The translations under genes and the position numbers were made by a program. A DNA stretch of 64,000 nt from Pseudolabrys sp. Its GTDB lineage: Bacteria; Pseudomonadota; Alphaproteobacteria; Rhizobiales; Xanthobacteraceae. Location of the stretch: assembly GCA_030655215.1 (NCBI GenBank), contig JAURVZ010000018.1, positions 62,001 through 126,000 of the forward strand. Reading direction: 5' to 3'. Shown piece after piece: positions 1 to 64,000 of the stretch (the first letter of the stretch is position 1; each line of letters starts with the position of its first letter). The notes under the pieces are model-generated. The model had not been told where the DNA came from, made no database searches, and saw only the letters and a program-made list of their open reading frames with translations.

Positions 1-645
1 GGGAGCATCTATCCGGACATGGGCGAGTTCTACCGCGATCTCGGCCAGACCTACCGCAAGGCGGTGCGCGGCTTCGCCGATGCCGGTTGCCGTTACTTGC
101 AGCTCGACGAGGTGAATTTTACTTATCTCTGCGATCCGAAGCTGCGCGAGCAGGTCGCGCGCCGCGGCGACGATCCTTCAAGCCTGCCGATGATCTATGC
201 CGACATGATCAACGCAGCGATGTCGGATATCCCGGATGACATGACCATCGCCATGCATCTGTGCCGCGGTAATTTCCAGTCGACCTTCGTCGCCTCCGGC
301 GGCTATGAGCCGGTGGCGGAGATCCTGTTCAACACGATCAATGTGCACGGCTACTTTATGGAATACGATTCCGAGCGCGCCGGCGGCTTCGAACCGCTGC
401 GATTCGTGCCGAAGGGAAAGACCGTGGTGCTTGGCCTCGTCACGTCGAAGTCGGGCAAGCTCGAATCGAAAGATGAGTTGAAGCGCCGCATTGCTGAAGC
501 CGCCAAGTTCATTCCGCTGGAGCAGCTTTGCCTGTCACCGCAATGCGGCTTCGCTTCGACCGAGGAGGGCAACATCCTCGCCGAAGGCGAACAGTGGGCC
601 AAGCTGCGTATGATTGTCGAATTGTCAGAAGAAGTGTGGGGGTAA
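1..645 (+). CDS. MetE C-terminal-type zinc methyltransferase, copy 1 (5' end outside window)
   Basis: Cobalamin-independent methionine synthase C-terminal domain family (COG0620), a TIM-barrel zinc methyltransferase. The reading frame is open from base 1, so the N-terminal part lies outside the window. The HxC pair of MHLCRGNF, the Glu of FMEYDSE and the Cys of LSPQCGF match the four MetE zinc ligands. It is about 80% identical by eye to the next gene, from which it is separated by 4 nt. Stand-alone proteins of this type lack the N-terminal folate-binding half of MetE, so a role in methionine synthesis is not assured; another thiol or methyl transfer is possible. Confidence 0.85.
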   Translation, partial: GSIYPDMGEFYRDLGQTYRKAVRGFADAGCRYLQLDEVNFTYLCDPKLREQVARRGDDPSSLPMIYADMINAAMSDIPDDMTIAMHLCRGNFQSTFVASGGYEPVAEILFNTINVHGYFMEYDSERAGGFEPLRFVPKGKTVVLGLVTSKSGKLESKDELKRRIAEAAKFIPLEQLCLSPQCGFASTEEGNILAEGEQWAKLRMIVELSEEVWG

Positions 646-649
646 TTCA

Positions 650-1759
650 ATGAGCGCGCGCAGCAAGCCACCGTTTCGTGCCGATCATGTCGGCAGTTTG
701 CTGCGCAGCGCAGCGTTGAAGCAGGCGCGGGCGGATCGCGACAGCGGTGCGATCACGCCGGCGGCGCTGAAGGAGATCGAGGACCGCGAGATCAAGATCC
801 TGATCGGCAAGCAGGAAGCGGTCGGCCTCAAGTCGATCACCGATGGCGAGAACCGCCGCAAGTCGTGGCAGACGGATTTCATTTCAGCGCTGCCCGGCAT
901 CGAGACGGTGCCGTTCGAACGCAAGGTCAAATTCCAGGGCGGGGTGCAGCCGCAACAGGTGCTGACCCGCGTCGCGCGCAAGCTCCGCGATTTCGACACG
1001 CATCCGATGATCGAGCATTTCAAATTTGTGCAGGCGAATACCAAACAGACCGCCAAGATGACGATCCCGTCGCCATCGGCGGTTCACTTCCGCGATGGCC
1101 GCGACGCGGTGCCTGAGTCCGTGTACCCGGACATCAACGAATTCTACAATGATCTCGGCCAGACCTATCGCAAGACGGTACGCGCCTTTGCCGATGCCGG
1201 TTGCCGCTATTTGCAGCTCGACGAGGTCAACCTGACGTACCTTTGCGACGACAATTTGATCGCCAAGGTCAAGGCGCGCGGTGAGGACCCCGCCGCTTTG
1301 CTCAAGGGCTATGCGGCGATGATCAACGCATCAATGTCGGACATTCCGGACGACATGACGATTTCGATGCATCTCTGCCGCGGCAATTTCCGCTCGACGT
1401 TTATTGCCTCGGGCGGCTATGAGCCGGTCGCTGATGCGCTGTTCAACACCATCAATGTGCATGCCTATTTCATGGAATATGACTCGGAGCGCGCCGGCGG
1501 ATTCGAGCCGCTGCGCTTCGTGCCGAAGGGCAAGATGGTGGTGCTCGGCCTGGTGACGTCGAAGACCGGGACGCTCGAATCCAAAGACGAATTGAAGCGC
1601 CGCATCGACGAAGCGTCCAAGTTCATTCCGCTCGATCAGCTCTGCCTGTCGCCGCAGTGCGGCTTTGCCTCGACGGATGAAGGCAATGTGCTGGCGGAAG
1701 ACGAGCAATGGGCCAAGTTGCGCATGATCGTTGAATTGGCGGACGAGGTTTGGGGTTAG
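650..1759 (+). CDS. MetE C-terminal-type zinc methyltransferase, copy 2
   Basis: This 369-aa protein is a stand-alone COG0620 zinc methyltransferase. I chose ATG 650 because its N-terminus (MSARSKPPFRADHVGSLLR) matches the start of the next paralogue; an upstream in-frame start would only add 12 residues read from the tail of copy 1. Zinc ligands visible are H241, C243, E276 and C337. The N-terminal RADHVGSLLR segment is typical of the 370-residue subfamily. It lies 4 nt after copy 1 and 3 nt before copy 3, so the three are almost certainly one transcript. The methyl donor and acceptor cannot be read from sequence. Confidence 0.88.
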   Translation: MSARSKPPFRADHVGSLLRSAALKQARADRDSGAITPAALKEIEDREIKILIGKQEAVGLKSITDGENRRKSWQTDFISALPGIETVPFERKVKFQGGVQPQQVLTRVARKLRDFDTHPMIEHFKFVQANTKQTAKMTIPSPSAVHFRDGRDAVPESVYPDINEFYNDLGQTYRKTVRAFADAGCRYLQLDEVNLTYLCDDNLIAKVKARGEDPAALLKGYAAMINASMSDIPDDMTISMHLCRGNFRSTFIASGGYEPVADALFNTINVHAYFMEYDSERAGGFEPLRFVPKGKMVVLGLVTSKTGTLESKDELKRRIDEASKFIPLDQLCLSPQCGFASTDEGNVLAEDEQWAKLRMIVELADEVWG

Positions 1760-1762
1760 TTC

Positions 1763-2869
1763 ATGAACGCACGCACCAAGCCTCCTTTCCGCGCCGACCA
1801 TGTCGGCAGCCTGCTGCGTCCCGCGGCGTTGAAAGAGGCGCGCGCCCTGTTCGCCGCCGGCAAGATTGACGCCGCGGCGCTGAAGGCGGTCGAGGACCAC
1901 GAGATCCAGCGCATCATCAGGAAGCAGGAAGAGGTCGGGCTGCGGTCGGTCACCGACGGCGAGTTCCGCCGTTCCTGGTGGCATCTCGACTTCCTCTGGG
2001 GGCTTGATGGCGTTGAAAAGCTGGTCATGGACACCGGGGTCGCCTTCGCCGGCATGAACACCCGCGCCGAAAGCATTCAAGTCACTGGCAAGATTGGCTT
2101 TTCCAGCCACCCAATGATCGAGCATTTCAAGTTCGTCGCCGCGCATACCCGCCAGACGCCCAAGATCACCATTCCGGCGCCTTCGGCCATTTACGGCCGT
2201 CCGCACAAGCCGTCGATCGACAGCAACATTTATCCGCAACTCGATGCCATGTTCGAGGATCTCGGCCTCGCCTACAGAAAAGCCGTGCGCGCTTTCGCAG
2301 ATGCCGGCTGCCGCTATTTGCAGCTCGACGAAGTCTTCATCGCGATGCTGTGCGACGAGAAATATCGCCAGCAAATGCACGACCGCGGTGACGATCCGGA
2401 AAAGCTCGCCACGCTCTATGCCGATCTCGTCAACGTCGCGATGTCTGACATCCCCGATGACATGACCATCACCATGCATATGTGCCGCGGCAATTACCGC
2501 TCGACCTATCAGGGCGCCGGCGGCTACGAGGCGGTGCAGGAGATCCTGTTCAACAAGATCAAGGTGCACGGCTTCTTCATGGAATATGACTCGGACCGCG
2601 CCGGCAATTTCGAGCCGCTGCGTCTGCTGCCCAAGGACAAGACAGTCGTGCTCGGCCTGGTCACATCGAAAACCGGCACGCTGGAATCGAAGGACGATCT
2701 CCGCCGCCGCATCGACGAAGCCGCCAAATTCGCGCCGCTTGAGCAGCTTTGCCTGTCGCCGCAGTGCGGCTTCGCCTCGACCGAGGAGGGCAACACGCTG
2801 GACGAGGAGCAGCAATGGGCCAAGCTGCGCATGATCGTTGAACTGGCGGAAGAGGTGTGGGGGCGCTAA
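1763..2869 (+). CDS. MetE C-terminal-type zinc methyltransferase, copy 3
   Basis: This is the third tandem COG0620 paralogue, 368 aa and more diverged than copies 1 and 2, for example MHMCRGNY in place of MHLCRGNF. Zinc ligands H239, C241, E274 and C335 are kept, so the enzyme should be active. The substrate-facing stretch around residues 70-110 differs strongly from copy 2, which fits different substrates or a hetero-oligomer. It is followed after 9 nt by a MaoC hydratase and then by an acyl-CoA dehydrogenase and a CoA-transferase. Within the family this context fits a catabolic thiol or methyl transfer better than methionine biosynthesis; that is inference. Confidence 0.88.
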   Translation: MNARTKPPFRADHVGSLLRPAALKEARALFAAGKIDAAALKAVEDHEIQRIIRKQEEVGLRSVTDGEFRRSWWHLDFLWGLDGVEKLVMDTGVAFAGMNTRAESIQVTGKIGFSSHPMIEHFKFVAAHTRQTPKITIPAPSAIYGRPHKPSIDSNIYPQLDAMFEDLGLAYRKAVRAFADAGCRYLQLDEVFIAMLCDEKYRQQMHDRGDDPEKLATLYADLVNVAMSDIPDDMTITMHMCRGNYRSTYQGAGGYEAVQEILFNKIKVHGFFMEYDSDRAGNFEPLRLLPKDKTVVLGLVTSKTGTLESKDDLRRRIDEAAKFAPLEQLCLSPQCGFASTEEGNTLDEEQQWAKLRMIVELAEEVWGR

Positions 2870-2878
2870 CCTCCGCGC

Positions 2879-3745
2879 ATGCCCCTCAATCTCGAAAAAC
2901 TCCTCACCTTCAAAGTCCCGCCGGTCGAGCACAGCTACGGCCCCAGGGACGTCATGCTCTATGCGTTGGGCCTCGGCTTCGGCCAGGACCCGACCGACGA
3001 GAACCAGCTGCAATTCGTTCTTGAGAAGAACCTCAAGGCGCTGCCGACCTGGCCGCTGAAGATGGGCTACGATCCCTACTGGCTGCGCGACAACGACTAT
3101 GGCCTCGCCTGGGACCACGGCGTGCATGGCGAGCAGACCGTCGTGCTGCATGCACCGGTTGCAACGCAAGGCACGGTCATCGGCCAGGAGAAAGTTGTCG
3201 ATGTCGTCGACAAGGGTGAAGGCCGCGGCGCGCTGGTCTATTCCGAGCGCACGATCACGGACAAAGCCAGCGGCACATTGCTGGCGACCTTGAAGCAGAC
3301 GACGTTCTTCCGCGCCGATGGCGGCTTCGGGGGGCAGCGCGAGCGCAAGGGCGCCACGCCGCCGCATGCCATTCCCGACCGTGCGCCTGATCTCGTTTGC
3401 GATCTGGCGACGCGGCCGGAAATGGCGCTGATCTATCGCCTGTCCGGCGATATCAATCCGCTGCATGCCGATCCGGAATCCGCCCGGTCGGTCGGGTTCC
3501 CGCGGCCAATCCTGCATGGCCTTGCGACGATGGGCGTCGCCTGTCACGCACTGCTCAAGATGGTATGCGGTTACGATCCGGCGCGGATCAGAGAGCTGTC
3601 GGTGCGTTTCTCCGCGCCAGTGTTCCCCGGCGAAACCATCCGCACCGAAATCTGGCAGGACGGTCATGTTGTAAGCTTCCGTGCCCGTGTTATGGAGCGC
3701 GACGTGATTGCGATCAACAACGGCCGCGCCGGGATCAACGGGTAG
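2879..3745 (+). CDS. MaoC-family (R)-enoyl-CoA hydratase, hydratase-2 type
   Basis: This 288-aa protein is a double hot-dog MaoC/hydratase-2 protein, like the hydratase region of peroxisomal multifunctional enzyme 2. It hydrates trans-2-enoyl-CoA to (R)-3-hydroxyacyl-CoA. The signature LSGDINPLHADPE lies at residues 188-200, with D191 and H196 as the expected catalytic pair, followed by FPRPILHGLATMG. The first half (residues 1-140) is the degenerate N-terminal hot dog that binds the acyl chain. It sits 9 nt after copy 3 of the methyltransferase and 4 nt before the acyl-CoA dehydrogenase, so it works in the same CoA-ester route. Confidence 0.9.
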   Translation: MPLNLEKLLTFKVPPVEHSYGPRDVMLYALGLGFGQDPTDENQLQFVLEKNLKALPTWPLKMGYDPYWLRDNDYGLAWDHGVHGEQTVVLHAPVATQGTVIGQEKVVDVVDKGEGRGALVYSERTITDKASGTLLATLKQTTFFRADGGFGGQRERKGATPPHAIPDRAPDLVCDLATRPEMALIYRLSGDINPLHADPESARSVGFPRPILHGLATMGVACHALLKMVCGYDPARIRELSVRFSAPVFPGETIRTEIWQDGHVVSFRARVMERDVIAINNGRAGING

Positions 3746-3749
3746 AATA

Positions 3750-4919
3750 ATGAGCACGAGTTCGTCACGCGAAGACTATGCCGACATCCGAGAATCCGTG
3801 CGCGCTTTGTGCGCGCGCTTTCCCGGCGAATATTGGCGCGACCTCGATCGCGAGCGCGCCTATCCGACGGAATTCGTCAATGCACTGACTGAAGCGGGCT
3901 ATCTCGCCGCCTTGATCCCGGAAGAATTCGGCGGCAGCGGCCTCACCGTCGGCGCCGCGGCGGCGATCATGGAAGAAGTGCACGCCGCCGGCTGCAACGG
4001 CGCCGCCTGCCACGCGCAGATGTACACGATGGGCACGATCCTGCGGCATGGCTCTGATGCGCAGAAGAAGCAATATCTGCCCGGCATCGCTTCTGGCGAA
4101 CTTCGCCTGCAGGCTTTCGGCGTCACAGAGCCGACCTCGGGCACCGATACTCTGTCGCTGCGCACGACGGCGCGGCGCGAAGGCGACGCTTACGTCATTA
4201 ACGGCCAGAAGATCTGGACCTCGCGCGCCGAGCATTCCGACCTGATGTTGCTGCTGGCGCGCACGACGCCGAAAGAACAGGCGGCCAAGCGCACCGAAGG
4301 TCTCTCGGTGTTCCTCGTCGACATGCGCGAGGCTTTGGCGAGCAAGAGCCTGACCATCAAGCCGATCCGCACCATGATGAACCACGCGACGACCGAAGTG
4401 TTCTTCGACGATCTGCGTGTGCCGGCGGCCAATCTCGTTGGCGAAGAAGGCAAGGGTTTCCGCTATATTCTCGCCGGCATGAACACCGAGCGCATTCTCA
4501 TTGCGGCGGAATGCATTGGCGATGCCAAATGGTTCATCGAGAAGGCAACCGCTTACGCCAAGAGCCGCGAGTTGTTCGGCCGACCGATCGGCAAGAACCA
4601 GGGCGTGCAGTTTCCCATTGCCAAGGCTTACGCGCAGATGCGCGCCGCCGAGCTGATGGTGCATGAAGCGACGCGCAAATACGAAGCGGGTGAGGACATG
4701 GGCGCGGAAGCCAACATGGCCAAGATGCTCGCCGCAGATGCGTCATGGGCCGCGGCCGATATGTGCGTGCAGACCTATGGCGGCTTCGGCTTCGCCGAGG
4801 AATATGACGTCGAGCGCAAATTCCGCGAAACGCGGCTGTATCAGGTGGCGCCGATCTCGACGAATTTGATTCTGTCGTATCTGGCGGAGCATGTGTTGGG
4901 GCTGCCGCGGTCTTATTGA
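3750..4919 (+). CDS. acyl-CoA dehydrogenase family protein
   Basis: This 389-aa FAD-dependent acyl-CoA dehydrogenase would oxidise an acyl-CoA to the 2-enoyl-CoA. ATG 3750 follows the MaoC stop by 4 nt. The middle beta-domain signature (FGVTEPTSGTDT) and the C-terminal MQTYGGFGFAEEY-like helix region are present. At the place where medium-chain enzymes have the catalytic Glu (Y-E-G-T) this protein reads YQVAPIS, with Q365. The base must therefore come from elsewhere, as in isovaleryl-CoA-type enzymes, or the chemistry differs. It is in the methyltransferase/MaoC operon; the substrate is unknown. Confidence 0.9.
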   Translation: MSTSSSREDYADIRESVRALCARFPGEYWRDLDRERAYPTEFVNALTEAGYLAALIPEEFGGSGLTVGAAAAIMEEVHAAGCNGAACHAQMYTMGTILRHGSDAQKKQYLPGIASGELRLQAFGVTEPTSGTDTLSLRTTARREGDAYVINGQKIWTSRAEHSDLMLLLARTTPKEQAAKRTEGLSVFLVDMREALASKSLTIKPIRTMMNHATTEVFFDDLRVPAANLVGEEGKGFRYILAGMNTERILIAAECIGDAKWFIEKATAYAKSRELFGRPIGKNQGVQFPIAKAYAQMRAAELMVHEATRKYEAGEDMGAEANMAKMLAADASWAAADMCVQTYGGFGFAEEYDVERKFRETRLYQVAPISTNLILSYLAEHVLGLPRSY

Positions 4920-4950
4920 TCGCAGCAAACGAGAGGGAGCGGCTAATAAC

Positions 4951-6075
4951 ATGTCTCTGCCCCTCGAAGGCATTCTCGTCGTCTCCGTCGAACAGGCCGT
5001 CGCCGCGCCGCAGTGCACCTGCCGTCTCGCCGATGCCGGGGCCCGCGTCATCAAGGTCGAACGGCCAGAGGGCGATTTCGCCCGGCATTACGATTACATC
5101 GTGCATGGCGAGAGCGCGCATCTGGTCTGGCTCAATCGCGGCAAGGAGTCGGTCGTCCTCGATCTGACCAAACCTGACGATGCCAAGCTGCTGGAATCGA
5201 TGCTCGCCAAGGCCGATGTCTTTGTGCAGAACCTCAAGCCCGGCGCGTTGGCCAAGCTGGGCTTTGCCGTCGAGCGGCTACGGAAAGATTATCCGAAGCT
5301 GATTTGCGCCTCGATCTCCGGCTATGGCGAGAGCGGACCCTTCGCGCAGCGCAAGGCCTATGACCTGCTGATCCAGGCCGAGTCCGGCCTGTCGTCGGTC
5401 ACTGGTGGCCCGGAAGGTCCCGCGCGCGTCGGCGTCTCGGTTGTCGATATCGCCGCCGGCCTTAGTGCTTATGAGGCGATTCTCGAAGCCATCATCCGCC
5501 GCTCGCGCACCGGCGAGGGCGCGGCGATTTCGATTTCTATGTTCGATGCGATGGCCGAGTGGATGACCATCCCGCTGCTCAATCAGGAATGGGGCAATCC
5601 GTTCAAGCGCGTCGGCCTCAAGCATCCGAGTATCGCGCCCTATGGCGTGTTCCAAACGCGCGATGGCGCCGACATTCTGATCTCGATTCAGAACGACCGC
5701 GAGTGGCGGATGCTGGCCGACAAGGTGCTCGGCAACGCTGCGCTCGGCACGGATGAGCGTTTCGCCACCAATCCGCAGCGGCAAGCCAATCGCGCCGCAA
5801 CTGACACCGAAGTGGCGCAGGTCTTCGCGACGCAGGATGTCGAGCCGTTGATGAAAAAGCTGGCGGCCGCCGACATCGCCTTTGCGCGCGTTAATGATTC
5901 AGCACTGCTGGCGACGCATCCGCATCTGCGGCGGATCACCGTCGATACGCCGAGCGGGCCGGCGAGTACGCCGGCGCCGGCGTCGGTCTTTGTTGGCGAG
6001 AGCCGCTCCTATGGCGGCGTCCCGGCGCTTGGGTCGCATACCGCCGCGATCAAGGCGGAGTTTGCGGCGAAGTGA
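4951..6075 (+). CDS. CaiB/BaiF class III CoA-transferase
   Basis: This 374-aa protein is a family III CoA-transferase, which moves CoA between a CoA ester and a free carboxylate. It starts at ATG 4951 (MSLPLEGILVVSVEQAVAAP), 31 nt after the dehydrogenase, with a purine-rich GAGAGGGAG stretch upstream. The conserved Asp that forms the acyl-enzyme is D138 in KAYDLLIQAESG. The motif VERPEGDFAR and the LNRGKESVVLDL segment are typical. It is the last gene of the operon and probably activates the substrate for the dehydrogenase and hydratase. It converges directly on emrB, whose stop codon begins at the next base. Confidence 0.92.
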   Translation: MSLPLEGILVVSVEQAVAAPQCTCRLADAGARVIKVERPEGDFARHYDYIVHGESAHLVWLNRGKESVVLDLTKPDDAKLLESMLAKADVFVQNLKPGALAKLGFAVERLRKDYPKLICASISGYGESGPFAQRKAYDLLIQAESGLSSVTGGPEGPARVGVSVVDIAAGLSAYEAILEAIIRRSRTGEGAAISISMFDAMAEWMTIPLLNQEWGNPFKRVGLKHPSIAPYGVFQTRDGADILISIQNDREWRMLADKVLGNAALGTDERFATNPQRQANRAATDTEVAQVFATQDVEPLMKKLAAADIAFARVNDSALLATHPHLRRITVDTPSGPASTPAPASVFVGESRSYGGVPALGSHTAAIKAEFAAK

Positions 6076-7629
6076 TCAATCCATCGCGTGGATGACTTCG
6101 TCTTCCTTCGCGGCGCCGGGCGCTTTCTTGGTCGTGCCGATCAGCATGACCAAGGGAATGGTCAGCAGCGTCAGCCACATCAGCAGCGTGAAATTGTTCA
6201 GGTAGGCGATCAACGCCGCCTGCTGCGTCACCATGCCATCGAGCACTGCGCGGCCCGCGTCAGTCGCAACGTTCAGGTTGGCCGCCACATCTGGCATTTG
6301 CAGCGCGTGATTGAACGGCGTGAGGCCATCGCCGATCCGCTCATGCATCAAGGTCGTCTTGCTGGTCAAATTGGCGATCACCAGCGAAATGCCGATCGAC
6401 GAGCCGATATTGCGGATCAAGGTCACCATCGACGTGCCGCCATTGCGCAGCGACCCGCTCAGCGTTCCGAACGCGACCGAGGTCACCGGCACGAACAGCA
6501 GGCCGAGACCGACGCCCTGCACGATGTTGGTGAAGACGATGGTTTGCTGCTGCACGTCGAGCGACCATCCGGTCATCTCGTACAAGGTGGCAGCGGTGAG
6601 CAACAGGCCGGTGAGGATGAGATAGCGCGGCTCGACCATCTTCATCAGCTTCGGCGCCGCCATCATCGTGAACAGCGTGCCGAGGCCACGCGTGCCGAGC
6701 AGCAGGCCCGCGGTCTGGATCGGATAGCCAAGCAGATTCTGCATGAACGGCGTCACCAACGCCATCGTGCCGAACAGCACAACGCCGATCACCAGCATGA
6801 AGACGCAACCGCTGACGAAGTTGCGGTCCTTGAACATGTCGAAGTTCACGAAAGGCTCGCGCGCCGTCAGCGAATGAGCGAAGAAATAATAGAAGCCGGA
6901 AACCGAGATGATTGCCTCGATCCAGATCTCGCGCGCTTCAAACCAGCCGATCTGTTCGCCACGGTCGAGCATCAGTTGCAGCGACCCGATGCCGATGGCC
7001 AGCGCGAGAAAGCCGAACCAGTCGAAGCGCAAATGATCCTGCTGCTTTGTCTCCTGCATGAAGAACACCATGCCGGCGACGGTGATGATGCCGATCGGCA
7101 AATTGATCAGGAACACCCAGTGCCACGAATAATTGTCGGTCAGCCAGGCGCCGATGGTCGGGCCCATGATCGGACCGAGCATGACGCCGATGCCCCAGAT
7201 CGCCATGGCACCGCCGCGTTCTTCAACCGTATAGGCGTCGAGCAGTGTCGCTTGCGACAACGGCACGAGTGCCGCGCCGGCCATGCCCTGCAACAGGCGG
7301 AACACGACCATTTGCTCGATGTTCTGCGCCAGCGCGCACAACAGCGACGCGGCGGTGAATCCGGTGACGCAGGCGATGAACACAGCCTTGCGGCCGAAGC
7401 GATCGGCGAGCCAGCCGACCGGCGCCGTCATGATGGCGGCGGCAACGATATAGGAGGTCAGCACCCAGTTGATCTGGTCTTGCGAGGCTGATAGCGAGCC
7501 TTGCATGAAAGGCAACGCGACATTGGCGATGGTCGTGTCCAGCGCCTGCATGATGGTCGCGGTCATGGCGCATGCCGTGATCAGCATGCGCCGCGTTCGC
7601 GGCGTCATGTTGGGTGTGAGCGAGCTCAC
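6076..7629 (-). CDS. emrB: DHA2-family multidrug efflux permease, EmrB type
   Basis: This 517-aa major facilitator protein has the 14-helix DHA2 layout and exports drugs or other hydrophobic compounds with proton exchange. Motif A reads GWLADRFGRKAVF and motif C reads GVMLGPIMGPTIGAWL; the first helix carries the usual QALDTTIANVALP. The start is a GTG that overlaps the emrA stop by 4 nt (GTGA), so translation is coupled. It works with EmrA as an inner-membrane pump reaching an outer-membrane channel. Repression by the adjacent MarR protein is expected from the operon order marR-emrA-emrB. Confidence 0.93.
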   Translation of the reverse strand: MSSLTPNMTPRTRRMLITACAMTATIMQALDTTIANVALPFMQGSLSASQDQINWVLTSYIVAAAIMTAPVGWLADRFGRKAVFIACVTGFTAASLLCALAQNIEQMVVFRLLQGMAGAALVPLSQATLLDAYTVEERGGAMAIWGIGVMLGPIMGPTIGAWLTDNYSWHWVFLINLPIGIITVAGMVFFMQETKQQDHLRFDWFGFLALAIGIGSLQLMLDRGEQIGWFEAREIWIEAIISVSGFYYFFAHSLTAREPFVNFDMFKDRNFVSGCVFMLVIGVVLFGTMALVTPFMQNLLGYPIQTAGLLLGTRGLGTLFTMMAAPKLMKMVEPRYLILTGLLLTAATLYEMTGWSLDVQQQTIVFTNIVQGVGLGLLFVPVTSVAFGTLSGSLRNGGTSMVTLIRNIGSSIGISLVIANLTSKTTLMHERIGDGLTPFNHALQMPDVAANLNVATDAGRAVLDGMVTQQAALIAYLNNFTLLMWLTLLTIPLVMLIGTTKKAPGAAKEDEVIHAMD

Positions 7630-8774
7630 TGCGCGAGTTCTTTGGTCAGTTCTTTGGACATGCCGGGGATGCGGCTATGCCCGGTGTCGATCTCAATATT
7701 GACGCTCATGCCGATGCGCAGCAGCTTGGTGTCCTGGCCTTGATCGAAAGCGATGCGGACCGGTACGCGCTGCACGACCTTGACCCAGTTGCCGCTGGCG
7801 TTCTGCGCCGGCAGGATCGAGAACTGCGAACCGGTGCCGGGGCTGACTGAAGCAACCGTGCCATGAAAGGTGCGGTCGGGGAATGAGTCGACATCGAGCG
7901 TCACCTTCTGGCCAAGGCGCAGATAGGTCAGGTCGGTTTCTTTCGGATTGGCGTCGACCCATGGCGCACTGTCGTCGATAACGCTGAGGATCGGGCCACC
8001 GGCGGCGACAAAGCGGCCGAGCTGGATGTTGTCGACCTGTGTTGCCGTGCCGGCGATCGGCGCGCGCAGCACCGTGTGGTCGAGATCGCGTTGCGCCTGG
8101 TCGGCCGCAGCCTTGGCTTGCGCAAAGGCCGGGAATTTCTCGACCGGCAGATTCGAATCGCCGAGCAACTGGTTGAGCGAATCCTCGCGCTGCTGCGAGG
8201 AAAACTGCGCCTGCAATTGCGCCGTTACCAAAGTACCGGTTGATGTATCGACATCGGCGGCGGAGCCGGCCTGCGACGCGACCAGCCGGCTCTTGCGGTC
8301 AACCTCGCGCTGCTTGAGGTCGACGTTCTTCTGCGCCAGTTCGTTCAGCGTGCCGAGCGACTTCAAATTGCTCTTGATCTTGGCATAGTCGGCGCGCGCG
8401 GTGTTGAGCTTGGCCTGCGCCGAGGCCAGCGCCAGCTTGAACGGCTCGGCGTCGAGCGACAGTAATTCGTCGCCGGCATTGACGTGCTGGCCTTCACGCA
8501 CGCCGATATGCACAATCTTGCCGGAGATGTCCGGCGTGATCAGCACCTTCTGCGCGCCGACATAGGCGTTGTCGGTCGAGATGTAGCGGCCGCCGGTGAA
8601 ATAGATGCCGAGGCCGATCAGCACTGCGAGCGACGGGATCGCGATCAGCAAAATGTTGCGCAGGCGCTTGCGCCCCGCCGGTGCCGCGGCGGCTTGGGCT
8701 GGCGCTGCGCTGGGTGCGTCCGGTGCGGCTTTGGCTTCCGGGGCGGGCACGACTTTCAGGATCTTGTCGCTCAT
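7626..8774 (-). CDS. emrA: HlyD-family membrane fusion protein, EmrA type
   Basis: This 382-aa periplasmic adaptor of the EmrAB pump has a cytoplasmic Ala/Pro-rich N-terminus, one membrane segment at about residues 38-62 (ILLIAIPSLAVLIGLGIYF), then a biotinyl-lipoyl-like half, a coiled-coil hairpin rich in Ala/Gln (about 115-210) and a second lipoyl and beta-barrel part. Motif YVGAQKVLITPDISGKI is typical. It overlaps marR by ATGA at its start and emrB by GTGA at its end. Confidence 0.92.
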   Translation of the reverse strand: MSDKILKVVPAPEAKAAPDAPSAAPAQAAAAPAGRKRLRNILLIAIPSLAVLIGLGIYFTGGRYISTDNAYVGAQKVLITPDISGKIVHIGVREGQHVNAGDELLSLDAEPFKLALASAQAKLNTARADYAKIKSNLKSLGTLNELAQKNVDLKQREVDRKSRLVASQAGSAADVDTSTGTLVTAQLQAQFSSQQREDSLNQLLGDSNLPVEKFPAFAQAKAAADQAQRDLDHTVLRAPIAGTATQVDNIQLGRFVAAGGPILSVIDDSAPWVDANPKETDLTYLRLGQKVTLDVDSFPDRTFHGTVASVSPGTGSQFSILPAQNASGNWVKVVQRVPVRIAFDQGQDTKLLRIGMSVNIEIDTGHSRIPGMSKELTKELAQ

Positions 8775-9250
8775 GATGCAAGCTTCTTGTCGGTTGGTTG
8801 ATTGGCGTTGCGACCGATGGCGGCGCGCAAATTGTCTTTGACCAGGTCGAGTTCGCCGAGCATGCGTTCGACGGCTTTGGTGTCGAGCCCTTCAAGCACG
8901 GTCTTCATCATGTCGGTGCCGATGCCGGCGAGCTCGTCGAGCATCGGCCGCGCCGCGGGCAGGAGGTAAAGGCGGTTGGCGCGCCGGTCGTTCGGGTCGG
9001 GGCGGCGCTCGATCAGGCCGTTCTCGGCGAGGCGGTCGAGCAGCCGGGTCAGCGAAATCGGCTGCAGGTCGAGAATGTCGGCGAGTTCGGACTGCTTGAG
9101 GCCCTCGGTGCGGTCGATCCGCATCAGCACGGTCCATTGGGCGCGGGAGATGCCGTGCTCGCGCGCGCGCTGGTCGGCATAGGTTCGCAGCATTCGGGCT
9201 ACGTCCATGATGGTAAAGGCGATTTCGCGCCGGGCGGGGAGCTTGGCCAT
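8771..9250 (-). CDS. MarR-family transcriptional regulator of emrAB
   Basis: This 159-aa winged-helix regulator has the recognition region at about residues 50-85, with TEGLKQSELADILDLQPIS followed by LDRLAENGLIERRPDPNDRR, the wing signature of the family. It is first in the operon and would repress its own transcription and that of emrAB until a ligand binds. A 24-bp palindrome lies 27 bp upstream of the start codon at 9277-9300. Confidence 0.92.
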   Translation of the reverse strand: MAKLPARREIAFTIMDVARMLRTYADQRAREHGISRAQWTVLMRIDRTEGLKQSELADILDLQPISLTRLLDRLAENGLIERRPDPNDRRANRLYLLPAARPMLDELAGIGTDMMKTVLEGLDTKAVERMLGELDLVKDNLRAAIGRNANQPTDKKLAS

Positions 9251-9276
9251 AAGGGGTATCCGTTTCAGGAGTACCC

Positions 9277-9300
9277 ATATAATAAGCTAGCTTATAATAT
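9277..9300. promoter_or_regulatory. MarR-type operator palindrome in the marR-emrAB promoter
   Basis: The 14-bp core ATAAGCTAGCTTAT is a perfect palindrome. It extends to 24 bp with 11 of 12 base pairs matching. It lies in a short AT-rich patch, and on the minus strand it contains TATTAT-like -10 sequences before marR. Position and symmetry fit an autorepressor site for the MarR protein encoded next to it; binding is inferred. Confidence 0.75.
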
Positions 9301-9339
9301 CAGCCAGAGCATAATTGGCTGGCCTGCCATGCGGCAGCG

Positions 9340-9888
9340 TCACACCAGCCCCAGCTCGCCGAACGCATCCTTGTGGAATTCGGCGCTCTCGGCCGAGAAG
9401 CAGCAGAAGATGACGCGGCTGAGCGAATGCGCCTGGCCGGCCAATTCCGATGCCACAGTGCCGACGGCGATGCGGGCGGCGAGGTCGGGCGGAAAGCGGT
9501 AAATGCCGGTTGAGATCGCCGGGAACGCGAGCGACGGCAGTCCGTGCGCTATGGCGAGCCCCAGCGCGTTGCGATAGCAGTTCGCCAGCAGCGCCGGTTC
9601 ATTGGCAATGCCGCCCATCCACACCGGGCCGACCGTGTGGATCACCGCATCGGCTTTCAGTCTATAGCCATGCGTGATCTTGGCCTCGCCGGCGTCGCAG
9701 CCGCCGAGCGCGCGGCATTCCTCCAGCAACTCCGGTCCGGCAGCGCGATGAATGGCGCCGTCAACGCCGCCGCCGCCAAGCAGCGACGAGTTGGCGGCAT
9801 TCACAATGGCCGCGACATCCAGCGTGGTGATGTCGGCGATTTCGACTTCCAGCCGCGCGCGGCCCACTTCAGCGAACAGTTCGGTCAT
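9340..9888 (-). CDS. macrodomain protein, O-acetyl-ADP-ribose deacetylase type
   Basis: This 182-aa macrodomain of the YmdB/MacroD type removes acetyl or ADP-ribosyl groups from O-acetyl-ADP-ribose or modified proteins. The ADP-ribose loops are clear: IVNAANSSLLGGGGVDGAIH at residues 31-50, IHTVGPVW, and FPAISTGIYRFP. It follows the patatin gene by 12 nt and is last in the hydroxybutyrate dehydrogenase-patatin-macrodomain set. The functional link to lipid or PHB turnover is not obvious. Confidence 0.92.
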   Translation of the reverse strand: MTELFAEVGRARLEVEIADITTLDVAAIVNAANSSLLGGGGVDGAIHRAAGPELLEECRALGGCDAGEAKITHGYRLKADAVIHTVGPVWMGGIANEPALLANCYRNALGLAIAHGLPSLAFPAISTGIYRFPPDLAARIAVGTVASELAGQAHSLSRVIFCCFSAESAEFHKDAFGELGLV

Positions 9889-9900
9889 GCCAATAGTCTA

Positions 9901-10950
9901 TCACCCCCGCTCGGCATAAACCTCACTCTTGAGATCGATACTCGACCTCACGCCGATGGCGTCGAAATTCTGGTCCAGGAACTTGCGCGCGGCGCGCTGG
10001 CCGAGCTTGCGCAACAGGTCGAGCGAGTTGAAGTCATTGCGCAGCCGGCTCGATGACGAGAACCGCTCGCCGAGCCCTTCCAGCACAATGCGATGTACAT
10101 TGATGCGGCGATACTCATTCGGCCCCTTGCCATGCGGCAGGCGGCCTTGCTCGATCAGCCGGTTGACGAATTCAATGGCGCGCAACTCGCCCATCAGCGC
10201 CGAATTGAACGTGATCTCATTGACGCGGCCCATAATGTCGCGCGTTGTTTGCGGAATCTTCTTCCGCTCCAGCGGATTGATCTGGACGATGATAACGTCC
10301 TCGGTGTCGGTCGAGCGAAAGAACGGATACAGCACCGGATTGCCGAGATAGCCGCCGTCCCAATAGGGCACGCCATCAATCTCGACAGCGCGAAACACCG
10401 CCGGCAAACAGGCCGACGCCATCACCGCTTCGGCGGTGATCCTGTCACGCGGAAAGATATGCAGCCGCCCGGTTTGCACATTGGTGGCGGCAATGAAGAT
10501 GTTGCGCGGATCGGCGCGCAGTGCGTCGAAGTCAACGAAGCGCTCGATCAGATCCTTCAGCGGATTGATGTTGAGCGGGTTGAGATCATAGGGCGACAAA
10601 TATTGCGACCATGCCGTCAGCCAGTTGAACGTCGGCGAACCGGCTGCCGGCATCAGCGAGAACAAACGATCCGTCACCGCGCGCTGCACCGCCGGCAGGT
10701 CGCCGCCGAGGCTCGCCGCGCGCCAGAAATCGGCGAGCCGCTTGCGCGCTTCATCGGGGCCGCCGCGCGCCAGCCCATCGGCCAGCATCACCGCATTGAC
10801 GGCGCCGGCCGATGTGCCGGAAATACCTTCAACCGCCAGACGGCCGTCTTCCAGCAGATGATCGATCACGCCCCATGTGAAGGCGCCATGCGCGCCGCCG
10901 CCTTGCAGCGCCAGATTGACACGCTTGCCCGTCGCCGGTTTGTCGATCAT
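9901..10950 (-). CDS. patatin-like phospholipase
   Basis: This patatin-fold serine hydrolase has the Ser-Asp dyad: the oxyanion loop LALQGGGAHGAF, the nucleophile elbow GISGTSAGAV and the Asp loop YWDGGYLGNP. I take ATG 10950 (349 aa), which leaves 10 nt after the dehydrogenase stop; ATG 10983 would add 11 residues and overlap that gene. No signal peptide is visible, so it should be cytoplasmic. Its place directly behind 3-hydroxybutyrate dehydrogenase suggests hydrolysis of PHB oligomers or of a membrane lipid coupled to PHB use; this is inference. Confidence 0.88.
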   Translation of the reverse strand: MIDKPATGKRVNLALQGGGAHGAFTWGVIDHLLEDGRLAVEGISGTSAGAVNAVMLADGLARGGPDEARKRLADFWRAASLGGDLPAVQRAVTDRLFSLMPAAGSPTFNWLTAWSQYLSPYDLNPLNINPLKDLIERFVDFDALRADPRNIFIAATNVQTGRLHIFPRDRITAEAVMASACLPAVFRAVEIDGVPYWDGGYLGNPVLYPFFRSTDTEDVIIVQINPLERKKIPQTTRDIMGRVNEITFNSALMGELRAIEFVNRLIEQGRLPHGKGPNEYRRINVHRIVLEGLGERFSSSSRLRNDFNSLDLLRKLGQRAARKFLDQNFDAIGVRSSIDLKSEVYAERG

Positions 10951-10960
10951 CGAGTCCCGA

Positions 10961-11743
10961 TCATTGCGCGGTCCATCCGCCATCGATGGAATAGGACGAA
11001 CCGGTTATCGTTGCCGCTCCGTCGCTGCACAGGAATACCGCGAGCGCGCCAATACTCTCCGGCTTGGTAAATGAATGCATCGGCTGCTTCTCGGACAGCA
11101 ACGCGATTTCCGCATCGCGTGGCGACTGGCCGGAAGCCTGCGCCCGCGCATCGATCTGCTTCTGCACCAGCGGCGTCAGCACCCAGCCGGGGCAAATCGC
11201 GTTGCAGGTAATGCCGTCATTGGCGGCTTCGACCGCAACCACTTTGGTGATGCCGATGATGCCATGTTTGGCGGCGACATAAGCCACCTTCTGCGCGCTG
11301 GCGACCAAGCCATGCGCCGAAGCGATGTTGATGATGCGGCCCCATTTGCGCTTCTTCATGCCTGGGATCGCAGCATGAATGGTGTGAAACGCTGACGACA
11401 GATTGATGGCGATCACCGCATCCCACTTCTCTGTCGGGAAATCCTCGATGCTCGCGACATGCTGGATGCCGGCATTGTTGACGAGAATGTCGAGCGCGCC
11501 GAATTCCTTTTCCGTCGCCGCGATCATGGCCGCGATCTCGGCCGGCTTCGACATATCGGCCGGCGAATAGCGCGCCTTGATGCCGAATTCCTTCTCCAGC
11601 GCGGCGCGCTCTTTCTCGATCGCGTCCTTGTCGCCGAAGCCATTGAGCATGATATTGGCGCCATCGGCGGCCAGCGCCCGCGCGGTGGCGAGGCCGATAC
11701 CGGACGTGGAACCGGTGACCAGGGCGGTTTTGCCTTTGAGCAT
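10961..11743 (-). CDS. 3-hydroxybutyrate dehydrogenase
   Basis: This 260-aa short-chain dehydrogenase oxidises (R)-3-hydroxybutyrate to acetoacetate with NAD+, the exit step of PHB degradation. It has the TGSTSGIGLATARAL cofactor loop, NNAGIQHV, the Ser of NIASAHG and YVAAKHG (Y-x-x-x-K). The length and the C-terminus ITGSSYSIDGGWTAQ match bacterial BDH. ATG 11743 is preceded by GAGAGGA at good spacing; a longer frame upstream has no support. A TTGCAGTGCAA inverted repeat lies 56 bp upstream. Confidence 0.93.
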   Translation of the reverse strand: MLKGKTALVTGSTSGIGLATARALAADGANIMLNGFGDKDAIEKERAALEKEFGIKARYSPADMSKPAEIAAMIAATEKEFGALDILVNNAGIQHVASIEDFPTEKWDAVIAINLSSAFHTIHAAIPGMKKRKWGRIINIASAHGLVASAQKVAYVAAKHGIIGITKVVAVEAANDGITCNAICPGWVLTPLVQKQIDARAQASGQSPRDAEIALLSEKQPMHSFTKPESIGALAVFLCSDGAATITGSSYSIDGGWTAQ

Positions 11744-11798
11744 GGAAGTCCTCTCGTCGTGCGGGTGGGCGGCGTGCTGGAAACTGCCCCTGTTCTTG

Positions 11799-11809
11799 TT
11801 GCAGTGCAA
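11799..11809. promoter_or_regulatory. TGC-NNN-GCA inverted repeat upstream of 3-hydroxybutyrate dehydrogenase
   Basis: TTGCAGTGCAA is a 5-1-5 inverted repeat centred at 11804, 61 bp before the dehydrogenase start at 11743. The same architecture at nearly the same distance precedes the mutase, ccr and mcd genes in this window. It is a candidate operator for a shared regulator, perhaps of PhaR type. It also lies 70 bp upstream of the divergent zur gene. Confidence 0.6.
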
Positions 11810-11868
11810 TATATATGTACGATTCAGCAGCCAGCAGCTAAGACTTGAGTATCAGGACGGAGCCGACA

Positions 11869-12390
11869 TTGGTCAAAGCCACAGTCAAGAAATCTGAAGG
11901 CCGCGCGGTATTTCCGACGCCGGGGCACGACCATGACCGCTGCGCCAGCGACGCCATTGCCCATGCCGAGGCGACCTGCGCCGCGCACAAGGAAAAGCTG
12001 ACGCCGATCCGCCGCCGTGTGCTGGAGGCGCTGCTGGCCAACCACGCGCCGCTCGGCGCCTATGAGCTGATCGACCGGCTGGCCCAGGACGGCGAAAAGG
12101 AAGGCGCCCGCCCGGCGCCGATCACGATTTATCGCGCTCTGGATTTCCTGCGCGAGCAGGGTCTGGTGCATCGCATCGAGAGCCGCAATTCCTTCATCGC
12201 CTGTGCGCATAAGCATGAAAGCGACGACCCGGTCGTGTTTCTGATTTGCGAGAAGTGCGGCGCTGTTGGCGAGTCGGCCTCCGCCGCCGTTGCCGACACG
12301 ATCAAGAGCGCGTCGCGCGCCGCCGGCTTCACGCCGAAGACGCCGGTGATCGAGATCTCCGGTGTGTGCGTGAACTGCAAGGCGGCTTAA
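11869..12390 (+). CDS. zur: Fur-family regulator, Zur type
   Basis: This protein of about 173 aa belongs to the Fur family and most resembles zinc-sensing Zur. The winged helix covers about residues 40-115 (KLTPIRRRVLEALL, then PITIYRALDFLREQGLVHRI). The metal part has HKHESDD, CEKCG and the C-terminal CVNC pair, the structural zinc cysteines. TTG 11869 has GGACGGAG six bases upstream; the TTG at 11845 would add eight residues and has weaker SD support. It would repress zinc uptake genes when zinc is ample. No Zur box is obvious to me here. Confidence 0.85.
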   Translation: MVKATVKKSEGRAVFPTPGHDHDRCASDAIAHAEATCAAHKEKLTPIRRRVLEALLANHAPLGAYELIDRLAQDGEKEGARPAPITIYRALDFLREQGLVHRIESRNSFIACAHKHESDDPVVFLICEKCGAVGESASAAVADTIKSASRAAGFTPKTPVIEISGVCVNCKAA

Positions 12391-12434
12391 CGAAGGCGAC
12401 GTAGCGTCGCAAGGCGCGCCGGAAAACAATAACA

Positions 12435-13346
12435 ATGTCTGCGACGCCGACTCCCCACCACCACCACTCACGCCCGCTCGACTCCATCGGCGTCGCGCTG
12501 GCGCTGCTGTTGTGCCTTTCCTGGGGTTTCAACCAGGTCGCGGTGAAGCTGACGCTGCACGACATTCCGCCGCAATTGCAGGGCGCCATTCGCTCCGTCA
12601 TCGCGGCGCTGCTGGTTGCCGGCTATTGCCGCCTGCGCGGCATTCCGCTGCTCGCGCGTGACGGCACGCTGTGGCCCGGCGTCATCGCCGGCACGTTGTT
12701 CGGTTGCGAGTTCGCCTGCATCTATCAAGGGCTCAGCTACACGACAGCCACGCGCGGCGCGCTGTTCATGTATCTCGCGCCGTTCTTCGTCGTCATTCTC
12801 GCGCGCGTCTTCCTGCCGGCCGACAAATTCAAGCTGTGGCAATGGATCGGCCTCTGTCTGTCCTTTGCCGGCATGATCGTCGCCTTCGGCCTGCCGACGC
12901 CGGCGCTCGATCCGCGCCAGATGCTCGGCGATACGCTGATCGTCATTGCTGCCATGGGCTGGGCGATTACCACCGTCGTCATCAAGGCGAGCCGCCTCAA
13001 TACGATCTCGCCGGAAAAGGTGATGATGTACCAGCTGGTGATGTCGGCGCCGATCATGGGCCTCGCCGCCTATGCCGCCGGCGAAACCATCACGCGCTGG
13101 CCGGATGCGCAGGCGATCGGCTGGATGGCTTATCAGACCGTCTGGGTGGTCGCGGTGACCTTCGTCATCTGGTTCGCGCTGATCAAGAAATACTCGGCCA
13201 ACCGGCTGTCCGCCTTCACCGTGCTGACGCCGCTTTTCGGCGTCGCGGCGGGCCATTTCATGCTCGGCGACCCTCTGACGCCGGCCTTTTTGGCCGCAGT
13301 GGCGATGGTCGCCGCCGGGCTTATATTGGTGAATAGGGCGCGTTGA
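12435..13346 (+). CDS. DMT-superfamily EamA transporter
   Basis: This 303-aa inner-membrane protein has about ten hydrophobic segments arranged as two EamA repeats (about residues 15-145 and 160-300). The first helix has LLLCLSWGFNQVAVKL and the repeat ends ALIKKYSANRLSAFTVLTPL, both typical. Family members export metabolites or amino acids; the substrate is unknown. A His-rich start (THHHH) precedes helix one. It lies 44 nt after zur, with a small GCGACG/CGTCGC hairpin (12396-12410) in between, so it may be cotranscribed. Confidence 0.88.
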   Translation: MSATPTPHHHHSRPLDSIGVALALLLCLSWGFNQVAVKLTLHDIPPQLQGAIRSVIAALLVAGYCRLRGIPLLARDGTLWPGVIAGTLFGCEFACIYQGLSYTTATRGALFMYLAPFFVVILARVFLPADKFKLWQWIGLCLSFAGMIVAFGLPTPALDPRQMLGDTLIVIAAMGWAITTVVIKASRLNTISPEKVMMYQLVMSAPIMGLAAYAAGETITRWPDAQAIGWMAYQTVWVVAVTFVIWFALIKKYSANRLSAFTVLTPLFGVAAGHFMLGDPLTPAFLAAVAMVAAGLILVNRAR

Positions 13347-13391
13347 CCCTGCTATATTTGTCTGGCACTCCGGTGCCGGTCAGGACCTCAA

Positions 13392-14630
13392 ATGAGCACG
13401 CAAACACGTCATAAAACGGTCGCAGTGGACGTCGGCGGTGTCACCGTCGGCGGCAACGCGCCGATTGTCGTGCAGTCCATGACCAACACCGACACCGCCG
13501 ATGTCGAAGGCACCGCGCGGCAAGTCGCCGCGCTGGCCCGCGCCGGTTCCGAACTGGTGCGCATCACCGTCGACCGGCCGGAAGCCGCCGACGCTGTGCC
13601 GCGCATCAAGGAGCGGCTGGCGCAGATGAATGTGAAGGTGCCGATCGTCGGCGACTTTCATTACAACGGCCACACGCTGCTGACCGATTATCCCGGTTGC
13701 GCCGAGGCGCTCGACAAGTACCGCATCAATCCCGGCAATGTCGGCTTCAAGAACAAGCGCGATCCGCAGTTCACGCAGATCGTCGAAATGGCGATCAAGC
13801 ACAACAAGCCGGTGCGCATCGGTGTCAATTGGGGATCGCTCGATCAGGAGCTGCTCACCAAATTGATGGACGAGAACTCAGCGGCCGGCTCACCGATTGG
13901 CGCGCGCGAAGTGACGCATGAAGCGATGGTGCAGTCGGCGCTGCACTCCGCCGAACGCGCGCGCGAGATCGGCCTGCCGCAGAACCGCATCATCTTGTCG
14001 GTCAAGGTTTCGGCGGTGCAGGACCTCATTGCCTGCTACACGGAGCTGGCCAAGCGCTGCGATTACGCGCTGCATCTCGGCCTGACGGAAGCGGGCATGG
14101 GCTCGAAGGGCATTGTCGCTTCATCAGCTGCCATGGGCGTGCTGCTGCAACAAGGCATCGGCGACACCGTGCGCGTCTCGCTGACGCCGGAGCCGAATGG
14201 CGATCGCACGCTCGAAGTGCAAGTCGCGCAGGAATTGCTGCAGACCATGGGCCTGCGCACCTTTGTGCCTCTGGTCGCCGCGTGCCCCGGCTGCGGCCGC
14301 ACCACCTCGACCACGTTCCAGCAACTGGCCGGCGACATCCAGAACTTCATCCGCACCTCAATGCCGGAATGGAAAACGCGTTATCCCGGCGTCGAGACGC
14401 TCAACGTCGCGGTGATGGGCTGCATCGTCAACGGCCCGGGCGAGAGCAAGCATGCCGATATCGGCATCTCATTGCCCGGCACCGGCGAAACGCCGACCGC
14501 GCCTGTCTTCATCGACGGCAAGAAGGCCGCCACGCTGCGCGGCCCGACGCTCAGCGCCGATTTCCAGAAAATGGTGATCGAATACATCGAGCGCCGCTTC
14601 GGCACCGGCAACCGCACCGCGGCCGAGTAA
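13392..14630 (+). CDS. ispG: 4-hydroxy-3-methylbut-2-en-1-yl diphosphate synthase (IspG/GcpE)
   Basis: This 412-aa [4Fe-4S] enzyme of the MEP isoprenoid pathway converts methylerythritol 2,4-cyclodiphosphate to HMBPP. The N-terminal [20 protein letters not shown] and the TIM-barrel [12 protein letters not shown] are diagnostic. Cluster cysteines appear in CPGCGRTTS and in [16 protein letters not shown] 13392 gives the usual full length. Confidence 0.96.
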
Positions 14631-14640
14631 GGCGACAGAC

Positions 14641-15072
14641 GTGAAATCCAAAACTTTCGTCATCGGTTTCTTTTGCGTCGTGCTGGCTTTGCTCGCCGGC
14701 TCGATCTATCTCGCCATGACGACGGATCGCGCCGACAAGGCGATGGTCGCGGTGGCGGCGCCGGACAACAAATACAAGGCCGTGCGTCTGACCGTGTCGA
14801 ATGACGTGCCGGTGCCGTTCTGTGTCGACACGATCGCGATCTTCCTCACCGTCTATCCGGACAGCTTCGTGGCCAGCAATAGCGGCTACCAGGTCTATAA
14901 CGGCCCTTGCGCCGCGCCCGGCCGCCGCGATGCTTTGCCGAAGATCGAGTGGCTGGCCAATAACAAGGTCCAGATCACCTATTCGCCCGAACCCGGCGCC
15001 GACAAGCCGCCGCGGCTGAAGGACCACGACATGTCGCTGTTCGTCGATGTGAGTTATGTGAAGGTGGAGTAG
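14641..15072 (+). CDS. hypothetical secreted or anchored protein
   Basis: This 143-aa protein starts at GTG 14641, 10 nt after ispG. One hydrophobic segment at residues 5-25 (FVIGFFCVVLALLAGSIYL) acts as a signal anchor or uncleaved signal. The rest is soluble and rich in beta-forming residues, with two cysteines (VPFCVDTI and NGPCAAPG) that could form a disulfide in the periplasm. I do not recognise the family. The spacing suggests cotranscription with ispG. Confidence 0.7.
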   Translation: MKSKTFVIGFFCVVLALLAGSIYLAMTTDRADKAMVAVAAPDNKYKAVRLTVSNDVPVPFCVDTIAIFLTVYPDSFVASNSGYQVYNGPCAAPGRRDALPKIEWLANNKVQITYSPEPGADKPPRLKDHDMSLFVDVSYVKVE

Positions 15073-15109
15073 CTTTACCTCCCCTCATCCACGGACTAGC
15101 TTCCCCCGC

Positions 15110-16726
15110 ATGTTGCCGGACGCCAAAGATTTCGACGAACTCAATCGCCAATTCCGCTGGAAGATTCCGGCGCAGTACAACATTGGCGTCGATGTCTGCG
15201 ACCGCTGGGCCGATGCCGATCCATCGCGGCTCGCTATCCTTCATGTGCATCCGGACGGCGGCGAAGACCGCGTCACCTTCGGCGCGCTGCGCGAGTCTTC
15301 GAACCGTCTCGCTAATGTGCTGCGCGCTCATGGCATCACACGCGGTGACCGCGTCGCGATTTTCCTGCCGCAATCGCCGGATGTCGCCGTCGCCCATGTC
15401 GCGATCTACAAGCTCGCCGCGGTGGCATTGCCGATCGCGGTGCTGTTCGGCCACGACGCGCTGTCCTATCGCTTGCAGAACTCCGGCGCCAGGGCGCTGC
15501 TCACCAACGCCGCCGGCCTCGCCAAGCTCAGCCAAATCCGCAACGAAGCAACCGATCTCGCTTGCGTGCTCTCGGTCGATGGTCCGGGCGATGGCGCCGT
15601 TGATCTCACAAATGAGCTGACGCGCGCATCGTCCCAGTTCACGCCAGAAATCACCACGCCCGACGATCCGGCGATGATGATCTACACATCAGGCACCACT
15701 GGCCAGCCGAAAGGCGCGCTGCATGGCCATCGCGTGCTGCTCGGCCATTTGCCCGGCGCCGAGCTGCCCTATTATCCGTTCCCGCAACCGGGCGACAACA
15801 TCTGGACGCCGGCGGACTGGGCCTGGGCCGGCGGCCTGCTCGATGTGCTGCTGCCGTCTTTGCATCACGGCGTGACGGTGATCGCGCGCAAGTTCGACAA
15901 GTTCGATCCGGAAGAAGCCTATGCGCTGATGCAGAAGGCCGGCGTGCGCACGGCGTTCATCCCGCCGACGGCCTTGCGCATGATGCGCGCCGGGCCGAAC
16001 CCGGCCGGGCGCTATGATTTCAAGTTGCGCGCCATGGGCTCCGGTGGTGAGTCGCTTGGCGTTGAAGCCTTGGAATGGGGCCGGGCGGCCTTTGGTCTGA
16101 CCATTAACGAGTTCTACGGCCAGACTGAATGCAATTTGATGATCGGCGCCTGCGCGCAACTCGGCAATATGCGCGTCGGCACGATGGGCAAGGCCGTGCC
16201 CGGCCATACGGTGGCGGTGATCGGGCCGGACGGCGCGGTGCGCAAGCCGGGCGAGATCGGCCAGATCGCTGTGAAAGCGCCCGATCCGGTGATGTTTCTG
16301 GAATACTGGAAACGCCCGGAAGCAACGCGCGATAAGTTCATCGGCGACTGGATGACGACCGGCGATCAGGGCACGATGGATGAAGACGGCTACCTCACCT
16401 TCATCGGTCGCGACGACGATGTCATCACCTCATCCGGCTTCCGCATCGGCCCTGGCGAAATCGAGGATTGTCTGATCGGCCACCCGGCGGTGGCGCTCGC
16501 GGCTGCTGTCGGCAAGCCGGATGCGTTGCGCACCGAGATCGTCAAGGCGTTCATTGTGTTGAAGCCGGGCCATGCTGCCACGCCCGAACTGGCCACCGAG
16601 ATTCAGACCTTTGTGAAAACGCGTTTGTCCGGCCACGAATATCCGCGCGAAGTCGCCTTCATCGACGACATGCCGATGACGACAACGGGCAAAGTGATCC
16701 GGCGATTATTGCGCGAGCGCGATTAA
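15110..16726 (+). CDS. AMP-dependent acyl-CoA synthetase, acetyl/medium-chain type
   Basis: This 538-aa adenylate-forming enzyme activates a short or medium carboxylic acid to its CoA thioester using ATP. The P-loop-like A3 motif IYTSGTTGQPKGALHGHR is near residue 190, the A5 region reads NEFYGQTECN, A7 reads WMTTGDQG, and the A10 lysine is K528 in TTGKVIRR. The layout (EFYGQTE, WADAD) is closer to the acetyl/ACSM group than to FadD. Its stop overlaps the flippase stop on the other strand by 4 nt. Confidence 0.9.
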   Translation: MLPDAKDFDELNRQFRWKIPAQYNIGVDVCDRWADADPSRLAILHVHPDGGEDRVTFGALRESSNRLANVLRAHGITRGDRVAIFLPQSPDVAVAHVAIYKLAAVALPIAVLFGHDALSYRLQNSGARALLTNAAGLAKLSQIRNEATDLACVLSVDGPGDGAVDLTNELTRASSQFTPEITTPDDPAMMIYTSGTTGQPKGALHGHRVLLGHLPGAELPYYPFPQPGDNIWTPADWAWAGGLLDVLLPSLHHGVTVIARKFDKFDPEEAYALMQKAGVRTAFIPPTALRMMRAGPNPAGRYDFKLRAMGSGGESLGVEALEWGRAAFGLTINEFYGQTECNLMIGACAQLGNMRVGTMGKAVPGHTVAVIGPDGAVRKPGEIGQIAVKAPDPVMFLEYWKRPEATRDKFIGDWMTTGDQGTMDEDGYLTFIGRDDDVITSSGFRIGPGEIEDCLIGHPAVALAAAVGKPDALRTEIVKAFIVLKPGHAATPELATEIQTFVKTRLSGHEYPREVAFIDDMPMTTTGKVIRRLLRERD

Positions 16727-18108
16727 GCGCTGGTTGTGCCGCGAATATCGGCGATCGGCATGGCGAGCCGGCGCCTGGCGAAATAATAAAGGAAGATCGA
16801 CTCGGCCACCAAAGCCGTCGACACCGACGCCGCCGCCCCCTCAATGCCCATGCGCGGAATGAGGATGATGCACAGCACGAGATTAATGACAAAAGCCAAT
16901 GCATAAATCGAGGCGCACTGCTTGCGGTCGCCCAGCATGTTGAGCAAACGCTCAGCCGGCCCAACGGCGGCGCGCGCCATCATGCCGATGGCGAGGATGA
17001 ACATCACCGTGTATCCGGCTTCAAACCCCGGCCCGAACAGCCGAAGCAACGGCTTGCCGCAAATCAGGATTGCCGCGCACACCAGCAGCGATGGCCAGAA
17101 CGTCCAGCGAATGGTTTCGCGGAAGAACGAAGCGAGGCGCGCCTGATCGCCGGAGACATGAAATTGCGAGAATTTGTGCGTCGTCGCACCTGCAATGGCG
17201 AAATAGACGAAGGCAACAATCGCCAGTAATCGCGCGCCGGCATAATAGACTGCAACATCTTCCGGCGAGGCGAAATGCTGAAGCGCGATGATGTCGACAT
17301 AGGTCAGCATCAGATAGAAGCCTTCGACGACGAAGATCGGCAGCGCCGTGCCGAGCCACACTTTCGGCTCATAGGTCTTCGGCCCGGCCGGCACTTTGGT
17401 CTTGAGCCGGCGGTTGAGCACCAGCAATTGCCCGATGGTGATGGCGTAAATGGTGATGATGGAAATATAGATCGCCGTCATCGCGTCGGTCGGCGCGCCG
17501 ATCAGCCAGGCAATGCCCATCAGCACGATGATCGCCGAGGTGCGGATGATGTAGAACGGCAGGAAGGCGAGGTTCGGCCAGTCATAGGACTGCGCAATGT
17601 CAGACTGCACCTGCACAAGGCCATAGCTCGGCAGCATCACGCAGGCGAGCAGCAGCGGGATGACGAGGTAGTTGTCCATCCACGGCGCCAGGAGCCACAC
17701 GGCGAGCGCGCCTGTGGCGCCGATCGCGGTGGCGATGCCGAGCGCAAGCCACAGACTGCCGGCGAGAAAGCCGCGCAATTTATCGAAGGCCTTGAGCTCG
17801 GTGTATTCCGGAATGAAGCGCCGCGCCGCCGAGGACAGGCCCATGTCGGAGATCGCGCCGATCATCAGCACCCAGGTCCAGACATAGATGAATACGCCGA
17901 ATTCGAACGAGCCCATCCAGCGGGCGAGCAGCACCTGGGTCAGCAGCGCCAGGATCGCATTGGCGACACGCACCATGAACACTTTGCCAGCAACCATTTG
18001 CGCCAGCCGCGAGTCACTGCGTTCGGAAAGGATGGCCTTGATACGCGCAATCGCGCGCAGGAAAGATTGCGCGAGCGAAGGAGCGGCGTCGGATCCGAAG
18101 GAGGCCAT
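16723..18108 (-). CDS. polysaccharide flippase-like membrane protein (MOP superfamily)
   Basis: This 461-aa inner-membrane protein has about 12 hydrophobic helices and resembles Wzx/oligosaccharide flippases. A cytoplasmic N-terminal stretch of about 40 residues precedes helix one. GPAERLLNMLGDRKQ in the second half and the C-terminal YYFARRRL match the family pattern. It would move lipid-linked glycans across the membrane. No glycosyltransferase cluster accompanies it, so its substrate cannot be assigned. Confidence 0.8.
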   Translation of the reverse strand: MASFGSDAAPSLAQSFLRAIARIKAILSERSDSRLAQMVAGKVFMVRVANAILALLTQVLLARWMGSFEFGVFIYVWTWVLMIGAISDMGLSSAARRFIPEYTELKAFDKLRGFLAGSLWLALGIATAIGATGALAVWLLAPWMDNYLVIPLLLACVMLPSYGLVQVQSDIAQSYDWPNLAFLPFYIIRTSAIIVLMGIAWLIGAPTDAMTAIYISIITIYAITIGQLLVLNRRLKTKVPAGPKTYEPKVWLGTALPIFVVEGFYLMLTYVDIIALQHFASPEDVAVYYAGARLLAIVAFVYFAIAGATTHKFSQFHVSGDQARLASFFRETIRWTFWPSLLVCAAILICGKPLLRLFGPGFEAGYTVMFILAIGMMARAAVGPAERLLNMLGDRKQCASIYALAFVINLVLCIILIPRMGIEGAAASVSTALVAESIFLYYFARRRLAMPIADIRGTTSA

Positions 18109-18153
18109 TCGGAACCGATTAGCAAGGAATCGTTAACATTCAGTGGCTTCTTG

Positions 18154-18708
18154 TTAGCCGCCAAACCCGCCTGCATCGAGGAACTTCTGCTCCTCCGGCG
18201 TGGTAATGCGGCCGAGCACGGTATTGCGATGCGGAAAGCGGCCGAAGCGCCTGATGATGTCGGCGTGGATCTCTGCCCATTTCAGGCCGTCGGCGTCATG
18301 AGCCGCCTTGAAGAAGGCCACGCCGCGCTCCTGGTCCGCCATATCCTCGGAGTGCTCGAATGGCAGATAGAAAAAGCTGCGCATCATCTTGTCGACCTGC
18401 GCATCGAAGCCGCGCACGATGGCGCCGGCGGCCAGGGACAAAGCCTGCGGGTCGGTGGCAAACATGCGCGGCGAACCGCGAAACATGTTGCGCGGAAATT
18501 GGTCGAGCAGAATGAGCAGCGCCAGCGTGCCTTCGGCGTTCTGCTCCCAGTCGCTCAGTTTGCCGGCGGCCGCCGCTTCATGCGTTTTCAGAAATCGCTG
18601 GCGGATGCTCTCGTCGAAGGCCTCGTCCTTCTTGAACCAGGCTTCCGGCCCGGCATCGCGCCAGAACGCAATCACATCGGCGGCGCGCGCCGTTCCGTCT
18701 TCGCTCAT
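18154..18708 (-). CDS. DUF924 family protein
   Basis: This 184-aa protein belongs to DUF924, a helical TPR-like family without known function. Recognisable segments are VIAFWRDAGPEAWFKKDEAFD, LLILLDQFPRNMFRG, FFYLPFEHSED and HADIIRRFGRFPHRN, all cut to short conserved words in the family. It overlaps the fadD stop by ATGA and is thus translationally coupled to it. Confidence 0.88.
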   Translation of the reverse strand: MSEDGTARAADVIAFWRDAGPEAWFKKDEAFDESIRQRFLKTHEAAAAGKLSDWEQNAEGTLALLILLDQFPRNMFRGSPRMFATDPQALSLAAGAIVRGFDAQVDKMMRSFFYLPFEHSEDMADQERGVAFFKAAHDADGLKWAEIHADIIRRFGRFPHRNTVLGRITTPEEQKFLDAGGFGG

Positions 18709-20378
18709 GGATTATCCCGTAGCGCCCGGCGCAGAATCTTGCCGACATTGGTCTTCGGCAGTTCTTTGCGGAACTCGATGTATTTCGGCATTTTGTACGC
18801 TGCCAGCTTGCCGGTCAGGAAGCGCTTCAGTTCAACATCGGTCAAGGTCGGCGACTTGCTGACCGCGAACAGTTTCACGGCTTCGCCGGAATGTTGATCG
18901 GGCACGCCGACAGCGGCGCACTCAACGATCTCGCCCTGCATCATGGCGACGTCCTCGACTTCGTTCGGGAACACCTTGAAACCGGAGACCGAGATCATGT
19001 CCTTCTTGCGATCAACGATTTTGACTTGGCCTTCCGGCGTCATGATGCCGATGTCGCCGGTTCGGAAGAAACCGTCAGCGGTCATCACCTTGGCGGTCTC
19101 GTCGGGTCGCTGCCAATAACCGACCATGACCTGCGGACCCTTGGCGGCGATTTCACCGGCCTCGCCGAGCGGCACGTCCTTGTCGCTCTCGTCGAGGATC
19201 CTGACATCGGTCGACGGAAAAGGATAACCGATCGTGCCGGTCCACTCGGTGATGTCGCAGCGATTGGCGGTGACGCCGGGCGATGTTTCCGACAAGCCAT
19301 AGGCCTCGATGATCGGCTTGCCGGTTGCCTTCAGCCAGCGTTCGGCGACGGAGCGTTGCACAGCCATGCCACCGCCAACAGCGGCTTTCAGCATGCTCCA
19401 GTCGACCTTGCCGAAGTCGGGATGATTCAGCATCGCGTTGAACAATGTGTTCACGGCGGGCAGGAAGTTGACCTGGTACTTCGACAATTCCTTGAGCAGG
19501 CCGGGAATGTCGCGCGGGTTCGGAATGAGCAGGCAGACGCCGCCGAGCCGCACCCCAATCAGCGCGCATGCGGTCAGTGCGAAGATGTGCGACAGCGGCA
19601 GCGCCGCGACCATGAATAATTGATCGACGCGCGGCTCGCGCATCAAGGCCGGCTGCAGCCAGGCATTGGCCTGCAAGGTGTTGGCGACGACATTGCGGTG
19701 CGAGAGGGTCGCGCCTTTGGAAACGCCGGTCGTGCCGCCGGTATATTGCAGGAAGGCGATGTCATCGAGCGTCAGCTTCGGCACCTGCATGTTCATGCCG
19801 CGGCCGGTGGAGATGACGTCGTTGAACTTGAAGTGACCGGGCAGCGAAAAGGCCGGCACCATTTTCTTGCTGTGGCGGACGACCAGATTGACGATCGTGC
19901 CTTTGATCAGGCCGAGAAGGTCGCCCATCGTCGCGAGAACAACATGTTTGACGCTGGTGTTGGCGATGACATGCGCCAGCGTATGCGCGAAATTCTCCAG
20001 CACGATGATGGCTTCGGCACCGGAATCCTTGAGCTGGAATTCGAGTTCGCGCGGCGTGTAGAGCGGATTGACGTTCACCACCGTATAGCCGGCGCGGAGG
20101 ATGCCGAGCAGCGCGATCGGATATTGCAGCACGTTCGGCATCTTGATGGCGACGCGGGCGCCGGGCTCGAGGCCGCGGCTCTGCAGCCAGGCGCCGAGCG
20201 CGAGCGAGGCCTTGTCGAGTTCGTCGAACGTGATCGACGCCCCCATGCAGATGAAGGCCTTCTTGGCGCGGTGGGTCTTGAAGCTTTCCTCGAAAATCGC
20301 GACGAGGGACGGGTAGGTCGCGGGATCGATCTCGGCCGGCACGCCGGGCGGATAGTTCTTCAGCCAGATACGGTCCAT
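18705..20378 (-). CDS. fadD: long-chain fatty acid-CoA ligase
   Basis: This 557-aa acyl-CoA synthetase of FadD type activates long-chain fatty acids for beta-oxidation at the inner membrane. The N-terminal IWLKNYPPGVPAEID is typical of bacterial FadD. The ATP motif QYTGGTTGVSKGATLSHRN, the adenine motif YGLSETSP, FRTGDIGIM and the C-terminal lysine K547 in TNVGKILRR are present. It leads a two-gene unit with DUF924. Confidence 0.94.
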   Translation of the reverse strand: MDRIWLKNYPPGVPAEIDPATYPSLVAIFEESFKTHRAKKAFICMGASITFDELDKASLALGAWLQSRGLEPGARVAIKMPNVLQYPIALLGILRAGYTVVNVNPLYTPRELEFQLKDSGAEAIIVLENFAHTLAHVIANTSVKHVVLATMGDLLGLIKGTIVNLVVRHSKKMVPAFSLPGHFKFNDVISTGRGMNMQVPKLTLDDIAFLQYTGGTTGVSKGATLSHRNVVANTLQANAWLQPALMREPRVDQLFMVAALPLSHIFALTACALIGVRLGGVCLLIPNPRDIPGLLKELSKYQVNFLPAVNTLFNAMLNHPDFGKVDWSMLKAAVGGGMAVQRSVAERWLKATGKPIIEAYGLSETSPGVTANRCDITEWTGTIGYPFPSTDVRILDESDKDVPLGEAGEIAAKGPQVMVGYWQRPDETAKVMTADGFFRTGDIGIMTPEGQVKIVDRKKDMISVSGFKVFPNEVEDVAMMQGEIVECAAVGVPDQHSGEAVKLFAVSKSPTLTDVELKRFLTGKLAAYKMPKYIEFRKELPKTNVGKILRRALRDNP

Positions 20379-20477
20379 GTCGTTCCCCCTCGCGCGTCGG
20401 CTCTTGTCCCGGATGGCCGGCGGTTACCGGCTCAGCATCCGTCCAATAGGCCTGCCATGCAAGACCGCTCTAATCCG

Positions 20478-21614
20478 TTAAGCGCGGCTATCTGCCCCGC
20501 CAAACGGGACGAGGGGATTGTCGGTCAGGGCGGCGCGGTCGGGACGGTCCGGTGATGCGGCGCCGAGGAAGGCCTCGAACAGCTCCTGCACGGTGCGCTG
20601 CGGCAAATCCTTGGTGATGAACACCAGCCGGGTGCGGCGGTCGCTGTCCGGCCAGCGCTCGAGCTGGGCGGTCGGGTGGAAGACGTGCTGCACGCCGTGC
20701 ACGACGACCGGCGTGTCCGGCATTTCGGTGACGTTGATGATGCCCTTCATGCGCAGCAGCCGGGCGCCATATTGTGCGCGCAGCAGCTCGAGGAACATGT
20801 CGAGCGTGCCGGCCGCGATCGGCTTGTCGGTGGTCAGGACGAACGAAATGATGTGGTCGTCGTGCCGGTTCACATCGTGATGATGATGATGATCATGATC
20901 ATGCGCCGCGGCGTAGGCTTCCGCGGCGAGCCATTTGTTGACGTCGGGGATCTTGCGCGCCGGGTCGTATAGGCCACAATTGAGCAGCCGGTCGGCGGTG
21001 GCTTCGCCCTTTGCAGCGTCGAGCACGCCGGCGGCGGGATTGAGCGTACGCAGCCGGGCGAGCAGACTGTCGGTCGTGGCGTGGTCGGCCAGATCGGTCT
21101 TGCTGACGACAATGCGGTCGGCGACCGCGGCCTGCTTCACAGCCTCGGGATGCGCGTCGAGCGTGGCCTCGCCATTCACAGCGTCGACGACCGTCACGAC
21201 GCCATCGAGCCGGAAGCGCTTGACCAGATAGGGATGCGCCATCGCGGTGTGCAGCACCGGCGCGGGATCGGCGAGGCCGGTGGTTTCCAGCAGCACGCGG
21301 GAGAATTTCACCCGGCCATTGTCGAGATCGCGCAGCAGCTTCTCCAGCCCATCGACCAGGTCGCCGCGCAAGGTGCAGCACAGGCAGCCGGATTGCAGCA
21401 CGACCATGTTGTCGCCGATGTAGTCGACCAGCAAATGGTCGAGCGATACTTCGCCGAATTCATTGATGATGACGGCGGTGTCGCTCAGCGCCGGGTCTTT
21501 CAGCAGTCTGTTGAGCAGCGTCGTCTTGCCGGCGCCGAGAAAGCCGGTGAGCAATGTGAGCGGGATTGGCACAGGCGGCGTGCGCCGCCGCGCGGCTGCG
21601 TCCGGATCGCTCAT
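20478..21614 (-). CDS. CobW/COG0523 family GTPase, putative metal chaperone
   Basis: This 378-aa G3E GTPase has Walker A GFLGAGKTT at residues 24-32, the metal motif CLCC (C77, C79, C80) and a C-terminal CobW_C domain. A His-rich stretch HDHDHHHHHDVNRHDDH joins the two domains, a usual feature of zinc or cobalt chaperones. It could load zinc onto client enzymes, or aid cobalamin synthesis as CobW; with no cob genes nearby and a Zur gene in the window, zinc seems more likely. ATG 21614 overlaps the upstream carboxypeptidase stop (ATGA). Confidence 0.9.
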   Translation of the reverse strand: MSDPDAAARRRTPPVPIPLTLLTGFLGAGKTTLLNRLLKDPALSDTAVIINEFGEVSLDHLLVDYIGDNMVVLQSGCLCCTLRGDLVDGLEKLLRDLDNGRVKFSRVLLETTGLADPAPVLHTAMAHPYLVKRFRLDGVVTVVDAVNGEATLDAHPEAVKQAAVADRIVVSKTDLADHATTDSLLARLRTLNPAAGVLDAAKGEATADRLLNCGLYDPARKIPDVNKWLAAEAYAAAHDHDHHHHHDVNRHDDHIISFVLTTDKPIAAGTLDMFLELLRAQYGARLLRMKGIINVTEMPDTPVVVHGVQHVFHPTAQLERWPDSDRRTRLVFITKDLPQRTVQELFEAFLGAASPDRPDRAALTDNPLVPFGGADSRA

Positions 21615-22975
21615 TGCGCTGGAGCCGAACTGACCTTCGGCTTGGCCGCCGCGGCTGGCTTGGCGGCTGCCGGCGCTGCCGCGGGCTTTGCCGCTACCGC
21701 CGGTTTAGCCGCTGCTGCCGGCTTCGGCGCCGCCGCAGGCTTGGCGGCAGTCTTGGGTGCCGCAGCGGGCTTTGCCTCGGCTGAAGGCTTCGCGTCTGCC
21801 GCAGGCTTCGCGGCGACCTTCTCTTTCTTCTTCTTCGGTCCATGCGCTGCGACCGCCGGAATGGTGTCCGGGCTTTCCGGCGATCCGGTGAACACAACGA
21901 CCGGCGGCGTTGTATCGACCGGCGGCCCGAGCACGAACTTGCCGGCGGACGGCTTCAGGTTCGACAACATGAACGCTTGCCCGGTACCGGCTTCGCCGGA
22001 CTCAGGGTTCTGGCCGGCGGCGGTGACTTCTTCTTCCTGGTTGTCTTCCGACGGCGGCTTGCGCCGATGAGCGCCGCACATTTCTTCACGCAGGTTCGGC
22101 GGCTGCGCATCAATCGGCGCCAATGCGTCGATCGTGCCGAGCGCCGGCGTCAGCCAGGTTAGGCCGCCGCTGCCGAAACCGCGCTCGAACAATTGCGCGG
22201 CCTTCTGCGCGCGAACGGCGCCCGAATAGGAGCCGAGCACGACCGCGATCAGGCGGCGGCCATTGCGCGTGGCCGAAGCGGCGACGTTATAACCGGAGGC
22301 GCAGATGAAGCCGGTCTTCATGCCGTCGGCACCGGGATAGCGATCGATCAGCGAATTGTAATTGCGCATGATGCGATTGCCATAGCGGATCGAATGGATG
22401 TGCCAGTACGAGTCGGCTTCCGGGAATTCCAGGATCAGCGCGCGCGCCAGCATACCGAGATCGCGCGCCGACGACACATGACCTTCGGACGGCAATCCAT
22501 TCGGGTTGATGAAGTGGCTCTGCGACATGCCGAGCCGGCGCGCATCGGCGTTCATCATGTCGGCGAAGCCTTCGAGCGAACCGCCGACGCCCTCGGCGAT
22601 GGCCACCGCGACGTCATTGGCCGACTTCACCATCAACATCTTCAGCGCATTGTCGACGGTCAAGGTGGTGCCGAGCTTGAAGCCCATCTTGGTCGGCTGC
22701 TGCGCCACCGCATTGCGCGACATGGTCAGCAGCGTGTTGTAGGTGATTTTCTTCTGCTTGATCGCGCGCAACGTCGTGTAGGCGGTCATCAACTTGGTGA
22801 CGGAAGCTGGATACCACGGGTAGGTGGCGTTCTCGGCGTGCAGCACCTTGCCGGTGGCGGCTTCGATCAATAGCTGCGCTTCGGCCCGGGCGGTCCCGGA
22901 GCTTTGCGTCGTCAGCGCGGCGGCTGCGACGGCAAGAATCAGGGCGCGGCGGCTGAATTGGCTAAAACCGGTCAA
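21611..22975 (-). CDS. D-alanyl-D-alanine carboxypeptidase (DacA-type PBP) with Ala/Pro/Lys-rich tail
   Basis: This 454-aa periplasmic penicillin-binding protein trims the terminal D-Ala of peptidoglycan stem peptides. The Tat/Sec-like signal (SRRALILAVAAAALTTQ) ends near residue 31. Catalytic motifs are S58-V-T-K61, S118-A-N120 and K220-T-G222. A proline/alanine/lysine-rich low-complexity region fills about residues 330-454, much longer than in DacA and replacing the usual PBP5 C-terminal beta-domain and amphipathic anchor. Translational coupling to the CobW GTPase downstream is notable. Confidence 0.92.
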   Translation of the reverse strand: MTGFSQFSRRALILAVAAAALTTQSSGTARAEAQLLIEAATGKVLHAENATYPWYPASVTKLMTAYTTLRAIKQKKITYNTLLTMSRNAVAQQPTKMGFKLGTTLTVDNALKMLMVKSANDVAVAIAEGVGGSLEGFADMMNADARRLGMSQSHFINPNGLPSEGHVSSARDLGMLARALILEFPEADSYWHIHSIRYGNRIMRNYNSLIDRYPGADGMKTGFICASGYNVAASATRNGRRLIAVVLGSYSGAVRAQKAAQLFERGFGSGGLTWLTPALGTIDALAPIDAQPPNLREEMCGAHRRKPPSEDNQEEEVTAAGQNPESGEAGTGQAFMLSNLKPSAGKFVLGPPVDTTPPVVVFTGSPESPDTIPAVAAHGPKKKKEKVAAKPAADAKPSAEAKPAAAPKTAAKPAAAPKPAAAAKPAVAAKPAAAPAAAKPAAAAKPKVSSAPAQ

Positions 22976-23138
22976 AATAGCGGTCCGTTCTCGTGACTTG
23001 GGCGGAGGAGCCCTAGGAATCGGTTGGGTTCCCTGGACGGTGACGCTAAACTAACAAGCTTTCGACAAGTGGCAAAGCGGCCGGACCGGTCGCTGTTCCT
23101 GACCAACCAATACGACCAAAATTCGGCGGAGGAAATCG

Positions 23139-24305
23139 ATGACTGCAGCAATCGTTGGCTGGGCCCATACCCCTTTCGGCAAGCTTAACGGCGAGACCGT
23201 CGAGAGCCTGATCGTGCGGGTGACCACTGAGGCCCTGGCCGATGCCGGCATCGAGGCCAAGGACGTCGACGAGATCATCCTCGGCCACTTCAATGCCGGC
23301 TTCTCAGCCCAAGATTTTACCGCCTCGCTGGTGCTGCAGGCCTCGCCCGATCTGCGTTTCAAGCGGGCGCTGCGGGTGGAAAACGCCTGCGCCACAGGCT
23401 CCGCGGCGGTGCATCAGGGCATCAAGTCGATCGACGCCAAGGCGGCGCGCATCGTGCTGGCGGTCGGCGTCGAGCAGATGACGACCACGCCGGGCCCGGA
23501 GATCGGCCGCAACCTGCTGAAAGCCTCCTATGTGCGTGAGGAAGCCGACATTGATGGCGGCTTTGCCGGTCTGTTCGGCCAGATCGCCGGCCGCTATTTC
23601 CAGAAATATGGCGACCAGTCCGACGCGCTGGCCATGATCGCCGCCAAGAACCACAAGAACGGCGTCGGTAATCCTTATGCGCAAATGCGCAAGGACCTCG
23701 GCTACGACTTCTGCCGCACCGAAAGCGAGAAGAACCCGTTCGTCGCCGGTCCGCTCAAGCGTACCGACTGCTCGCTGGTGTCCGATGGCGCCGCCGCCGT
23801 CGTGCTGGCCGATGTCGAGACCGCGCTGCGGCTCGGCAAGGCGGTTGCCTTCCGTGCCGCCGAACATGTGCAGGACTTCCTGCCAATGTCGAAGCGCGAC
23901 ATCCTCAAGTTCGAAGGCTGTGCCCTCGGCTGGCAGCGCGCGCTGAAAAGTTCCGGACTGGAACTCGACGATCTGTCCTTCGTCGAGACGCATGACTGCT
24001 TCACCGTCGCCGAATTGATCGAGTATGAGGCGATGGGTCTGACGCCGGAAGGCGAAGGCGCCCGCGCCATCAAGGAAGGCTGGACGCAGAAAGACGGCAA
24101 GCTGCCGGTCAATCCGTCAGGCGGCTTGAAGGCCAAGGGCCATCCGATCGGAGCCACGGGCGTCTCGATGCACGCGCTCACCGCAATGCAACTCACGGAT
24201 ACTGCTGGCGATCTCCAGATCAAGAACGCCAAATTGGGCGGCATCTTCAATATGGGTGGCGCAGCCGTCGCAAATTACGTCAGTATTCTGGAGAGAATTA
24301 AGTAG
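23139..24305 (+). CDS. thiolase family acetyl-CoA acetyltransferase
   Basis: This 388-aa thiolase of the SCP2/acetyl-CoA C-acetyltransferase-like subgroup cleaves or forms 3-ketoacyl-CoA. The nucleophilic cysteine is C84 in VENACATGSAAVHQG. The second site reads ETHDCFTVAEL and the C-terminal His motif NPSGGLKAKGHPIGATG. The single-copy start at ATG 23139 follows GGCGGAGGAAAT. The subgroup often acts on unusual acyl chains, so it need not be the PHB thiolase. Confidence 0.9.
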   Translation: MTAAIVGWAHTPFGKLNGETVESLIVRVTTEALADAGIEAKDVDEIILGHFNAGFSAQDFTASLVLQASPDLRFKRALRVENACATGSAAVHQGIKSIDAKAARIVLAVGVEQMTTTPGPEIGRNLLKASYVREEADIDGGFAGLFGQIAGRYFQKYGDQSDALAMIAAKNHKNGVGNPYAQMRKDLGYDFCRTESEKNPFVAGPLKRTDCSLVSDGAAAVVLADVETALRLGKAVAFRAAEHVQDFLPMSKRDILKFEGCALGWQRALKSSGLELDDLSFVETHDCFTVAELIEYEAMGLTPEGEGARAIKEGWTQKDGKLPVNPSGGLKAKGHPIGATGVSMHALTAMQLTDTAGDLQIKNAKLGGIFNMGGAAVANYVSILERIK

Positions 24306-24366
24306 ACGGCTTCTGCAACCTGATCTCTCAACGGGAATTATAGTTCGAGGGGTATCTGGGTCGGGA

Positions 24367-24380
24367 GATCAAAATTGATC
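24367..24380. promoter_or_regulatory. inverted repeat upstream of the LysR gene
   Basis: GATCAAAATTGATC is a perfect 6-2-6 inverted repeat 89 bp upstream of the LysR start. It sits in the thiolase-LysR gap of 164 bp. Position and symmetry suit an autoregulatory site; LysR sites often have a T-N11-A core, which this only partly shows. Confidence 0.4.
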
Positions 24381-24469
24381 GCTCGCTTGCACATGGCAGA
24401 ATTATGGTATGTCACTACAGGTTGTCGGGGGGCAGCCGGCGTCGGGGTCGCTGAGACGGGGCAAGAGCA

Positions 24470-25390
24470 ATGACGAATATTCCGACCGATTTGCTGCGCA
24501 CATTTGTCGCTGTCGTCGATATGCGCAGTTTCACCAAGGCCGCCGCATCGCTCGGCGTGACGCAGCCGGCGGTGAGCGCCCAGATCAAGCGTCTGCAATT
24601 TCTTCTCGGTGACGACATCTTTGATCGCAGCTCGCAAGGCGTCAGCCTGACTGCACACGGCGAAATCGTTCTCAATTATGCGCGCCGCCTTCTGTCGATC
24701 AACGACCAGATCGTTCATCTCGGCGGTCCCGGCCCGATGCCGGAGCTTGCGATCCGCGTCGGCACATCGAGCGACTACATTGCATCGATATTGCCCGCGA
24801 CCTTGGCCTCGTTCCGCGAACGCTGGCCGGATGTGCGTTTTTCGGTTCGCACCGATTATCTCGATCCGCTGTCGCGTCAGTTGCGCGGTGGCGAGATTGA
24901 TGTGCTGATCGCATTGTCGATGACGCCGCCGCATGATGCACGCCACGTTGTTGCGCGCGACATCGTCTGGGTGCGCGGCAAGAACACGCGCTTCAATCCG
25001 GATGGGCCGGTGCCGCTGGTGTCCTATGGCACGCCTTGCATCTATCACAAGCTGGTCGTGCGCGCGCTGAAGGCTGCCGGCATGGACTGGGAAGATGTCT
25101 TCATGGGCCCGAGTCTCGCCAGCCTGAAGGGCGCTGTGGCAGCGGGGCTTGGCGTCATGGCGATCAATCGCCACCGCGCCGATGAAGATGGCATTGTTGT
25201 CTGGGAAGACGCGCCGCTGCCGAAGCTGCCGGATCTCTACAGCGGCATCTATGTCCGCGAAGGCGGCGCGCGCGATATTTACGAACAGCTGGCCGACGAA
25301 ATCGCCGCTGTCGTGCACGCGCAGTCCAAGCCGGCGAACAAGCTGATCGGCAGCATCGAAAACAGCCGCAAGAAGACGTCTGCGGCTTAA
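24470..25390 (+). CDS. LysR-family transcriptional regulator
   Basis: This 306-aa LysR regulator has the N-terminal winged helix (LLRTFVAVVDMRSFTKAAA, then VTQPAVSAQIKRLQ) at residues 5-65 and a periplasmic-binding-protein-like effector domain from about 90 to 295. Its stop overlaps that of the ABC permease on the other strand by 4 nt. The ABC operon, the thiolase or putA are possible targets; the sequence does not decide. Confidence 0.92.
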   Translation: MTNIPTDLLRTFVAVVDMRSFTKAAASLGVTQPAVSAQIKRLQFLLGDDIFDRSSQGVSLTAHGEIVLNYARRLLSINDQIVHLGGPGPMPELAIRVGTSSDYIASILPATLASFRERWPDVRFSVRTDYLDPLSRQLRGGEIDVLIALSMTPPHDARHVVARDIVWVRGKNTRFNPDGPVPLVSYGTPCIYHKLVVRALKAAGMDWEDVFMGPSLASLKGAVAAGLGVMAINRHRADEDGIVVWEDAPLPKLPDLYSGIYVREGGARDIYEQLADEIAAVVHAQSKPANKLIGSIENSRKKTSAA

Positions 25391-26160
25391 GCCTGCGCGA
25401 AGCCGGAGCGCTGCGCCCAGCCGGTCATCCGCTTTTCCAGGATGGCCATCGCCGCATACATGACGATGCCCTCGATCGCGAGCACGACGAGACCGGCGAA
25501 AATCAACGGCACCTGGAATTGCGCCTGCGCCTGCAGCATCAGATTGCCGATGCCGTAATTCGACGCGACGCTTTCCGAAATCACCGAGCCGACGAAGGCG
25601 AGCGTGATCGCCACTTTCAGCGAGCCGAAGAAATAGGGCAGCGTGCGCGGGATACCCACTTTGCGCATAATGTCGAGCTTCGACGCACCCAACGCTTTCA
25701 GCACGTCTTCCAGTTCAGGCTCTATGGTGGCCAAGCCGGTTGCCACATTGACGACGATCGGAAAGAACGAAATCAGGAAAGCGGTCAGCACTGCCGGCAC
25801 GAAGCCGATGCCGAACCACAGCACCAGGATCGGCACCAATGCGACTTTCGGAATGGCATTGAAGCCGATCATCAGCGGATACAGGCCGGCATAGATCGCG
25901 CGCGACCAGCCGACCAGAAGCCCGAGCAACATGCCGAAGCCGACGGCGAGCGCAAAGCCGATCAGCGTCGTTTGCAAGGTGATCCAGGAATTGCGCGCCA
26001 GCGGTCCGGAATAATCGACGAAAGCCTGCGCAATGGCGCTCGGCGGCGGCAGGAAGAACACCGGGATCTTGAAGATGTGAACCGCGGCTTCCCAGACGAC
26101 AAACAGGCCGATGGTGAACAGCCAGGGCGACAGGCGGATGAGCAGGGCGGTCCGGTTCAT
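25387..26160 (-). CDS. ABC transporter permease, NitT/TauT (SsuC-like) type
   Basis: This 257-aa inner-membrane permease has about six helices. The cytoplasmic EAA loop reads LKALGASKLDIMRKVGIP, which docks the ATPase. It is last in a substrate-binding protein, ATPase, permease operon, but 151 bp of hairpin-rich repeat separate it from the ATPase gene. If the ATPase is truly disrupted, this permease lacks its own motor unless another ATPase substitutes. Confidence 0.92.
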   Translation of the reverse strand: MNRTALLIRLSPWLFTIGLFVVWEAAVHIFKIPVFFLPPPSAIAQAFVDYSGPLARNSWITLQTTLIGFALAVGFGMLLGLLVGWSRAIYAGLYPLMIGFNAIPKVALVPILVLWFGIGFVPAVLTAFLISFFPIVVNVATGLATIEPELEDVLKALGASKLDIMRKVGIPRTLPYFFGSLKVAITLAFVGSVISESVASNYGIGNLMLQAQAQFQVPLIFAGLVVLAIEGIVMYAAMAILEKRMTGWAQRSGFAQA

Positions 26161-26172
26161 GGTGCCATCTTG

Positions 26173-26217
26173 TCCCGGACAAGGAGCAACATGGAATGTT
26201 GCTCCGCAGAGCCGGGA
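26173..26217. repeat. palindromic intergenic repeat, unit 1
   Basis: The arms GGAGCAACAT (26183-26192) and ATGTTGCTCC (26196-26205) form a perfect 10-bp stem with a 3-nt loop. Outer arms TCCCGG (26173-26178) and CCGGGA (26212-26217) extend it. It looks like a REP-type element or RNA hairpin between the ATPase and permease genes. Confidence 0.65.
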
Positions 26218-26244
26218 TCGTTCCAGGCTCCGAATGTTTGACGG

Positions 26245-26289
26245 TCCCGGGTCTGCAACGCAGCGTTACACGCTGCATTGCGCCCGGGA
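26245..26289. repeat. palindromic intergenic repeat, unit 2
   Basis: TCCCGGG (26245-26251) pairs with CCCGGGA (26283-26289), and inside it GCAGCG (26260-26265) pairs with CGCTGC (26271-26276) around a 5-nt loop. The TCCCGGG..CCCGGGA frame recalls short palindromic repeats scattered in Bradyrhizobium-group genomes; that comparison is from memory. Confidence 0.6.
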
Positions 26290-26311
26290 AAAGAAAACTT
26301 TGGCTGCCGCG

Positions 26312-27097
26312 TCATTGCCGCGCCTTTACGATGTGGCTGCGCAATTCATGGACGATGTCGGTGAACTCGGATGTGAACGTCACTTCGAGATCGCGCGGCC
26401 GCGGCAGGTCGATCTTGCGTTCGACAACGATGCGGCCGGGGCGCTGCGACATGACGAAGACACGGTCGGCGAGGAACACGGCTTCGCGCAGATCGTGCGT
26501 CACCAGAATGACGGTGATCTTGCTCGCTGCTTGCAGATCGCGGATCACGCACCACAGTTCTTCGCGGGTGAAGGCATCGAGCGCGCCGAACGGTTCGTCG
26601 AGCATCAGCAATTGCGGCTCGTGGATCAGCGCGCGGCACAGCGAGGTGCGCTGCTGCATGCCGCCGGACAATTCCCACGGAAATTTCTCGCCCTGGTCGC
26701 GCAGGCCGACCGATGTCAGCAGGTTGCGGGCGCGGGCAGCGAACTCGACTTTGCGGCTGCGCATCTGGCTGCGATAGGGCTCGACGATTTCGAGCGGCAG
26801 CAGCAGGTTTTCCAGCGTCGTGCGCCAAGGCAGCAAGGTCGGCGCCTGAAACGCCATGCCGGCGATCTTCACCGGCTTGGTGACCTTCTCGCCCGCGACC
26901 GTCACCGTTCCCGCGCGCGGAAACTCCAGGCCGGGGGCGAGCTTCATCAATGTGGACTAGCCGCAGCCTGACGGACCGACCACCGCGGCAAATTCGCCTT
27001 TGTTGACCGTGATCGACAGGCCTTCGACGGCCAGCGCCGAATTGGCGCCGGCATAGGCGTGATCGACGCCGTCGAGAGTAACGAAAGCTTCCGACAC
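26312..27097 (-). pseudogene. ABC transporter ATPase, NitT/TauT type, disrupted by an amber codon in Walker A
   Basis: The intact frame would run from GTG 27097 (VSEAFVTLDGVDHAY) to 26312, about 261 aa, the usual length of SsuB/TauB-type ATPases. At 26957-26959 the codon of the Walker A lysine is TAG: the frame reads VVGPSGCG, stop, STLMKLA. Everything else is intact: LSGGMQQR signature, LLMLDEPFGALDA Walker B and the VTHD switch. One base change (AAG to TAG) explains it. Restart at TTG 26950 or ATG 26947 would give a 211-212-aa product without a P-loop, unable to bind ATP normally. Amber is an ordinary stop in nearby genes, so recoding is unlikely. A sequencing error is the main alternative. 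Confidence 0.88.
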
Positions 27098-27112
27098 GGG
27101 TGGCTCTGCTTT

Positions 27113-28144
27113 TTAGAACTTGCGGTCGGCGTCGGACGGCAGGAACGAGGTATCGAAGATGTCTTCGGTCTTCGGCACAGCGTTCTTCCACTTATAGGTC
27201 AGGCCGATCTGTTCGATCGCCTTGCCGAAGCGCGCATTGTCGATCGCGCCGTAGCCATTGGCCTTGACCTCGGCGGTGACGAAGTTGTCGCGCAGCGACA
27301 GGTTCAGGCGCTCAAGCTCGACCGGCTTCTTGGCCACGTCGTTGCGCTTCATCACCGAGTCGACGGCGGTGTCGGGCGACTTCACGGTGTCCTTCAGGCC
27401 TTTGACGAAAGCGCGCAGGAAGGCTTTCACGGCTTCCGGCTTCTCGGCGGCGAACTTCGGGTTCACGATGATGGCATTGCCGTAGAGATTGACGCCGTAA
27501 TCGGCCATCAGCAGCACGACGATGTCGTCGACCGGAACGCCCTTGTCCTTTAGGTTGATGAAGGACGAGAACGAGAAGCCGGTGATGGCGTCGACCTGGC
27601 CGGCGGCCAACATCGGCTCGCGCACCGGGAAGCCGACGTTTTCAATCGTCACTTTGGATGCGTCGATCTTGTTGGCTTCGACGAAGATCGGCCACTGCGC
27701 GTAGGCGCCGTCCGGTGCGGGTGCGCCGAGCTTCTTGCCCTCAAGGCTCTTCGGATCGCTGATGCCGCGGCTCTTGCGGCCGACGATGGAGAAGGGCGGC
27801 TTGTTGTAGACCATGAACACCGCTTTCAGCGGCACGGTCGGGTTGGCGTCGCGGAACTTGATCAGCGAGTTGATGTCGCCGAAGCCCATGTCATAGGTGC
27901 CGGACGCAACGCGATTGATCGGCTCGAGCGAACCCGATGCGGTGTCGACCGTGACGTTGAGGCCTTCGGCCTTGTAGTAACCCTTGTCGATCGGCACGAG
28001 GAACGGCGCCGACGGACCCTCGTACTTGAAATCGAGGCTGAATTTGATGTCGGTGTCGGCGGCCGAGGCGGCACTGAGGCTCAACGTAGTCGCGAGCAAA
28101 GCGCCCGCCAGAATTCCTGCCCGACGGGCTTTCAACGTGCTCAT
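27113..28144 (-). CDS. ABC transporter substrate-binding protein, NitT/TauT (NMT1-like) type
   Basis: This 343-aa periplasmic binding protein starts at ATG 28144 with a clear signal peptide (RRAGILAGALLATTLSLSAASA, cleaved near residue 30). Mature features include PFLVPIDKGYYKAEGLNV and the EPINRVASGTYDMGFGD segment typical of NMT1/TauA-like proteins, whose ligands include nitrate, sulfonates and pyrimidines. The ligand here is not assignable. Its stop lies 15 nt before the ATPase start, so it is first in the operon. Confidence 0.92.
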   Translation of the reverse strand: MSTLKARRAGILAGALLATTLSLSAASAADTDIKFSLDFKYEGPSAPFLVPIDKGYYKAEGLNVTVDTASGSLEPINRVASGTYDMGFGDINSLIKFRDANPTVPLKAVFMVYNKPPFSIVGRKSRGISDPKSLEGKKLGAPAPDGAYAQWPIFVEANKIDASKVTIENVGFPVREPMLAAGQVDAITGFSFSSFINLKDKGVPVDDIVVLLMADYGVNLYGNAIIVNPKFAAEKPEAVKAFLRAFVKGLKDTVKSPDTAVDSVMKRNDVAKKPVELERLNLSLRDNFVTAEVKANGYGAIDNARFGKAIEQIGLTYKWKNAVPKTEDIFDTSFLPSDADRKF

Positions 28145-28169
28145 GGGTAATTCCTTGCATTTGGGCCCG

Positions 28170-28185
28170 CGCATCCAACGATGCG
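28170..28185. promoter_or_regulatory. inverted repeat in the leader of the ABC operon
   Basis: CGCATC-CAAC-GATGCG is a perfect 6-4-6 inverted repeat 26 bp upstream of the binding-protein start. It could be an operator or an mRNA hairpin in the 5' leader. The rest of the 238-bp divergent gap to putA shows nothing else I can name. Confidence 0.35.
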
Positions 28186-28382
28186 TTCTCGGCCGGGTGG
28201 TTATTGAAGTCTGATCAGCAAAGAACATGCCGTTACAAAGAGCAAGTGACAGCGCGACTTTTTAGGGCACTGCTTATTGAATGGACGGTGCTGCCGCTTG
28301 CTTGGGCAAAGCTCGCTGTCACCTGACACGGACGAAAGCCGGGCATTGCGGTAAGATCGGGAATCGAATGGGAGGCGCGGGT

Positions 28383-31300
28383 ATGGCAGCGGCAGGTCCC
28401 AACCAGGGAAGCGGCATTCTCCCTTTCCGCGCTGCCTATGCGCCGCCGGATGAGGCACTGGCCGAAGCGCTGCTGGCGGCGGCCGGCCGGGGAGCCGCGG
28501 CGGAACGCCGCATCGATGCCCGCGCCACCGGTCTGATCGAGGCGATCCGCGCCAAGACCGGCGGGCTCGGCGGCGTGGAGGATTTCCTGCACGCCTATGC
28601 CCTGTCGACCAAGGAAGGCCTGGCCCTGATGGTGCTGGCCGAGGCGCTGCTGCGCATCCCGGATGCCGGCACCGCCGACCGCCTGATCGAGGACAAGCTC
28701 AAGGGGGGCGATTGGGCCGCGCATGACCGCCGTTCGGGCACCTTTCTGGTATCGGCCTCGGCCTGGACGCTCGGGCTGACGGCGCGCGTCATCCAGCCGG
28801 GCGAAACGCCGGAGGGCATTCTCGAGCAACTGGCCAAGCGGCTTGGCGTGCCGGCGGTGCGCGCCGCGACCAAGCAGGCAATGCGGCTTCTCGGCTCGCA
28901 TTTCGTGCTCGGGCAGACCATTGGCGATGCACTCGACCGCGCCGGCTCGCATCGCGAATTCCTCTATTCGTTCGACATGCTCGGTGAGGGCGCGCGTACC
29001 GCCGACGACGCGGCGCGTTATTTCCAGTCATATGCCAATGCCATCGAGGCGATCGGCAAATCCGCCGGCAATGATGCGCTGCCGAAGCGGCCCGGCATCT
29101 CGGTCAAACTGTCGGCCTTGCATCCGCGCTATGAGCCGCTGTCGCGCGAGCGCGTGCTGAAAGAGCTGCCGCCGCTGCTGCTCGAACTGGCGCGGCTGGC
29201 GAAAAGCCATGAACTCAATTTCACCGTCGATGCCGAGGAAGCCGACCGGCTCGAACTGTCGCTTGAGGTTATTGCCGCGACCATGCGCGATACATCGCTG
29301 GCCGGATGGGATGGTTTTGGTCTGGCGATACAGGCCTATCAGAAGCGCGCCGGCGCGGTGATCGACTGGGTCGCGCAAGCGGCTGAAGCGCTCGATCGCC
29401 GCATGATGGTGCGGCTGGTCAAGGGCGCTTACTGGGACACTGAGGTCAAGCGCGCGCAGGAGCGCGGCCTTGCCGATTATCCGGTGTTCACGCGCAAGGC
29501 GATGACCGATCTTTGCTATCTCGCCTGCGCGCGCAGGCTGCTGGCGTTGCGGCCACGCCTCTATCCGCAGTTTGCCACGCATAATGCGCTGACCATTGCG
29601 GCAGTGCTGGAAGACGCCGGCGATGGCGGCGGTTTTGAATTCCAGCGCCTGCATGGCATGGGCGATGCGCTCTATCAGTCGCTGATCGCCGATGACCCAT
29701 CGCTTACCGTGCGCGTCTATGCGCCTGTGGGCGGCTACGCCGATCTGCTCGCCTATCTGGTGCGGCGCTTGCTCGAGAACGGCGCCAATTCATCCTTCGT
29801 ATCGGTCGCTGCCGATTCGAATGTGCCGATTGCCGACATCATCAAGCGGCCGCAGGACTGGATCTCCGATCCGTCGCGCGCGCGGCATTCGCATATCAAG
29901 TTGCCGCGCGATCTGTTTGCGCCGGAGCGGCGCAATTCGTCTGGTGTCGAATTCGGTGACAGCAAAGCATTGGCGGCATTGCAGGCGGAAATCGATGCGG
30001 CGCCGAAAAGTGTTGCCGCGCCGCCTTTGGTTGACCCGAACGTCGCCATGGCCGCAGCAGCGGCTGGCTTCAAGGCGTGGGATGCAGCAGGCGTCGATGC
30101 GCGCGCCGCGGCTTTGGCCCGCGCTGGCGACCTGATCGAGCAGCATCGCGGCCGGCTGATCGCGCTCTTGCAAAGCGAAGGCGGCAAGACCATCGATGAT
30201 TGCGTGTCGGAAGTGCGCGAAGCGGCGGATTTCTGCCGCTATTACGCAGCGCAGGCCAAGCACCAGTTGGCGCCGCGCGACCTGCCGGGGCCGACCGGCG
30301 AGACCAACACCTTGCGCTATCGGGGACGTGGCGTGTTCGTTTGCATCAGCCCCTGGAATTTTCCGCTTGCGATTTTCACCGGGCAGGTTGCGGCTGCGCT
30401 TGCCGCCGGCAATGCGGTGGTGGCCAAGCCGGCCGAGCAGACACCGCTCATTGCTGTTGAAGCCGTTAAGCTGCTGCATGAAGCCGGCGTGCCGCAAAGC
30501 GCGCTGCATCTGGTAATCGGCGACGGCAAGGTCGGCGGGATTCTTACCGCGCATCCCGATGTTTCCGGTATTGCCTTCACCGGCTCCACCGAAGTTGCCC
30601 GTCTCATCAACCGGACCTTGGCCGCCAGCGATGGCCCGATCCCAGTGCTGATCGCCGAGACCGGCGGCATCAACGCCATGATCGTCGATGCAACGGCTTT
30701 GCCGGAGCAGGTCGCCGATGATGTCGTGACGTCGGCCTTTCGATCCGCCGGTCAGCGCTGTTCGGCGCTGCGGCTACTCTGCGTGCAGGACGATGTCGCC
30801 GACCGCATGCTCGACATGATCGAAGGCGCCGCAGCTGAGCTCAAGATCGGCGACCCACGCGATCTGTCAACGCATGTCGGCCCGGTCATCGATGCTGAAG
30901 CACGCGACAAACTGGAAAGCTGGATAGCGGCGATGGATAAACGCGGCGCGGTGCGCTTCCGGGGCGTGGCGCCGCCCGGCGGCCTTTTTGTCGCGCCGAC
31001 CATCATCATGCTCGACCGCGCCCGCGACCTGACAGAAGAGGTGTTCGGCCCCGTGCTGCATGTCGTGCGCTGGAAGGCTGGTGAACTCGACGCGTTGCTC
31101 GATGACATCGCCGGCAATGGCTATGGTTTAACGCTGGGCGTCCATTCGCGAATCGACGCGACCATCGAGCATGTCGCGGCGCGGGTGCCGCATGGCAACG
31201 TCTACGTGAACCGCAACATGATCGGCGCGGTTGTCGGTTCGCAGCCTTTCGGCGGCAATGGTCTATCCGGCACGGGTCCGAAAGCCGGTGGTCCCCATTA

Positions 31301-31388
31301 TCTGCACCGCTTCGCACTCGAGCAGGTGATCAACGTCAACACGGCTGCTTCAGGTGGCAACGCCACCCTGCTCGCCGAGGGCGAATAG
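28383..31388 (+). CDS. putA: bifunctional proline dehydrogenase / glutamate-semialdehyde dehydrogenase (PutA)
   Basis: This 1001-aa enzyme oxidises proline to glutamate in two steps. ATG 28383 has GGAGG seven bases upstream; longer frames back to 28281 lack an SD. The FAD-binding PRODH barrel spans about residues 120-480 (GISVKLSALHPRY, MVRLVKGAYWDTE, ATHNALTIA). The aldehyde dehydrogenase domain follows (about 540-990) with E759 in AETGGINAM and catalytic C793 in SAGQRCSAL. The N-terminal ribbon-helix-helix domain of E. coli PutA is missing, so it should not bind DNA. Confidence 0.95.
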   Translation: MAAAGPNQGSGILPFRAAYAPPDEALAEALLAAAGRGAAAERRIDARATGLIEAIRAKTGGLGGVEDFLHAYALSTKEGLALMVLAEALLRIPDAGTADRLIEDKLKGGDWAAHDRRSGTFLVSASAWTLGLTARVIQPGETPEGILEQLAKRLGVPAVRAATKQAMRLLGSHFVLGQTIGDALDRAGSHREFLYSFDMLGEGARTADDAARYFQSYANAIEAIGKSAGNDALPKRPGISVKLSALHPRYEPLSRERVLKELPPLLLELARLAKSHELNFTVDAEEADRLELSLEVIAATMRDTSLAGWDGFGLAIQAYQKRAGAVIDWVAQAAEALDRRMMVRLVKGAYWDTEVKRAQERGLADYPVFTRKAMTDLCYLACARRLLALRPRLYPQFATHNALTIAAVLEDAGDGGGFEFQRLHGMGDALYQSLIADDPSLTVRVYAPVGGYADLLAYLVRRLLENGANSSFVSVAADSNVPIADIIKRPQDWISDPSRARHSHIKLPRDLFAPERRNSSGVEFGDSKALAALQAEIDAAPKSVAAPPLVDPNVAMAAAAAGFKAWDAAGVDARAAALARAGDLIEQHRGRLIALLQSEGGKTIDDCVSEVREAADFCRYYAAQAKHQLAPRDLPGPTGETNTLRYRGRGVFVCISPWNFPLAIFTGQVAAALAAGNAVVAKPAEQTPLIAVEAVKLLHEAGVPQSALHLVIGDGKVGGILTAHPDVSGIAFTGSTEVARLINRTLAASDGPIPVLIAETGGINAMIVDATALPEQVADDVVTSAFRSAGQRCSALRLLCVQDDVADRMLDMIEGAAAELKIGDPRDLSTHVGPVIDAEARDKLESWIAAMDKRGAVRFRGVAPPGGLFVAPTIIMLDRARDLTEEVFGPVLHVVRWKAGELDALLDDIAGNGYGLTLGVHSRIDATIEHVAARVPHGNVYVNRNMIGAVVGSQPFGGNGLSGTGPKAGGPHYLHRFALEQVINVNTAASGGNATLLAEGE

Positions 31389-31498
31389 CGACAACATTGC
31401 GGCGGCGGTATCCGGTCACGGTTCTGTGTTCCCGCGACGGATTCAGCGTGGCCAAACGTTAAATCTATAGACACGCCTCAAGTCGGGAGAACGATGTG

Positions 31499-31843
31499 AT
31501 GCAGAAATTGAAGATGGCTCTTGCTGCTGGTCTGGCCGCCGCGGTGGTTGTGACCTCCATCGGCATTGATTCGGCGGAGGCGAGGAGCCGTCGTGATCGT
31601 AACAACGCCGCCGCCGCCGCCGCCGTTATCGGCACCGTCGGAGCGATCGCGGCGATTGCCGCCGCCGACAGCCGCCGCGACCGGTATTACGACGATGGCT
31701 ACCGCTATCGCGGCTACCGCGGCGATGGCTACCGCAATCGGGCCTACCGTTCCGGCGCCTATTACAACAGTGGCCCGCGCTATTATCGCCACAACCCGGC
31801 CTATCCGAACGCTGGCGTCACCCAGCCCTGGGAATCGCGCTAA
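31499..31843 (+). CDS. small secreted Arg/Tyr-rich protein
   Basis: This 114-aa protein starts at ATG 31499, with GGGAGA eight bases upstream. The signal peptide is residues 1-28 (LAAGLAAAVVVTSIGIDSAEA). A second Ala-rich hydrophobic stretch (AAAAAVIGTVGAIAAIAAA) follows at about 37-58, then an Arg/Tyr/Gly-rich tail (YRYRGYRGDGYRNRAYR). Such short proteins are common in rhizobial genomes and are likely envelope-associated; the function is unknown. Confidence 0.72.
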   Translation: MQKLKMALAAGLAAAVVVTSIGIDSAEARSRRDRNNAAAAAAVIGTVGAIAAIAAADSRRDRYYDDGYRYRGYRGDGYRNRAYRSGAYYNSGPRYYRHNPAYPNAGVTQPWESR

Positions 31844-31888
31844 ACCGCCGTTAACCGCTACGGAACTCCGGATCAGCTATGCTCGCGC

Positions 31889-32293
31889 ATGGCTGATTCG
31901 GTCGCCCGTCTCTATGACGCCGTGATTGCCGTTCGGGGCTCGGACCCGACGAAATCACGAACCGCGCGCCTTTTGCGCTCCGGCCGGGCCAAAATCGCCA
32001 AAAAGCTGGGTGAAGAGGCGGTCGAGGTCGTCATCGACGCCATGCACGGCCAGACCGAAGCCGTGATCCGCGAAAGCGCCGACCTCCTCTACAATCTGGT
32101 GGTGCTCTGGGTGCACGCCGGCATCAACCCGGACGATGTCTGGGACGAGATGCGGCGGCGCGAGAAAATGTTCGGAATCGCTGAGAAACTGCCCAAAGAT
32201 ATGGTACCGGGTGCGCCACGGCGCAAAATCGTGCCGAAGGTCGTTCCCAAGGTCGTCCCTTTGGAAAGCCGGCGGCTGCCCAAGCGTCGCTGA
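31889..32293 (+). CDS. hisE: phosphoribosyl-ATP diphosphatase, HisE-like
   Basis: This 134-aa MazG-fold protein should hydrolyse phosphoribosyl-ATP in histidine synthesis. The metal-binding helices read KLGEEAVEVVIDAM and RESADLLYNLVVLW. It lies outside any his operon and has a basic C-terminal tail of about 35 residues (RRKIVPKVVPKVVPLESRR) beyond the normal fold. I recall that Rhodopseudomonas and Bradyrhizobium genomes carry a second, separate hisE (hisE2); this is probably that gene. A house-cleaning pyrophosphatase role is an alternative. Confidence 0.85.
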   Translation: MADSVARLYDAVIAVRGSDPTKSRTARLLRSGRAKIAKKLGEEAVEVVIDAMHGQTEAVIRESADLLYNLVVLWVHAGINPDDVWDEMRRREKMFGIAEKLPKDMVPGAPRRKIVPKVVPKVVPLESRRLPKRR

Positions 32294-32360
32294 TCCGTCA
32301 CAGTTTTCCGCCACAAGCCAGCGCCGAACCTGATCCCCCTTCCCGTATTGTGAGTGCCGC

Positions 32361-32972
32361 ATGACCGTAGAGGCCGCCCCGACGCCTAATCTGTTGCGTC
32401 GTATGTACAATTGGTGTCTCGCCGCCGCTCACAAGCCGCACGCCATCTGGACCATGGGCGGGATCTCGTTCGCCGAGAGTTCGTTCTTCCCGATCCCGCC
32501 GGACGTGATGCTGATCCCGATGGCGCTGGCACGGCCCGAGAAGGCCTATTGGTTCGCGACCGTCTGCACCGTCACATCGGTGCTCGGCGGCATCCTCGGC
32601 TACGCCATCGGCGCGCTGCTGTACGATTCGGTCGGCGTCGTGCTGGTCAGCCTCTATAACCTCGAAAACAAGATGGAGCTGTTCCGCCAGGGCTACGCCA
32701 ATTGGGGGGCGGCGATCATCCTGATCAAGGGCCTGACGCCGATCCCCTACAAGGTGGTGACGCTCACGGCCGGCTTTGCCCATTACAACATATTCCTGTT
32801 CATCGTCTTCTCGGTCATTGCGCGGGCGATGCGGTTCTATGCCGTTGCCTTCCTATTGCACCGGTACGGCGAACAGGCGCGGGTGATCATCGAAAAGCGG
32901 CTCGGCCTGTACACCTCGATCGGTGCCGCGGTGGTCGTGCTCGGGCTGGTGGCTGCGCTATACTTGATCTGA
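32361..32972 (+). CDS. YqaA/DedA-like VTT-domain membrane protein
   Basis: This 203-aa inner-membrane protein has four to five hydrophobic segments and the VTT (SNARE-associated) fold of YqaA and DedA relatives. Typical words are AESSFFPIPPDVMLIPMAL, GILGYAIG and ILIKGLTPIPYKVVTLTAGF, the last being the re-entrant loop. Family members are thought to move phospholipids across the membrane or support proton-coupled homeostasis. It lies 67 nt after the hisE-like gene. Confidence 0.88.
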   Translation: MTVEAAPTPNLLRRMYNWCLAAAHKPHAIWTMGGISFAESSFFPIPPDVMLIPMALARPEKAYWFATVCTVTSVLGGILGYAIGALLYDSVGVVLVSLYNLENKMELFRQGYANWGAAIILIKGLTPIPYKVVTLTAGFAHYNIFLFIVFSVIARAMRFYAVAFLLHRYGEQARVIIEKRLGLYTSIGAAVVVLGLVAALYLI

Positions 32973-33009
32973 CCGAATCGGGATCAATGCCAAGGAAGGC
33001 TGCCATCCG

Positions 33010-33507
33010 ATGTCGTCCCGCGTCGCGACCAAGTTGAGAGGGACCTTCGCCCGCGGCCTGTTCGCGGCCGGCCTTTTCATGTCCTGCCCGCTGGCCATGG
33101 CGCAGGAAGGCCAGCAACCAAAGCCGCAGAAGGAAGAGCCGGGCCTGCTGGAAAGCGTCGGCAAGTGGTTTGAGGAACAGGGCAAGAAGGTCGAGAACTT
33201 CGGCCATGAAGCTGGCATTGCCGCCAAGACCACGGTGGACGGCGCAAAGAATGCCGCCGGTGCGGTTGCCCGCATTCCGGCTGCCCGCGTCGTCGACGGC
33301 CATCAGAAGTGCCAGAACGCGCCGAACGGCGCGCCTGATTGCGTCGCTGCCGCGACCGCCATGTGCAAGGCCAAGGGCTTCGAAAGCGGCAAGAGCGCCG
33401 ACATGACCACCGCCGATGTCTGTCCGGCGCAGGTCTATCTGCAAGGCCGCAACAGCGGCCCCGGCTGCAAGACCGAAACCTTCGTCTCGCGCGCACTGTG
33501 TCAGTAG
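33010..33507 (+). CDS. secreted cysteine-containing hypothetical protein
   Basis: This 165-aa protein begins with a signal peptide (ARGLFAAGLFMSCPLAMAQ, cleavage near residue 34). A charged amphipathic stretch follows (LLESVGKWFEEQGKKVENFGHEAG), similar to a lipid-associating helix. The C-terminal half holds six cysteines (HQKCQ, PDCVA, AMCKA, DVCPA, PGCKT, ALCQ), probably three disulfides in the periplasm. I do not recognise the family. Confidence 0.75.
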   Translation: MSSRVATKLRGTFARGLFAAGLFMSCPLAMAQEGQQPKPQKEEPGLLESVGKWFEEQGKKVENFGHEAGIAAKTTVDGAKNAAGAVARIPAARVVDGHQKCQNAPNGAPDCVAAATAMCKAKGFESGKSADMTTADVCPAQVYLQGRNSGPGCKTETFVSRALCQ

Positions 33508-33581
33508 CGAAGCTCGCTTGCTGTCACTGCCTCTCTGTGTTTCCGTTGCTTCAACAACGAAAATTAACGGGAGCGACACAA

Positions 33582-34946
33582 GTGAACCTCCACGCCAAAC
33601 TTCTTGAGCGCGAAGCGGCCGGCAGGCCGGTCACCGTCGGCGTTATCGGCGCCGGCAAGTTCGGCACCATGTATCTGGCGCAGGCGCGGCTGACCGCCGG
33701 CACGCATATCGTTGCCGTTGCCGATCTCGATCCGGCGCGCGCGCGAAGCCAGCTCAAGACCGCAGGCTGGCCGGCTGAACTCTACGCGGCGACATCGCTC
33801 GACGACGCGCACAAGAAACGCGCCACCTTCATCACCGCCGATGCCGACGCGATGATCGCCAATCCGCGCATCGAAGTGATTGTCGAAGCAACCGGCGTGC
33901 CCGGCGCTGGCATTCATCATGCCTTGCGCGCGATCGAACACGGCAAGCATGTCGTCATGGTCAATGTCGAAGCTGATGCTGTGGCCGGGCCTTTGCTGGC
34001 GCGCAAGGCGAAAGCCGCCGGCGTTGTCTATTCGCTGGCCTGGGGCGATCAGCCGGCCTTGATCTGCGAGCAGGTCGATTGGGCGCGCGCCGCCGGCTTC
34101 AAGGTGATCTCGGCCGGCAAGGGCACACGCTACGAGCCGCATTATCACAAATCCAATCCCGACAATGTCTGGGACATTCTCGACAAGTATCTTGCGATCA
34201 GCGACCGCGCTTCGATCAATCCGAAGATGTTCAACTCGTTCGTCGACGGCACCAAGTCCGGCATCGAGATGACGGCGGTGTGCAACGCCACTGGCTTATT
34301 GCCGCAAAGCGACGGCCTGCATTTTCCGCCGGCGACGCGCTTTGAGTTGGCCGATATCTGCAAGCCGAAATCGGAAGGCGGTACGCTGGAAAAGGAAGGC
34401 GTCACCGAAGTGACATCGTCGGTGTATCGCGACGGCGCCGATGTGCCGCATCATCTGGCGCTCGGCACTTATGTCGTGTTCGAAGGCGACACCGACTATG
34501 CGCGCCGCTGCTTCAAGGAATACGCCATGCTGCCGGACAAGAGCGGCAAGTATGCCGCTTTATACCGGCCGATCCATATGATCGGGCTGGAGCTTGGCAT
34601 TTCGGTCGCGAGCTGCGCCTTGCGCCATGAGCCGACCGGGGCGCCAACCGGCTTCCGCTCCGATGTTGTGGCGACCGCGAAGACCGCGCTTAAAGCGGGC
34701 GCCATGCTGGACGGCGAAGGCGGCTTCTGCGTCTGGGGCAAGCAAACGCCGGCGGACGTGTCACTGCAAGGCGGACTGCTGCCGTTGGGTCTGGCGCACA
34801 ACGTCAAGCTCAAGAACGATATTGCCGAAGGCCAGGCGCTGAAGTGGTCGGACGTTGGCTACGACGCCAACGACATTGCGGTGAAGGTTCGCCGCGAGAT
34901 GGAAGCAGCCTTCGGCCGGCCGAATGCGGCTAACCTCGCGCCATAG
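33582..34946 (+). CDS. SAF-domain NAD(P)-dependent oxidoreductase, homoserine dehydrogenase-like (COG4091)
   Basis: This 454-aa protein starts at GTG 33582 with GGGAG eight bases upstream. The N-terminal Rossmann fold begins VTVGVIGAGKFGTMYLAQ and continues through VEATGVPGAGIHHAL. The C-terminal part (about 340-445) with DVSLQGGLLPLGLAHNVKL resembles a SAF domain. COG4091 proteins are annotated as predicted homoserine dehydrogenases, but their contexts are often sugar or polyol catabolism. The start is well downstream of an open frame that overlaps the previous gene. Confidence 0.85.
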   Translation: MNLHAKLLEREAAGRPVTVGVIGAGKFGTMYLAQARLTAGTHIVAVADLDPARARSQLKTAGWPAELYAATSLDDAHKKRATFITADADAMIANPRIEVIVEATGVPGAGIHHALRAIEHGKHVVMVNVEADAVAGPLLARKAKAAGVVYSLAWGDQPALICEQVDWARAAGFKVISAGKGTRYEPHYHKSNPDNVWDILDKYLAISDRASINPKMFNSFVDGTKSGIEMTAVCNATGLLPQSDGLHFPPATRFELADICKPKSEGGTLEKEGVTEVTSSVYRDGADVPHHLALGTYVVFEGDTDYARRCFKEYAMLPDKSGKYAALYRPIHMIGLELGISVASCALRHEPTGAPTGFRSDVVATAKTALKAGAMLDGEGGFCVWGKQTPADVSLQGGLLPLGLAHNVKLKNDIAEGQALKWSDVGYDANDIAVKVRREMEAAFGRPNAANLAP

Positions 34947-34948
34947 AA

Positions 34949-34980
34949 AAAGGGCGGCGCTTTCGCACCGCCCTTTATTA
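34949..34980 (+). terminator. rho-independent terminator after the SAF-domain oxidoreductase
   Basis: AAAGGGCGG pairs with CCGCCCTTT; with one C/A mismatch the stem continues GC/GC around a TTTC loop. It is followed by TTATTA. It starts 3 nt after the stop codon. The A-rich 5' side lets it also serve the convergent gene ending at 34998. Confidence 0.85.
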
Positions 34981-34997
34981 TTCCGATTCAGGCCAGC

Positions 34998-35297
34998 TTA
35001 CCGGCAGCGGCGCACGAAGCGGACGCGGCCGTCCCAACGCACAATGCGCTGGGTGTAACAACGCGGGCCGTAGGCATAGCTGCGGTAGTAGCCACGGCGC
35101 GGGCCGTAATAGCCGCGGCGGTGGCCGTAGTAGCCGCGGCGGTAGCCATAACCGCCACCATAGTAATATTGCGCCTGTTCAACCTGTCCCGGCGCAGCGG
35201 CAGCGCCAAGGCCCGGATTGGCCATGCTGGCCTGTGCGGGGGCCGAGAACGCGATCACTGTCGCGGCCACGGCTCCGAGAATAAATGTACGCATCAT
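34998..35297 (-). CDS. small secreted Tyr/Arg/Gly-rich protein
   Basis: This 99-aa protein starts at ATG 35297 with AGGAGG six bases upstream. The signal peptide covers about residues 1-23 (FILGAVAATVIAFSAPAQA). The mature part has a repeated YYG-RRG pattern (YRRGYYGHRRGYYGPRRGYY) and ends with WDGRVRFVRRC; the two cysteines could pair. Proteins of this kind are frequent in Bradyrhizobium relatives. The function is unknown. Confidence 0.75.
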   Translation of the reverse strand: MMRTFILGAVAATVIAFSAPAQASMANPGLGAAAAPGQVEQAQYYYGGGYGYRRGYYGHRRGYYGPRRGYYRSYAYGPRCYTQRIVRWDGRVRFVRRCR

Positions 35298-35410
35298 GTT
35301 ACGCCTCCTGTCCAAGGGTCAGGATAATAATTCTCAATTGCGGCATAAGTTTCAGCCGGTTGGCAAAATTTACAGATGCGCAGGCGATTTTTTGCGCTGC
35401 AAAATGGGCG

Positions 35411-35617
35411 CTATTCGAGCTCTATCGTGCTGTCGATCGTGTGATTGAGGCCGACCGCTTCGATGGTCAGCACCATGCGGGCCTTGAGCCCTTCGGTGCC
35501 CTTGATCCTGCCGTCCGCAACGGCGTCACGGATCGCCACTTCGATCTCGCGCTGCGAGGTCACACCCACGGTCTTGAGGAATTTGCGCAGCGAGGCGTTC
35601 AGGACATCTTCGTTCAT
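35411..35617 (-). CDS. small conserved protein, DUF6494-like
   Basis: This 68-aa soluble protein begins MNEDVLNASLRKFLKTVGVT and continues SQREIEVAIRDAVADGR. It is predicted mostly helical then beta, with no membrane segment. It resembles the DUF6494 family as I remember it. ATG 35617 follows a GGGAGCGCC stretch. Function unknown. Confidence 0.7.
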   Translation of the reverse strand: MNEDVLNASLRKFLKTVGVTSQREIEVAIRDAVADGRIKGTEGLKARMVLTIEAVGLNHTIDSTIELE

Positions 35618-35775
35618 TTTGGCGCTCCCTTTGACGGATTTCCAGCAAAGCTAATGCTCTTGGGCGCCTGAACACCATCCCGGCGCGGCGAAAAACAATT
35701 GGGCCGGTGCCGTTGACCGCAGGTTTTGCGCCGCTATTATCCCGGCCGCTGGCGCTTCGGCGCGCCGGCCAGGTT

Positions 35776-35860
35776 GCCCCTGTGGCGGAACTGGTAGACG
35801 CGCTCGACTCAAAATCGAGTTCCGCAAGGAGTGCTGGTTCGATTCCGGCCAGGGGCACCA
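35776..35860 (+). tRNA. tRNA-Leu (CAA)
   Basis: The 85-nt tRNA includes an encoded CCA (35858-35860). The acceptor arms GCCCCTG and CAGGGGC pair over seven bases. The anticodon arm is CTCGA, loop CTCAAAA, TCGAG, so the anticodon is CAA and reads UUG. A long variable arm (TTCCGCAAGGAGT) identifies a class II tRNA. The T arm GCTGG-TTCGATT-CCGGC is intact. A small hairpin (35867-35883, ACGAAG/CTTCGT) follows and may aid termination. Confidence 0.96.
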
Positions 35861-35963
35861 CTCAACACGAAGCTGCGCTTCGTCATGTTCACCCGTATAT
35901 GTCTGGACTCTCATCAACTTCGTGTGCACACGGTTGCTGCGGGGCGGGTGACAGGGTGTTTCA

Positions 35964-37100
35964 GTGAAGGCCGATTTACATAGCGCCGAGGAGTTCCGGC
36001 TCGCCGCACTCCGTGGCTACGGCATCCTGGATACGCCCCGCGAAGAGGACTTCGACGACGTCGTCAAAGTCGCGGCCCTCATTTGCGATGCGCCGATTTC
36101 CGTCATCAATCTGATCGATCAGGGCCGCCAGTGGTTCAAGGCGGAGGTCGGCCTTGGCGTGCGGGAGACGCCGCTCGAAAGCTCGATCTGCGCGCATGCC
36201 ATTCTGCAGCCGGATCTTTTCATCGTGCCCGACACGACGCTCGACAGGCGCTTCTGTGACAATGCGCTGGTCGTCAACAACCCGCATCTGCGCTTCTATG
36301 CCGGCGCGCTGCTGCAATCGCCGGAAGGCTTTCCGCTCGGCACCGTTTGCATCCTCGATTACAAGCCGCGCAACCTCGACGACAAGCAAAAAGCGTTTCT
36401 GCGGCTGATGGCCAGCCAGGTCATGAAAATGATCGAGCTGCGCCGGATCAACACAACGGAGCACACCGGCAGACTGCGCGCCGAAGCGCTTGTCGAGGAG
36501 AACAAGACGCTGATCCGCGAAGGCGATCATCGCGTGATGAATTCCTTGCAGCTTGTGCAGGCCGTGCTGTCGCTGCAAAGCCGCGATGCTTCAATCAGCG
36601 ATGAAACAAAGGCGCATTTGAAAACCGCGAGCAATCGCGTGCTCGCCATTGCCACCGTTCACAAACAGCTTCATCTGACCGGCAGTCTGGAGGAGCTCGA
36701 TGTCTCGGACTTCCTCAATCGGCTTTGCGAAAGCCTGCAGCAAACGGCGCCCGCTGAAATCACGTCAATCGACGTTGCGGCGGAGCCGGTGATGCTTCGC
36801 TCGGATACGGTCAGCGGCATTGGTCTTCTGGTGGCGGAGCTTGTCACCAACAGTTTCAAATATGCCTATCCCGCGGGCCAGCGCGGAAAAGTCAGCGTTG
36901 CCTTCAGCGGCTCGCCGCAGCGCTGGCGGCTGGAGGTTTCCGATCAGGGTCAGGGGCTGCCCGAAAGTTTCGATATTGATCTGCCGAAGGGCTTCGGCAT
37001 GCAGGCGGTCAAGACGTTCGTTCGGCGTCTAAACGCGGGGATATTGGTCAAGTCAATGCCGGGGAGCACCGTCTTCCAGATTAACGGCGGTGCGCCTTAG
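35964..37100 (+). CDS. GAF-domain sensor histidine kinase, HisKA_2 type
   Basis: This 378-aa cytoplasmic kinase starts at GTG 35964. A GAF domain covers about residues 25-165 (PISVINLIDQGRQWFKAEVG, CAHAILQ, GALLQSPEGFPLGTVCIL). The phospho-acceptor is H189 in EGDHRVMNSLQLVQ, a HisKA_2 box. The ATPase part has LLVAELVTNSFKYAYP and DQGQGLPE, then GFGMQAVK. No membrane segment and no receiver domain are present. It sits 109 nt before the bacteriophytochrome kinase and may share a response partner. Confidence 0.92.
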   Translation: MKADLHSAEEFRLAALRGYGILDTPREEDFDDVVKVAALICDAPISVINLIDQGRQWFKAEVGLGVRETPLESSICAHAILQPDLFIVPDTTLDRRFCDNALVVNNPHLRFYAGALLQSPEGFPLGTVCILDYKPRNLDDKQKAFLRLMASQVMKMIELRRINTTEHTGRLRAEALVEENKTLIREGDHRVMNSLQLVQAVLSLQSRDASISDETKAHLKTASNRVLAIATVHKQLHLTGSLEELDVSDFLNRLCESLQQTAPAEITSIDVAAEPVMLRSDTVSGIGLLVAELVTNSFKYAYPAGQRGKVSVAFSGSPQRWRLEVSDQGQGLPESFDIDLPKGFGMQAVKTFVRRLNAGILVKSMPGSTVFQINGGAP

Positions 37101-37208
37101 CTGGCGCCGCACAGAGCCTATGCGTTTACCAGCGCGCAAACTTTGGGAACTTTTTGTGCCGTTCGCCATTACGATTAGGCATTTTTCGGGTGGGGTTAGA
37201 TAGCGGAC

Positions 37209-39773
37209 GTGGATGAGCTCGCCGGCAAACTCGACCTCACGAATTGCGACCGTGAACCGATCCATATACCGGGGACAATTCAGCCCTTCGGGTTTCTCAT
37301 TGCCGTCGCGTCGGACTGGCTGATCGGCTGCGTCTCGGAAAACATCGAGCGGTTTCTCGGCCTGTCGCCGGAGCGGCTGATTGGCCAGCCTTTGGCTGAA
37401 TTCTTCCCGGCAAAAACGCTGCATGATCTGCGCAACCGGGTAGCAATGCTGCGCGGCGCCGATGCGGTCGAGCGTGTGTACGATGCCGAGCTGACCCGCG
37501 GCGGGCCGCATTTCGACATCGCCATCCATCTGTCCGGATCGCTGATCGTCATTGAAGCGGAGCCCGCCACGGGCGATTACCGCGACGCGACCGGTACGGT
37601 GCGCTCGATGATGTCGCGGCTGGATCAGACGCCGGACCTGCGCGCGTTTCTGCGAGAAGGCGCGCGCCAAGTGCGCGGCCTGCTCGGCTACGACCGCGTC
37701 ATGGTCTACAAGTTTTCGCCGGATGGCTCCGGCGAGGTGATGGCCGAGGCGGCCAAGACTGGCATTGGCAGTTTTCTCGGGCTGCATTATCCGGCGAGCG
37801 ACATCCCGCAGCAGGCGCGGCTGCTGTATCTGCGCAATCAGCTGCGCATCATCACCGACATCAAGGCGACATCGGTGCCGCTGTATCCGGCAAGCGATCG
37901 CGGCATGCATCATATCGACCTGTCTTTGTCGATGCTGCGCTCGGTCTCGCCGATTCACATCGAGTACCTCAAGAACATGGGCGTCGGCGCCTCGATGTCG
38001 ATCTCCATTGTCGTTGACGGCGTGCTGTGGGGCCTGTTTGCCTGCCACCATTATTCGCCGCGCCTGCCGACCTTCCAGATGCGCTCGGTGGCCGAGTTGT
38101 TCGCGCAGATGTTCTCGATGCGGCTGGAGAGCCGCGAGCGCCGCGAGATTGTCGAGTATGAGCGCAAGGCGCGCGATATTTCCGATCAGTTGCTTGGCGC
38201 TGTTGCGTCCGACGAAACGCTGCTCAAGGATCCGGACTGGCTCGCCGACATTCTGACGCATGCGATCCCCGCCGACGGCGTCGGCGTCTGGATCAATGGC
38301 AGTTACGCCTTTTCCGGCACGACGCCGAACCAGGCGGCGTTCAGGCAGATCGTGCGCGCGCTCAACGGCAAGGCGGCTGGCAAGATTTATGCGACCGATC
38401 ATATCGGTGCGCTGTTGCGCAACGATGCCCCGGAGGTCGCGCCGGTTGCCGGACTTTTGGCGATTCCGATTTCGCGTTCGCCGCGCGACTATGTCGTTCT
38501 GTTTCGCACCGAATTGATCCGGTCGGTGCGCTGGGCCGGCGATCCGCACAAGCCGGCGAAGTTCGGGCCGAATGGTCCGCGTCTGACGCCGCGCGAAAGC
38601 TTCGCCGAATGGAAAGAGCTGGTGCAGGGCCGCTCAAAGCAGTTTACCTCCTCTGAACTGCGCGTGGCCGAGACATTGCGCGCGACGTTGATTGAGGTGG
38701 TGCTGCGGCTGGCGGATGAGGCGGCGGCGGAGCGGCATCAGGCCAATGCGCGGCAGGAGCTTTTGATCGCCGAATTGAACCATCGCGTGCGCAACATCCT
38801 CGGCGTCATCCGCGGCCTGATCCGGCAATCGCAGCCGGACGATGAGGCGGTCAAGGAGTTCGTTAAACTCGTCGATGGCCGTATTCACGCGCTCGCCCGC
38901 GCGCATAATCAGATCACCGACGATCACTGGGGCCCGGCGCCGTTCGAGACCCTGATCGCGGCGGAAGCGGCGGCCTTCGCCTCCGACCGCGTCGAACGGC
39001 TGAGCGCCAGTGGACCGCCGGTGCTGCTCAACCCGCAGGCTTACTCGTCGATGGCGCTGGTGATGCACGAGCTTGTCACCAATGCGACCAAGTACGGCGC
39101 GCTGTCCAATTACGACGGCAGGGCCCGGATCGAATGGCAGCGCACGAAGGGTGGCGACCTGATCGTTACCTGGAAGGAAAGCGGCGGGCCCGAAGTTCAG
39201 AAGCCCAAGCGCAAAGGCTTCGGCACGACCATCGTCGAGCGTTCGGTGCCGTACGATCTCGGCGGCGCGGCGGAAGCGCATTACGATCCGGCCGGATTCT
39301 GGGCGCAGTTCACCATTCCGGCGCGTCACGTCTCGGAGGCGCGGTCCTTCGCCGGGCCGGTGCTCAAGTTCAAGCGTCCGGCGCTCAACCATCCGCAGGA
39401 GCCGCCACCGAAATTCCTTGCCGATCGCAAGGTGCTCCTTGTCGAGGACAGCCTGATCATTTCGCTCGACGCAGAAGACATCCTGCTGCGGCTTGGCGCG
39501 GAGATGGTCACGACACATGCGACGATGGATGGCGCGCTGGACCATCTCGATACCGAGCGGCCGGCGCTGGCCATTCTCGATATCAATCTCGGCGACCAGA
39601 CCAGCTACCCGATCGCCGACCGGCTGCTGGAAATGGGCGTGCCGTTCATCTTCGCCAGCGGTTATGGCGAGCAAGCGTCACTGCCGATGGAGCACCGCAA
39701 CCGCCTGATGGTGCAGAAGCCCTACACGCTCGAGAACGTCGCGCGCACGCTTGCAGAATTGGTTGGTATCTGA
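37209..39773 (+). CDS. bphP: bacteriophytochrome with HWE-type kinase and receiver domain
   Basis: This 854-aa red/far-red photoreceptor starts at GTG 37209. Cys13 in LTNCDREPIHIPG is the biliverdin attachment site. Domains in order are PAS (about 15-115), GAF (130-300, with PASDIPQQAR and the RGMHHIDLS His), PHY (320-500), HWE-type kinase with H525 in ELNHRVRNILG, an ATPase domain with MHELVTNATKYGALS, and a C-terminal receiver (about 730-850) with phospho-acceptor D791 in ILDINLG and KPYT. The receiver in the same chain suggests internal phosphotransfer. No haem oxygenase gene for biliverdin is in the window. Confidence 0.95.
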   Translation: MDELAGKLDLTNCDREPIHIPGTIQPFGFLIAVASDWLIGCVSENIERFLGLSPERLIGQPLAEFFPAKTLHDLRNRVAMLRGADAVERVYDAELTRGGPHFDIAIHLSGSLIVIEAEPATGDYRDATGTVRSMMSRLDQTPDLRAFLREGARQVRGLLGYDRVMVYKFSPDGSGEVMAEAAKTGIGSFLGLHYPASDIPQQARLLYLRNQLRIITDIKATSVPLYPASDRGMHHIDLSLSMLRSVSPIHIEYLKNMGVGASMSISIVVDGVLWGLFACHHYSPRLPTFQMRSVAELFAQMFSMRLESRERREIVEYERKARDISDQLLGAVASDETLLKDPDWLADILTHAIPADGVGVWINGSYAFSGTTPNQAAFRQIVRALNGKAAGKIYATDHIGALLRNDAPEVAPVAGLLAIPISRSPRDYVVLFRTELIRSVRWAGDPHKPAKFGPNGPRLTPRESFAEWKELVQGRSKQFTSSELRVAETLRATLIEVVLRLADEAAAERHQANARQELLIAELNHRVRNILGVIRGLIRQSQPDDEAVKEFVKLVDGRIHALARAHNQITDDHWGPAPFETLIAAEAAAFASDRVERLSASGPPVLLNPQAYSSMALVMHELVTNATKYGALSNYDGRARIEWQRTKGGDLIVTWKESGGPEVQKPKRKGFGTTIVERSVPYDLGGAAEAHYDPAGFWAQFTIPARHVSEARSFAGPVLKFKRPALNHPQEPPPKFLADRKVLLVEDSLIISLDAEDILLRLGAEMVTTHATMDGALDHLDTERPALAILDINLGDQTSYPIADRLLEMGVPFIFASGYGEQASLPMEHRNRLMVQKPYTLENVARTLAELVGI

Positions 39774-39847
39774 GACAGACCTTCCGCGAGCGCCTTTCCG
39801 GCGCCCCAATCTGTCCTTTGATTGAGGGCGGGTAAGGACTTCACGCC

Positions 39848-40396
39848 ATGAATGGTTTTCTCGGCTTGCTGCGCAAGGACCCGGTGATTTCCGCCGCGGC
39901 GGTCGTGTTCGTCGTCGGCCTGGCCACGATCGGCGGATTTTTCTTTTTCGAGTATGTGCTGGGCTATCCGCCATGCCCGCTGTGCCTCGACCAGCGCAAG
40001 GCGTTCTATGCCGCCGTGCCGCTCGCCGCGCTGCTCTGGCTCGGCGCCAGCTTTGGCGCATCGCGCAAGGTGTTGCTGCTCGGTTTTGCCGTGATCGGCC
40101 TGCTGATGCTCTGGAATACCGGTCTGTCCGCATTTCACGCTGGCGTCGAATACAAGTTCTGGCCGGGCCCGAGCGATTGCTCCGGCGCGCTCAACTCACT
40201 CGGCACGGCCGGCGGCATGCTGGACCGGCTGCAGAGCATTCGGGTCGTGCGCTGCGACGAGGCGGCCTGGACGTTCCTCGGCATTTCGCTCGCCGGTTAC
40301 GATGTGCTGGTGTCGCTGTTTTTGGCGGTGGTGGCGGGCCTGGGGTTTAAGGCGGCCCGCGAGCGGCCGCCGGAAGACAGCATTTCCCGGGACTAG
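39848..40396 (+). CDS. dsbB: disulfide bond formation protein B
   Basis: This 182-aa quinone reductase of the inner membrane reoxidises DsbA. It has four hydrophobic segments. The first periplasmic pair is C43-x-x-C46 in PPCPLCLDQRK. The second pair is C111 (GPSDCSGAL) and C136 (VVRCDEAAW). A hairpin (39790-39804, GCGCC/GGCGC) lies between bphP and this gene. Confidence 0.92.
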   Translation: MNGFLGLLRKDPVISAAAVVFVVGLATIGGFFFFEYVLGYPPCPLCLDQRKAFYAAVPLAALLWLGASFGASRKVLLLGFAVIGLLMLWNTGLSAFHAGVEYKFWPGPSDCSGALNSLGTAGGMLDRLQSIRVVRCDEAAWTFLGISLAGYDVLVSLFLAVVAGLGFKAARERPPEDSISRD

Positions 40397-40601
40397 AAAC
40401 GATTACGGCCACGAAGGAGAGGCGCGGGTACATCCGCCGTCGCCTGCTATTCGTGGCCGTCCGCAGCAGTTTCCCGCCGCGCCGTGATGGAGCCAAACCG
40501 GTTGGCTTTGCTCAACATCACCGTCTGAACGCATATGGGTGGCGCTGGGTTCCAGCGCAAGGGGTAACTTGGGGTGACGGCGATCCGCCACCCCTCTAGG
40601 G
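40397..40601. other. hairpin-rich intergenic region, possible structured RNA
   Basis: The 205 bp between the convergent dsbB and nrdB genes have no coding frame. They hold a perfect 11-bp inverted repeat (ACGGCCACGAA 40405-40415 with TTCGTGGCCGT 40450-40460), a 7-bp stem (GCGCTGG 40542-40548 with CCAGCGC 40552-40558), and a long stem next to the nrdB stop (GGGGTGACGG 40571-40580 with CCGCCACCCC 40585-40594). The last may serve as a terminator, although no T-run follows on either strand. Together they could be an RNA gene. Confidence 0.4.
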
Positions 40602-41726
40602 TCAGTCCCAGGCCAGCGCGCCGCCGTTCTGGTATTCGATGACGCGGGTTTCGAAGAAGTTCTTTTCCTTCTTCAAATCCATCGCTTCCGACATCCACGG
40701 GAACGGGTTTTCCGTTTCGGCGAACACGGCTGAGAGGCCGATCTGCGCGGCGCGGCGGTTGGCGATGAAGTGCATGTACTGCTCGCACAATGCCGCATTC
40801 AGCCCGAGGAAGCCGCGCGGCATCGTATCGCGCGCGTAAGCCGCCTCCAGCGCCGCGGCGTCGACCAGCATCTGCCGCACTTCATCCTGGAACGTCTTGG
40901 TCCAGAGATGCGGGTTCTCGTTCTTGATCTGGTTGATGACGTCGATGCCGAAGTTCAGATGGATCGACTCATCGCGCAATATGTACTGATACTGCTCAGC
41001 AATGCCGACCATCTTGTTGCGGCGGCCGAGCGACAAGATCTGGGCAAAGCCGGTGTAGAACCACATGCCTTCGAACACGACATAGAAGGCGATGAGGTCG
41101 CGCAGGAACGCCTGATCGGTTTCCAGCGTGCCGGTCTTGAAATCCGGATCGTCGAGATGCTGCGTGTGTTTGAGCGCCCAGGCCGCCTTGTCGGTGATCG
41201 ACGGGACTTCGCGGTACATGTTGAACAGTTCGCCCTCGTCGAGGCCGAGGCTTTCGACGATGTACTGGAAGGTGTGCGTATGCACCGCTTCCTCGAAAGC
41301 CTGGCGCAGCAGATATTGCCGACATTCCGGATTGGTCAGATGGCGGTAGATCGCCAGCACGATGTTGTTGGCAACCAGCGATTCGGACGCGGCGAAGAAG
41401 CCGAGATTGCGCTTGATCGATCGCCGCTCGTCTTCGGTCAGGCCATCGCGTGACTTCCACAATGCGATGTCTGCTTGCATCGACACTTCGGTCGGCATCC
41501 AGTGATTGTTGCAGCCCGAGAGATATTTCTCCCACGCCCAGCGATATTTCAGCGGTAGCAATTGATTGACGTCGGCGCGGCAGTTGATCATCGCCTTTTC
41601 ATCGACGCTGACGCGGGCCGCGCCGCGCGTGATGACGCCGAGGCCGGCGGCATGATCGTCATCGGCGACGATCGGGGTGACAGGGAGTTTCGGCTTTGGC
41701 GCCGCGGTGTCGGACCAGTCGAGCAT
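40602..41726 (-). CDS. nrdB: ribonucleotide reductase small subunit, class Ic-like (Tyr replaced by Phe)
   Basis: This 374-aa R2 subunit houses the metal cofactor that starts the radical in NrdA. Ligands read as E115 (ASESLVANN), E146 and H149 (FEEAVHTH), E219 (VVFEGMW), E253 and H256 (RDESIH). The residue four after the ligand His, normally the radical Tyr, is F153. The first ligand is Glu, not Asp. Both features, and the spacings 31, 73 and 34 between ligands, match the Chlamydia trachomatis Mn/Fe class Ic R2 as I recall it. It follows nrdA by 24 nt. Confidence 0.93.
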
Positions 41727-41750
41727 TGTCTTGTTCCTTTTCTTGCTTTC

Positions 41751-44600
41751 TTACTGGCAGGCTTCGCATTCCGGATCGCTGATTAAGCAAGCCTTGCCCT
41801 CAATGATGATCGGCTCGGAAGCAATGGCGACGAAGGACGACACAGCGTTGAGCTTGCCGTCGGTGCCCTTGAGAGTCGATTTCTCGACATGCGAGGCGCT
41901 GCGCGAACGCAGATAGTAGGTGGTCTTCAAGCCGCGCTCCCAGGCCATCTGGTAAAGCTGGTCGAGCTTCTTGCCGTTCGGCGCGGCGATGTAGAGGTTG
42001 AGCGACTGCGCCTGATCGATCCATTTCTGCCGGCGCGCGGCGCTTTCGATCAACCACGACGAGTCGATCTCGAAGGCCGTGGCATAGATCGCCTTGATGT
42101 CGTCCGGCACGCGATCAATCGTGCCGACGCTGCCGTCGAAATATTTCAGGTCGGAGACCATGACCTCGTCCCACAGCCCGCGCGCCTTCAGATCGCGCAC
42201 GAGATATTCGTTCACCACGGTGAAATCGCCGGACATGTTCGATTTGACGTACAGGTTCTGGTAACCGGGCTCGATCGACTGCGACACGCCGCAGATGTTG
42301 GAGATCGTCGCCGTCGGCGCAATTGCCATGGTGTTGGAGTTGCGCATGCCGTGCTGCTTGACGCGGGCCCGCAGCGCATTCCAGTCGAGCGTTGAGGACG
42401 CTTCCAGGGTCACGCCGCGCGCGTGCGACAGCATCTGCACCGAGTCGATCGGCAATATGCCGCGGCTCCACAACGAGCCCTCGTAGGACGGATACTTGCC
42501 GCGTTCGCTGGCGAGCTGCGACGAGCCCGAAATCGCGTAGTAGCTGATCGCTTCCATGCTTTCGTCGGCGAACTTGACCGCCGCGTCCGATGCCATGGCA
42601 ATGCGCTGGATCTGCAACGCATCCTGGAAGCCCATGATGCCAAGGCCGACCGGGCGATGCCGCATATTGGAACGGCGCGCTTCGGGGATGGTGTAGAAGT
42701 TTACGTCCAGCACATTGTCGAGCATGCGCATCGCGGTCGCCACCGTGCGGGCCAGCTTGTCGCGGTCGAGGCCGTTCGGCGTCACGTGGTTGACCAGGTT
42801 GATTGAGCCGAGATTGCACACGGCGACTTCGTCGTCGGATGTGTTGAGCGTGATCTCGGTGCACAGGTTGGAGGAGTGCACCACGCCGCAATGCTGCTGC
42901 GGCGAGCGGATGTTGCACGGATCCTTGAAGGTGATCCATGGATGCCCGGTCTCGAACAGCATGGTCAGCATGCGGCGCCACAGATCGACGGCGCGCAATG
43001 TCTTGAACACTTTCAGTTCGCCGCGCGCAGCGCGCGCTTCGGCGGCTTCATAAGCCAAAGCAAACTCCGGACCGTAGAGGTCGTGCAGGTCCGGCGTCTC
43101 GTCCGGCGAGAACAAGGTCCAGGCGCCATCTTCACGCACGCGCTGCATGAACAGGTCGGGCACCCAATTGGCGGTGTTCATGTCATGCGTGCGGCGACGG
43201 TCGTCGCCGGTGTTCTTGCGCAGGTCGAGGAATTCCTCGATGTCGATGTGCCATGTTTCGAGATAGGCGCAGACCGCGCCCTTGCGCTTGCCGCCCTGGT
43301 TGACCGCGATGGCGGTATCGTTGGCCACTTTCAGGAACGGCACCACGCCTTGCGAGGCGCCATTGGTGCCCTTGATATGCGCGCCTAGGCCGCGCACGCG
43401 GGTCCAGTCATTGCCGAGGCCGCCGGCATATTTCGACAGTAACGCATTGTCCTTGACCGACTTGAAGATGCCGTCGAGATCGTCCGGCACGCTGGTCAGG
43501 AAGCAGGACGACAGCTGCGGCCGCAGAGTGCCGGAGTTGAACAGGGTCGGCGTTGACGACATGAAATCGAACGACGACAGCAGGCGGTAGAATTCAATGG
43601 CGCGATCTTCGCGGTCGATCTCGCGAATGGCGAGGCCCATGGCGACACGCATGAAGAAAGCCTGCGGCATCTCGAAACGCGTCTCATTGCTGTGAATGAG
43701 ATAGCGGTCGTAAAGCGTCTGCAATCCGAGGAACTGGAAAGTTCGGTCGCGCTGCGCTTCGAGCGCGGCGGACACTTTGGTGAGGTCGAACTTGGCCAGC
43801 TCCGGATCGACCAGCTTCAATTCGATAGCGCGCTTGATGTAAGCCGGGAAATATTCGGTGTAGTCGAGCGCGGTGCCTTCGGCGGTGTCGCCGAGCACAA
43901 AGGTGCCGGCCTCGTCGGAGAGTTTGTCGAGCAGCAGCCGGGCGCTGACATAGGTGAAGTTCGGTTCGGCTTCGATCAGCACGCGCGCCGCCATGATCTT
44001 GGCGAGCGCCAATTCTGAGGTGGTCATGCCGTCATAGATGTTGCGCTTGATCTCGGTCATCACCGCATCGGGATCGACATCGGCGAGGCCGTGACAGGCA
44101 AGCTGCACGCTTTGCGCGACGCGAGCCATATCAAGCGCGATGTCGCGGCCGGTACCGGTTTTCAGCCGCATCGCGGGGGCAGCGGACTTCGCCGGCACGG
44201 CCTTCTCGGCCTCGCGCGCTTTCGAGCGCTCCTCGCGATACAGCACGTAAGCGCGCGCCACTTTGTGGTGCTCGCTACGCATCAAGGCGAGTTCGACCTG
44301 ATCCTGAATGTCTTCGATATGGAAGGTGCGGCCCTCGCCGGCGCGGCGCGTCAGCGCGTTGAACACCTGGCCGCTCAACGCCTCGACCGCTTCATGGATG
44401 CGGCGCGAGGCAGCAGCAGCGCCGCCTTCAACGGCAAGAAAGGCCTTGGTCAGCGCGACGGAGATTTTGCTGACGTCGAACGGCGTCACCGCGCCGTTGC
44501 GGCGGATGACCTGATAGCCCGGCTCGGCGGAGTTACGCGCGGTGGATTGCGCGAGCGGCAGTGGCGGTGTGGTGGTGGGAAAATCGGAAGCGAGAGACAT
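41751..44600 (-). CDS. nrdA: ribonucleotide reductase large subunit
   Basis: This 949-aa class I R1 subunit reduces ribonucleoside diphosphates. ATG 44600 (MSLASDFP) is preferred; an upstream in-frame start would fall in the leader. An ATP cone covers residues 29-123 (YQVIRRNGAVTPFDVSKI) and a second cone-like stretch about 144-225. Catalytic cysteines appear in LSSCFLTSV, SSNLCTEI and AVCNLGSINL, and the C-terminal redox pair in DPECEACQ. Two cones are usual in class Ic partners. The 5' leader holds a cobalamin riboswitch. Confidence 0.95.
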   Translation of the reverse strand: MSLASDFPTTTPPLPLAQSTARNSAEPGYQVIRRNGAVTPFDVSKISVALTKAFLAVEGGAAAASRRIHEAVEALSGQVFNALTRRAGEGRTFHIEDIQDQVELALMRSEHHKVARAYVLYREERSKAREAEKAVPAKSAAPAMRLKTGTGRDIALDMARVAQSVQLACHGLADVDPDAVMTEIKRNIYDGMTTSELALAKIMAARVLIEAEPNFTYVSARLLLDKLSDEAGTFVLGDTAEGTALDYTEYFPAYIKRAIELKLVDPELAKFDLTKVSAALEAQRDRTFQFLGLQTLYDRYLIHSNETRFEMPQAFFMRVAMGLAIREIDREDRAIEFYRLLSSFDFMSSTPTLFNSGTLRPQLSSCFLTSVPDDLDGIFKSVKDNALLSKYAGGLGNDWTRVRGLGAHIKGTNGASQGVVPFLKVANDTAIAVNQGGKRKGAVCAYLETWHIDIEEFLDLRKNTGDDRRRTHDMNTANWVPDLFMQRVREDGAWTLFSPDETPDLHDLYGPEFALAYEAAEARAARGELKVFKTLRAVDLWRRMLTMLFETGHPWITFKDPCNIRSPQQHCGVVHSSNLCTEITLNTSDDEVAVCNLGSINLVNHVTPNGLDRDKLARTVATAMRMLDNVLDVNFYTIPEARRSNMRHRPVGLGIMGFQDALQIQRIAMASDAAVKFADESMEAISYYAISGSSQLASERGKYPSYEGSLWSRGILPIDSVQMLSHARGVTLEASSTLDWNALRARVKQHGMRNSNTMAIAPTATISNICGVSQSIEPGYQNLYVKSNMSGDFTVVNEYLVRDLKARGLWDEVMVSDLKYFDGSVGTIDRVPDDIKAIYATAFEIDSSWLIESAARRQKWIDQAQSLNLYIAAPNGKKLDQLYQMAWERGLKTTYYLRSRSASHVEKSTLKGTDGKLNAVSSFVAIASEPIIIEGKACLISDPECEACQ

Positions 44601-44728
44601 TGGCGGCAGACCCCGAAGTGTTAGGGGCAGGGGCCAATGAAAGGTGTGATGAAAAACGCGCAAAGCATGAGCCCGCGCACAGTTCAGCCACGACCTACCG
44701 GGACACCCCGCCCGAGGACGATTACGTC

Positions 44729-44918
44729 TGTCACGGCAGGTCTCCTGGCTCGCGGGTCGTAGCTTCTGTCCTGTCTTCCCGGGATTTTGCGATCCCAGTG
44801 ACTTTACGTGGACGTCGGCTCGCCGCTTACAGTTGCGGGGGCAGCTTCGGCATAGGCCAACGTGGCTGAACCGAATTCCCTCTTAGCTCCAAGCCTTGCG
44901 GCTCGGAGAACCATGACA
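44729..44918 (-). promoter_or_regulatory. cobalamin riboswitch controlling nrdAB
   Basis: On the minus strand the leader contains the B12 box AGCCAGGAGACCTGCC (44735-44750), the core GCCCCCGCAACTGTAAGCGG (within 44824-44845) and CTAAGAGGGAA (about 44876-44886). The closing P1 helix is TGTCATGG (44911-44918) with CCGTGACA (44729-44736). These are the hallmarks of the adenosylcobalamin aptamer. The remaining leader (44601-44728) holds G/C-rich segments that could mask the nrdA start. Coenzyme B12 should switch nrdAB off. The rest of the 386-bp gap (44919-44986) shows nothing else. Confidence 0.93.
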
Positions 44919-44986
44919 ACTACATATGGGGGTAAGGGCCCGAGTCGTGTCAAGAGATTGCGGCGGCTATCCCCGCAATGCACCGG

Positions 44987-45418
44987 TCAGGCTTTCGGAT
45001 TTGCCCCGTAGCGCAAAGTGCCGGCAATCGGATCGCCGCCGCCGTTGCGATCGTTCGGATGCTGCACGCCCTCGTAAACAGGCACACACGCGAAGTCGAA
45101 CGGGCTCACGCCCTCAAAGCAGGCGACATTGACGCCGAGCTGGTTCGGGTTCGAACGGCGGCGGTGATGCGTGTAGATACCGCAGACCGAGCAGAAGTGA
45201 TGCTCGGCGACCTTGGTGTTGAATTGATAGAGGCTCAACACCTCCGTACCGGCTGTCACGATAAGGTCCTCAAACGCCGCACTGACGACGACGGCACCAC
45301 GCATCCGGCAGTACGAACAGTTGCAGCGGCGCGGCTTGTCCAGACCTTCGGGAATGCGGACGGTGAAACGCACAGCGCCGCAATGGCATGCACCGTTCAG
45401 CCGAGGAGCGTCTGTCAT
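44987..45418 (-). CDS. GFA-family (glutathione-dependent formaldehyde-activating-like) zinc protein
   Basis: This 143-aa protein has the CENP-V/GFA fold. Zinc ligands appear in ACHCGAVRF, CNCSYCRMRG and CSVCGIYTHH. Family members were named for formaldehyde adduct formation with glutathione, but most have no proven activity. It is read towards the riboswitch of nrdA, and no terminator stands between them. Confidence 0.9.
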   Translation of the reverse strand: MTDAPRLNGACHCGAVRFTVRIPEGLDKPRRCNCSYCRMRGAVVVSAAFEDLIVTAGTEVLSLYQFNTKVAEHHFCSVCGIYTHHRRRSNPNQLGVNVACFEGVSPFDFACVPVYEGVQHPNDRNGGGDPIAGTLRYGANPKA

Positions 45419-45425
45419 TGAAGCC

Positions 45426-45983
45426 TTACGGATCGAGCTCAGTATCCCAGTAGAGATAATCCAACCAACTATCGTGCAGATAGTTCGGCGGGAACAGCCT
45501 TCCGTTGCGGTGCAAATGATGCACCGTCGGCTGGAACGGCATCTGCGCCGGGAACATGCGCGCTTCCTGCATCGTCATGCTGCCCTTGCGCAGATTGCAC
45601 GGCGAGCACGCGGCCAGCACATTGTCCCATGTCGTATGGCCGCCGCGTGAGCGCGGGATCAGATGATCGAAGGTCAGTTCGCTGCGTTCGCCGCAATACT
45701 GGCAACTGAAACGGTCGCGCAGGAAGACGTTGAAGCGGGTAAAGGCCGGATGCGTCGACGGCTTCACGTAAGTCTTGAGCGACACGACGCTCGGCAACTG
45801 CATTTCGAATGTGGGGGAGTGCACCGCGTGGTCGTAATTGGCGACGATGTTCACACGGTCAAGGAAGACGGCCTTGATCGCGTCCTGCCAGGACCACAGC
45901 GACAAGGGATAGTAACTCAGCGGCCGGAAATCCGCGTTGAGCACCAGGGCCGGAAATCCAGCAGGCGAAACGTGCACATTCAA
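45426..45983 (-). CDS. HNH endonuclease family protein
   Basis: This protein of about 185 aa has an HNH nuclease motif: CQYCGERSELTFDHLIPRSR, GG and CSPCNLRKG, with two CxxC zinc knuckles. The N-terminal ALVLNADFRPLSYYPLSLW is conserved in a chromosomal alphaproteobacterial group. I take TTG 45983, which has GAGGAG seven bases upstream; TTG 45998 would sit right against an AGGAGG. The function is unknown and no restriction or phage genes are near. It ends 7 nt before the GFA gene. Confidence 0.85.
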   Translation of the reverse strand: MNVHVSPAGFPALVLNADFRPLSYYPLSLWSWQDAIKAVFLDRVNIVANYDHAVHSPTFEMQLPSVVSLKTYVKPSTHPAFTRFNVFLRDRFSCQYCGERSELTFDHLIPRSRGGHTTWDNVLAACSPCNLRKGSMTMQEARMFPAQMPFQPTVHHLHRNGRLFPPNYLHDSWLDYLYWDTELDP

Positions 45984-46091
45984 AGTGACGCTCCTCAACC
46001 TCCTAAGGAACGCTGCCTCTATGCAGCTACCCCCTACTAATAGGGCAGCGTGACAGGCTTGTGAAGCGCTTCTGGGGAAAGCGCCGGGGCG

Positions 46092-46763
46092 CTACTTCAC
46101 AGCCTTGAATTGCTTGGCGAGGAATTCCGCGCCATGGCGCAGTCCTTCCTGGTCAATGCCGTGGCCAATGCCGGGCGAAATATGCCACTGCGTCGGCACT
46201 TCCAGCGCTGCCAGCCCTTGCGAGGCGTGGAAAACCGCCTGCACCGGAATCATCTCATCGCCGTCGCCATGCACCAGCAGCACGGGAGGCTTGCTGGTGA
46301 TCTCGGCGGCAAAGGCGTCCGGATCGGCGTCTTCCGACAGCACCAGCATACCCGAATAGCCGACGATGGCCGCCGGGGCGACCGCGCGGCGCAGGCCGAT
46401 ATGCAGCGACATCATGGTGCCCTGGCTGAAGCCGACAAGGGCGAGCGCCGAGGGCGGCAAATTGCGGCGCGCCAGTTCGGCATCGATGAATTCGTTCAGC
46501 GACGGCGCGGCGGCATTGACGCCGACCCAGCGTTCGTTCGGATCGCGAAAGGTGAGCGGAAACCACTCGCGGCCCATCGGCGACTGCCCGCATGGATTCG
46601 GCGCATGCGGCGAGACGAAAGCGGCATCCGGCAACAGGCCCTGCCAGGCGCGGCCGATATCGATCAGGTCGTTGCCGTCGGCGCCGTAGCCATGCAGGAA
46701 CACAACGAGCTGCTTGGCGGTGCCGGATTTCGGCTCAAGCCGGGGACCATCGATTTGGGCCAT
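46092..46763 (-). CDS. alpha/beta hydrolase, phospholipase/carboxylesterase family
   Basis: This 223-aa serine hydrolase of the YpfH/acyl-protein thioesterase-like family begins with VVFLHGYGADGND. The triad is S113 in GFSQGTM, D169 in HGDGDEMIP and H201 in PGIGHGID. No signal peptide is present. Its start codon overlaps the stop of the DNA glycosylase gene by one base (TGATG), so translation is coupled. Confidence 0.92.
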   Translation of the reverse strand: MAQIDGPRLEPKSGTAKQLVVFLHGYGADGNDLIDIGRAWQGLLPDAAFVSPHAPNPCGQSPMGREWFPLTFRDPNERWVGVNAAAPSLNEFIDAELARRNLPPSALALVGFSQGTMMSLHIGLRRAVAPAAIVGYSGMLVLSEDADPDAFAAEITSKPPVLLVHGDGDEMIPVQAVFHASQGLAALEVPTQWHISPGIGHGIDQEGLRHGAEFLAKQFKAVK

Positions 46764-47500
46764 CAGGATTTCCTTTTCGCGGATGTCTTGATCGGCTTCT
46801 TAGCGGGCTTTTTGGCCGCCGTCTTTCTCGTTGGCTTCGCTTTCTTGGCCGTGTCGAGGCCGACGCCGTCGCGCTTCTTGACGACGTGATAATAGGCCCA
46901 AAGCAGATGCGCGGCGACGCCGCGCCACGGCCGCCAGGCTTCGGCCATTTTGGTGAGTTGTTTTGCGTCAGGCCGCTCGCGCAGGCCGAGCGACAGTTTG
47001 GCGGCTTCCTGCACGGCGAGATCGCCGGCCGGGAAGGCATCGGCATGGCCGAGGCAGAACAACAGATAGATATCGGCGGTCCATGGCCCGACGCCGTGCA
47101 GCGCGGTCAGCAAAGCATGCGCCGGGTCGGCGTCCATCTCGCCGATGGCGGTGAGGTCGATGGCACCGGTCGAGACCGCCTTGCCGATTTCCTTGATCGA
47201 CTTGATCTTGGCATTGGAGAGGCCGAGCCGCTTCAGCTTGTCGGTGCGGGCAGTGCGGACGGTGTCGTGGTGAAACGGCTCGAAGGCGGCGAACAGCCGC
47301 TCGCGCATGGCCGCGGCGCTGGCCACCGACACCTGCTGGCCGCAGATGATGTCGCACAGGCCGGCGTAACCCGCTTCGCGCCGGCGCAGGGTGAAGGCCT
47401 CAGTGGCGAAGTCGGCGACGGCCCGCAGGCGCGGGTCGAGTTTGATCAACTCGGTAAGCCCCGCTTCGAGATCGCCCTGGGTGTGGAGGAAGTGGGTCAT
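46763..47500 (-). CDS. DNA-3-methyladenine glycosylase, AlkA-like HhH-GPD
   Basis: This 245-aa base-excision enzyme removes alkylated purines. ATG 47500 (MTHFLHTQGD) is chosen; 13 more residues upstream look non-native. The helix-hairpin-helix reads LTALHGVGPWTADIY and the catalytic Asp is in HADAFPAGDLAV. ICGQQVSVASA is typical of AlkA-type proteins. The last 40 residues are Lys/Ala-rich (KKPAKKPIKTSAKRKS) and probably bind DNA without specificity. Confidence 0.92.
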   Translation of the reverse strand: MTHFLHTQGDLEAGLTELIKLDPRLRAVADFATEAFTLRRREAGYAGLCDIICGQQVSVASAAAMRERLFAAFEPFHHDTVRTARTDKLKRLGLSNAKIKSIKEIGKAVSTGAIDLTAIGEMDADPAHALLTALHGVGPWTADIYLLFCLGHADAFPAGDLAVQEAAKLSLGLRERPDAKQLTKMAEAWRPWRGVAAHLLWAYYHVVKKRDGVGLDTAKKAKPTRKTAAKKPAKKPIKTSAKRKS

Positions 47501-47573
47501 GCTCGCGCTCTCATGGTCTGCAACATATGGTGCGGGCAAGGCCCGCGAAAGCGGCGATGACAGTTGAGGACGA

Positions 47574-48419
47574 ATGACGCCACCCGTTTTCCGCTTCGCA
47601 CCGTCGCCGAATGGCTATCTGCATCTCGGCCATGCCCTATCGGCGTTGCTCAATGCCGACATGGCCCGCGCTGTGGGCGGACGTATGCTGCTGCGTATTG
47701 AGGACATCGACGCATCCCGATGCCGTCCGGAATACGAGACGGCGATCTATGAGGATCTCAAGTGGCTCGGGCTTGAATGGGAACAACCGGTGCGGCGGCA
47801 GTCGGAACATTTCGATGTCTACCGTGATGCGCTGGCCAAGCTTGAGGCAATGGGCCTGCTCTATCCGAGCTTCGAGAGCCGCAGCGAGATTGCCGCTTTG
47901 GTTGCCGCACGCGGCGCCGACTGGCCGCGCGATCCGGACGGCGCGCCGCTTTATCCTGGCGCCGCCAAGGCGCTGACCACCGCCGAACGCGAACGCATCA
48001 TCGCCGCCGGCGCGCCTTACGCGCTGCGGCTCGACGTGGCCGCTGCTGTGACGAAAACCGGGCCGTTGAGCTGGACCGAAAACGGCGCCGCGCAACCCGC
48101 CGATCCGTCCGCCTGGGGCGATGTCGTGCTGGCGCGCAAGGACACGCCGGCCAGCTACCACCTCGCGGTCACGCTCGACGACGCCGCGCAAGGCGTCACC
48201 GACGTCGTGCGCGGGCAGGACCTGTTCCACGCCACCTCGGTCCACCGCGTGCTGCAAATCCTGCTCGGCCTGCCCGCGCCGCGATACCACCACCACCGGC
48301 TGATCCTCGATGCCGATGGCCGCAAGCTGTCGAAATCGACCCGCTCGACCGCCCTGTGCGAACTGCGGGCCGAAGGCGCGTCCCCGGCGTCGATCCGCAA
48401 GACGGTGGGCCTCGATTGA
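47574..48419 (+). CDS. gluQ: glutamyl-Q tRNA(Asp) synthetase
   Basis: This 281-aa GluRS paralogue lacks the anticodon-binding domain and attaches glutamate to queuosine 34 of tRNA(Asp). The HIGH-like motif is SPNGYLHLGHALSALLN and the KMSKS-like motif KLSKSTRS. RIEDIDASRCRPEYE matches the active-site loop. The CxC zinc pair of E. coli YadB is not visible where expected (YPSFESRSEIAA). Confidence 0.92.
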   Translation: MTPPVFRFAPSPNGYLHLGHALSALLNADMARAVGGRMLLRIEDIDASRCRPEYETAIYEDLKWLGLEWEQPVRRQSEHFDVYRDALAKLEAMGLLYPSFESRSEIAALVAARGADWPRDPDGAPLYPGAAKALTTAERERIIAAGAPYALRLDVAAAVTKTGPLSWTENGAAQPADPSAWGDVVLARKDTPASYHLAVTLDDAAQGVTDVVRGQDLFHATSVHRVLQILLGLPAPRYHHHRLILDADGRKLSKSTRSTALCELRAEGASPASIRKTVGLD

Positions 48420-48461
48420 AGGGGCTTGCCGTGCCATTGTCCGGCCTGGGGCAAGGGTTGG

Positions 48462-49661
48462 ATGGCGAAACGCAAGGCTGAAACCAGGGCGAGAGTGGCC
48501 GTGAAAAAGCGCGCCGCGCCGGTGAAACGGCCGCGCGTCAAATCCGTGCTGTCCGATATGCGTGGCGTCGAGGCGGCACTGGCCGGTATCGCGCATGACA
48601 TCCGCACGCCTTTGACCGGCATTGTCGCGCTCGCCGAACTGCTGGCCTCGTCCAATCTCGGGCCGCGTGAGCGCGAATGGGCCAAGGCGATCAAGAGCGG
48701 CGCCGATCATCTTGCCGCGCTCAGCACGCTGATTGTCGATGCGGTCAAGGCCGACGCCACCGGACTGGTGATGCGCAATGAGCCGTTCTCGCCGCGCGCG
48801 CTGACCGAGGCTGTCGGGCAGGCGCTGAGCGCGCGCGCCGGCAACAAGCGGCTCGAGGCGCAAGTTGTCATCGCTCCCGATCTGCCGGCGCTCGTGACGG
48901 GAGATGGCTTGCGCCTGCGCGCGGCTTTGGAAAATCTCGGCGACAATGCGGTGAAGTTCACCAGCCAGGGTGTGGTCACGCTGAGCGCCGCCTTTGAGTC
49001 AGTGGTGCGCGGCCGCTTGCGGCTGGTGTTCACGATCACCGACAGTGGCATCGGCATGACGGCCGCCGACATGAAGAAGCTGTTCAGGCCGTTTGCGCAG
49101 GCGAGCGAACAGATCGCGCGCCGTTATGGCGGTGCCGGTCTCGGCCTGATTTTCGTCAAGCGCATCGCCAAAGCAATGGGCGGTGATTTGAAAGTCACCA
49201 GCAAGCCCGGCGCCGGCTCGTCGTTTCAATTAAGCGTGCTGGTCGCGCCGGCGCAGGAGCGCCGCGCCGGCGATCCGTCGCGCACGACGCCGGCGCGCGC
49301 GTTGTCGCTGCTCTGTGCCGAGGATAATCCTTATGGCCGCGTCGTGATGAATACGATTTTGACGCAGCTCGGCCATACGGTGGATTTCGTCGAGAGCGGC
49401 GAGGCGGCGGTGACGTCGGCCACGCGCGGCGGTTACGATGCGGTGCTGATGGATGTAACCTTGCCCGGCATCGACGGTCTCGAGGCAACGCGGCAAATTC
49501 GCGCGTTTCCGGATGAGCAAGGCCGCGTGACCGTGATCGGCATTTCCGGCCGCGGCGACCTTGCGCACCAGACCGCCGCATTGGCTGCGGGCATGAACTT
49601 CTATTTCGTCAAACCGGTCAGTCCGGCCAAGTTGGCGCAGGCTTTGGCGACAGTGAACTGA
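48462..49661 (+). CDS. cytoplasmic hybrid sensor histidine kinase/response regulator
   Basis: This 399-aa protein starts at ATG 48462. A basic N-terminal tail (KRKAETRARVAVKKRA) precedes the HisKA domain with H45 in IAHDIRTPLTG. The ATPase domain has LGDNAVKFT, DSGIGMTAAD and YGGAGLGL. A receiver follows with phospho-acceptor D331 in VLMDVTLPGIDG and the KPVS lysine. No sensor or membrane domain is present, so the signal must come through a partner. A Pro/Arg linker separates kinase and receiver. Confidence 0.92.
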   Translation: MAKRKAETRARVAVKKRAAPVKRPRVKSVLSDMRGVEAALAGIAHDIRTPLTGIVALAELLASSNLGPREREWAKAIKSGADHLAALSTLIVDAVKADATGLVMRNEPFSPRALTEAVGQALSARAGNKRLEAQVVIAPDLPALVTGDGLRLRAALENLGDNAVKFTSQGVVTLSAAFESVVRGRLRLVFTITDSGIGMTAADMKKLFRPFAQASEQIARRYGGAGLGLIFVKRIAKAMGGDLKVTSKPGAGSSFQLSVLVAPAQERRAGDPSRTTPARALSLLCAEDNPYGRVVMNTILTQLGHTVDFVESGEAAVTSATRGGYDAVLMDVTLPGIDGLEATRQIRAFPDEQGRVTVIGISGRGDLAHQTAALAAGMNFYFVKPVSPAKLAQALATVN

Positions 49662-49664
49662 GCA

Positions 49665-49994
49665 TCACCGTCGCGACAGGGCGTAGCTCAGATGCCCGGT
49701 CCACCAGGCCGCGTCGCTGGTGAAGCGGATGGCGAACAGGCCGAGGCCGCAGATCAACGCCAGCCAGAACAGCCAAGGCTGCATGCGGCTCTTGATGCCG
49801 AACAATCCGATGGTCAGGCCTGCGTCGATCACCATTTGCATGACCTGCACACCGCGTGACGGATATTCATGCGCCGTGGTCAACGTTCGCCACAAGAAAT
49901 TGCCGATCAGTAACGCCGGCAACAGCCAAGGCAAAAATTTGTTAAAACCGGTTGGTTGCGCAGGCGTTTGCGGCGTTGTCGTCGGTTCGCTCAT
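49665..49994 (-). CDS. small hypothetical membrane protein
   Basis: This 109-aa protein has three hydrophobic segments (about residues 22-42, 55-68 and 72-90) after a Pro/Thr-rich start. I recognise no family. Its stop is 3 nt from the stop of the hybrid kinase on the other strand. Confidence 0.7.
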   Translation of the reverse strand: MSEPTTTPQTPAQPTGFNKFLPWLLPALLIGNFLWRTLTTAHEYPSRGVQVMQMVIDAGLTIGLFGIKSRMQPWLFWLALICGLGLFAIRFTSDAAWWTGHLSYALSRR

Positions 49995-50052
49995 AGGGCG
50001 GCTCCGGCTTGCTTCAGCACGGCCCTATTGTGCCGCGCCGGGCACACAGGCG

Positions 50053-52047
50053 TCAAACGTTGGTCAGGCCGTGCTTCTGTTCAACCATGCGCACCACGTC
50101 CGACATGATGCGGTTGAGTTCGAAATCCTTCGGAGTATAGACCGCAGCCACGCCCGACTTCTCCAATGCCAAAGCATCTTCGGGCGGGATGATGCCGCCG
50201 ACCACCAGCGGCATGGTCATGCCCGCCGCTTTCATGCGCGCGACGACATCGGCCACCAGCGGCAAGTGACTACCGGATAAAACGGACAGGCCGATGACAT
50301 GCGCGTTCTGTTCGCGCGCCGCATCGACGATTTCTTCCGGCGTCAGCCGAATGCCTTGATAAACAACCTGCATGCCGGCATCTCTCGCCCGCACTGCAAT
50401 CTGTTCGGCGCCGTTGGAATGACCATCAAGCCCTGGCTTGCCGACCAGGAAGGTCAGGCGGCGGCCCAGCTTGATCGAAACCCGGTCGACCTCGCCGCGA
50501 ATATCATCGAGCCCGTCGACATCGTTGCGCATGGCGTTGCCGACGCCGGTCGGCGCGCGGTATTCGCCAAAGGCCTCGCGCAAGGTCCAGCCCCATTCGC
50601 CGGTGGTGACGCCGGCTTTGGCGCAGGCAATCGATGGCGGCATGATATTCGCGCCTGTAGTCGCAGCGTGCTTTAGCTCAGCCAGCGCGCTGGCCACCGC
50701 GCGACTGTCACGCGCTTCGCGCCAAGCCGCCAACCGCTCAAGTTGATCGCGCTCGGCATCTTCCGACACCGTCATGATCGCATCAATGCCGCCGGTCAGC
50801 GGTGACGTTTCGGTCTCGAGATATTTATTGACGCCGACGACGATCTGATCGCCGCGCTCAATGCCTTCGAAGCGCGCGCTGTTGGATTCGACCAGCCGTT
50901 GCTTCATGTAGCCGGTCTCAACCGCGGCAATGGCGCCGCCCATCGCTTCGATATTGGCGAGTTCTTCTATCGCCTCGGCCTTCAGCGCATCGACCTTGCG
51001 CTTGATCTCTTCTGAGCCATCGAAGATGTCGCCGAATTCAAGAAGGTCGGTTTCAAAGGCCAGAATCTGCTGCATGCGCAGCGACCATTGCTGGTCCCAT
51101 GGCCGCGGCAGGCCGAGCGCCTCGTTCCAAGCCGGCAATTGCACGGCGCGCGCCCGCGCATTCTTCGACAAAGTCACCGCCAGCATCTCGATGAGAATGC
51201 GCGAGACGTTGTTCTCCGGCTGCGGCTCGGTGAGGCCAAGCGAATTCACCTGCACGCCGTAACGGAACAGCCGCTGCTTCGGATCGGTAATGCCGTAGCG
51301 CGTGCGCGTGATCTCGTCCCACAATTCGACAAAGGCGCGCATCTTGCAGATCTCGGTAATGAAGCGCATGCCGGCATTGACGAAGAACGAAATGCGGCCG
51401 ACCACTTCGCCGAACTTTTCCTGGCTGACTTCGCCTGAATTTTTCACCGTGTCGAGCACGGCGATGGCCGTCGCCAAAGCGTAAGCCAGTTCCTGCACCG
51501 GCGTCGCGCCGGCTTCCTGCAAATGATACGAGCAGATGTTCATCGGATTCCACTTCGGCAATTCCGTCGTGGTGAAGATCGCGATGTCCTTGATCAGCCG
51601 CATTGAGGGCGCCGGTGGAAACACATAGGTGCCGCGCGACAGATACTCTTTGATGATGTCGTTCTGGATCGTGCCGGTGAGCGCCGTGCGTGGCGCGCCC
51701 TGTTCATCGGCGACAGCAATATACAAAGCCATCAGCCACGCCGCGGTGGCGTTGATGGTCATCGATGTGTTCATGGTGCCGAGCGGGATCTGGTCGAACA
51801 GCGCGCGCATGTCGCCGAGATGGCTCACCGGCACGCCGACCTTGCCGACTTCGCCCTTGGCCAGAACGTGGTCCGAGTCGTAGCCGGTCTGCGTCGGCAG
51901 ATCGAAGGCGACCGACAGGCCGGTTTGCCCTTTGGACAGGTTGTTGCGGTACAGCGCGTTGGAATCGGCGGCGGTCGAGTGGCCCGCATAGGTGCGGAAA
52001 ATCCACGGCTTGTCGCGCTTGGTTTTGGCGGGCTGCGGCGTGTCCAT
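50053..52047 (-). CDS. meaA: ethylmalonyl-CoA mutase (MeaA-type, B12-dependent)
   Basis: This 664-aa adenosylcobalamin mutase of the methylmalonyl-CoA mutase family turns ethylmalonyl-CoA into methylsuccinyl-CoA. The barrel begins RTYAGHSTAADSNALYR and holds FDLPTQTGYDSDH. The B12 domain at the C-terminus has LDGHSNGAEQ with the cobalt ligand H543, then GLSVLSGSH and VVGGIIP. The length matches MeaA/Ecm rather than the longer McmA. ccr and mcd in the same window support the ethylmalonyl-CoA reading. A TTGTTGCAATGCAACAA operator-like repeat lies upstream. Confidence 0.93.
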   Translation of the reverse strand: MDTPQPAKTKRDKPWIFRTYAGHSTAADSNALYRNNLSKGQTGLSVAFDLPTQTGYDSDHVLAKGEVGKVGVPVSHLGDMRALFDQIPLGTMNTSMTINATAAWLMALYIAVADEQGAPRTALTGTIQNDIIKEYLSRGTYVFPPAPSMRLIKDIAIFTTTELPKWNPMNICSYHLQEAGATPVQELAYALATAIAVLDTVKNSGEVSQEKFGEVVGRISFFVNAGMRFITEICKMRAFVELWDEITRTRYGITDPKQRLFRYGVQVNSLGLTEPQPENNVSRILIEMLAVTLSKNARARAVQLPAWNEALGLPRPWDQQWSLRMQQILAFETDLLEFGDIFDGSEEIKRKVDALKAEAIEELANIEAMGGAIAAVETGYMKQRLVESNSARFEGIERGDQIVVGVNKYLETETSPLTGGIDAIMTVSEDAERDQLERLAAWREARDSRAVASALAELKHAATTGANIMPPSIACAKAGVTTGEWGWTLREAFGEYRAPTGVGNAMRNDVDGLDDIRGEVDRVSIKLGRRLTFLVGKPGLDGHSNGAEQIAVRARDAGMQVVYQGIRLTPEEIVDAAREQNAHVIGLSVLSGSHLPLVADVVARMKAAGMTMPLVVGGIIPPEDALALEKSGVAAVYTPKDFELNRIMSDVVRMVEQKHGLTNV

Positions 52048-52097
52048 CGGAATTGGTCGCCTGTTACATGTGCTGCATCGCCAGTGTGGACCGGCTT

Positions 52098-52114
52098 TTG
52101 TTGCAATGCAACAA
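52098..52114. promoter_or_regulatory. inverted repeat upstream of the ethylmalonyl-CoA mutase gene
   Basis: TTGTTGCAATGCAACAA is a perfect 8-1-8 inverted repeat centred at 52106, 59 bp before the mutase start. It is the most complete of four TGC-NNN-GCA sites in this window. It lies directly after the stop codon of the GT87 gene, which argues for a mutase-specific promoter here. Confidence 0.72.
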
Positions 52115-52115
52115 G

Positions 52116-53318
52116 TCAGGCAAGGCTGAGTGCCTGCGCTTTACTGGTTATCGCGCGCCGCGCGATCAGCCCGGCAACGATGATGATCGCCGCCAGCCCG
52201 ACCGGCGCGGTGACGAACGGGAAAATCAACACCAGCCCACAGGCGATGCCGATGCCCGTCATCTCATGCTCAAGAAAACCGTGCCGTTGGCCGAAGCGAA
52301 ACAGGAAGGCCAGTGGCACAGCCAGCACCACCAGGTCGTAAGTATAGAGATACGGCGTCGCCAGCAGCGCAGCAGCAGCCAGTGCCGCAGCCTTGAGTTC
52401 ATACGCCACGTTGCTCCGCCACAGCCAAGTGACTGCGGCGACAGCCACTACCACCACTGCGCCTTGAATGCTCCAGGCGGTGGCTTCGCTGAGGCCCATC
52501 GTGCGGGCAAGGCCAAACGACGTTTGCAGCTTGCCGAAGTCGGCCCAGCCGTCGGACAGAAAGGCCTGCGACGTGTGGCTGATATTGCCAATAAAGGCGT
52601 GCCAACTGTCGGTGCCGAAGGCCGCCCATGACGTCACCGCCATCACACCGGCCACAGCGCCGGCGGCAAGACAGGCGCGCCAATGGCCGCCGGCAATCAA
52701 CGCGATTGGAATGACGATGCCGAGATGCGGTTTGTAGGTGAGCAGGCCGAGACAGACGCCCGCCAAGACCGGCCGTCTGACCAGCAGGACGAGGGCGCCG
52801 CCGAGCAAGGCCGCACTAAGAAATCCATTCTGGCCGACGACGAAATTGCACAGCACCGCCGGAAACGCCGCTGCCAGCACATAGCCGGTGCGGTCCCCGA
52901 CAATGGCGCGAATGGCGGCCAGATAGGCCGGGAAGGTGCCGAAGGTCCACAGCACATAGGCCGCGGTGTAGGGCAGCAGCGCCAGGCCGGCAGCCGCGAA
53001 CAGGAATGTCGGTGGATAGTGCCAGCCGAAGTAGCCCTCGAACGGGCGGCCGAGCGCGACTTCTTCCATCGCCTTGTGCGTCGGCCAGTCATAGGCCGCG
53101 GCGGCATGGCCATCGAGCGCCAGCTTTCCAGCGGCCCAGACATTGACGAAATCGGTCGGAATGCCGCCGCCGTCCGGGCCGATCAGCCAGGCGCCGGTCC
53201 AATAACTGGCGGCCAGATAGACCGCATGCGCCATGACCAGCGCGACACAAATGAGTTCGACTGGCCGCGCCAGCCCAGCGCCCGCGCTTCGCACGGGAAA
53301 CATTTCAGAAGCCGACAT
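52116..53318 (-). CDS. GT87 (DUF2029) membrane glycosyltransferase
   Basis: This 400-aa inner-membrane protein has about ten helices and belongs to the GT87/DUF2029 family, which uses polyprenyl-phosphate sugars. The periplasmic loop motif DFVNVWAAGKLALDG with the following WHYPPTFLF is typical, and LLTYKPHLG lies further on. ATG 53318 is preferred to the GTG at 53330. The acceptor glycan is unknown. It separates mutase and ccr but does not fit their pathway. Confidence 0.88.
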   Translation of the reverse strand: MSASEMFPVRSAGAGLARPVELICVALVMAHAVYLAASYWTGAWLIGPDGGGIPTDFVNVWAAGKLALDGHAAAAYDWPTHKAMEEVALGRPFEGYFGWHYPPTFLFAAAGLALLPYTAAYVLWTFGTFPAYLAAIRAIVGDRTGYVLAAAFPAVLCNFVVGQNGFLSAALLGGALVLLVRRPVLAGVCLGLLTYKPHLGIVIPIALIAGGHWRACLAAGAVAGVMAVTSWAAFGTDSWHAFIGNISHTSQAFLSDGWADFGKLQTSFGLARTMGLSEATAWSIQGAVVVVAVAAVTWLWRSNVAYELKAAALAAAALLATPYLYTYDLVVLAVPLAFLFRFGQRHGFLEHEMTGIGIACGLVLIFPFVTAPVGLAAIIIVAGLIARRAITSKAQALSLA

Positions 53319-53411
53319 CGAAGCGCCCACTCGCCTTGAATGGTGCCATAGTAGGGGCGCGGCCTTGCCGAAATCTTAAGTTACAGGCTGCGGGATTGCG
53401 CGCGAAAGCTG

Positions 53412-53428
53412 ATATTGCGCTGCAATAT
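53412..53428. promoter_or_regulatory. inverted repeat upstream of ccr
   Basis: ATATTGC-GCT-GCAATAT is a perfect 7-3-7 inverted repeat centred at 53420, 62 bp before the ccr start. It fits the TTGC-NNN-GCAA pattern seen at the mutase and hydroxybutyrate dehydrogenase genes. Confidence 0.68.
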
Positions 53429-53481
53429 TAATTGCGTCACACTGCTGAAGTTCTTTGAGGCCTTGCAGGGAGAGAACGCGG

Positions 53482-54762
53482 ATGGCGGCCGTCTCAAAGC
53501 TGAGAAGTGTGGCTCCGGTGAAGGGCCTCTACGACATCGGCGAAATCCCGCCCCTCGGTCATGTCCCTGACAAGATGCATGCCTGGGTGATCCGTCAGGA
53601 CCGGCATGGCCCGCCGGAAACATCCATGCAGCTCGAAGTCGTGCCGACCTGGCCGATCGGCGAAGAGGACGTGCTCGTTCTCGTGATGGCGGCGGGTGTG
53701 AATTACAACGGCATCTGGGCCGGCCTTGGCCAGCCAATCACGCCGTTCAACGTGCACAAGCAACCGTTTCACATTGCCGGTTCGGATGCCTCGGGCATCG
53801 TCTGGGCAGTCGGCTCGAAGGTGAAGCGCTGGAAGGTCGGCGACGAAGTCATCGTCCATTGCAATCAGGATGATGGCGATGACGAAGATTGCAATGGCGG
53901 CGATCCGCTGCTGTCGCCGTCGCAGCGCATCTGGGGTTATGAGACGCCGGACGGTTCATTCGCGCAGTTCTGCCGGGTGCAGTCGCGGCAATTGATGCAG
54001 AAGCCGGCGCATCTCACCTGGGAAGAATCGGCCTGCTACACGCTGACGCTGGCGACCGCCTATCGCATGCTGTTCGGCCATGCGCCGCATACGCTCAAGC
54101 CCGGCGACAATGTGCTGGTGTGGGGTGCCTCCGGCGGCCTTGGCGTGTTCGGCCTGCAACTGGTTGCCGCGTCCGGCGCCAATGCCATTGCCGTCGTCTC
54201 CGACGAATCGAAGATGGAATACGTCTTCAATCTTGGCGCCAAGGGCGCGATCAACCGCAAGGAATTCAAGTGCTGGGGCCAGCTGCCGCAGGTGAACTCG
54301 CCGGAATACAATGAGTGGAGCAAGGAAGCCCGCCGCTTCGGCAAGGCGATCTGGGACATCACCGGCAAGCGCGATGTCGACATCGTGTTCGAGCATCCGG
54401 GCGAGGCGACGTTCCCGGTGTCATCGATGGTGGTGAAGCGCGGCGGCATGGTCGTGTTCTGCGCCGGCACGACGGGCTTCAACATCACCTTCGACGCGCG
54501 TTATGTCTGGATGCGGCAGAAGCGCATTCAGGGCTCGCACTTCGCGCATCTCAAGCAGGCGTCGGCGGCCAATCGCTTCGTGCTCGAACGCCGCATCGAT
54601 CCGTGCCTGTCGAAGACCTTTCCGTGGATGGAAATCCCGAAGTCGCACACGATGATGTGGAAGAACCAGCACCCACCCGGCAACATGGCTTGTCTCGTCA
54701 GTGCCCCACGGCCCGGTCTGCGGAGCCTAGATGATACGCTGGAAGCGGCTGGCGAAGGCTAG
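53482..54762 (+). CDS. ccr: crotonyl-CoA carboxylase/reductase
   Basis: This 426-aa medium-chain dehydrogenase family enzyme carboxylates crotonyl-CoA with NADPH to (2S)-ethylmalonyl-CoA, the key step of the ethylmalonyl-CoA pathway. ATG 53482 has GGGAGAG seven bases upstream. The NADPH loop reads WGASGGLGVFG at 214-224. AGVNYNGIWAGLGQPI, SDASGIVWAVG and the acidic insertion NQDDGDDEDCNGGDP at 128-142 are diagnostic for Ccr. The Glu of LTWEES and the His of GSHFAH lie where the CO2-binding residues should be. Confidence 0.95.
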   Translation: MAAVSKLRSVAPVKGLYDIGEIPPLGHVPDKMHAWVIRQDRHGPPETSMQLEVVPTWPIGEEDVLVLVMAAGVNYNGIWAGLGQPITPFNVHKQPFHIAGSDASGIVWAVGSKVKRWKVGDEVIVHCNQDDGDDEDCNGGDPLLSPSQRIWGYETPDGSFAQFCRVQSRQLMQKPAHLTWEESACYTLTLATAYRMLFGHAPHTLKPGDNVLVWGASGGLGVFGLQLVAASGANAIAVVSDESKMEYVFNLGAKGAINRKEFKCWGQLPQVNSPEYNEWSKEARRFGKAIWDITGKRDVDIVFEHPGEATFPVSSMVVKRGGMVVFCAGTTGFNITFDARYVWMRQKRIQGSHFAHLKQASAANRFVLERRIDPCLSKTFPWMEIPKSHTMMWKNQHPPGNMACLVSAPRPGLRSLDDTLEAAGEG

Positions 54763-54781
54763 GGCATACCCCGGGGAAATC

Positions 54782-54973
54782 TTACTTGGTCAGGCCGAGT
54801 TTGCGGCCGAGTTCCTCGCGGCCGCGCTCGATGCGCTCCTGCGTCTCTTCGTCGACGGAGAAAGAGAGATCGCTATAGGCGACACCTTCCTTGCGCGGCG
54901 TTTTAGCCGACGGTGATTCGGCATCCCTCATACGGCGGAGCGCTTCTGCAGCCTGTGATCGAAACGTGGACAT
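54782..54973 (-). CDS. small charged hypothetical protein behind the patatin gene
   Basis: This 63-aa protein is rich in Arg, Glu and Lys (FSVDEETQERIERGREELGR) and probably helical in its second half. ATG 54973 has GAAGGG about nine bases upstream and lies 18 nt after the stop of the patatin gene on the same strand, so the two are probably cotranscribed. I do not recognise it; a partner or regulator of the patatin protein is possible. Confidence 0.6.
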   Translation of the reverse strand: MSTFRSQAAEALRRMRDAESPSAKTPRKEGVAYSDLSFSVDEETQERIERGREELGRKLGLTK

Positions 54974-54991
54974 TGGCAGAGCCCTTCAAGA

Positions 54992-56569
54992 TTAGAACAG
55001 AATGGAAAGCCTGAGACTTTCGATCGCCAACGATTCCATTATAGCGGCATTTTCGAATAAATGGGAGAGGTCCTGGTCGCTGTCAATGCACAGAACGCCT
55101 AACGGAATCGGGCGGCATTCGGTATTTTTCTCATCCCAGGCCGAGGAATTGGCGAAAATAGGCACGCATATGCCCGTGGCCAGCGAACGACGGATCAGCG
55201 CCATCTCGTATTTGGTCATTGGATACTTTGGATTGCGGGCTATCGCCCGGTAGTCGATGAGCGTTGGCCGCCGCTTGGCGAAGGCGTCCGGCGCGCCCTC
55301 AGCCAAAGCGGAGAAAGACATGCGGTCGTCTGCGTCGGCTTTCATGTTGTAGCCGTACATGACGCGGAATGAGCGGGCGCCGACTTGCCTGATAAGGCTC
55401 ATGCGCAAATGCGGCACGGCTGGCTCGGGCGCGTGGGTCGCCATGATGGCTTTGACGGAATCGTGGAATTCCTTGAGCCCGTCGGCCAGCAAGGAAGGCC
55501 GAATGCGGATCTCGTTGACGAGGTAGCGCGCCGCCGCCTCGTGGGCGTCGTAATAGGCGTTCAACGCCAGTTCCTGAGTAAATTCAAACTCGGTTGTGCC
55601 TAGGCTGACGGGGACCCTCACCGACATGAGATCGGTGATGAAATCGTGCACCACGGTTTGCCCCCCAAAGATGGCGGAACGTCCGACAGCGTTGATCAGG
55701 CCGGGGAGGTCATCGGCGCTAACGGCGCTGGCTGCATCATCGGCGGCGAGTGCGAAGGCCAACACCGGAACACGGCCTTCCTGATACAGCGTTCGTTCAT
55801 AGTTCAGCTTTTCCTCGGCAAAGACCCAGATCGGCATGTTGGAGACCAGCCCGCCATCCGCATAAAGCCCGGTGTCATTGCGGTAGCTCGGGATGCGTGC
55901 CGGCTTGAACACAACGGGGATCGCGATGGACGCTGCGACCGCCTCGGCGACGCGGACGTCGGCATGATCGGGCGAACTGCCGAAGACGATCGGGCGCTGG
56001 CCGACAATATCGGTGACAATAACTTTTAACGTACAGCACTCCGGCGCGACGGTTGGATCGATATCCTTGAACGTGATCCAGTCGGGTACGTTCGTCGACC
56101 GTCCGGCCCTGGCGTGATGGTCGCGCAATTTGTTGCGGAGAAAATAGTTGAGTTTCTTGCAGACCGTTGCGGTGTCGAAGTATCCGCCGCTGCATTTTAT
56201 TTCCCAGGCTGCCTTGGCAGCGGACCAGCCGAAAGCGGAACCAACGAAGGTGCCAAAAGCCAGCGATACTTTGCCGAAGCGCACCGCCTGGTCCTTTGCC
56301 TTCCGGAAGCGGCGCCACCGCTCGACGCCGATGAGCGATAGCGGGCTGATGCCGTGACGGGTGAGCAGGTTGGCCTGCGGATTATTCGGGTCAAAGAGGT
56401 CCTTGGCCGAATAGCCAACCGCTACCAAGGAGGCGATCAACGCGCCCGCTGATGCGCCGGCAACGCCAATGAATTCGACTTCATTGGCTTCGGCGGCGGC
56501 AAGGGCGGCGACATGGCCAAGACCCTTGGCTCCGCCACCTTCAAATATCCCATAGGCAGGAATAGGCAT
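54992..56569 (-). CDS. patatin-like phospholipase with C-terminal GAF-like domain
   Basis: This 525-aa protein has the oxyanion loop EGGGAKGLG (10-18), nucleophile S40 in GASAGAL and D238 in YADGGLVSNMP, so the lipase dyad is intact. The region from about 385 to 525 ends PIPLGVLCIDSD and resembles the end of a GAF domain, giving a patatin-sensor layout. No signal peptide or membrane anchor is evident. Base composition is lower than in neighbours (about 50-58% GC in lines I counted), which suggests transfer. The small gene at 54782 follows it. A membrane-attacking defence effector is one possibility; housekeeping lipid hydrolysis is the other. Confidence 0.85.
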   Translation of the reverse strand: MPIPAYGIFEGGGAKGLGHVAALAAAEANEVEFIGVAGASAGALIASLVAVGYSAKDLFDPNNPQANLLTRHGISPLSLIGVERWRRFRKAKDQAVRFGKVSLAFGTFVGSAFGWSAAKAAWEIKCSGGYFDTATVCKKLNYFLRNKLRDHHARAGRSTNVPDWITFKDIDPTVAPECCTLKVIVTDIVGQRPIVFGSSPDHADVRVAEAVAASIAIPVVFKPARIPSYRNDTGLYADGGLVSNMPIWVFAEEKLNYERTLYQEGRVPVLAFALAADDAASAVSADDLPGLINAVGRSAIFGGQTVVHDFITDLMSVRVPVSLGTTEFEFTQELALNAYYDAHEAAARYLVNEIRIRPSLLADGLKEFHDSVKAIMATHAPEPAVPHLRMSLIRQVGARSFRVMYGYNMKADADDRMSFSALAEGAPDAFAKRRPTLIDYRAIARNPKYPMTKYEMALIRRSLATGICVPIFANSSAWDEKNTECRPIPLGVLCIDSDQDLSHLFENAAIMESLAIESLRLSILF

Positions 56570-56668
56570 CGAACACCCGGACGTTGCACCGGAGATTGTA
56601 GTGACGAATAGTAATCTTTAAAGTAGAAATTGAGGAAGCGGTTACCGGGCGCGCCTGCTTTTTGCCCG

Positions 56669-57547
56669 CTACGGCAAAACCGCCTTGTCTTCCTCGGTGG
56701 CGGTTGCGTCGATCTTCGGCCGTGGCGTGATCACTGAATTCAGTTCGCCGCCGAAGATGAAGATCGACGCGCAGACATAGAGGAAGATCAGCGCGATCAT
56801 CGCCGACGCCAGTCCGGCATACATCGACACATAGGCAAAGGCGTATTCGGCAAGATAACGGCCGAAGGCGGCGCCGCTGAACAGCCACAGCGCCAAAGTC
56901 GCGATGATGCCGGGCGCGATCTCGAGGAAGGTGCGGCGGCCGGCCGGCAGCCAAAGATGCAGGATGGTCAAGGCAATGACGATCACCACGCCCGCGGTCA
57001 CATACCGGGTGAAGGTGACGATGCCGCTCAGCGGCTCCAACGTCGGTACGAACTGGATAAGCTTGTACCAGATGAACGGCGCCAGCACGACGAGGAAGGC
57101 GAAGGCGAGCAACGCAATGGCGCCAATGATGACATAGGCGATCGACTCGATGCGCAGCAGCCACCACGGCCGCGTCTCGACAATGTCATAGGCGCGGTTC
57201 AATCCGATGCGCAGGCTTTCGACGCCGCTCGAGGCGAAGTACAGCGCGAACATCACGCCGAATGTCAGCACATCGCCGCGCGTGTTCATCAGCACGCCGG
57301 TGACATCGAGCGAGATCGGCGCCGCCACCTGGCTCGGCCATGTTTCGAGCACGATGCGCGCCGCTTCATCGGCCAGCTGCTTCGAGCCGAAGAAGAAGCC
57401 GGCCAGCGCGGTGACCACGATGAGAAAAGGAAACAGCGCCATCAAGGTCGACAGCGCGATATGGCTGGCAATGGCCCAGCCGTCATCGGCAATGAAATGC
57501 CGGCCGGCATCCATCACGGTGCGGAGTGAAGACTTGACGATACGCAA
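56669..57547 (-). CDS. YihY/BrkB family membrane protein
   Basis: This protein of up to 292 aa has about six transmembrane helices and belongs to the YihY/virulence factor BrkB family, once mislabelled RNase BN. Typical words are ASHIALSTLMALFPFLIV, SSGVESLRIGLNRAYD and SIFIFGGELNSVI. The start is uncertain: TTG 57547 is possible, as are GTG 57517 and ATG 57514. The function is unknown; a transport role is assumed in the literature. Confidence 0.88.
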   Translation of the reverse strand: MRIVKSSLRTVMDAGRHFIADDGWAIASHIALSTLMALFPFLIVVTALAGFFFGSKQLADEAARIVLETWPSQVAAPISLDVTGVLMNTRGDVLTFGVMFALYFASSGVESLRIGLNRAYDIVETRPWWLLRIESIAYVIIGAIALLAFAFLVVLAPFIWYKLIQFVPTLEPLSGIVTFTRYVTAGVVIVIALTILHLWLPAGRRTFLEIAPGIIATLALWLFSGAAFGRYLAEYAFAYVSMYAGLASAMIALIFLYVCASIFIFGGELNSVITPRPKIDATATEEDKAVLP

Positions 57548-57660
57548 TGCGTGGGCCCCAAAGGCGAGCGATTGGCGAACTATAGCGCGAACCCGCTCAC
57601 CTGAAATCGGTCATTACCCCGGTATTTGCAAGGCCCATACGCGGGAACCGGCAATGCGCC

Positions 57661-59679
57661 TCACGCCGCCTGTACGTCGGTAAGGAACTGGCGCACTTCG
57701 GCTTCCAGCCCTTCCGCCTCGACGGCGACGGCATCGGCGAGATCCTTGACGTCGCCCGCGGTCGAGCGCGCTTCGGTGATCACGCCGGCGACACGGACCA
57801 TGGCCTCGGCGCCATTGCGGGCTTCGCCGGACGCGCGGTTGACGCCATCGGCGATGGAAGCCACGGCGGAGTTCTGTTGATCGACGGTGGCGGCGACGCC
57901 GGTGGCAATGGCCGCCATGTCGCGGATGATGACATTGACCTGCTCGATCGCCTGCGCGGCGTCGGCGGCGGCCGACTGGATCGAGCCGATCTGTCCGGCG
58001 ATTTCCTCGGTCGCCTTGGCGGTCTGGCCGGCGAGCGATTTCACTTCAGCGGCGACCACGGCAAAGCCGCGGCCGGATTCACCGGCACGCGCTGCCTCAA
58101 TCGTGGCGTTGAGCGCGAGCAGATTGGTCTGTCCGGCAATGGCCTGGATGAGGCCGACAACTTCGCCGATGCGGGTCGCGGCGCGGCCGAGTTCGTTCAT
58201 GGTGCCGACGGTGCGCTGCGCTTCCGACACGGCGCGTTCGGCGACATCGGTCGACTTCGACGCCTGCGAGGCGATCTCGCCGATCGAGGCGGCCAGTTCT
58301 TCGACCGAGCTTGCGGCGGCGGCGACGTTTTCGGACGCGGCAGTGACGCGCTTTTCCGCGGTGTGCGCCTCGGACGAGACGGTGTCGGCCGATGTCGTCA
58401 GGTCGCTCGAGCTGGTTTCCAGCTTGAGCGAAGCCGTGCGCAAGCGGCCGAGCGCGCCGCCGACCGACTGGTTGAAGTGGGCAATGGTGTTGGCGATGGT
58501 GTTGCTGCGGTCGATCTGCGCGGCGCTGACTTCGGTCTGCGTGCGCGCCATCTTCTCGCGCTCGATGATGCTGTCGCGGAAGACGATGACGGTACGCGCC
58601 ATCTCGCCGATCTCGTCGCGCGCGCGGGTGGCGGGAATGCGGGCCGACGTGTCGCCAGCGGCGAGCCGCTTCATGACATCGGCGAGGCCGGTCATGGGGC
58701 CGGTGATGCTGCGGCCGATCAACCAGCTGAAGGCGAGGCCGAGCGCGACCATGCCGATGCCAACCAGGATGATGCCGTTGCGCGTATAGCTTTGCGACAC
58801 GGTGAGCGCTTCGGTCGCCTTCTTGGCGGCAGCGTTCGCTGAGGTGATGATGGTGTCGGTGCGCGGCAACAGGTTCTGGCTGTCGACATCGATCACCGCG
58901 CGCAAGGTCTGTGTGCGGTTGGTGGCTTCGATCCAGCGCACGAAGACCAGCGAATAGGCTTTGACCTTCTGCTCCAGCGCACCCTTCATATCCGGCGTGC
59001 CGTCGACAAGATCAAATGACTCGTTGAACTGGTGGAAGGCGTTAAAGAACTGCTGCCGCGTGGCTTCGCTGCGGCCGAGACGATATTCGGCCTCGTGCTG
59101 GCGCATGACCAAGAGATACATCATCAGCTTGCGGGCGTCGGCTTCGGCGAGCCACGTCATGTTGCTGTTGATGGTACGCTCGATCTCGGCGCCGGCGTCA
59201 CGCAACTGCATGCGAATGCCGCGGCCGTCATTGAAGCCCACGTCCTGCTGCTCGGCGACCATGGCATCGAAGTTTCTCTTGATGTCCGTCAGTTGCGCGC
59301 GCAGGCCGGCGAGGTCTTCGCTGCGCATGCCGACGCTGGAGGACTCGATGACGCCGAGCCATTTGAAGGCCGCGGCCTCGGCATCGTTGTAGAGCATCAC
59401 GGTCTCAGGCTTAGGCGTGGTGGCGAAGTCCTTGGCCGACATCCGCATCTCGGCGATTGCGATCTTGAAGTCACGGCTGGCGTCGATCAGCGATTGCGAT
59501 GTCCGCACCGTCTCGAGCGCCTTGCCGACTTCGCCTTCGCCGACCGAGTAGGTCAGGCCATTGGCGGCGAAGCCGACGACCGGCACCAGCGCCAGCGCGA
59601 TCAGGCGGGTGCGCACGGAAAAGGAGCCCAGCAAGCGGCTTAGTTTGCTGGCCGATGTCGAAAATTCCTGGAAGCGCAT
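57661..59679 (-). CDS. methyl-accepting chemotaxis protein
   Basis: This 672-aa transmembrane chemoreceptor has helix one near residues 25-45 ([16 protein letters not shown]), a helical periplasmic sensor (about 46-290) with no recognised ligand motif, helix two ([20 protein letters not shown]), a HAMP domain and a cytoplasmic coiled coil. The hairpin tip reads [20 protein letters not shown], the CheA/CheW contact site. ATG 59679 is chosen; GTG 59700 would add seven residues and neither has a clear SD. Confidence 0.92.
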
Positions 59680-59827
59680 GGGCCCGTTTTTCAATGTCAC
59701 CCGCGGGTGAATTAGGCGAAATTCGCACGGAGGTAGAAAAGCGGTAAATGGTTAATTTTGTAGCAATTTGCCGGTTTTGGTGGCCATTTGCCGCTGCAGG
59801 CAGGCCGATTCGACCGGCTTTTCTTTT

Positions 59828-59838
59828 GTGCACTGCAC
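59828..59838. promoter_or_regulatory. inverted repeat upstream of mcd
   Basis: GTGCACTGCAC is a 5-1-5 inverted repeat centred at 59833, 57 bp before the mcd start. It keeps the TGC-NNN-GCA core of the other three sites but has G/C instead of T/A at the outer pair, so it is the weakest member. Confidence 0.5.
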
Positions 59839-59889
59839 CCGCATACTGCTCATCGCCGCCGGTGCCACCCGCCGTTTATCGAGGTCTTC

Positions 59890-61566
59890 ATGCCGATTGC
59901 CGCGTCCCGGTCTAGCAACGACAACGATCTCGTCGAGTTCAGCCAAGCGGCGTCCACGGCGCTCGGCGCGCTGTTGGCGGATGCGACCGTCAAGGTGCGC
60001 GAGCGCGTGGTCGTCGAGGGGCACGCCGTGGCCAGCCTGTACGACCGCGAACAGCGCGCCACGCACGGTCTGGCCTGGCTGGCGACCTATGCCGAGGCGG
60101 TGAAGCAGTTGGCCTCCTACGCCGCGCGCATGACCGCCAGCGGCCATTTCGGCGAGCTTGAGGAGCACCTGGTCCGCATCGGCCTTGGCGAACTGCTCAG
60201 CCAGGTCATTGGCGGCATCCCGATGAGCCAGGGCGAAATGGTGCGGCCGAGCGATCTAGGCCTGTCACCGTCGCAGGTTTCCGCGCGCATCATTCCGATG
60301 GTCGAAAGCTTGATTGTTACCGGCAACACGACGGAACGCCGCGCCCGTCTGGCGCAACTGATCAGCACGCACCACGGCGCGACAATCGGCACTGCCGGCC
60401 TCGATGAGACGCTGGAGTCGATCCGCGAGGAAATGCGCCGCTTCGCCGACAATGAAGTCATCGACAATGCGCAAGGCTGGCACCTCGCCAATAGCTACAT
60501 CCCGATGGAGATCATCGCGCAGATGTCGGAAATGGGCGTCTTCGGCCTGACCATTCCGGAAGACTTCGGCGGCATGGGGCTCGGCAAGGAGTCGATGTGC
60601 GTCGTCTCCGAGGAATTGTCGCGCGGCTACATCGGCGTCGGTTCGCTCGGCACGCGTTCGGAGATCGCCGCTGAACTCATTCTCGGTGGCGGCACCAATG
60701 AGCAGAAAGAAAAATGGCTGCCGAAGCTGGCGTCCGGCGATGTGCTGCCGACAGCCGTGTTCACTGAACCAAACACCGGCTCCGATCTCGCTTCGTTGAA
60801 GACGCGCGCGGTGCGTCACGGCGATGTCTACAAGGTTTACGGCAACAAGACCTGGATCACGCATCCTGTTCGCGCCGACCTGATGACGTTGCTGGTGCGA
60901 ACCAATCCGAAAGAGCCGGGCCATCGCGGTCTGTCGATGCTGCTGGCGGAAAAGCCGCGCGGCGACGACAAGAACCCGTTCCCGGTAAAAGGCATGACCG
61001 GCACCGAGATTGAAGTGCTCGGCTATCGCGGCATGAAGGAATACGAGATCGCCTTCGACGGCTTTGAGGTGAAGGCGGAGAATCTGCTCGGCGGTGTTGA
61101 AGGCCTCGGCTTCAAGCAATTGATGCAGACGTTTGAATCGGCCCGCATCCAAACTGCGGCCCGCGCCATTGGTGTTGCGCAGGCGGCGATGGAAACGGCG
61201 ATTTCCTACGCCAAGAGCCGCATCCAGTTCGGCCGGCCGATTGCCGAATTCCCGCGCGTCGCCGACAAGATCGTCATGATGGCGGTCGAGATCATGATAG
61301 CGCGCCAGCTCACTTATCATGCCGCGCGCGAGAAAGACTCCGGCCGCCGCTGCGATCTCGAAGCCGGCATGGCAAAATTGTTCGGCGCACGGGTTGCATG
61401 GGCCAATGCCGACAACGCGCTGCAAATTCACGGCGGCAACGGCTTCGCGCTTGAATTCCCGATCTCGCGCATTCTCTGCGACGCTCGCATTCTCAATATA
61501 TTCGAGGGCGCGGCCGAGATTCAGGCGCAGGTCATCGCTCGCCGCCTGCTCGACGGAACAAACTAG
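59890..61566 (+). CDS. mcd: (2S)-methylsuccinyl-CoA dehydrogenase
   Basis: This 558-aa acyl-CoA dehydrogenase has an N-terminal extension of about 160 residues before the ACAD core (AQMSEMGVFGLTIPEDFGG near 215). That extension and the length are typical of Mcd, which oxidises methylsuccinyl-CoA to mesaconyl-CoA in the ethylmalonyl-CoA pathway. The FAD motif reads FTEPNTGSDLASL and the catalytic Glu is E539 in NIFEGAAEIQ. ATG 59890 follows CGAGG; a longer frame to 59788 is less likely. ccr and mutase upstream support the assignment. Confidence 0.92.
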   Translation: MPIAASRSSNDNDLVEFSQAASTALGALLADATVKVRERVVVEGHAVASLYDREQRATHGLAWLATYAEAVKQLASYAARMTASGHFGELEEHLVRIGLGELLSQVIGGIPMSQGEMVRPSDLGLSPSQVSARIIPMVESLIVTGNTTERRARLAQLISTHHGATIGTAGLDETLESIREEMRRFADNEVIDNAQGWHLANSYIPMEIIAQMSEMGVFGLTIPEDFGGMGLGKESMCVVSEELSRGYIGVGSLGTRSEIAAELILGGGTNEQKEKWLPKLASGDVLPTAVFTEPNTGSDLASLKTRAVRHGDVYKVYGNKTWITHPVRADLMTLLVRTNPKEPGHRGLSMLLAEKPRGDDKNPFPVKGMTGTEIEVLGYRGMKEYEIAFDGFEVKAENLLGGVEGLGFKQLMQTFESARIQTAARAIGVAQAAMETAISYAKSRIQFGRPIAEFPRVADKIVMMAVEIMIARQLTYHAAREKDSGRRCDLEAGMAKLFGARVAWANADNALQIHGGNGFALEFPISRILCDARILNIFEGAAEIQAQVIARRLLDGTN

Positions 61567-61596
61567 AACTTATCTCCCTCCCGGGCGTTGTTCCTC

Positions 61597-61625
61597 AGCG
61601 ACCTGGCGAAAGCCGCGTCGCTTTT
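61597..61625 (+). terminator. probable rho-independent terminator after mcd
   Basis: AGCGAC (61597-61602) pairs with GTCGCT (61617-61622). Inside, GGC and GCC close a GAAA tetraloop. TTT follows. The T-run is short, so strength is uncertain. Confidence 0.5.
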
Positions 61626-61655
61626 GGAAGTCAGTGTCATACGGGAGGTATTTTA

Positions 61656-62111
61656 ATGACTGCATTATCGATCCAGCCAGGCGAATGGGTTGTTGTTTGC
61701 GATGGCGCCAAGGCGCTGGTGCTGGAGAATATTGGCGACGCCAAATTTCCCAATTTGAAGACCCGCGACGTTTACGAGCAGAAGGTTTTGGCGACCCATG
61801 AACTCGGCACCGGTGCACCCGGGCGTTCGCATTCCTCGACCGGCGCCGGCTCAAGTTCTGTCGAACAGACCGACTGGCACGACCAGCAGGAAAAAGCCTT
61901 TCTGACCGACCTCGCCCATACACTGGAAGCCGCGGTCAAATCGCATCAGCTCAAGTCATTGATCGTCGTCGCGCCGCCGCGCGCGCTGGGCGTTATGCGC
62001 CAGCACTACGGCCATGCCCTGAAGGGCGCAGTACGCGCCGAGCTGGATAAGGATTATGTCAAAATGCCGATACACGAGATCGAGAAGCATTTGACAGCGG
62101 CTGCGGCGTAA
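61656..62111 (+). CDS. host attachment family protein
   Basis: This 151-aa protein belongs to the Host_attach family (named for an Agrobacterium plant-attachment locus), whose fold resembles an RNase H or eRF1-like domain. It has WVVVCDGAKALVLEN at the start, then KSLIVVAPPRALGVMRQHY and the C-terminal MPIHEIEKHL. GGGAGGT eight bases upstream fixes ATG 61656. The biochemical role is unknown; it is widespread in bacteria that do not infect plants. Confidence 0.9.
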   Translation: MTALSIQPGEWVVVCDGAKALVLENIGDAKFPNLKTRDVYEQKVLATHELGTGAPGRSHSSTGAGSSSVEQTDWHDQQEKAFLTDLAHTLEAAVKSHQLKSLIVVAPPRALGVMRQHYGHALKGAVRAELDKDYVKMPIHEIEKHLTAAAA

Positions 62112-62163
62112 ACCGACCGTTTTGTGGGCTAGTCGGCTGCAATGGCGATGCTATGTTCGCCGG

Positions 62164-63066
62164 ATGAGTCGACTCACTCAAATCATGAGCATGGGCGGCG
62201 TTGTGGCCGCCATGCTGGCGGCGCAGCCGGCGAGCGCGCAGCCGCATGTGCCGGCGCCGGTGCAGCGTCCGGCCAATGCGCCCGACGCCAACCCGGTCAC
62301 CAATCCGATCACCGTGCCCGGCTTCTGGGATCCGCGCCGCCGCCCTGAGCGGCCGGATTTGTCGCGCATCAGCGTCATCCGCTTTCTCACCGAGACCGAT
62401 TACCCGCCGTTCAACTATGGCGGACCTGATGGTGCGCCCGCCGGCTTCAATGTCGATCTGGCGCGGCTGATCTGCGAAGAGATCAAGGTCGCCTGCACGG
62501 TGCAAATGCGCCGCTACGACACATTGGTCGACAGCCTCAACACCAATCAGGGTGACGCTGTCATCGCATCGATCGCCGCGACGCCGGACATGCGCAAGCG
62601 CATCGACTTCAGCGATCCGTATTACCGCACACCGGCGCGCTTTGTGACCCGGCGCAATGCACCGGCCGATCTGCGGCTGGAAGCGCTCGACGGCAAGAAG
62701 ATCGGTACTGTCGCCGGCACCGCGCATGAGGCTTACGTCAAGGCGCTGTTCACGGAAGCGGCGTTGCAATCCTTCCCAACGACGGAAGAAGCGCGCGCCG
62801 CGTTGAAAAAGGGCGAGGTCGATCTGTTGTTCGGCGACGGCGTGTCGCTGGCCTTCTGGCTGAACGGCACCGACTCTGCCAATTGCTGCGAATTCCGCGG
62901 CGGGCCTTATCTCGAGAGCCGCTATTTCGGCGAGGGCGTCGGCATTGCCGTGCGGCGTAACAACGATCTGATGCGGCAGGCCTTCAACTGGGCGCTGTTT
63001 CGCCTGTGGGAGAAGGGCAGGTTCACTGATTTATGGCTGCGCTATTTCCCGATCAGCCCTTTTTAA
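62164..63066 (+). CDS. periplasmic amino-acid-type solute-binding protein (SBP_bac_3)
   Basis: This 300-aa protein starts at ATG 62164 with a signal peptide (MGGVVAAMLAAQPASAQ). A Pro/Asn-rich linker precedes the family 3 binding fold from about residue 75 (IRFLTETDYPPFNYGG, GFNVDLARLIC, ATPDMRKRIDFSDPYY). No ABC permease or ATPase is next to it, so it may serve a distant transporter or a sensor. It overlaps the convergent flavoprotein by 14 nt. Confidence 0.9.
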   Translation: MSRLTQIMSMGGVVAAMLAAQPASAQPHVPAPVQRPANAPDANPVTNPITVPGFWDPRRRPERPDLSRISVIRFLTETDYPPFNYGGPDGAPAGFNVDLARLICEEIKVACTVQMRRYDTLVDSLNTNQGDAVIASIAATPDMRKRIDFSDPYYRTPARFVTRRNAPADLRLEALDGKKIGTVAGTAHEAYVKALFTEAALQSFPTTEEARAALKKGEVDLLFGDGVSLAFWLNGTDSANCCEFRGGPYLESRYFGEGVGIAVRRNNDLMRQAFNWALFRLWEKGRFTDLWLRYFPISPF

Positions 63067-64000
63067 CCGGCACCGAGTATCGCAAGAACTGGATCGCGCC
63101 TTTGGCAGCGGCCAGTCCAGTAGCGAAGGTCGCCTGCAGCAAATAGCCGCCGGTCGGCGCTTCCCAATCCAGCATTTCGCCGGCGACGAAAATTCCCGGC
63201 GCGCGCTTGAGCATGAAGCCTTCATCCAGTTCGGAAAAGCGAATGCCGCCGGCGGTCGAGATCGCGGTTTCGATCGGCGCGACGCCGTTCAGTTTCACCG
63301 GCACCGCCTTGATCAGCGCGGCGATGTCCTTGCCCTGAAGCTTGGCCAGAGTCGTACCTTTGGCCAGCGCGCCTTCATGCACCAGTGACAAAGCCACTGG
63401 TGACAGATGCGTTGCCTTGCGCAGGAAATTTGACAGCGATTGCTTGCCGCGCGGCGCTGACAGGCGTTCGGCCAGTTTGGCCAGCGCGACATCGGGCAAC
63501 AGGTCGATGGTCAACGTCGTGTCGCCATGTTTGGTGATGGCGTCGCGCAGCGGCGATGACAGCGCATAGACGGCGCCGCCTTCGAGCCCGCGCTCGGTGA
63601 TCATGGCTTCGCCGCGCACGGTGCGGCCGGCGAAAGTGAGGCTGATGCGTTTCAGCGGCTGGCCGGCAAAACCGCGCAGCACATCGGACCACGCGGTGGT
63701 GAAGCCGCAATTGGTCGGCAGCAGCGGCGATATCGCAATCTTCTGCGCGCCAAGAACGTCGACCCACTTGCCGTCCGAGCCGAGCTTGGCCCAGCTGCCG
63801 CCGCCAAGCGCCAGCACGATGACGTCCGGCACCACTGACACGTCCTTGCCGTCGGCAACAAAATGCAGGTTGCCGTCGCCATCGAAGCCTGCCCAGCGAT
63901 GGCGTAGCTTCACCTTGACGCCGAGATTGCCGAGCCGCAGCAGCCAGGTGCGCAGCAGCGGCGATGTCTTCAGCAATTCCGGAAAGACGCGGCCGCTCGA
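63053..64000 (-). CDS. HI0933-like FAD-dependent oxidoreductase, partial
   Basis: This is the C-terminal part (316 residues visible) of a BaiN/HI0933-family flavoprotein; the frame stays open to base 64000, so the FAD-binding N-terminus lies outside. Visible features are RVFPELLKTSPLLR, IVLALGGGSWAKLGSDG, PTNCGFTTAW and the C-terminal GIFVAGEMLDWEAPTGGY with LQATFATG. It is close to the TIGR03862 subgroup. The substrate is unknown. Confidence 0.88.
   Translation of the reverse strand, partial: SSGRVFPELLKTSPLLRTWLLRLGNLGVKVKLRHRWAGFDGDGNLHFVADGKDVSVVPDVIVLALGGGSWAKLGSDGKWVDVLGAQKIAISPLLPTNCGFTTAWSDVLRGFAGQPLKRISLTFAGRTVRGEAMITERGLEGGAVYALSSPLRDAITKHGDTTLTIDLLPDVALAKLAERLSAPRGKQSLSNFLRKATHLSPVALSLVHEGALAKGTTLAKLQGKDIAALIKAVPVKLNGVAPIETAISTAGGIRFSELDEGFMLKRAPGIFVAGEMLDWEAPTGGYLLQATFATGLAAAKGAIQFLRYSVPVKKG

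Follow-up and report, generated by a model that had tools for sequence, protein, structure and literature searches.

Candidate PhaR operators upstream of ethylmalonyl-CoA pathway genes in a Pseudolabrys genome and in other Alphaproteobacteria

Introduction

The closest described counterpart of the sites analysed here is the operator of S. meliloti PhaR (AniA), published as WNWDDNYGCRNYGCRNHHWNW, a YGCRNYGCR palindrome with AT-rich arms; that study resembles our findings also in its phasin promoters with two sites, its depolymerase targets and the weak sites at phaR itself (PMC12542648). The targets given in its Table 3 comprise phasins, depolymerases, EPS genes, ppdK, gltA, zwf and others; none of ccr, ecm, mcd and bdhA appears by name in the table, many rows of which are bare locus tags, and the terms 'ethylmalonyl-CoA', 'ccrA' and 'bdhA' are absent from the main text (PMC12542648). 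In B. diazoefficiens the PhaR consensus TGCRNYGCASMA was derived from footprints and a promoter alignment (PMC6201568); its footprint core is TGCRNYGCA, two phaP1 sites flank the -35 and PHB hinders DNA binding (PMC6201568, PMC10888616), nearly abolishing it in vitro (PMC6201568). The consensus has the same core as our sites, whereas the main text of PMC10888616 uses neither 'ethylmalonyl' nor 'crotonyl'. A further likeness is offered by Paracoccus denitrificans RamB, which also connects acetyl-CoA assimilation routes; this regulator, however, acts on the glyoxylate cycle through a double box with an 18-bp spacer and binds CoA-thioester intermediates, not PHB (PMC10370305). Within the accessible portions of the open-access literature we found neither a report that makes ccr, ecm or mcd a PhaR target nor one assigning a regulator to the dedicated ethylmalonyl-CoA enzymes across Alphaproteobacteria. 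The candidate PhaR sites described below are of a known kind, and their target set, ccr, ecm and mcd, seems to be new and widespread.

Results

Source genome and genes

The window, i.e. the whole 64,000-nt stretch of Pseudolabrys sp. DNA that was analysed, is part of a 3.64-Mb genome of 93 contigs that is 80% complete, and the closest ccr relatives with a name are MAGs under the labels Rhizobium sp. Q54, uncultured Rhizobiales and Pseudolabrys. Profile and PDB matches (Table 1) agree with the identities that an earlier note on this DNA had given to four genes, namely a mutase, ccr, mcd and 3-hydroxybutyrate dehydrogenase. The specificity of the mutase for ethylmalonyl-CoA is inferred by context; it scores 540.2 against the NCBIfam methylmalonyl-CoA mutase equivalog, far under the cut-off of 876, and ecm matches adjoin ccr in 62 of the 80 relatives' loci. 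The best PDB match of Mcd is 6es9 (residues 16-555, 728.5 bits; entry name acyl-CoA dehydrogenase), the third being 8ciw, an entry named (2S)-methylsuccinyl-CoA dehydrogenase.

Table 1. Candidate PhaR operators and neighbouring genes in the window
Feature	Position	Strand	Evidence or remark
Candidate PhaR operator TTTTGTTGCAATGCAACAAGT before ecm (52098-52114 in the earlier note)	52096..52116	.	25.3 bits, best of the window
Candidate PhaR operator TGATATTGCGCTGCAATATTA before ccr	53410..53430	.	18.2 bits
Candidate PhaR operator CTTTTGTGCACTGCACCCGCA before mcd, in the gap common with the divergent MCP gene	59823..59843	.	16.7 bits
Candidate PhaR operator TCTTGTTGCAGTGCAATATAT between bdhA and the divergent FUR-family gene	11794..11814	.	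22.9 bits
Fifth PhaR-like site ATTTTTTGCGCTGCAAAATGG	35387..35407	.	20.3 bits
Weaker companion site TAATTCTCAATTGCGGCATAA, 59 bp from the fifth site	35328..35348	.	13.4 bits
bdhA, 3-hydroxybutyrate dehydrogenase	10961..11743	-	TIGR01963 and NF009093 above cut-off
FUR-family regulator gene, divergent from bdhA across the PhaR-like site	11869..12390		TTG start
ecm, B12-dependent acyl-CoA mutase, ethylmalonyl-CoA mutase by context	50053..52047	-	PF01642 and PF02310
GT87 glycosyltransferase gene, between ecm and ccr	52116..53330	-	PF09594
ccr, crotonyl-CoA carboxylase/reductase	53482..54762	+	TIGR01751 equivalog, 609.6 bits against a cut-off of 378.55
MCP chemotaxis receptor gene, divergent from mcd	57661..59700	-	PF00015 and PF00672
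mcd, (2S)-methylsuccinyl-CoA dehydrogenase	59890..61566	+	PDB 6es9 and 8ciw matches

Two features of gene order deserve mention. In the window ecm and ccr are split by the GT87 gene, which takes this position in 5/80 ccr loci, and each of them has its own site at its promoter. On the other hand, the divergent MCP gene and mcd (57661-59890, from the MCP gene to the mcd start) have a common operator region, and the MCP gene could share the operator; MCP matches occur in 18 of the 80 relatives' loci, 14 of them adjoining mcd (coordinates read by eye), and two MCPs are strongly activated by PhaR in S. meliloti (PMC12542648).

PhaR-like sites in the window

A symmetric weight matrix was built from 16 S. 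meliloti PhaR sites in promoters marked 'Efficient' in EMSA (Table 3, PMC12542648), leaving out acyP, which repeats the rpoE8 site, and four exoH sequences, 'efficient' too, of which it is unclear which one binds; the latter score -0.5, 9.9, 21.8 and 13.0 bits under this matrix. Only five window positions reach at least 16 bits, with centres at 52106, 11804, 35397, 53420 and 59833 in descending order of score (Table 1), the runner-up having 13.6 bits. One hundred Markov-1 windows contained a mean of 0.32 such positions (maximum 2; top random score 20.9), and a control matrix (complement, not reversed) found none in the real window.

The four inverted repeats reported earlier before ecm, ccr, mcd and bdhA were all found where the earlier note had placed them, and its centre-to-start distances were borne out: 59 bp for ecm (52106 to 52047), 62 bp for ccr (53420 to the ATG at 53482), 57 bp for mcd (59833 to the ATG at 59890) and 61 bp for bdhA (11804 to the ATG at 11743). 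That set was incomplete, the fifth site at 35397 having been overlooked, and the accompanying remark that no such site was noticed before fadD, the thiolase or putA is consistent with the scan, in which no further position attains 14 bits. The fifth site lies about 100 bp upstream of a small minus-strand reading frame (34998-35297) for a signal-peptide-like, Gly/Tyr/Arg-rich protein without a Pfam match, which the weaker companion site precedes as well.

All four repeats contain TGCRNYGCA and score 16.7-25.3 bits with the S. meliloti matrix, the mcd site having a GC-rich right arm. The TGC-NNN-GCA motif first proposed for them, TTGCNNNGCAA, described real repeats in too loose a form, the core being TGCRNYGCA with AT-rich arms. 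Taken literally, TTGCNNNGCAA misses the mcd site and occurs 7 times in the window against 2.31 expected (7 being reached in 1/100 shuffles) and 122 times in the genome against 60 for the reversed control; because of this looseness it was dropped as a site definition. The tighter pattern TTGCANTGCAA has 8 genomic matches against 1 in the control, and TNNTGCRNYGCANNA, which also misses the mcd site, has 42 against 7 in controls, some of the 42 falling within genes.

PhaR and its candidate targets in the genome

The genome encodes PhaR on C9 (PF07879, E 1.3e-29), and phaR is divergent from a thiolase-like gene (by reading) across a gap with one weak site of 12.4 bits. The earlier note had suggested a check for the motif at phaP, phaR and pcc genes among others; it is present at two phasin promoters, both with tandem sites (24.8 and 21.8 bits in L018, 22.5 and 22.3 bits in L109), and weakly in the phaR gap, and at pccB the site is not conserved. 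A PHB-depolymerase-family reading frame (L117) has a 17.8-bit site just inside the start of its longest frame. Of the eight TTGCANTGCAA places, seven lie before a gene or reading frame: a phasin gene, bdhA and ecm are three of these, and the others are an mdoG-like gene, the gene of an NMT1-type transporter protein, a 66-residue frame and a short one close to an S49 peptidase-like gene. The eighth is inside a maleylacetoacetate isomerase-like gene (several of these names being assigned by reading). Sites of 27.4 bits, the highest seen in the genome, and 17.9 bits precede the 66-residue frame of unassigned function (L014:1373-1516 and 1563-1760); several small genes of unassigned function are repressed by PhaR in B. 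diazoefficiens (PMC6201568).

A pccB-like carboxyltransferase gene is preceded, at 53 bp, by a PhaR-like site of 14.8 bits (L271:1014-1077). As a further target pccB was rejected: in a set of 27 scored promoters (a 28th locus, truncated and from the genome of L026, was left out) only those of the Pseudolabrys genome and L022 have at least 14 bits, the next best reaching 11.2 bits (L029).

Conservation at orthologous promoters

Among 80 named-relative ccr loci (L059, with its match at the locus edge and no usable promoter, was disregarded), the promoters with enough upstream DNA and at least 60% identity numbered 74 for ccr, 61 for ecm and 36 for mcd. Sites of at least 14 bits within 200 bp upstream were present at ecm in 12/12 orthologues of at least 80% identity, 15/36 of 70-80% and 6/13 of 60-70%; at mcd in 7/8, 13/15 and 7/13 of the same classes; and at ccr in 26/37 of at least 80% and 14/37 of 70-80%, so that site frequency mostly drops with ortholog distance. 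At this threshold the background was 1.7% of 5929 tiles, true sites among them, and 0.2% of 855 shuffles, and the control matrix had no match in 74 ccr, 61 ecm or 36 mcd promoters. For bdhA, a site of 20.9-27.2 bits is present in all ten relatives with 77% identity or above; of 17 more distant matches, one of which is a second copy, four reach 14 bits. Alignment of eight chosen ccr promoters revealed the site as an island of conservation, as did that of 11 chosen mcd promoters, in which TTTGTGCNCTGCAC is invariant except for one base. The sites first noticed in a single genome are therefore kept across relatives at ecm, ccr, mcd and bdhA.

In many relatives the conserved mcd block reads, by eye, TTGCTT, the PhaR palindrome and TAGTGT, plausibly a -35 and a -10 whose 16-bp spacer is taken up by the operator; the ccr operator overlaps an apparent -35, again by eye. 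A sigma-70 promoter scan gave no match at ecm, ccr or mcd in the window and one weak match at bdhA, and the geometry suggestive of repression is thus one judged by eye.

Breadth across the class and co-occurrence with phaR

A sample of 240 genomes from across the class contained 66 with ccr (E 1e-150 or better), and 48 of these, representing 33 of 43 families, have a site of at least 14 bits within 250 bp (control matrix 0/66; 1.5% of 1980 shuffles); lowering the threshold to 12 bits gives 51/66 (control matrix 2/66; shuffles 4.4%). The 14-bit sites are 19-229 bp from the start (median 106), and 18/66 genomes are without one. A single Bradyrhizobium ccr locus is in the named set (L100), and it has no site.

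PhaR is encoded in 60 of the 66 ccr genomes, and the ccr site is found in 46/60 genomes with PhaR against 2/6 without it, a difference with a Fisher p of 0.043 at 14 bits and 0.021 at 12 bits that depends on six negatives only; both site-bearing genomes without PhaR are incomplete (68% and 80%). In the named ccr genomes PhaR was detected in 47 of the 49 searched among the 80 named loci, L025 and L033 having no match yet having sites, and its presence therefore hardly discriminates there. Raw TTGCANTGCAA counts in the 240 class genomes showed no clear split by PhaR, in a comparison that was not formally tallied and in which counts are small and the reversed control is biased; three genomes without PhaR (G050, G083, G104) yet have 8-9 matches against 0-2 in controls.

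Methylotroph-named genomes

Serine-cycle methylotrophs need the ethylmalonyl-CoA pathway for one-carbon growth. A set of 22 loci from 21 genomes was picked by name (Methylobacterium, Methylorubrum, Methylocystis, Methylosinus, Methylocystaceae), in which a ccr/ecm/mcd site occurs in 4/20 loci with a usable promoter against 46/58 of the others (p 4e-6); kinship is uncorrected in this contrast, which may therefore reflect few events. The four exceptions with a site, M. crusticola, tarhaniae, frigidaeris and indicum, may belong to a single clade, and mcd orthologues outside the methylotroph-named set have at least 14 bits in 27/34 cases. Phasins were present in 21/21 methylotroph-named genomes, all with at least one phasin gene preceded by a site of at least 14 bits, 18 genomes being scored so in a first scan (site within 450 bp upstream in 22/30 loci, absent in 8) and three more on the basis of where the site lies with respect to the phasin domain; the distances in the first scan are approximate because start codons were picked by a crude rule. 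Hence PhaR probably reads the same DNA in these organisms. In the M. extorquens phaR-mutant transcriptome both phasins are up and ccr goes unmentioned in the main text (PMC6520949), a silence that is consistent with the missing site there and proves nothing.

Discussion

In our judgement the four repeats, together with the fifth site, are probably bound by the PHB-binding transcription factor PhaR (AniA) as its operators, from which it would repress until PHB titrates it away. The earlier proposal of one regulator linking PHB turnover with the ethylmalonyl-CoA pathway is the reading best supported, by the PhaR motif, the phaR gene, the phasin sites and the conservation at orthologous promoters. 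It would apply to ecm, ccr and mcd but not to the pathway as a whole, since pccB has a site of at least 14 bits only here and in one relative.

According to this reading, PhaR would bind and repress these promoters when there is little PHB, sitting between the apparent -35 and -10 at mcd and over the apparent -35 at ccr, and the granules formed as PHB accumulates would titrate it away from the DNA. Ccr, Ecm and Mcd, the enzymes dedicated to the ethylmalonyl-CoA pathway, would then come on together with phasins and bdhA, the granule reporting a C2/C4 surplus and opening the assimilation route that leaves the crotonyl/3-hydroxybutyryl-CoA node. The promoter geometry and the published titration model together predict such a repression relieved by PHB; this direction is deduced from sequence, and activation is a live rival.

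That PhaR binds these sites but activates the ethylmalonyl-CoA genes appears unlikely, although the protein can activate too, as the title of one study indicates (PMC12849132), box-bearing genes under PhaR activation have been described in B. diazoefficiens (PMC6201568, PMC10888616), and the varying position of the ccr site across the class leaves room for it. Against activation, the motif in S. meliloti occurs mainly with repressed genes (module 1), only seven activated genes having it (PMC12542648), and the conserved blocks at mcd and ccr merge the site with apparent promoter elements, as judged by eye. We would give far less credit to the idea that another C2 regulator, either of the ScfR family (RamB/PccR) or a CcrR-type TetR protein, owns the sites. 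CcrR acts on ccr in Methylobacterium, which counts for the latter type. ScfR regulators act on glyoxylate cycle and propionyl-CoA genes in related bacteria, but class 2 RamB sites consist of two near-identical boxes 18 bp apart (PMC10370305) whereas each window site reads as one palindrome with a 3-bp centre. Before ccr, the next match to the PhaR matrix scores 2.5 bits, and the same motif at phasins, both here and in the 21 methylotroph-named genomes, fits PhaR.

As for chance palindromes in AT-rich promoter DNA, they might be invoked from the frequency of TTGCNNNGCAA in its control and from the shuffled and control-matrix matches at ccr at 12 bits, but at 14 bits the control matrix found nothing in the 66 class-wide ccr promoters or in the 74 ccr, 61 ecm and 36 mcd orthologous ones, the islands of conservation are centred on the sites, and the conservation seen at orthologous promoters already tells against chance, which makes this explanation negligible.

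Returning to PhaR as the repressor, it is tempting to speculate, with rather less assurance than we have in the operators themselves and slightly against the balance of probability, that PHB-granule control of the ethylmalonyl-CoA pathway is an old, class-wide alphaproteobacterial circuit in which the polymer itself serves as the cue for opening C2 assimilation, and that it was lost at pathway genes and retained at phasins in lineages constantly needing the pathway for one-carbon growth. If true, phasins of methylotrophs should respond to phaR and ccr should not do so directly. If PhaR regulates these genes, the storage granule would be a switch at the crotonyl/3-hydroxybutyryl-CoA node, and phaR deletion or the removal of a single operator could be a simple means of redirecting carbon from bioplastic to dicarboxylic-acid products or the reverse.
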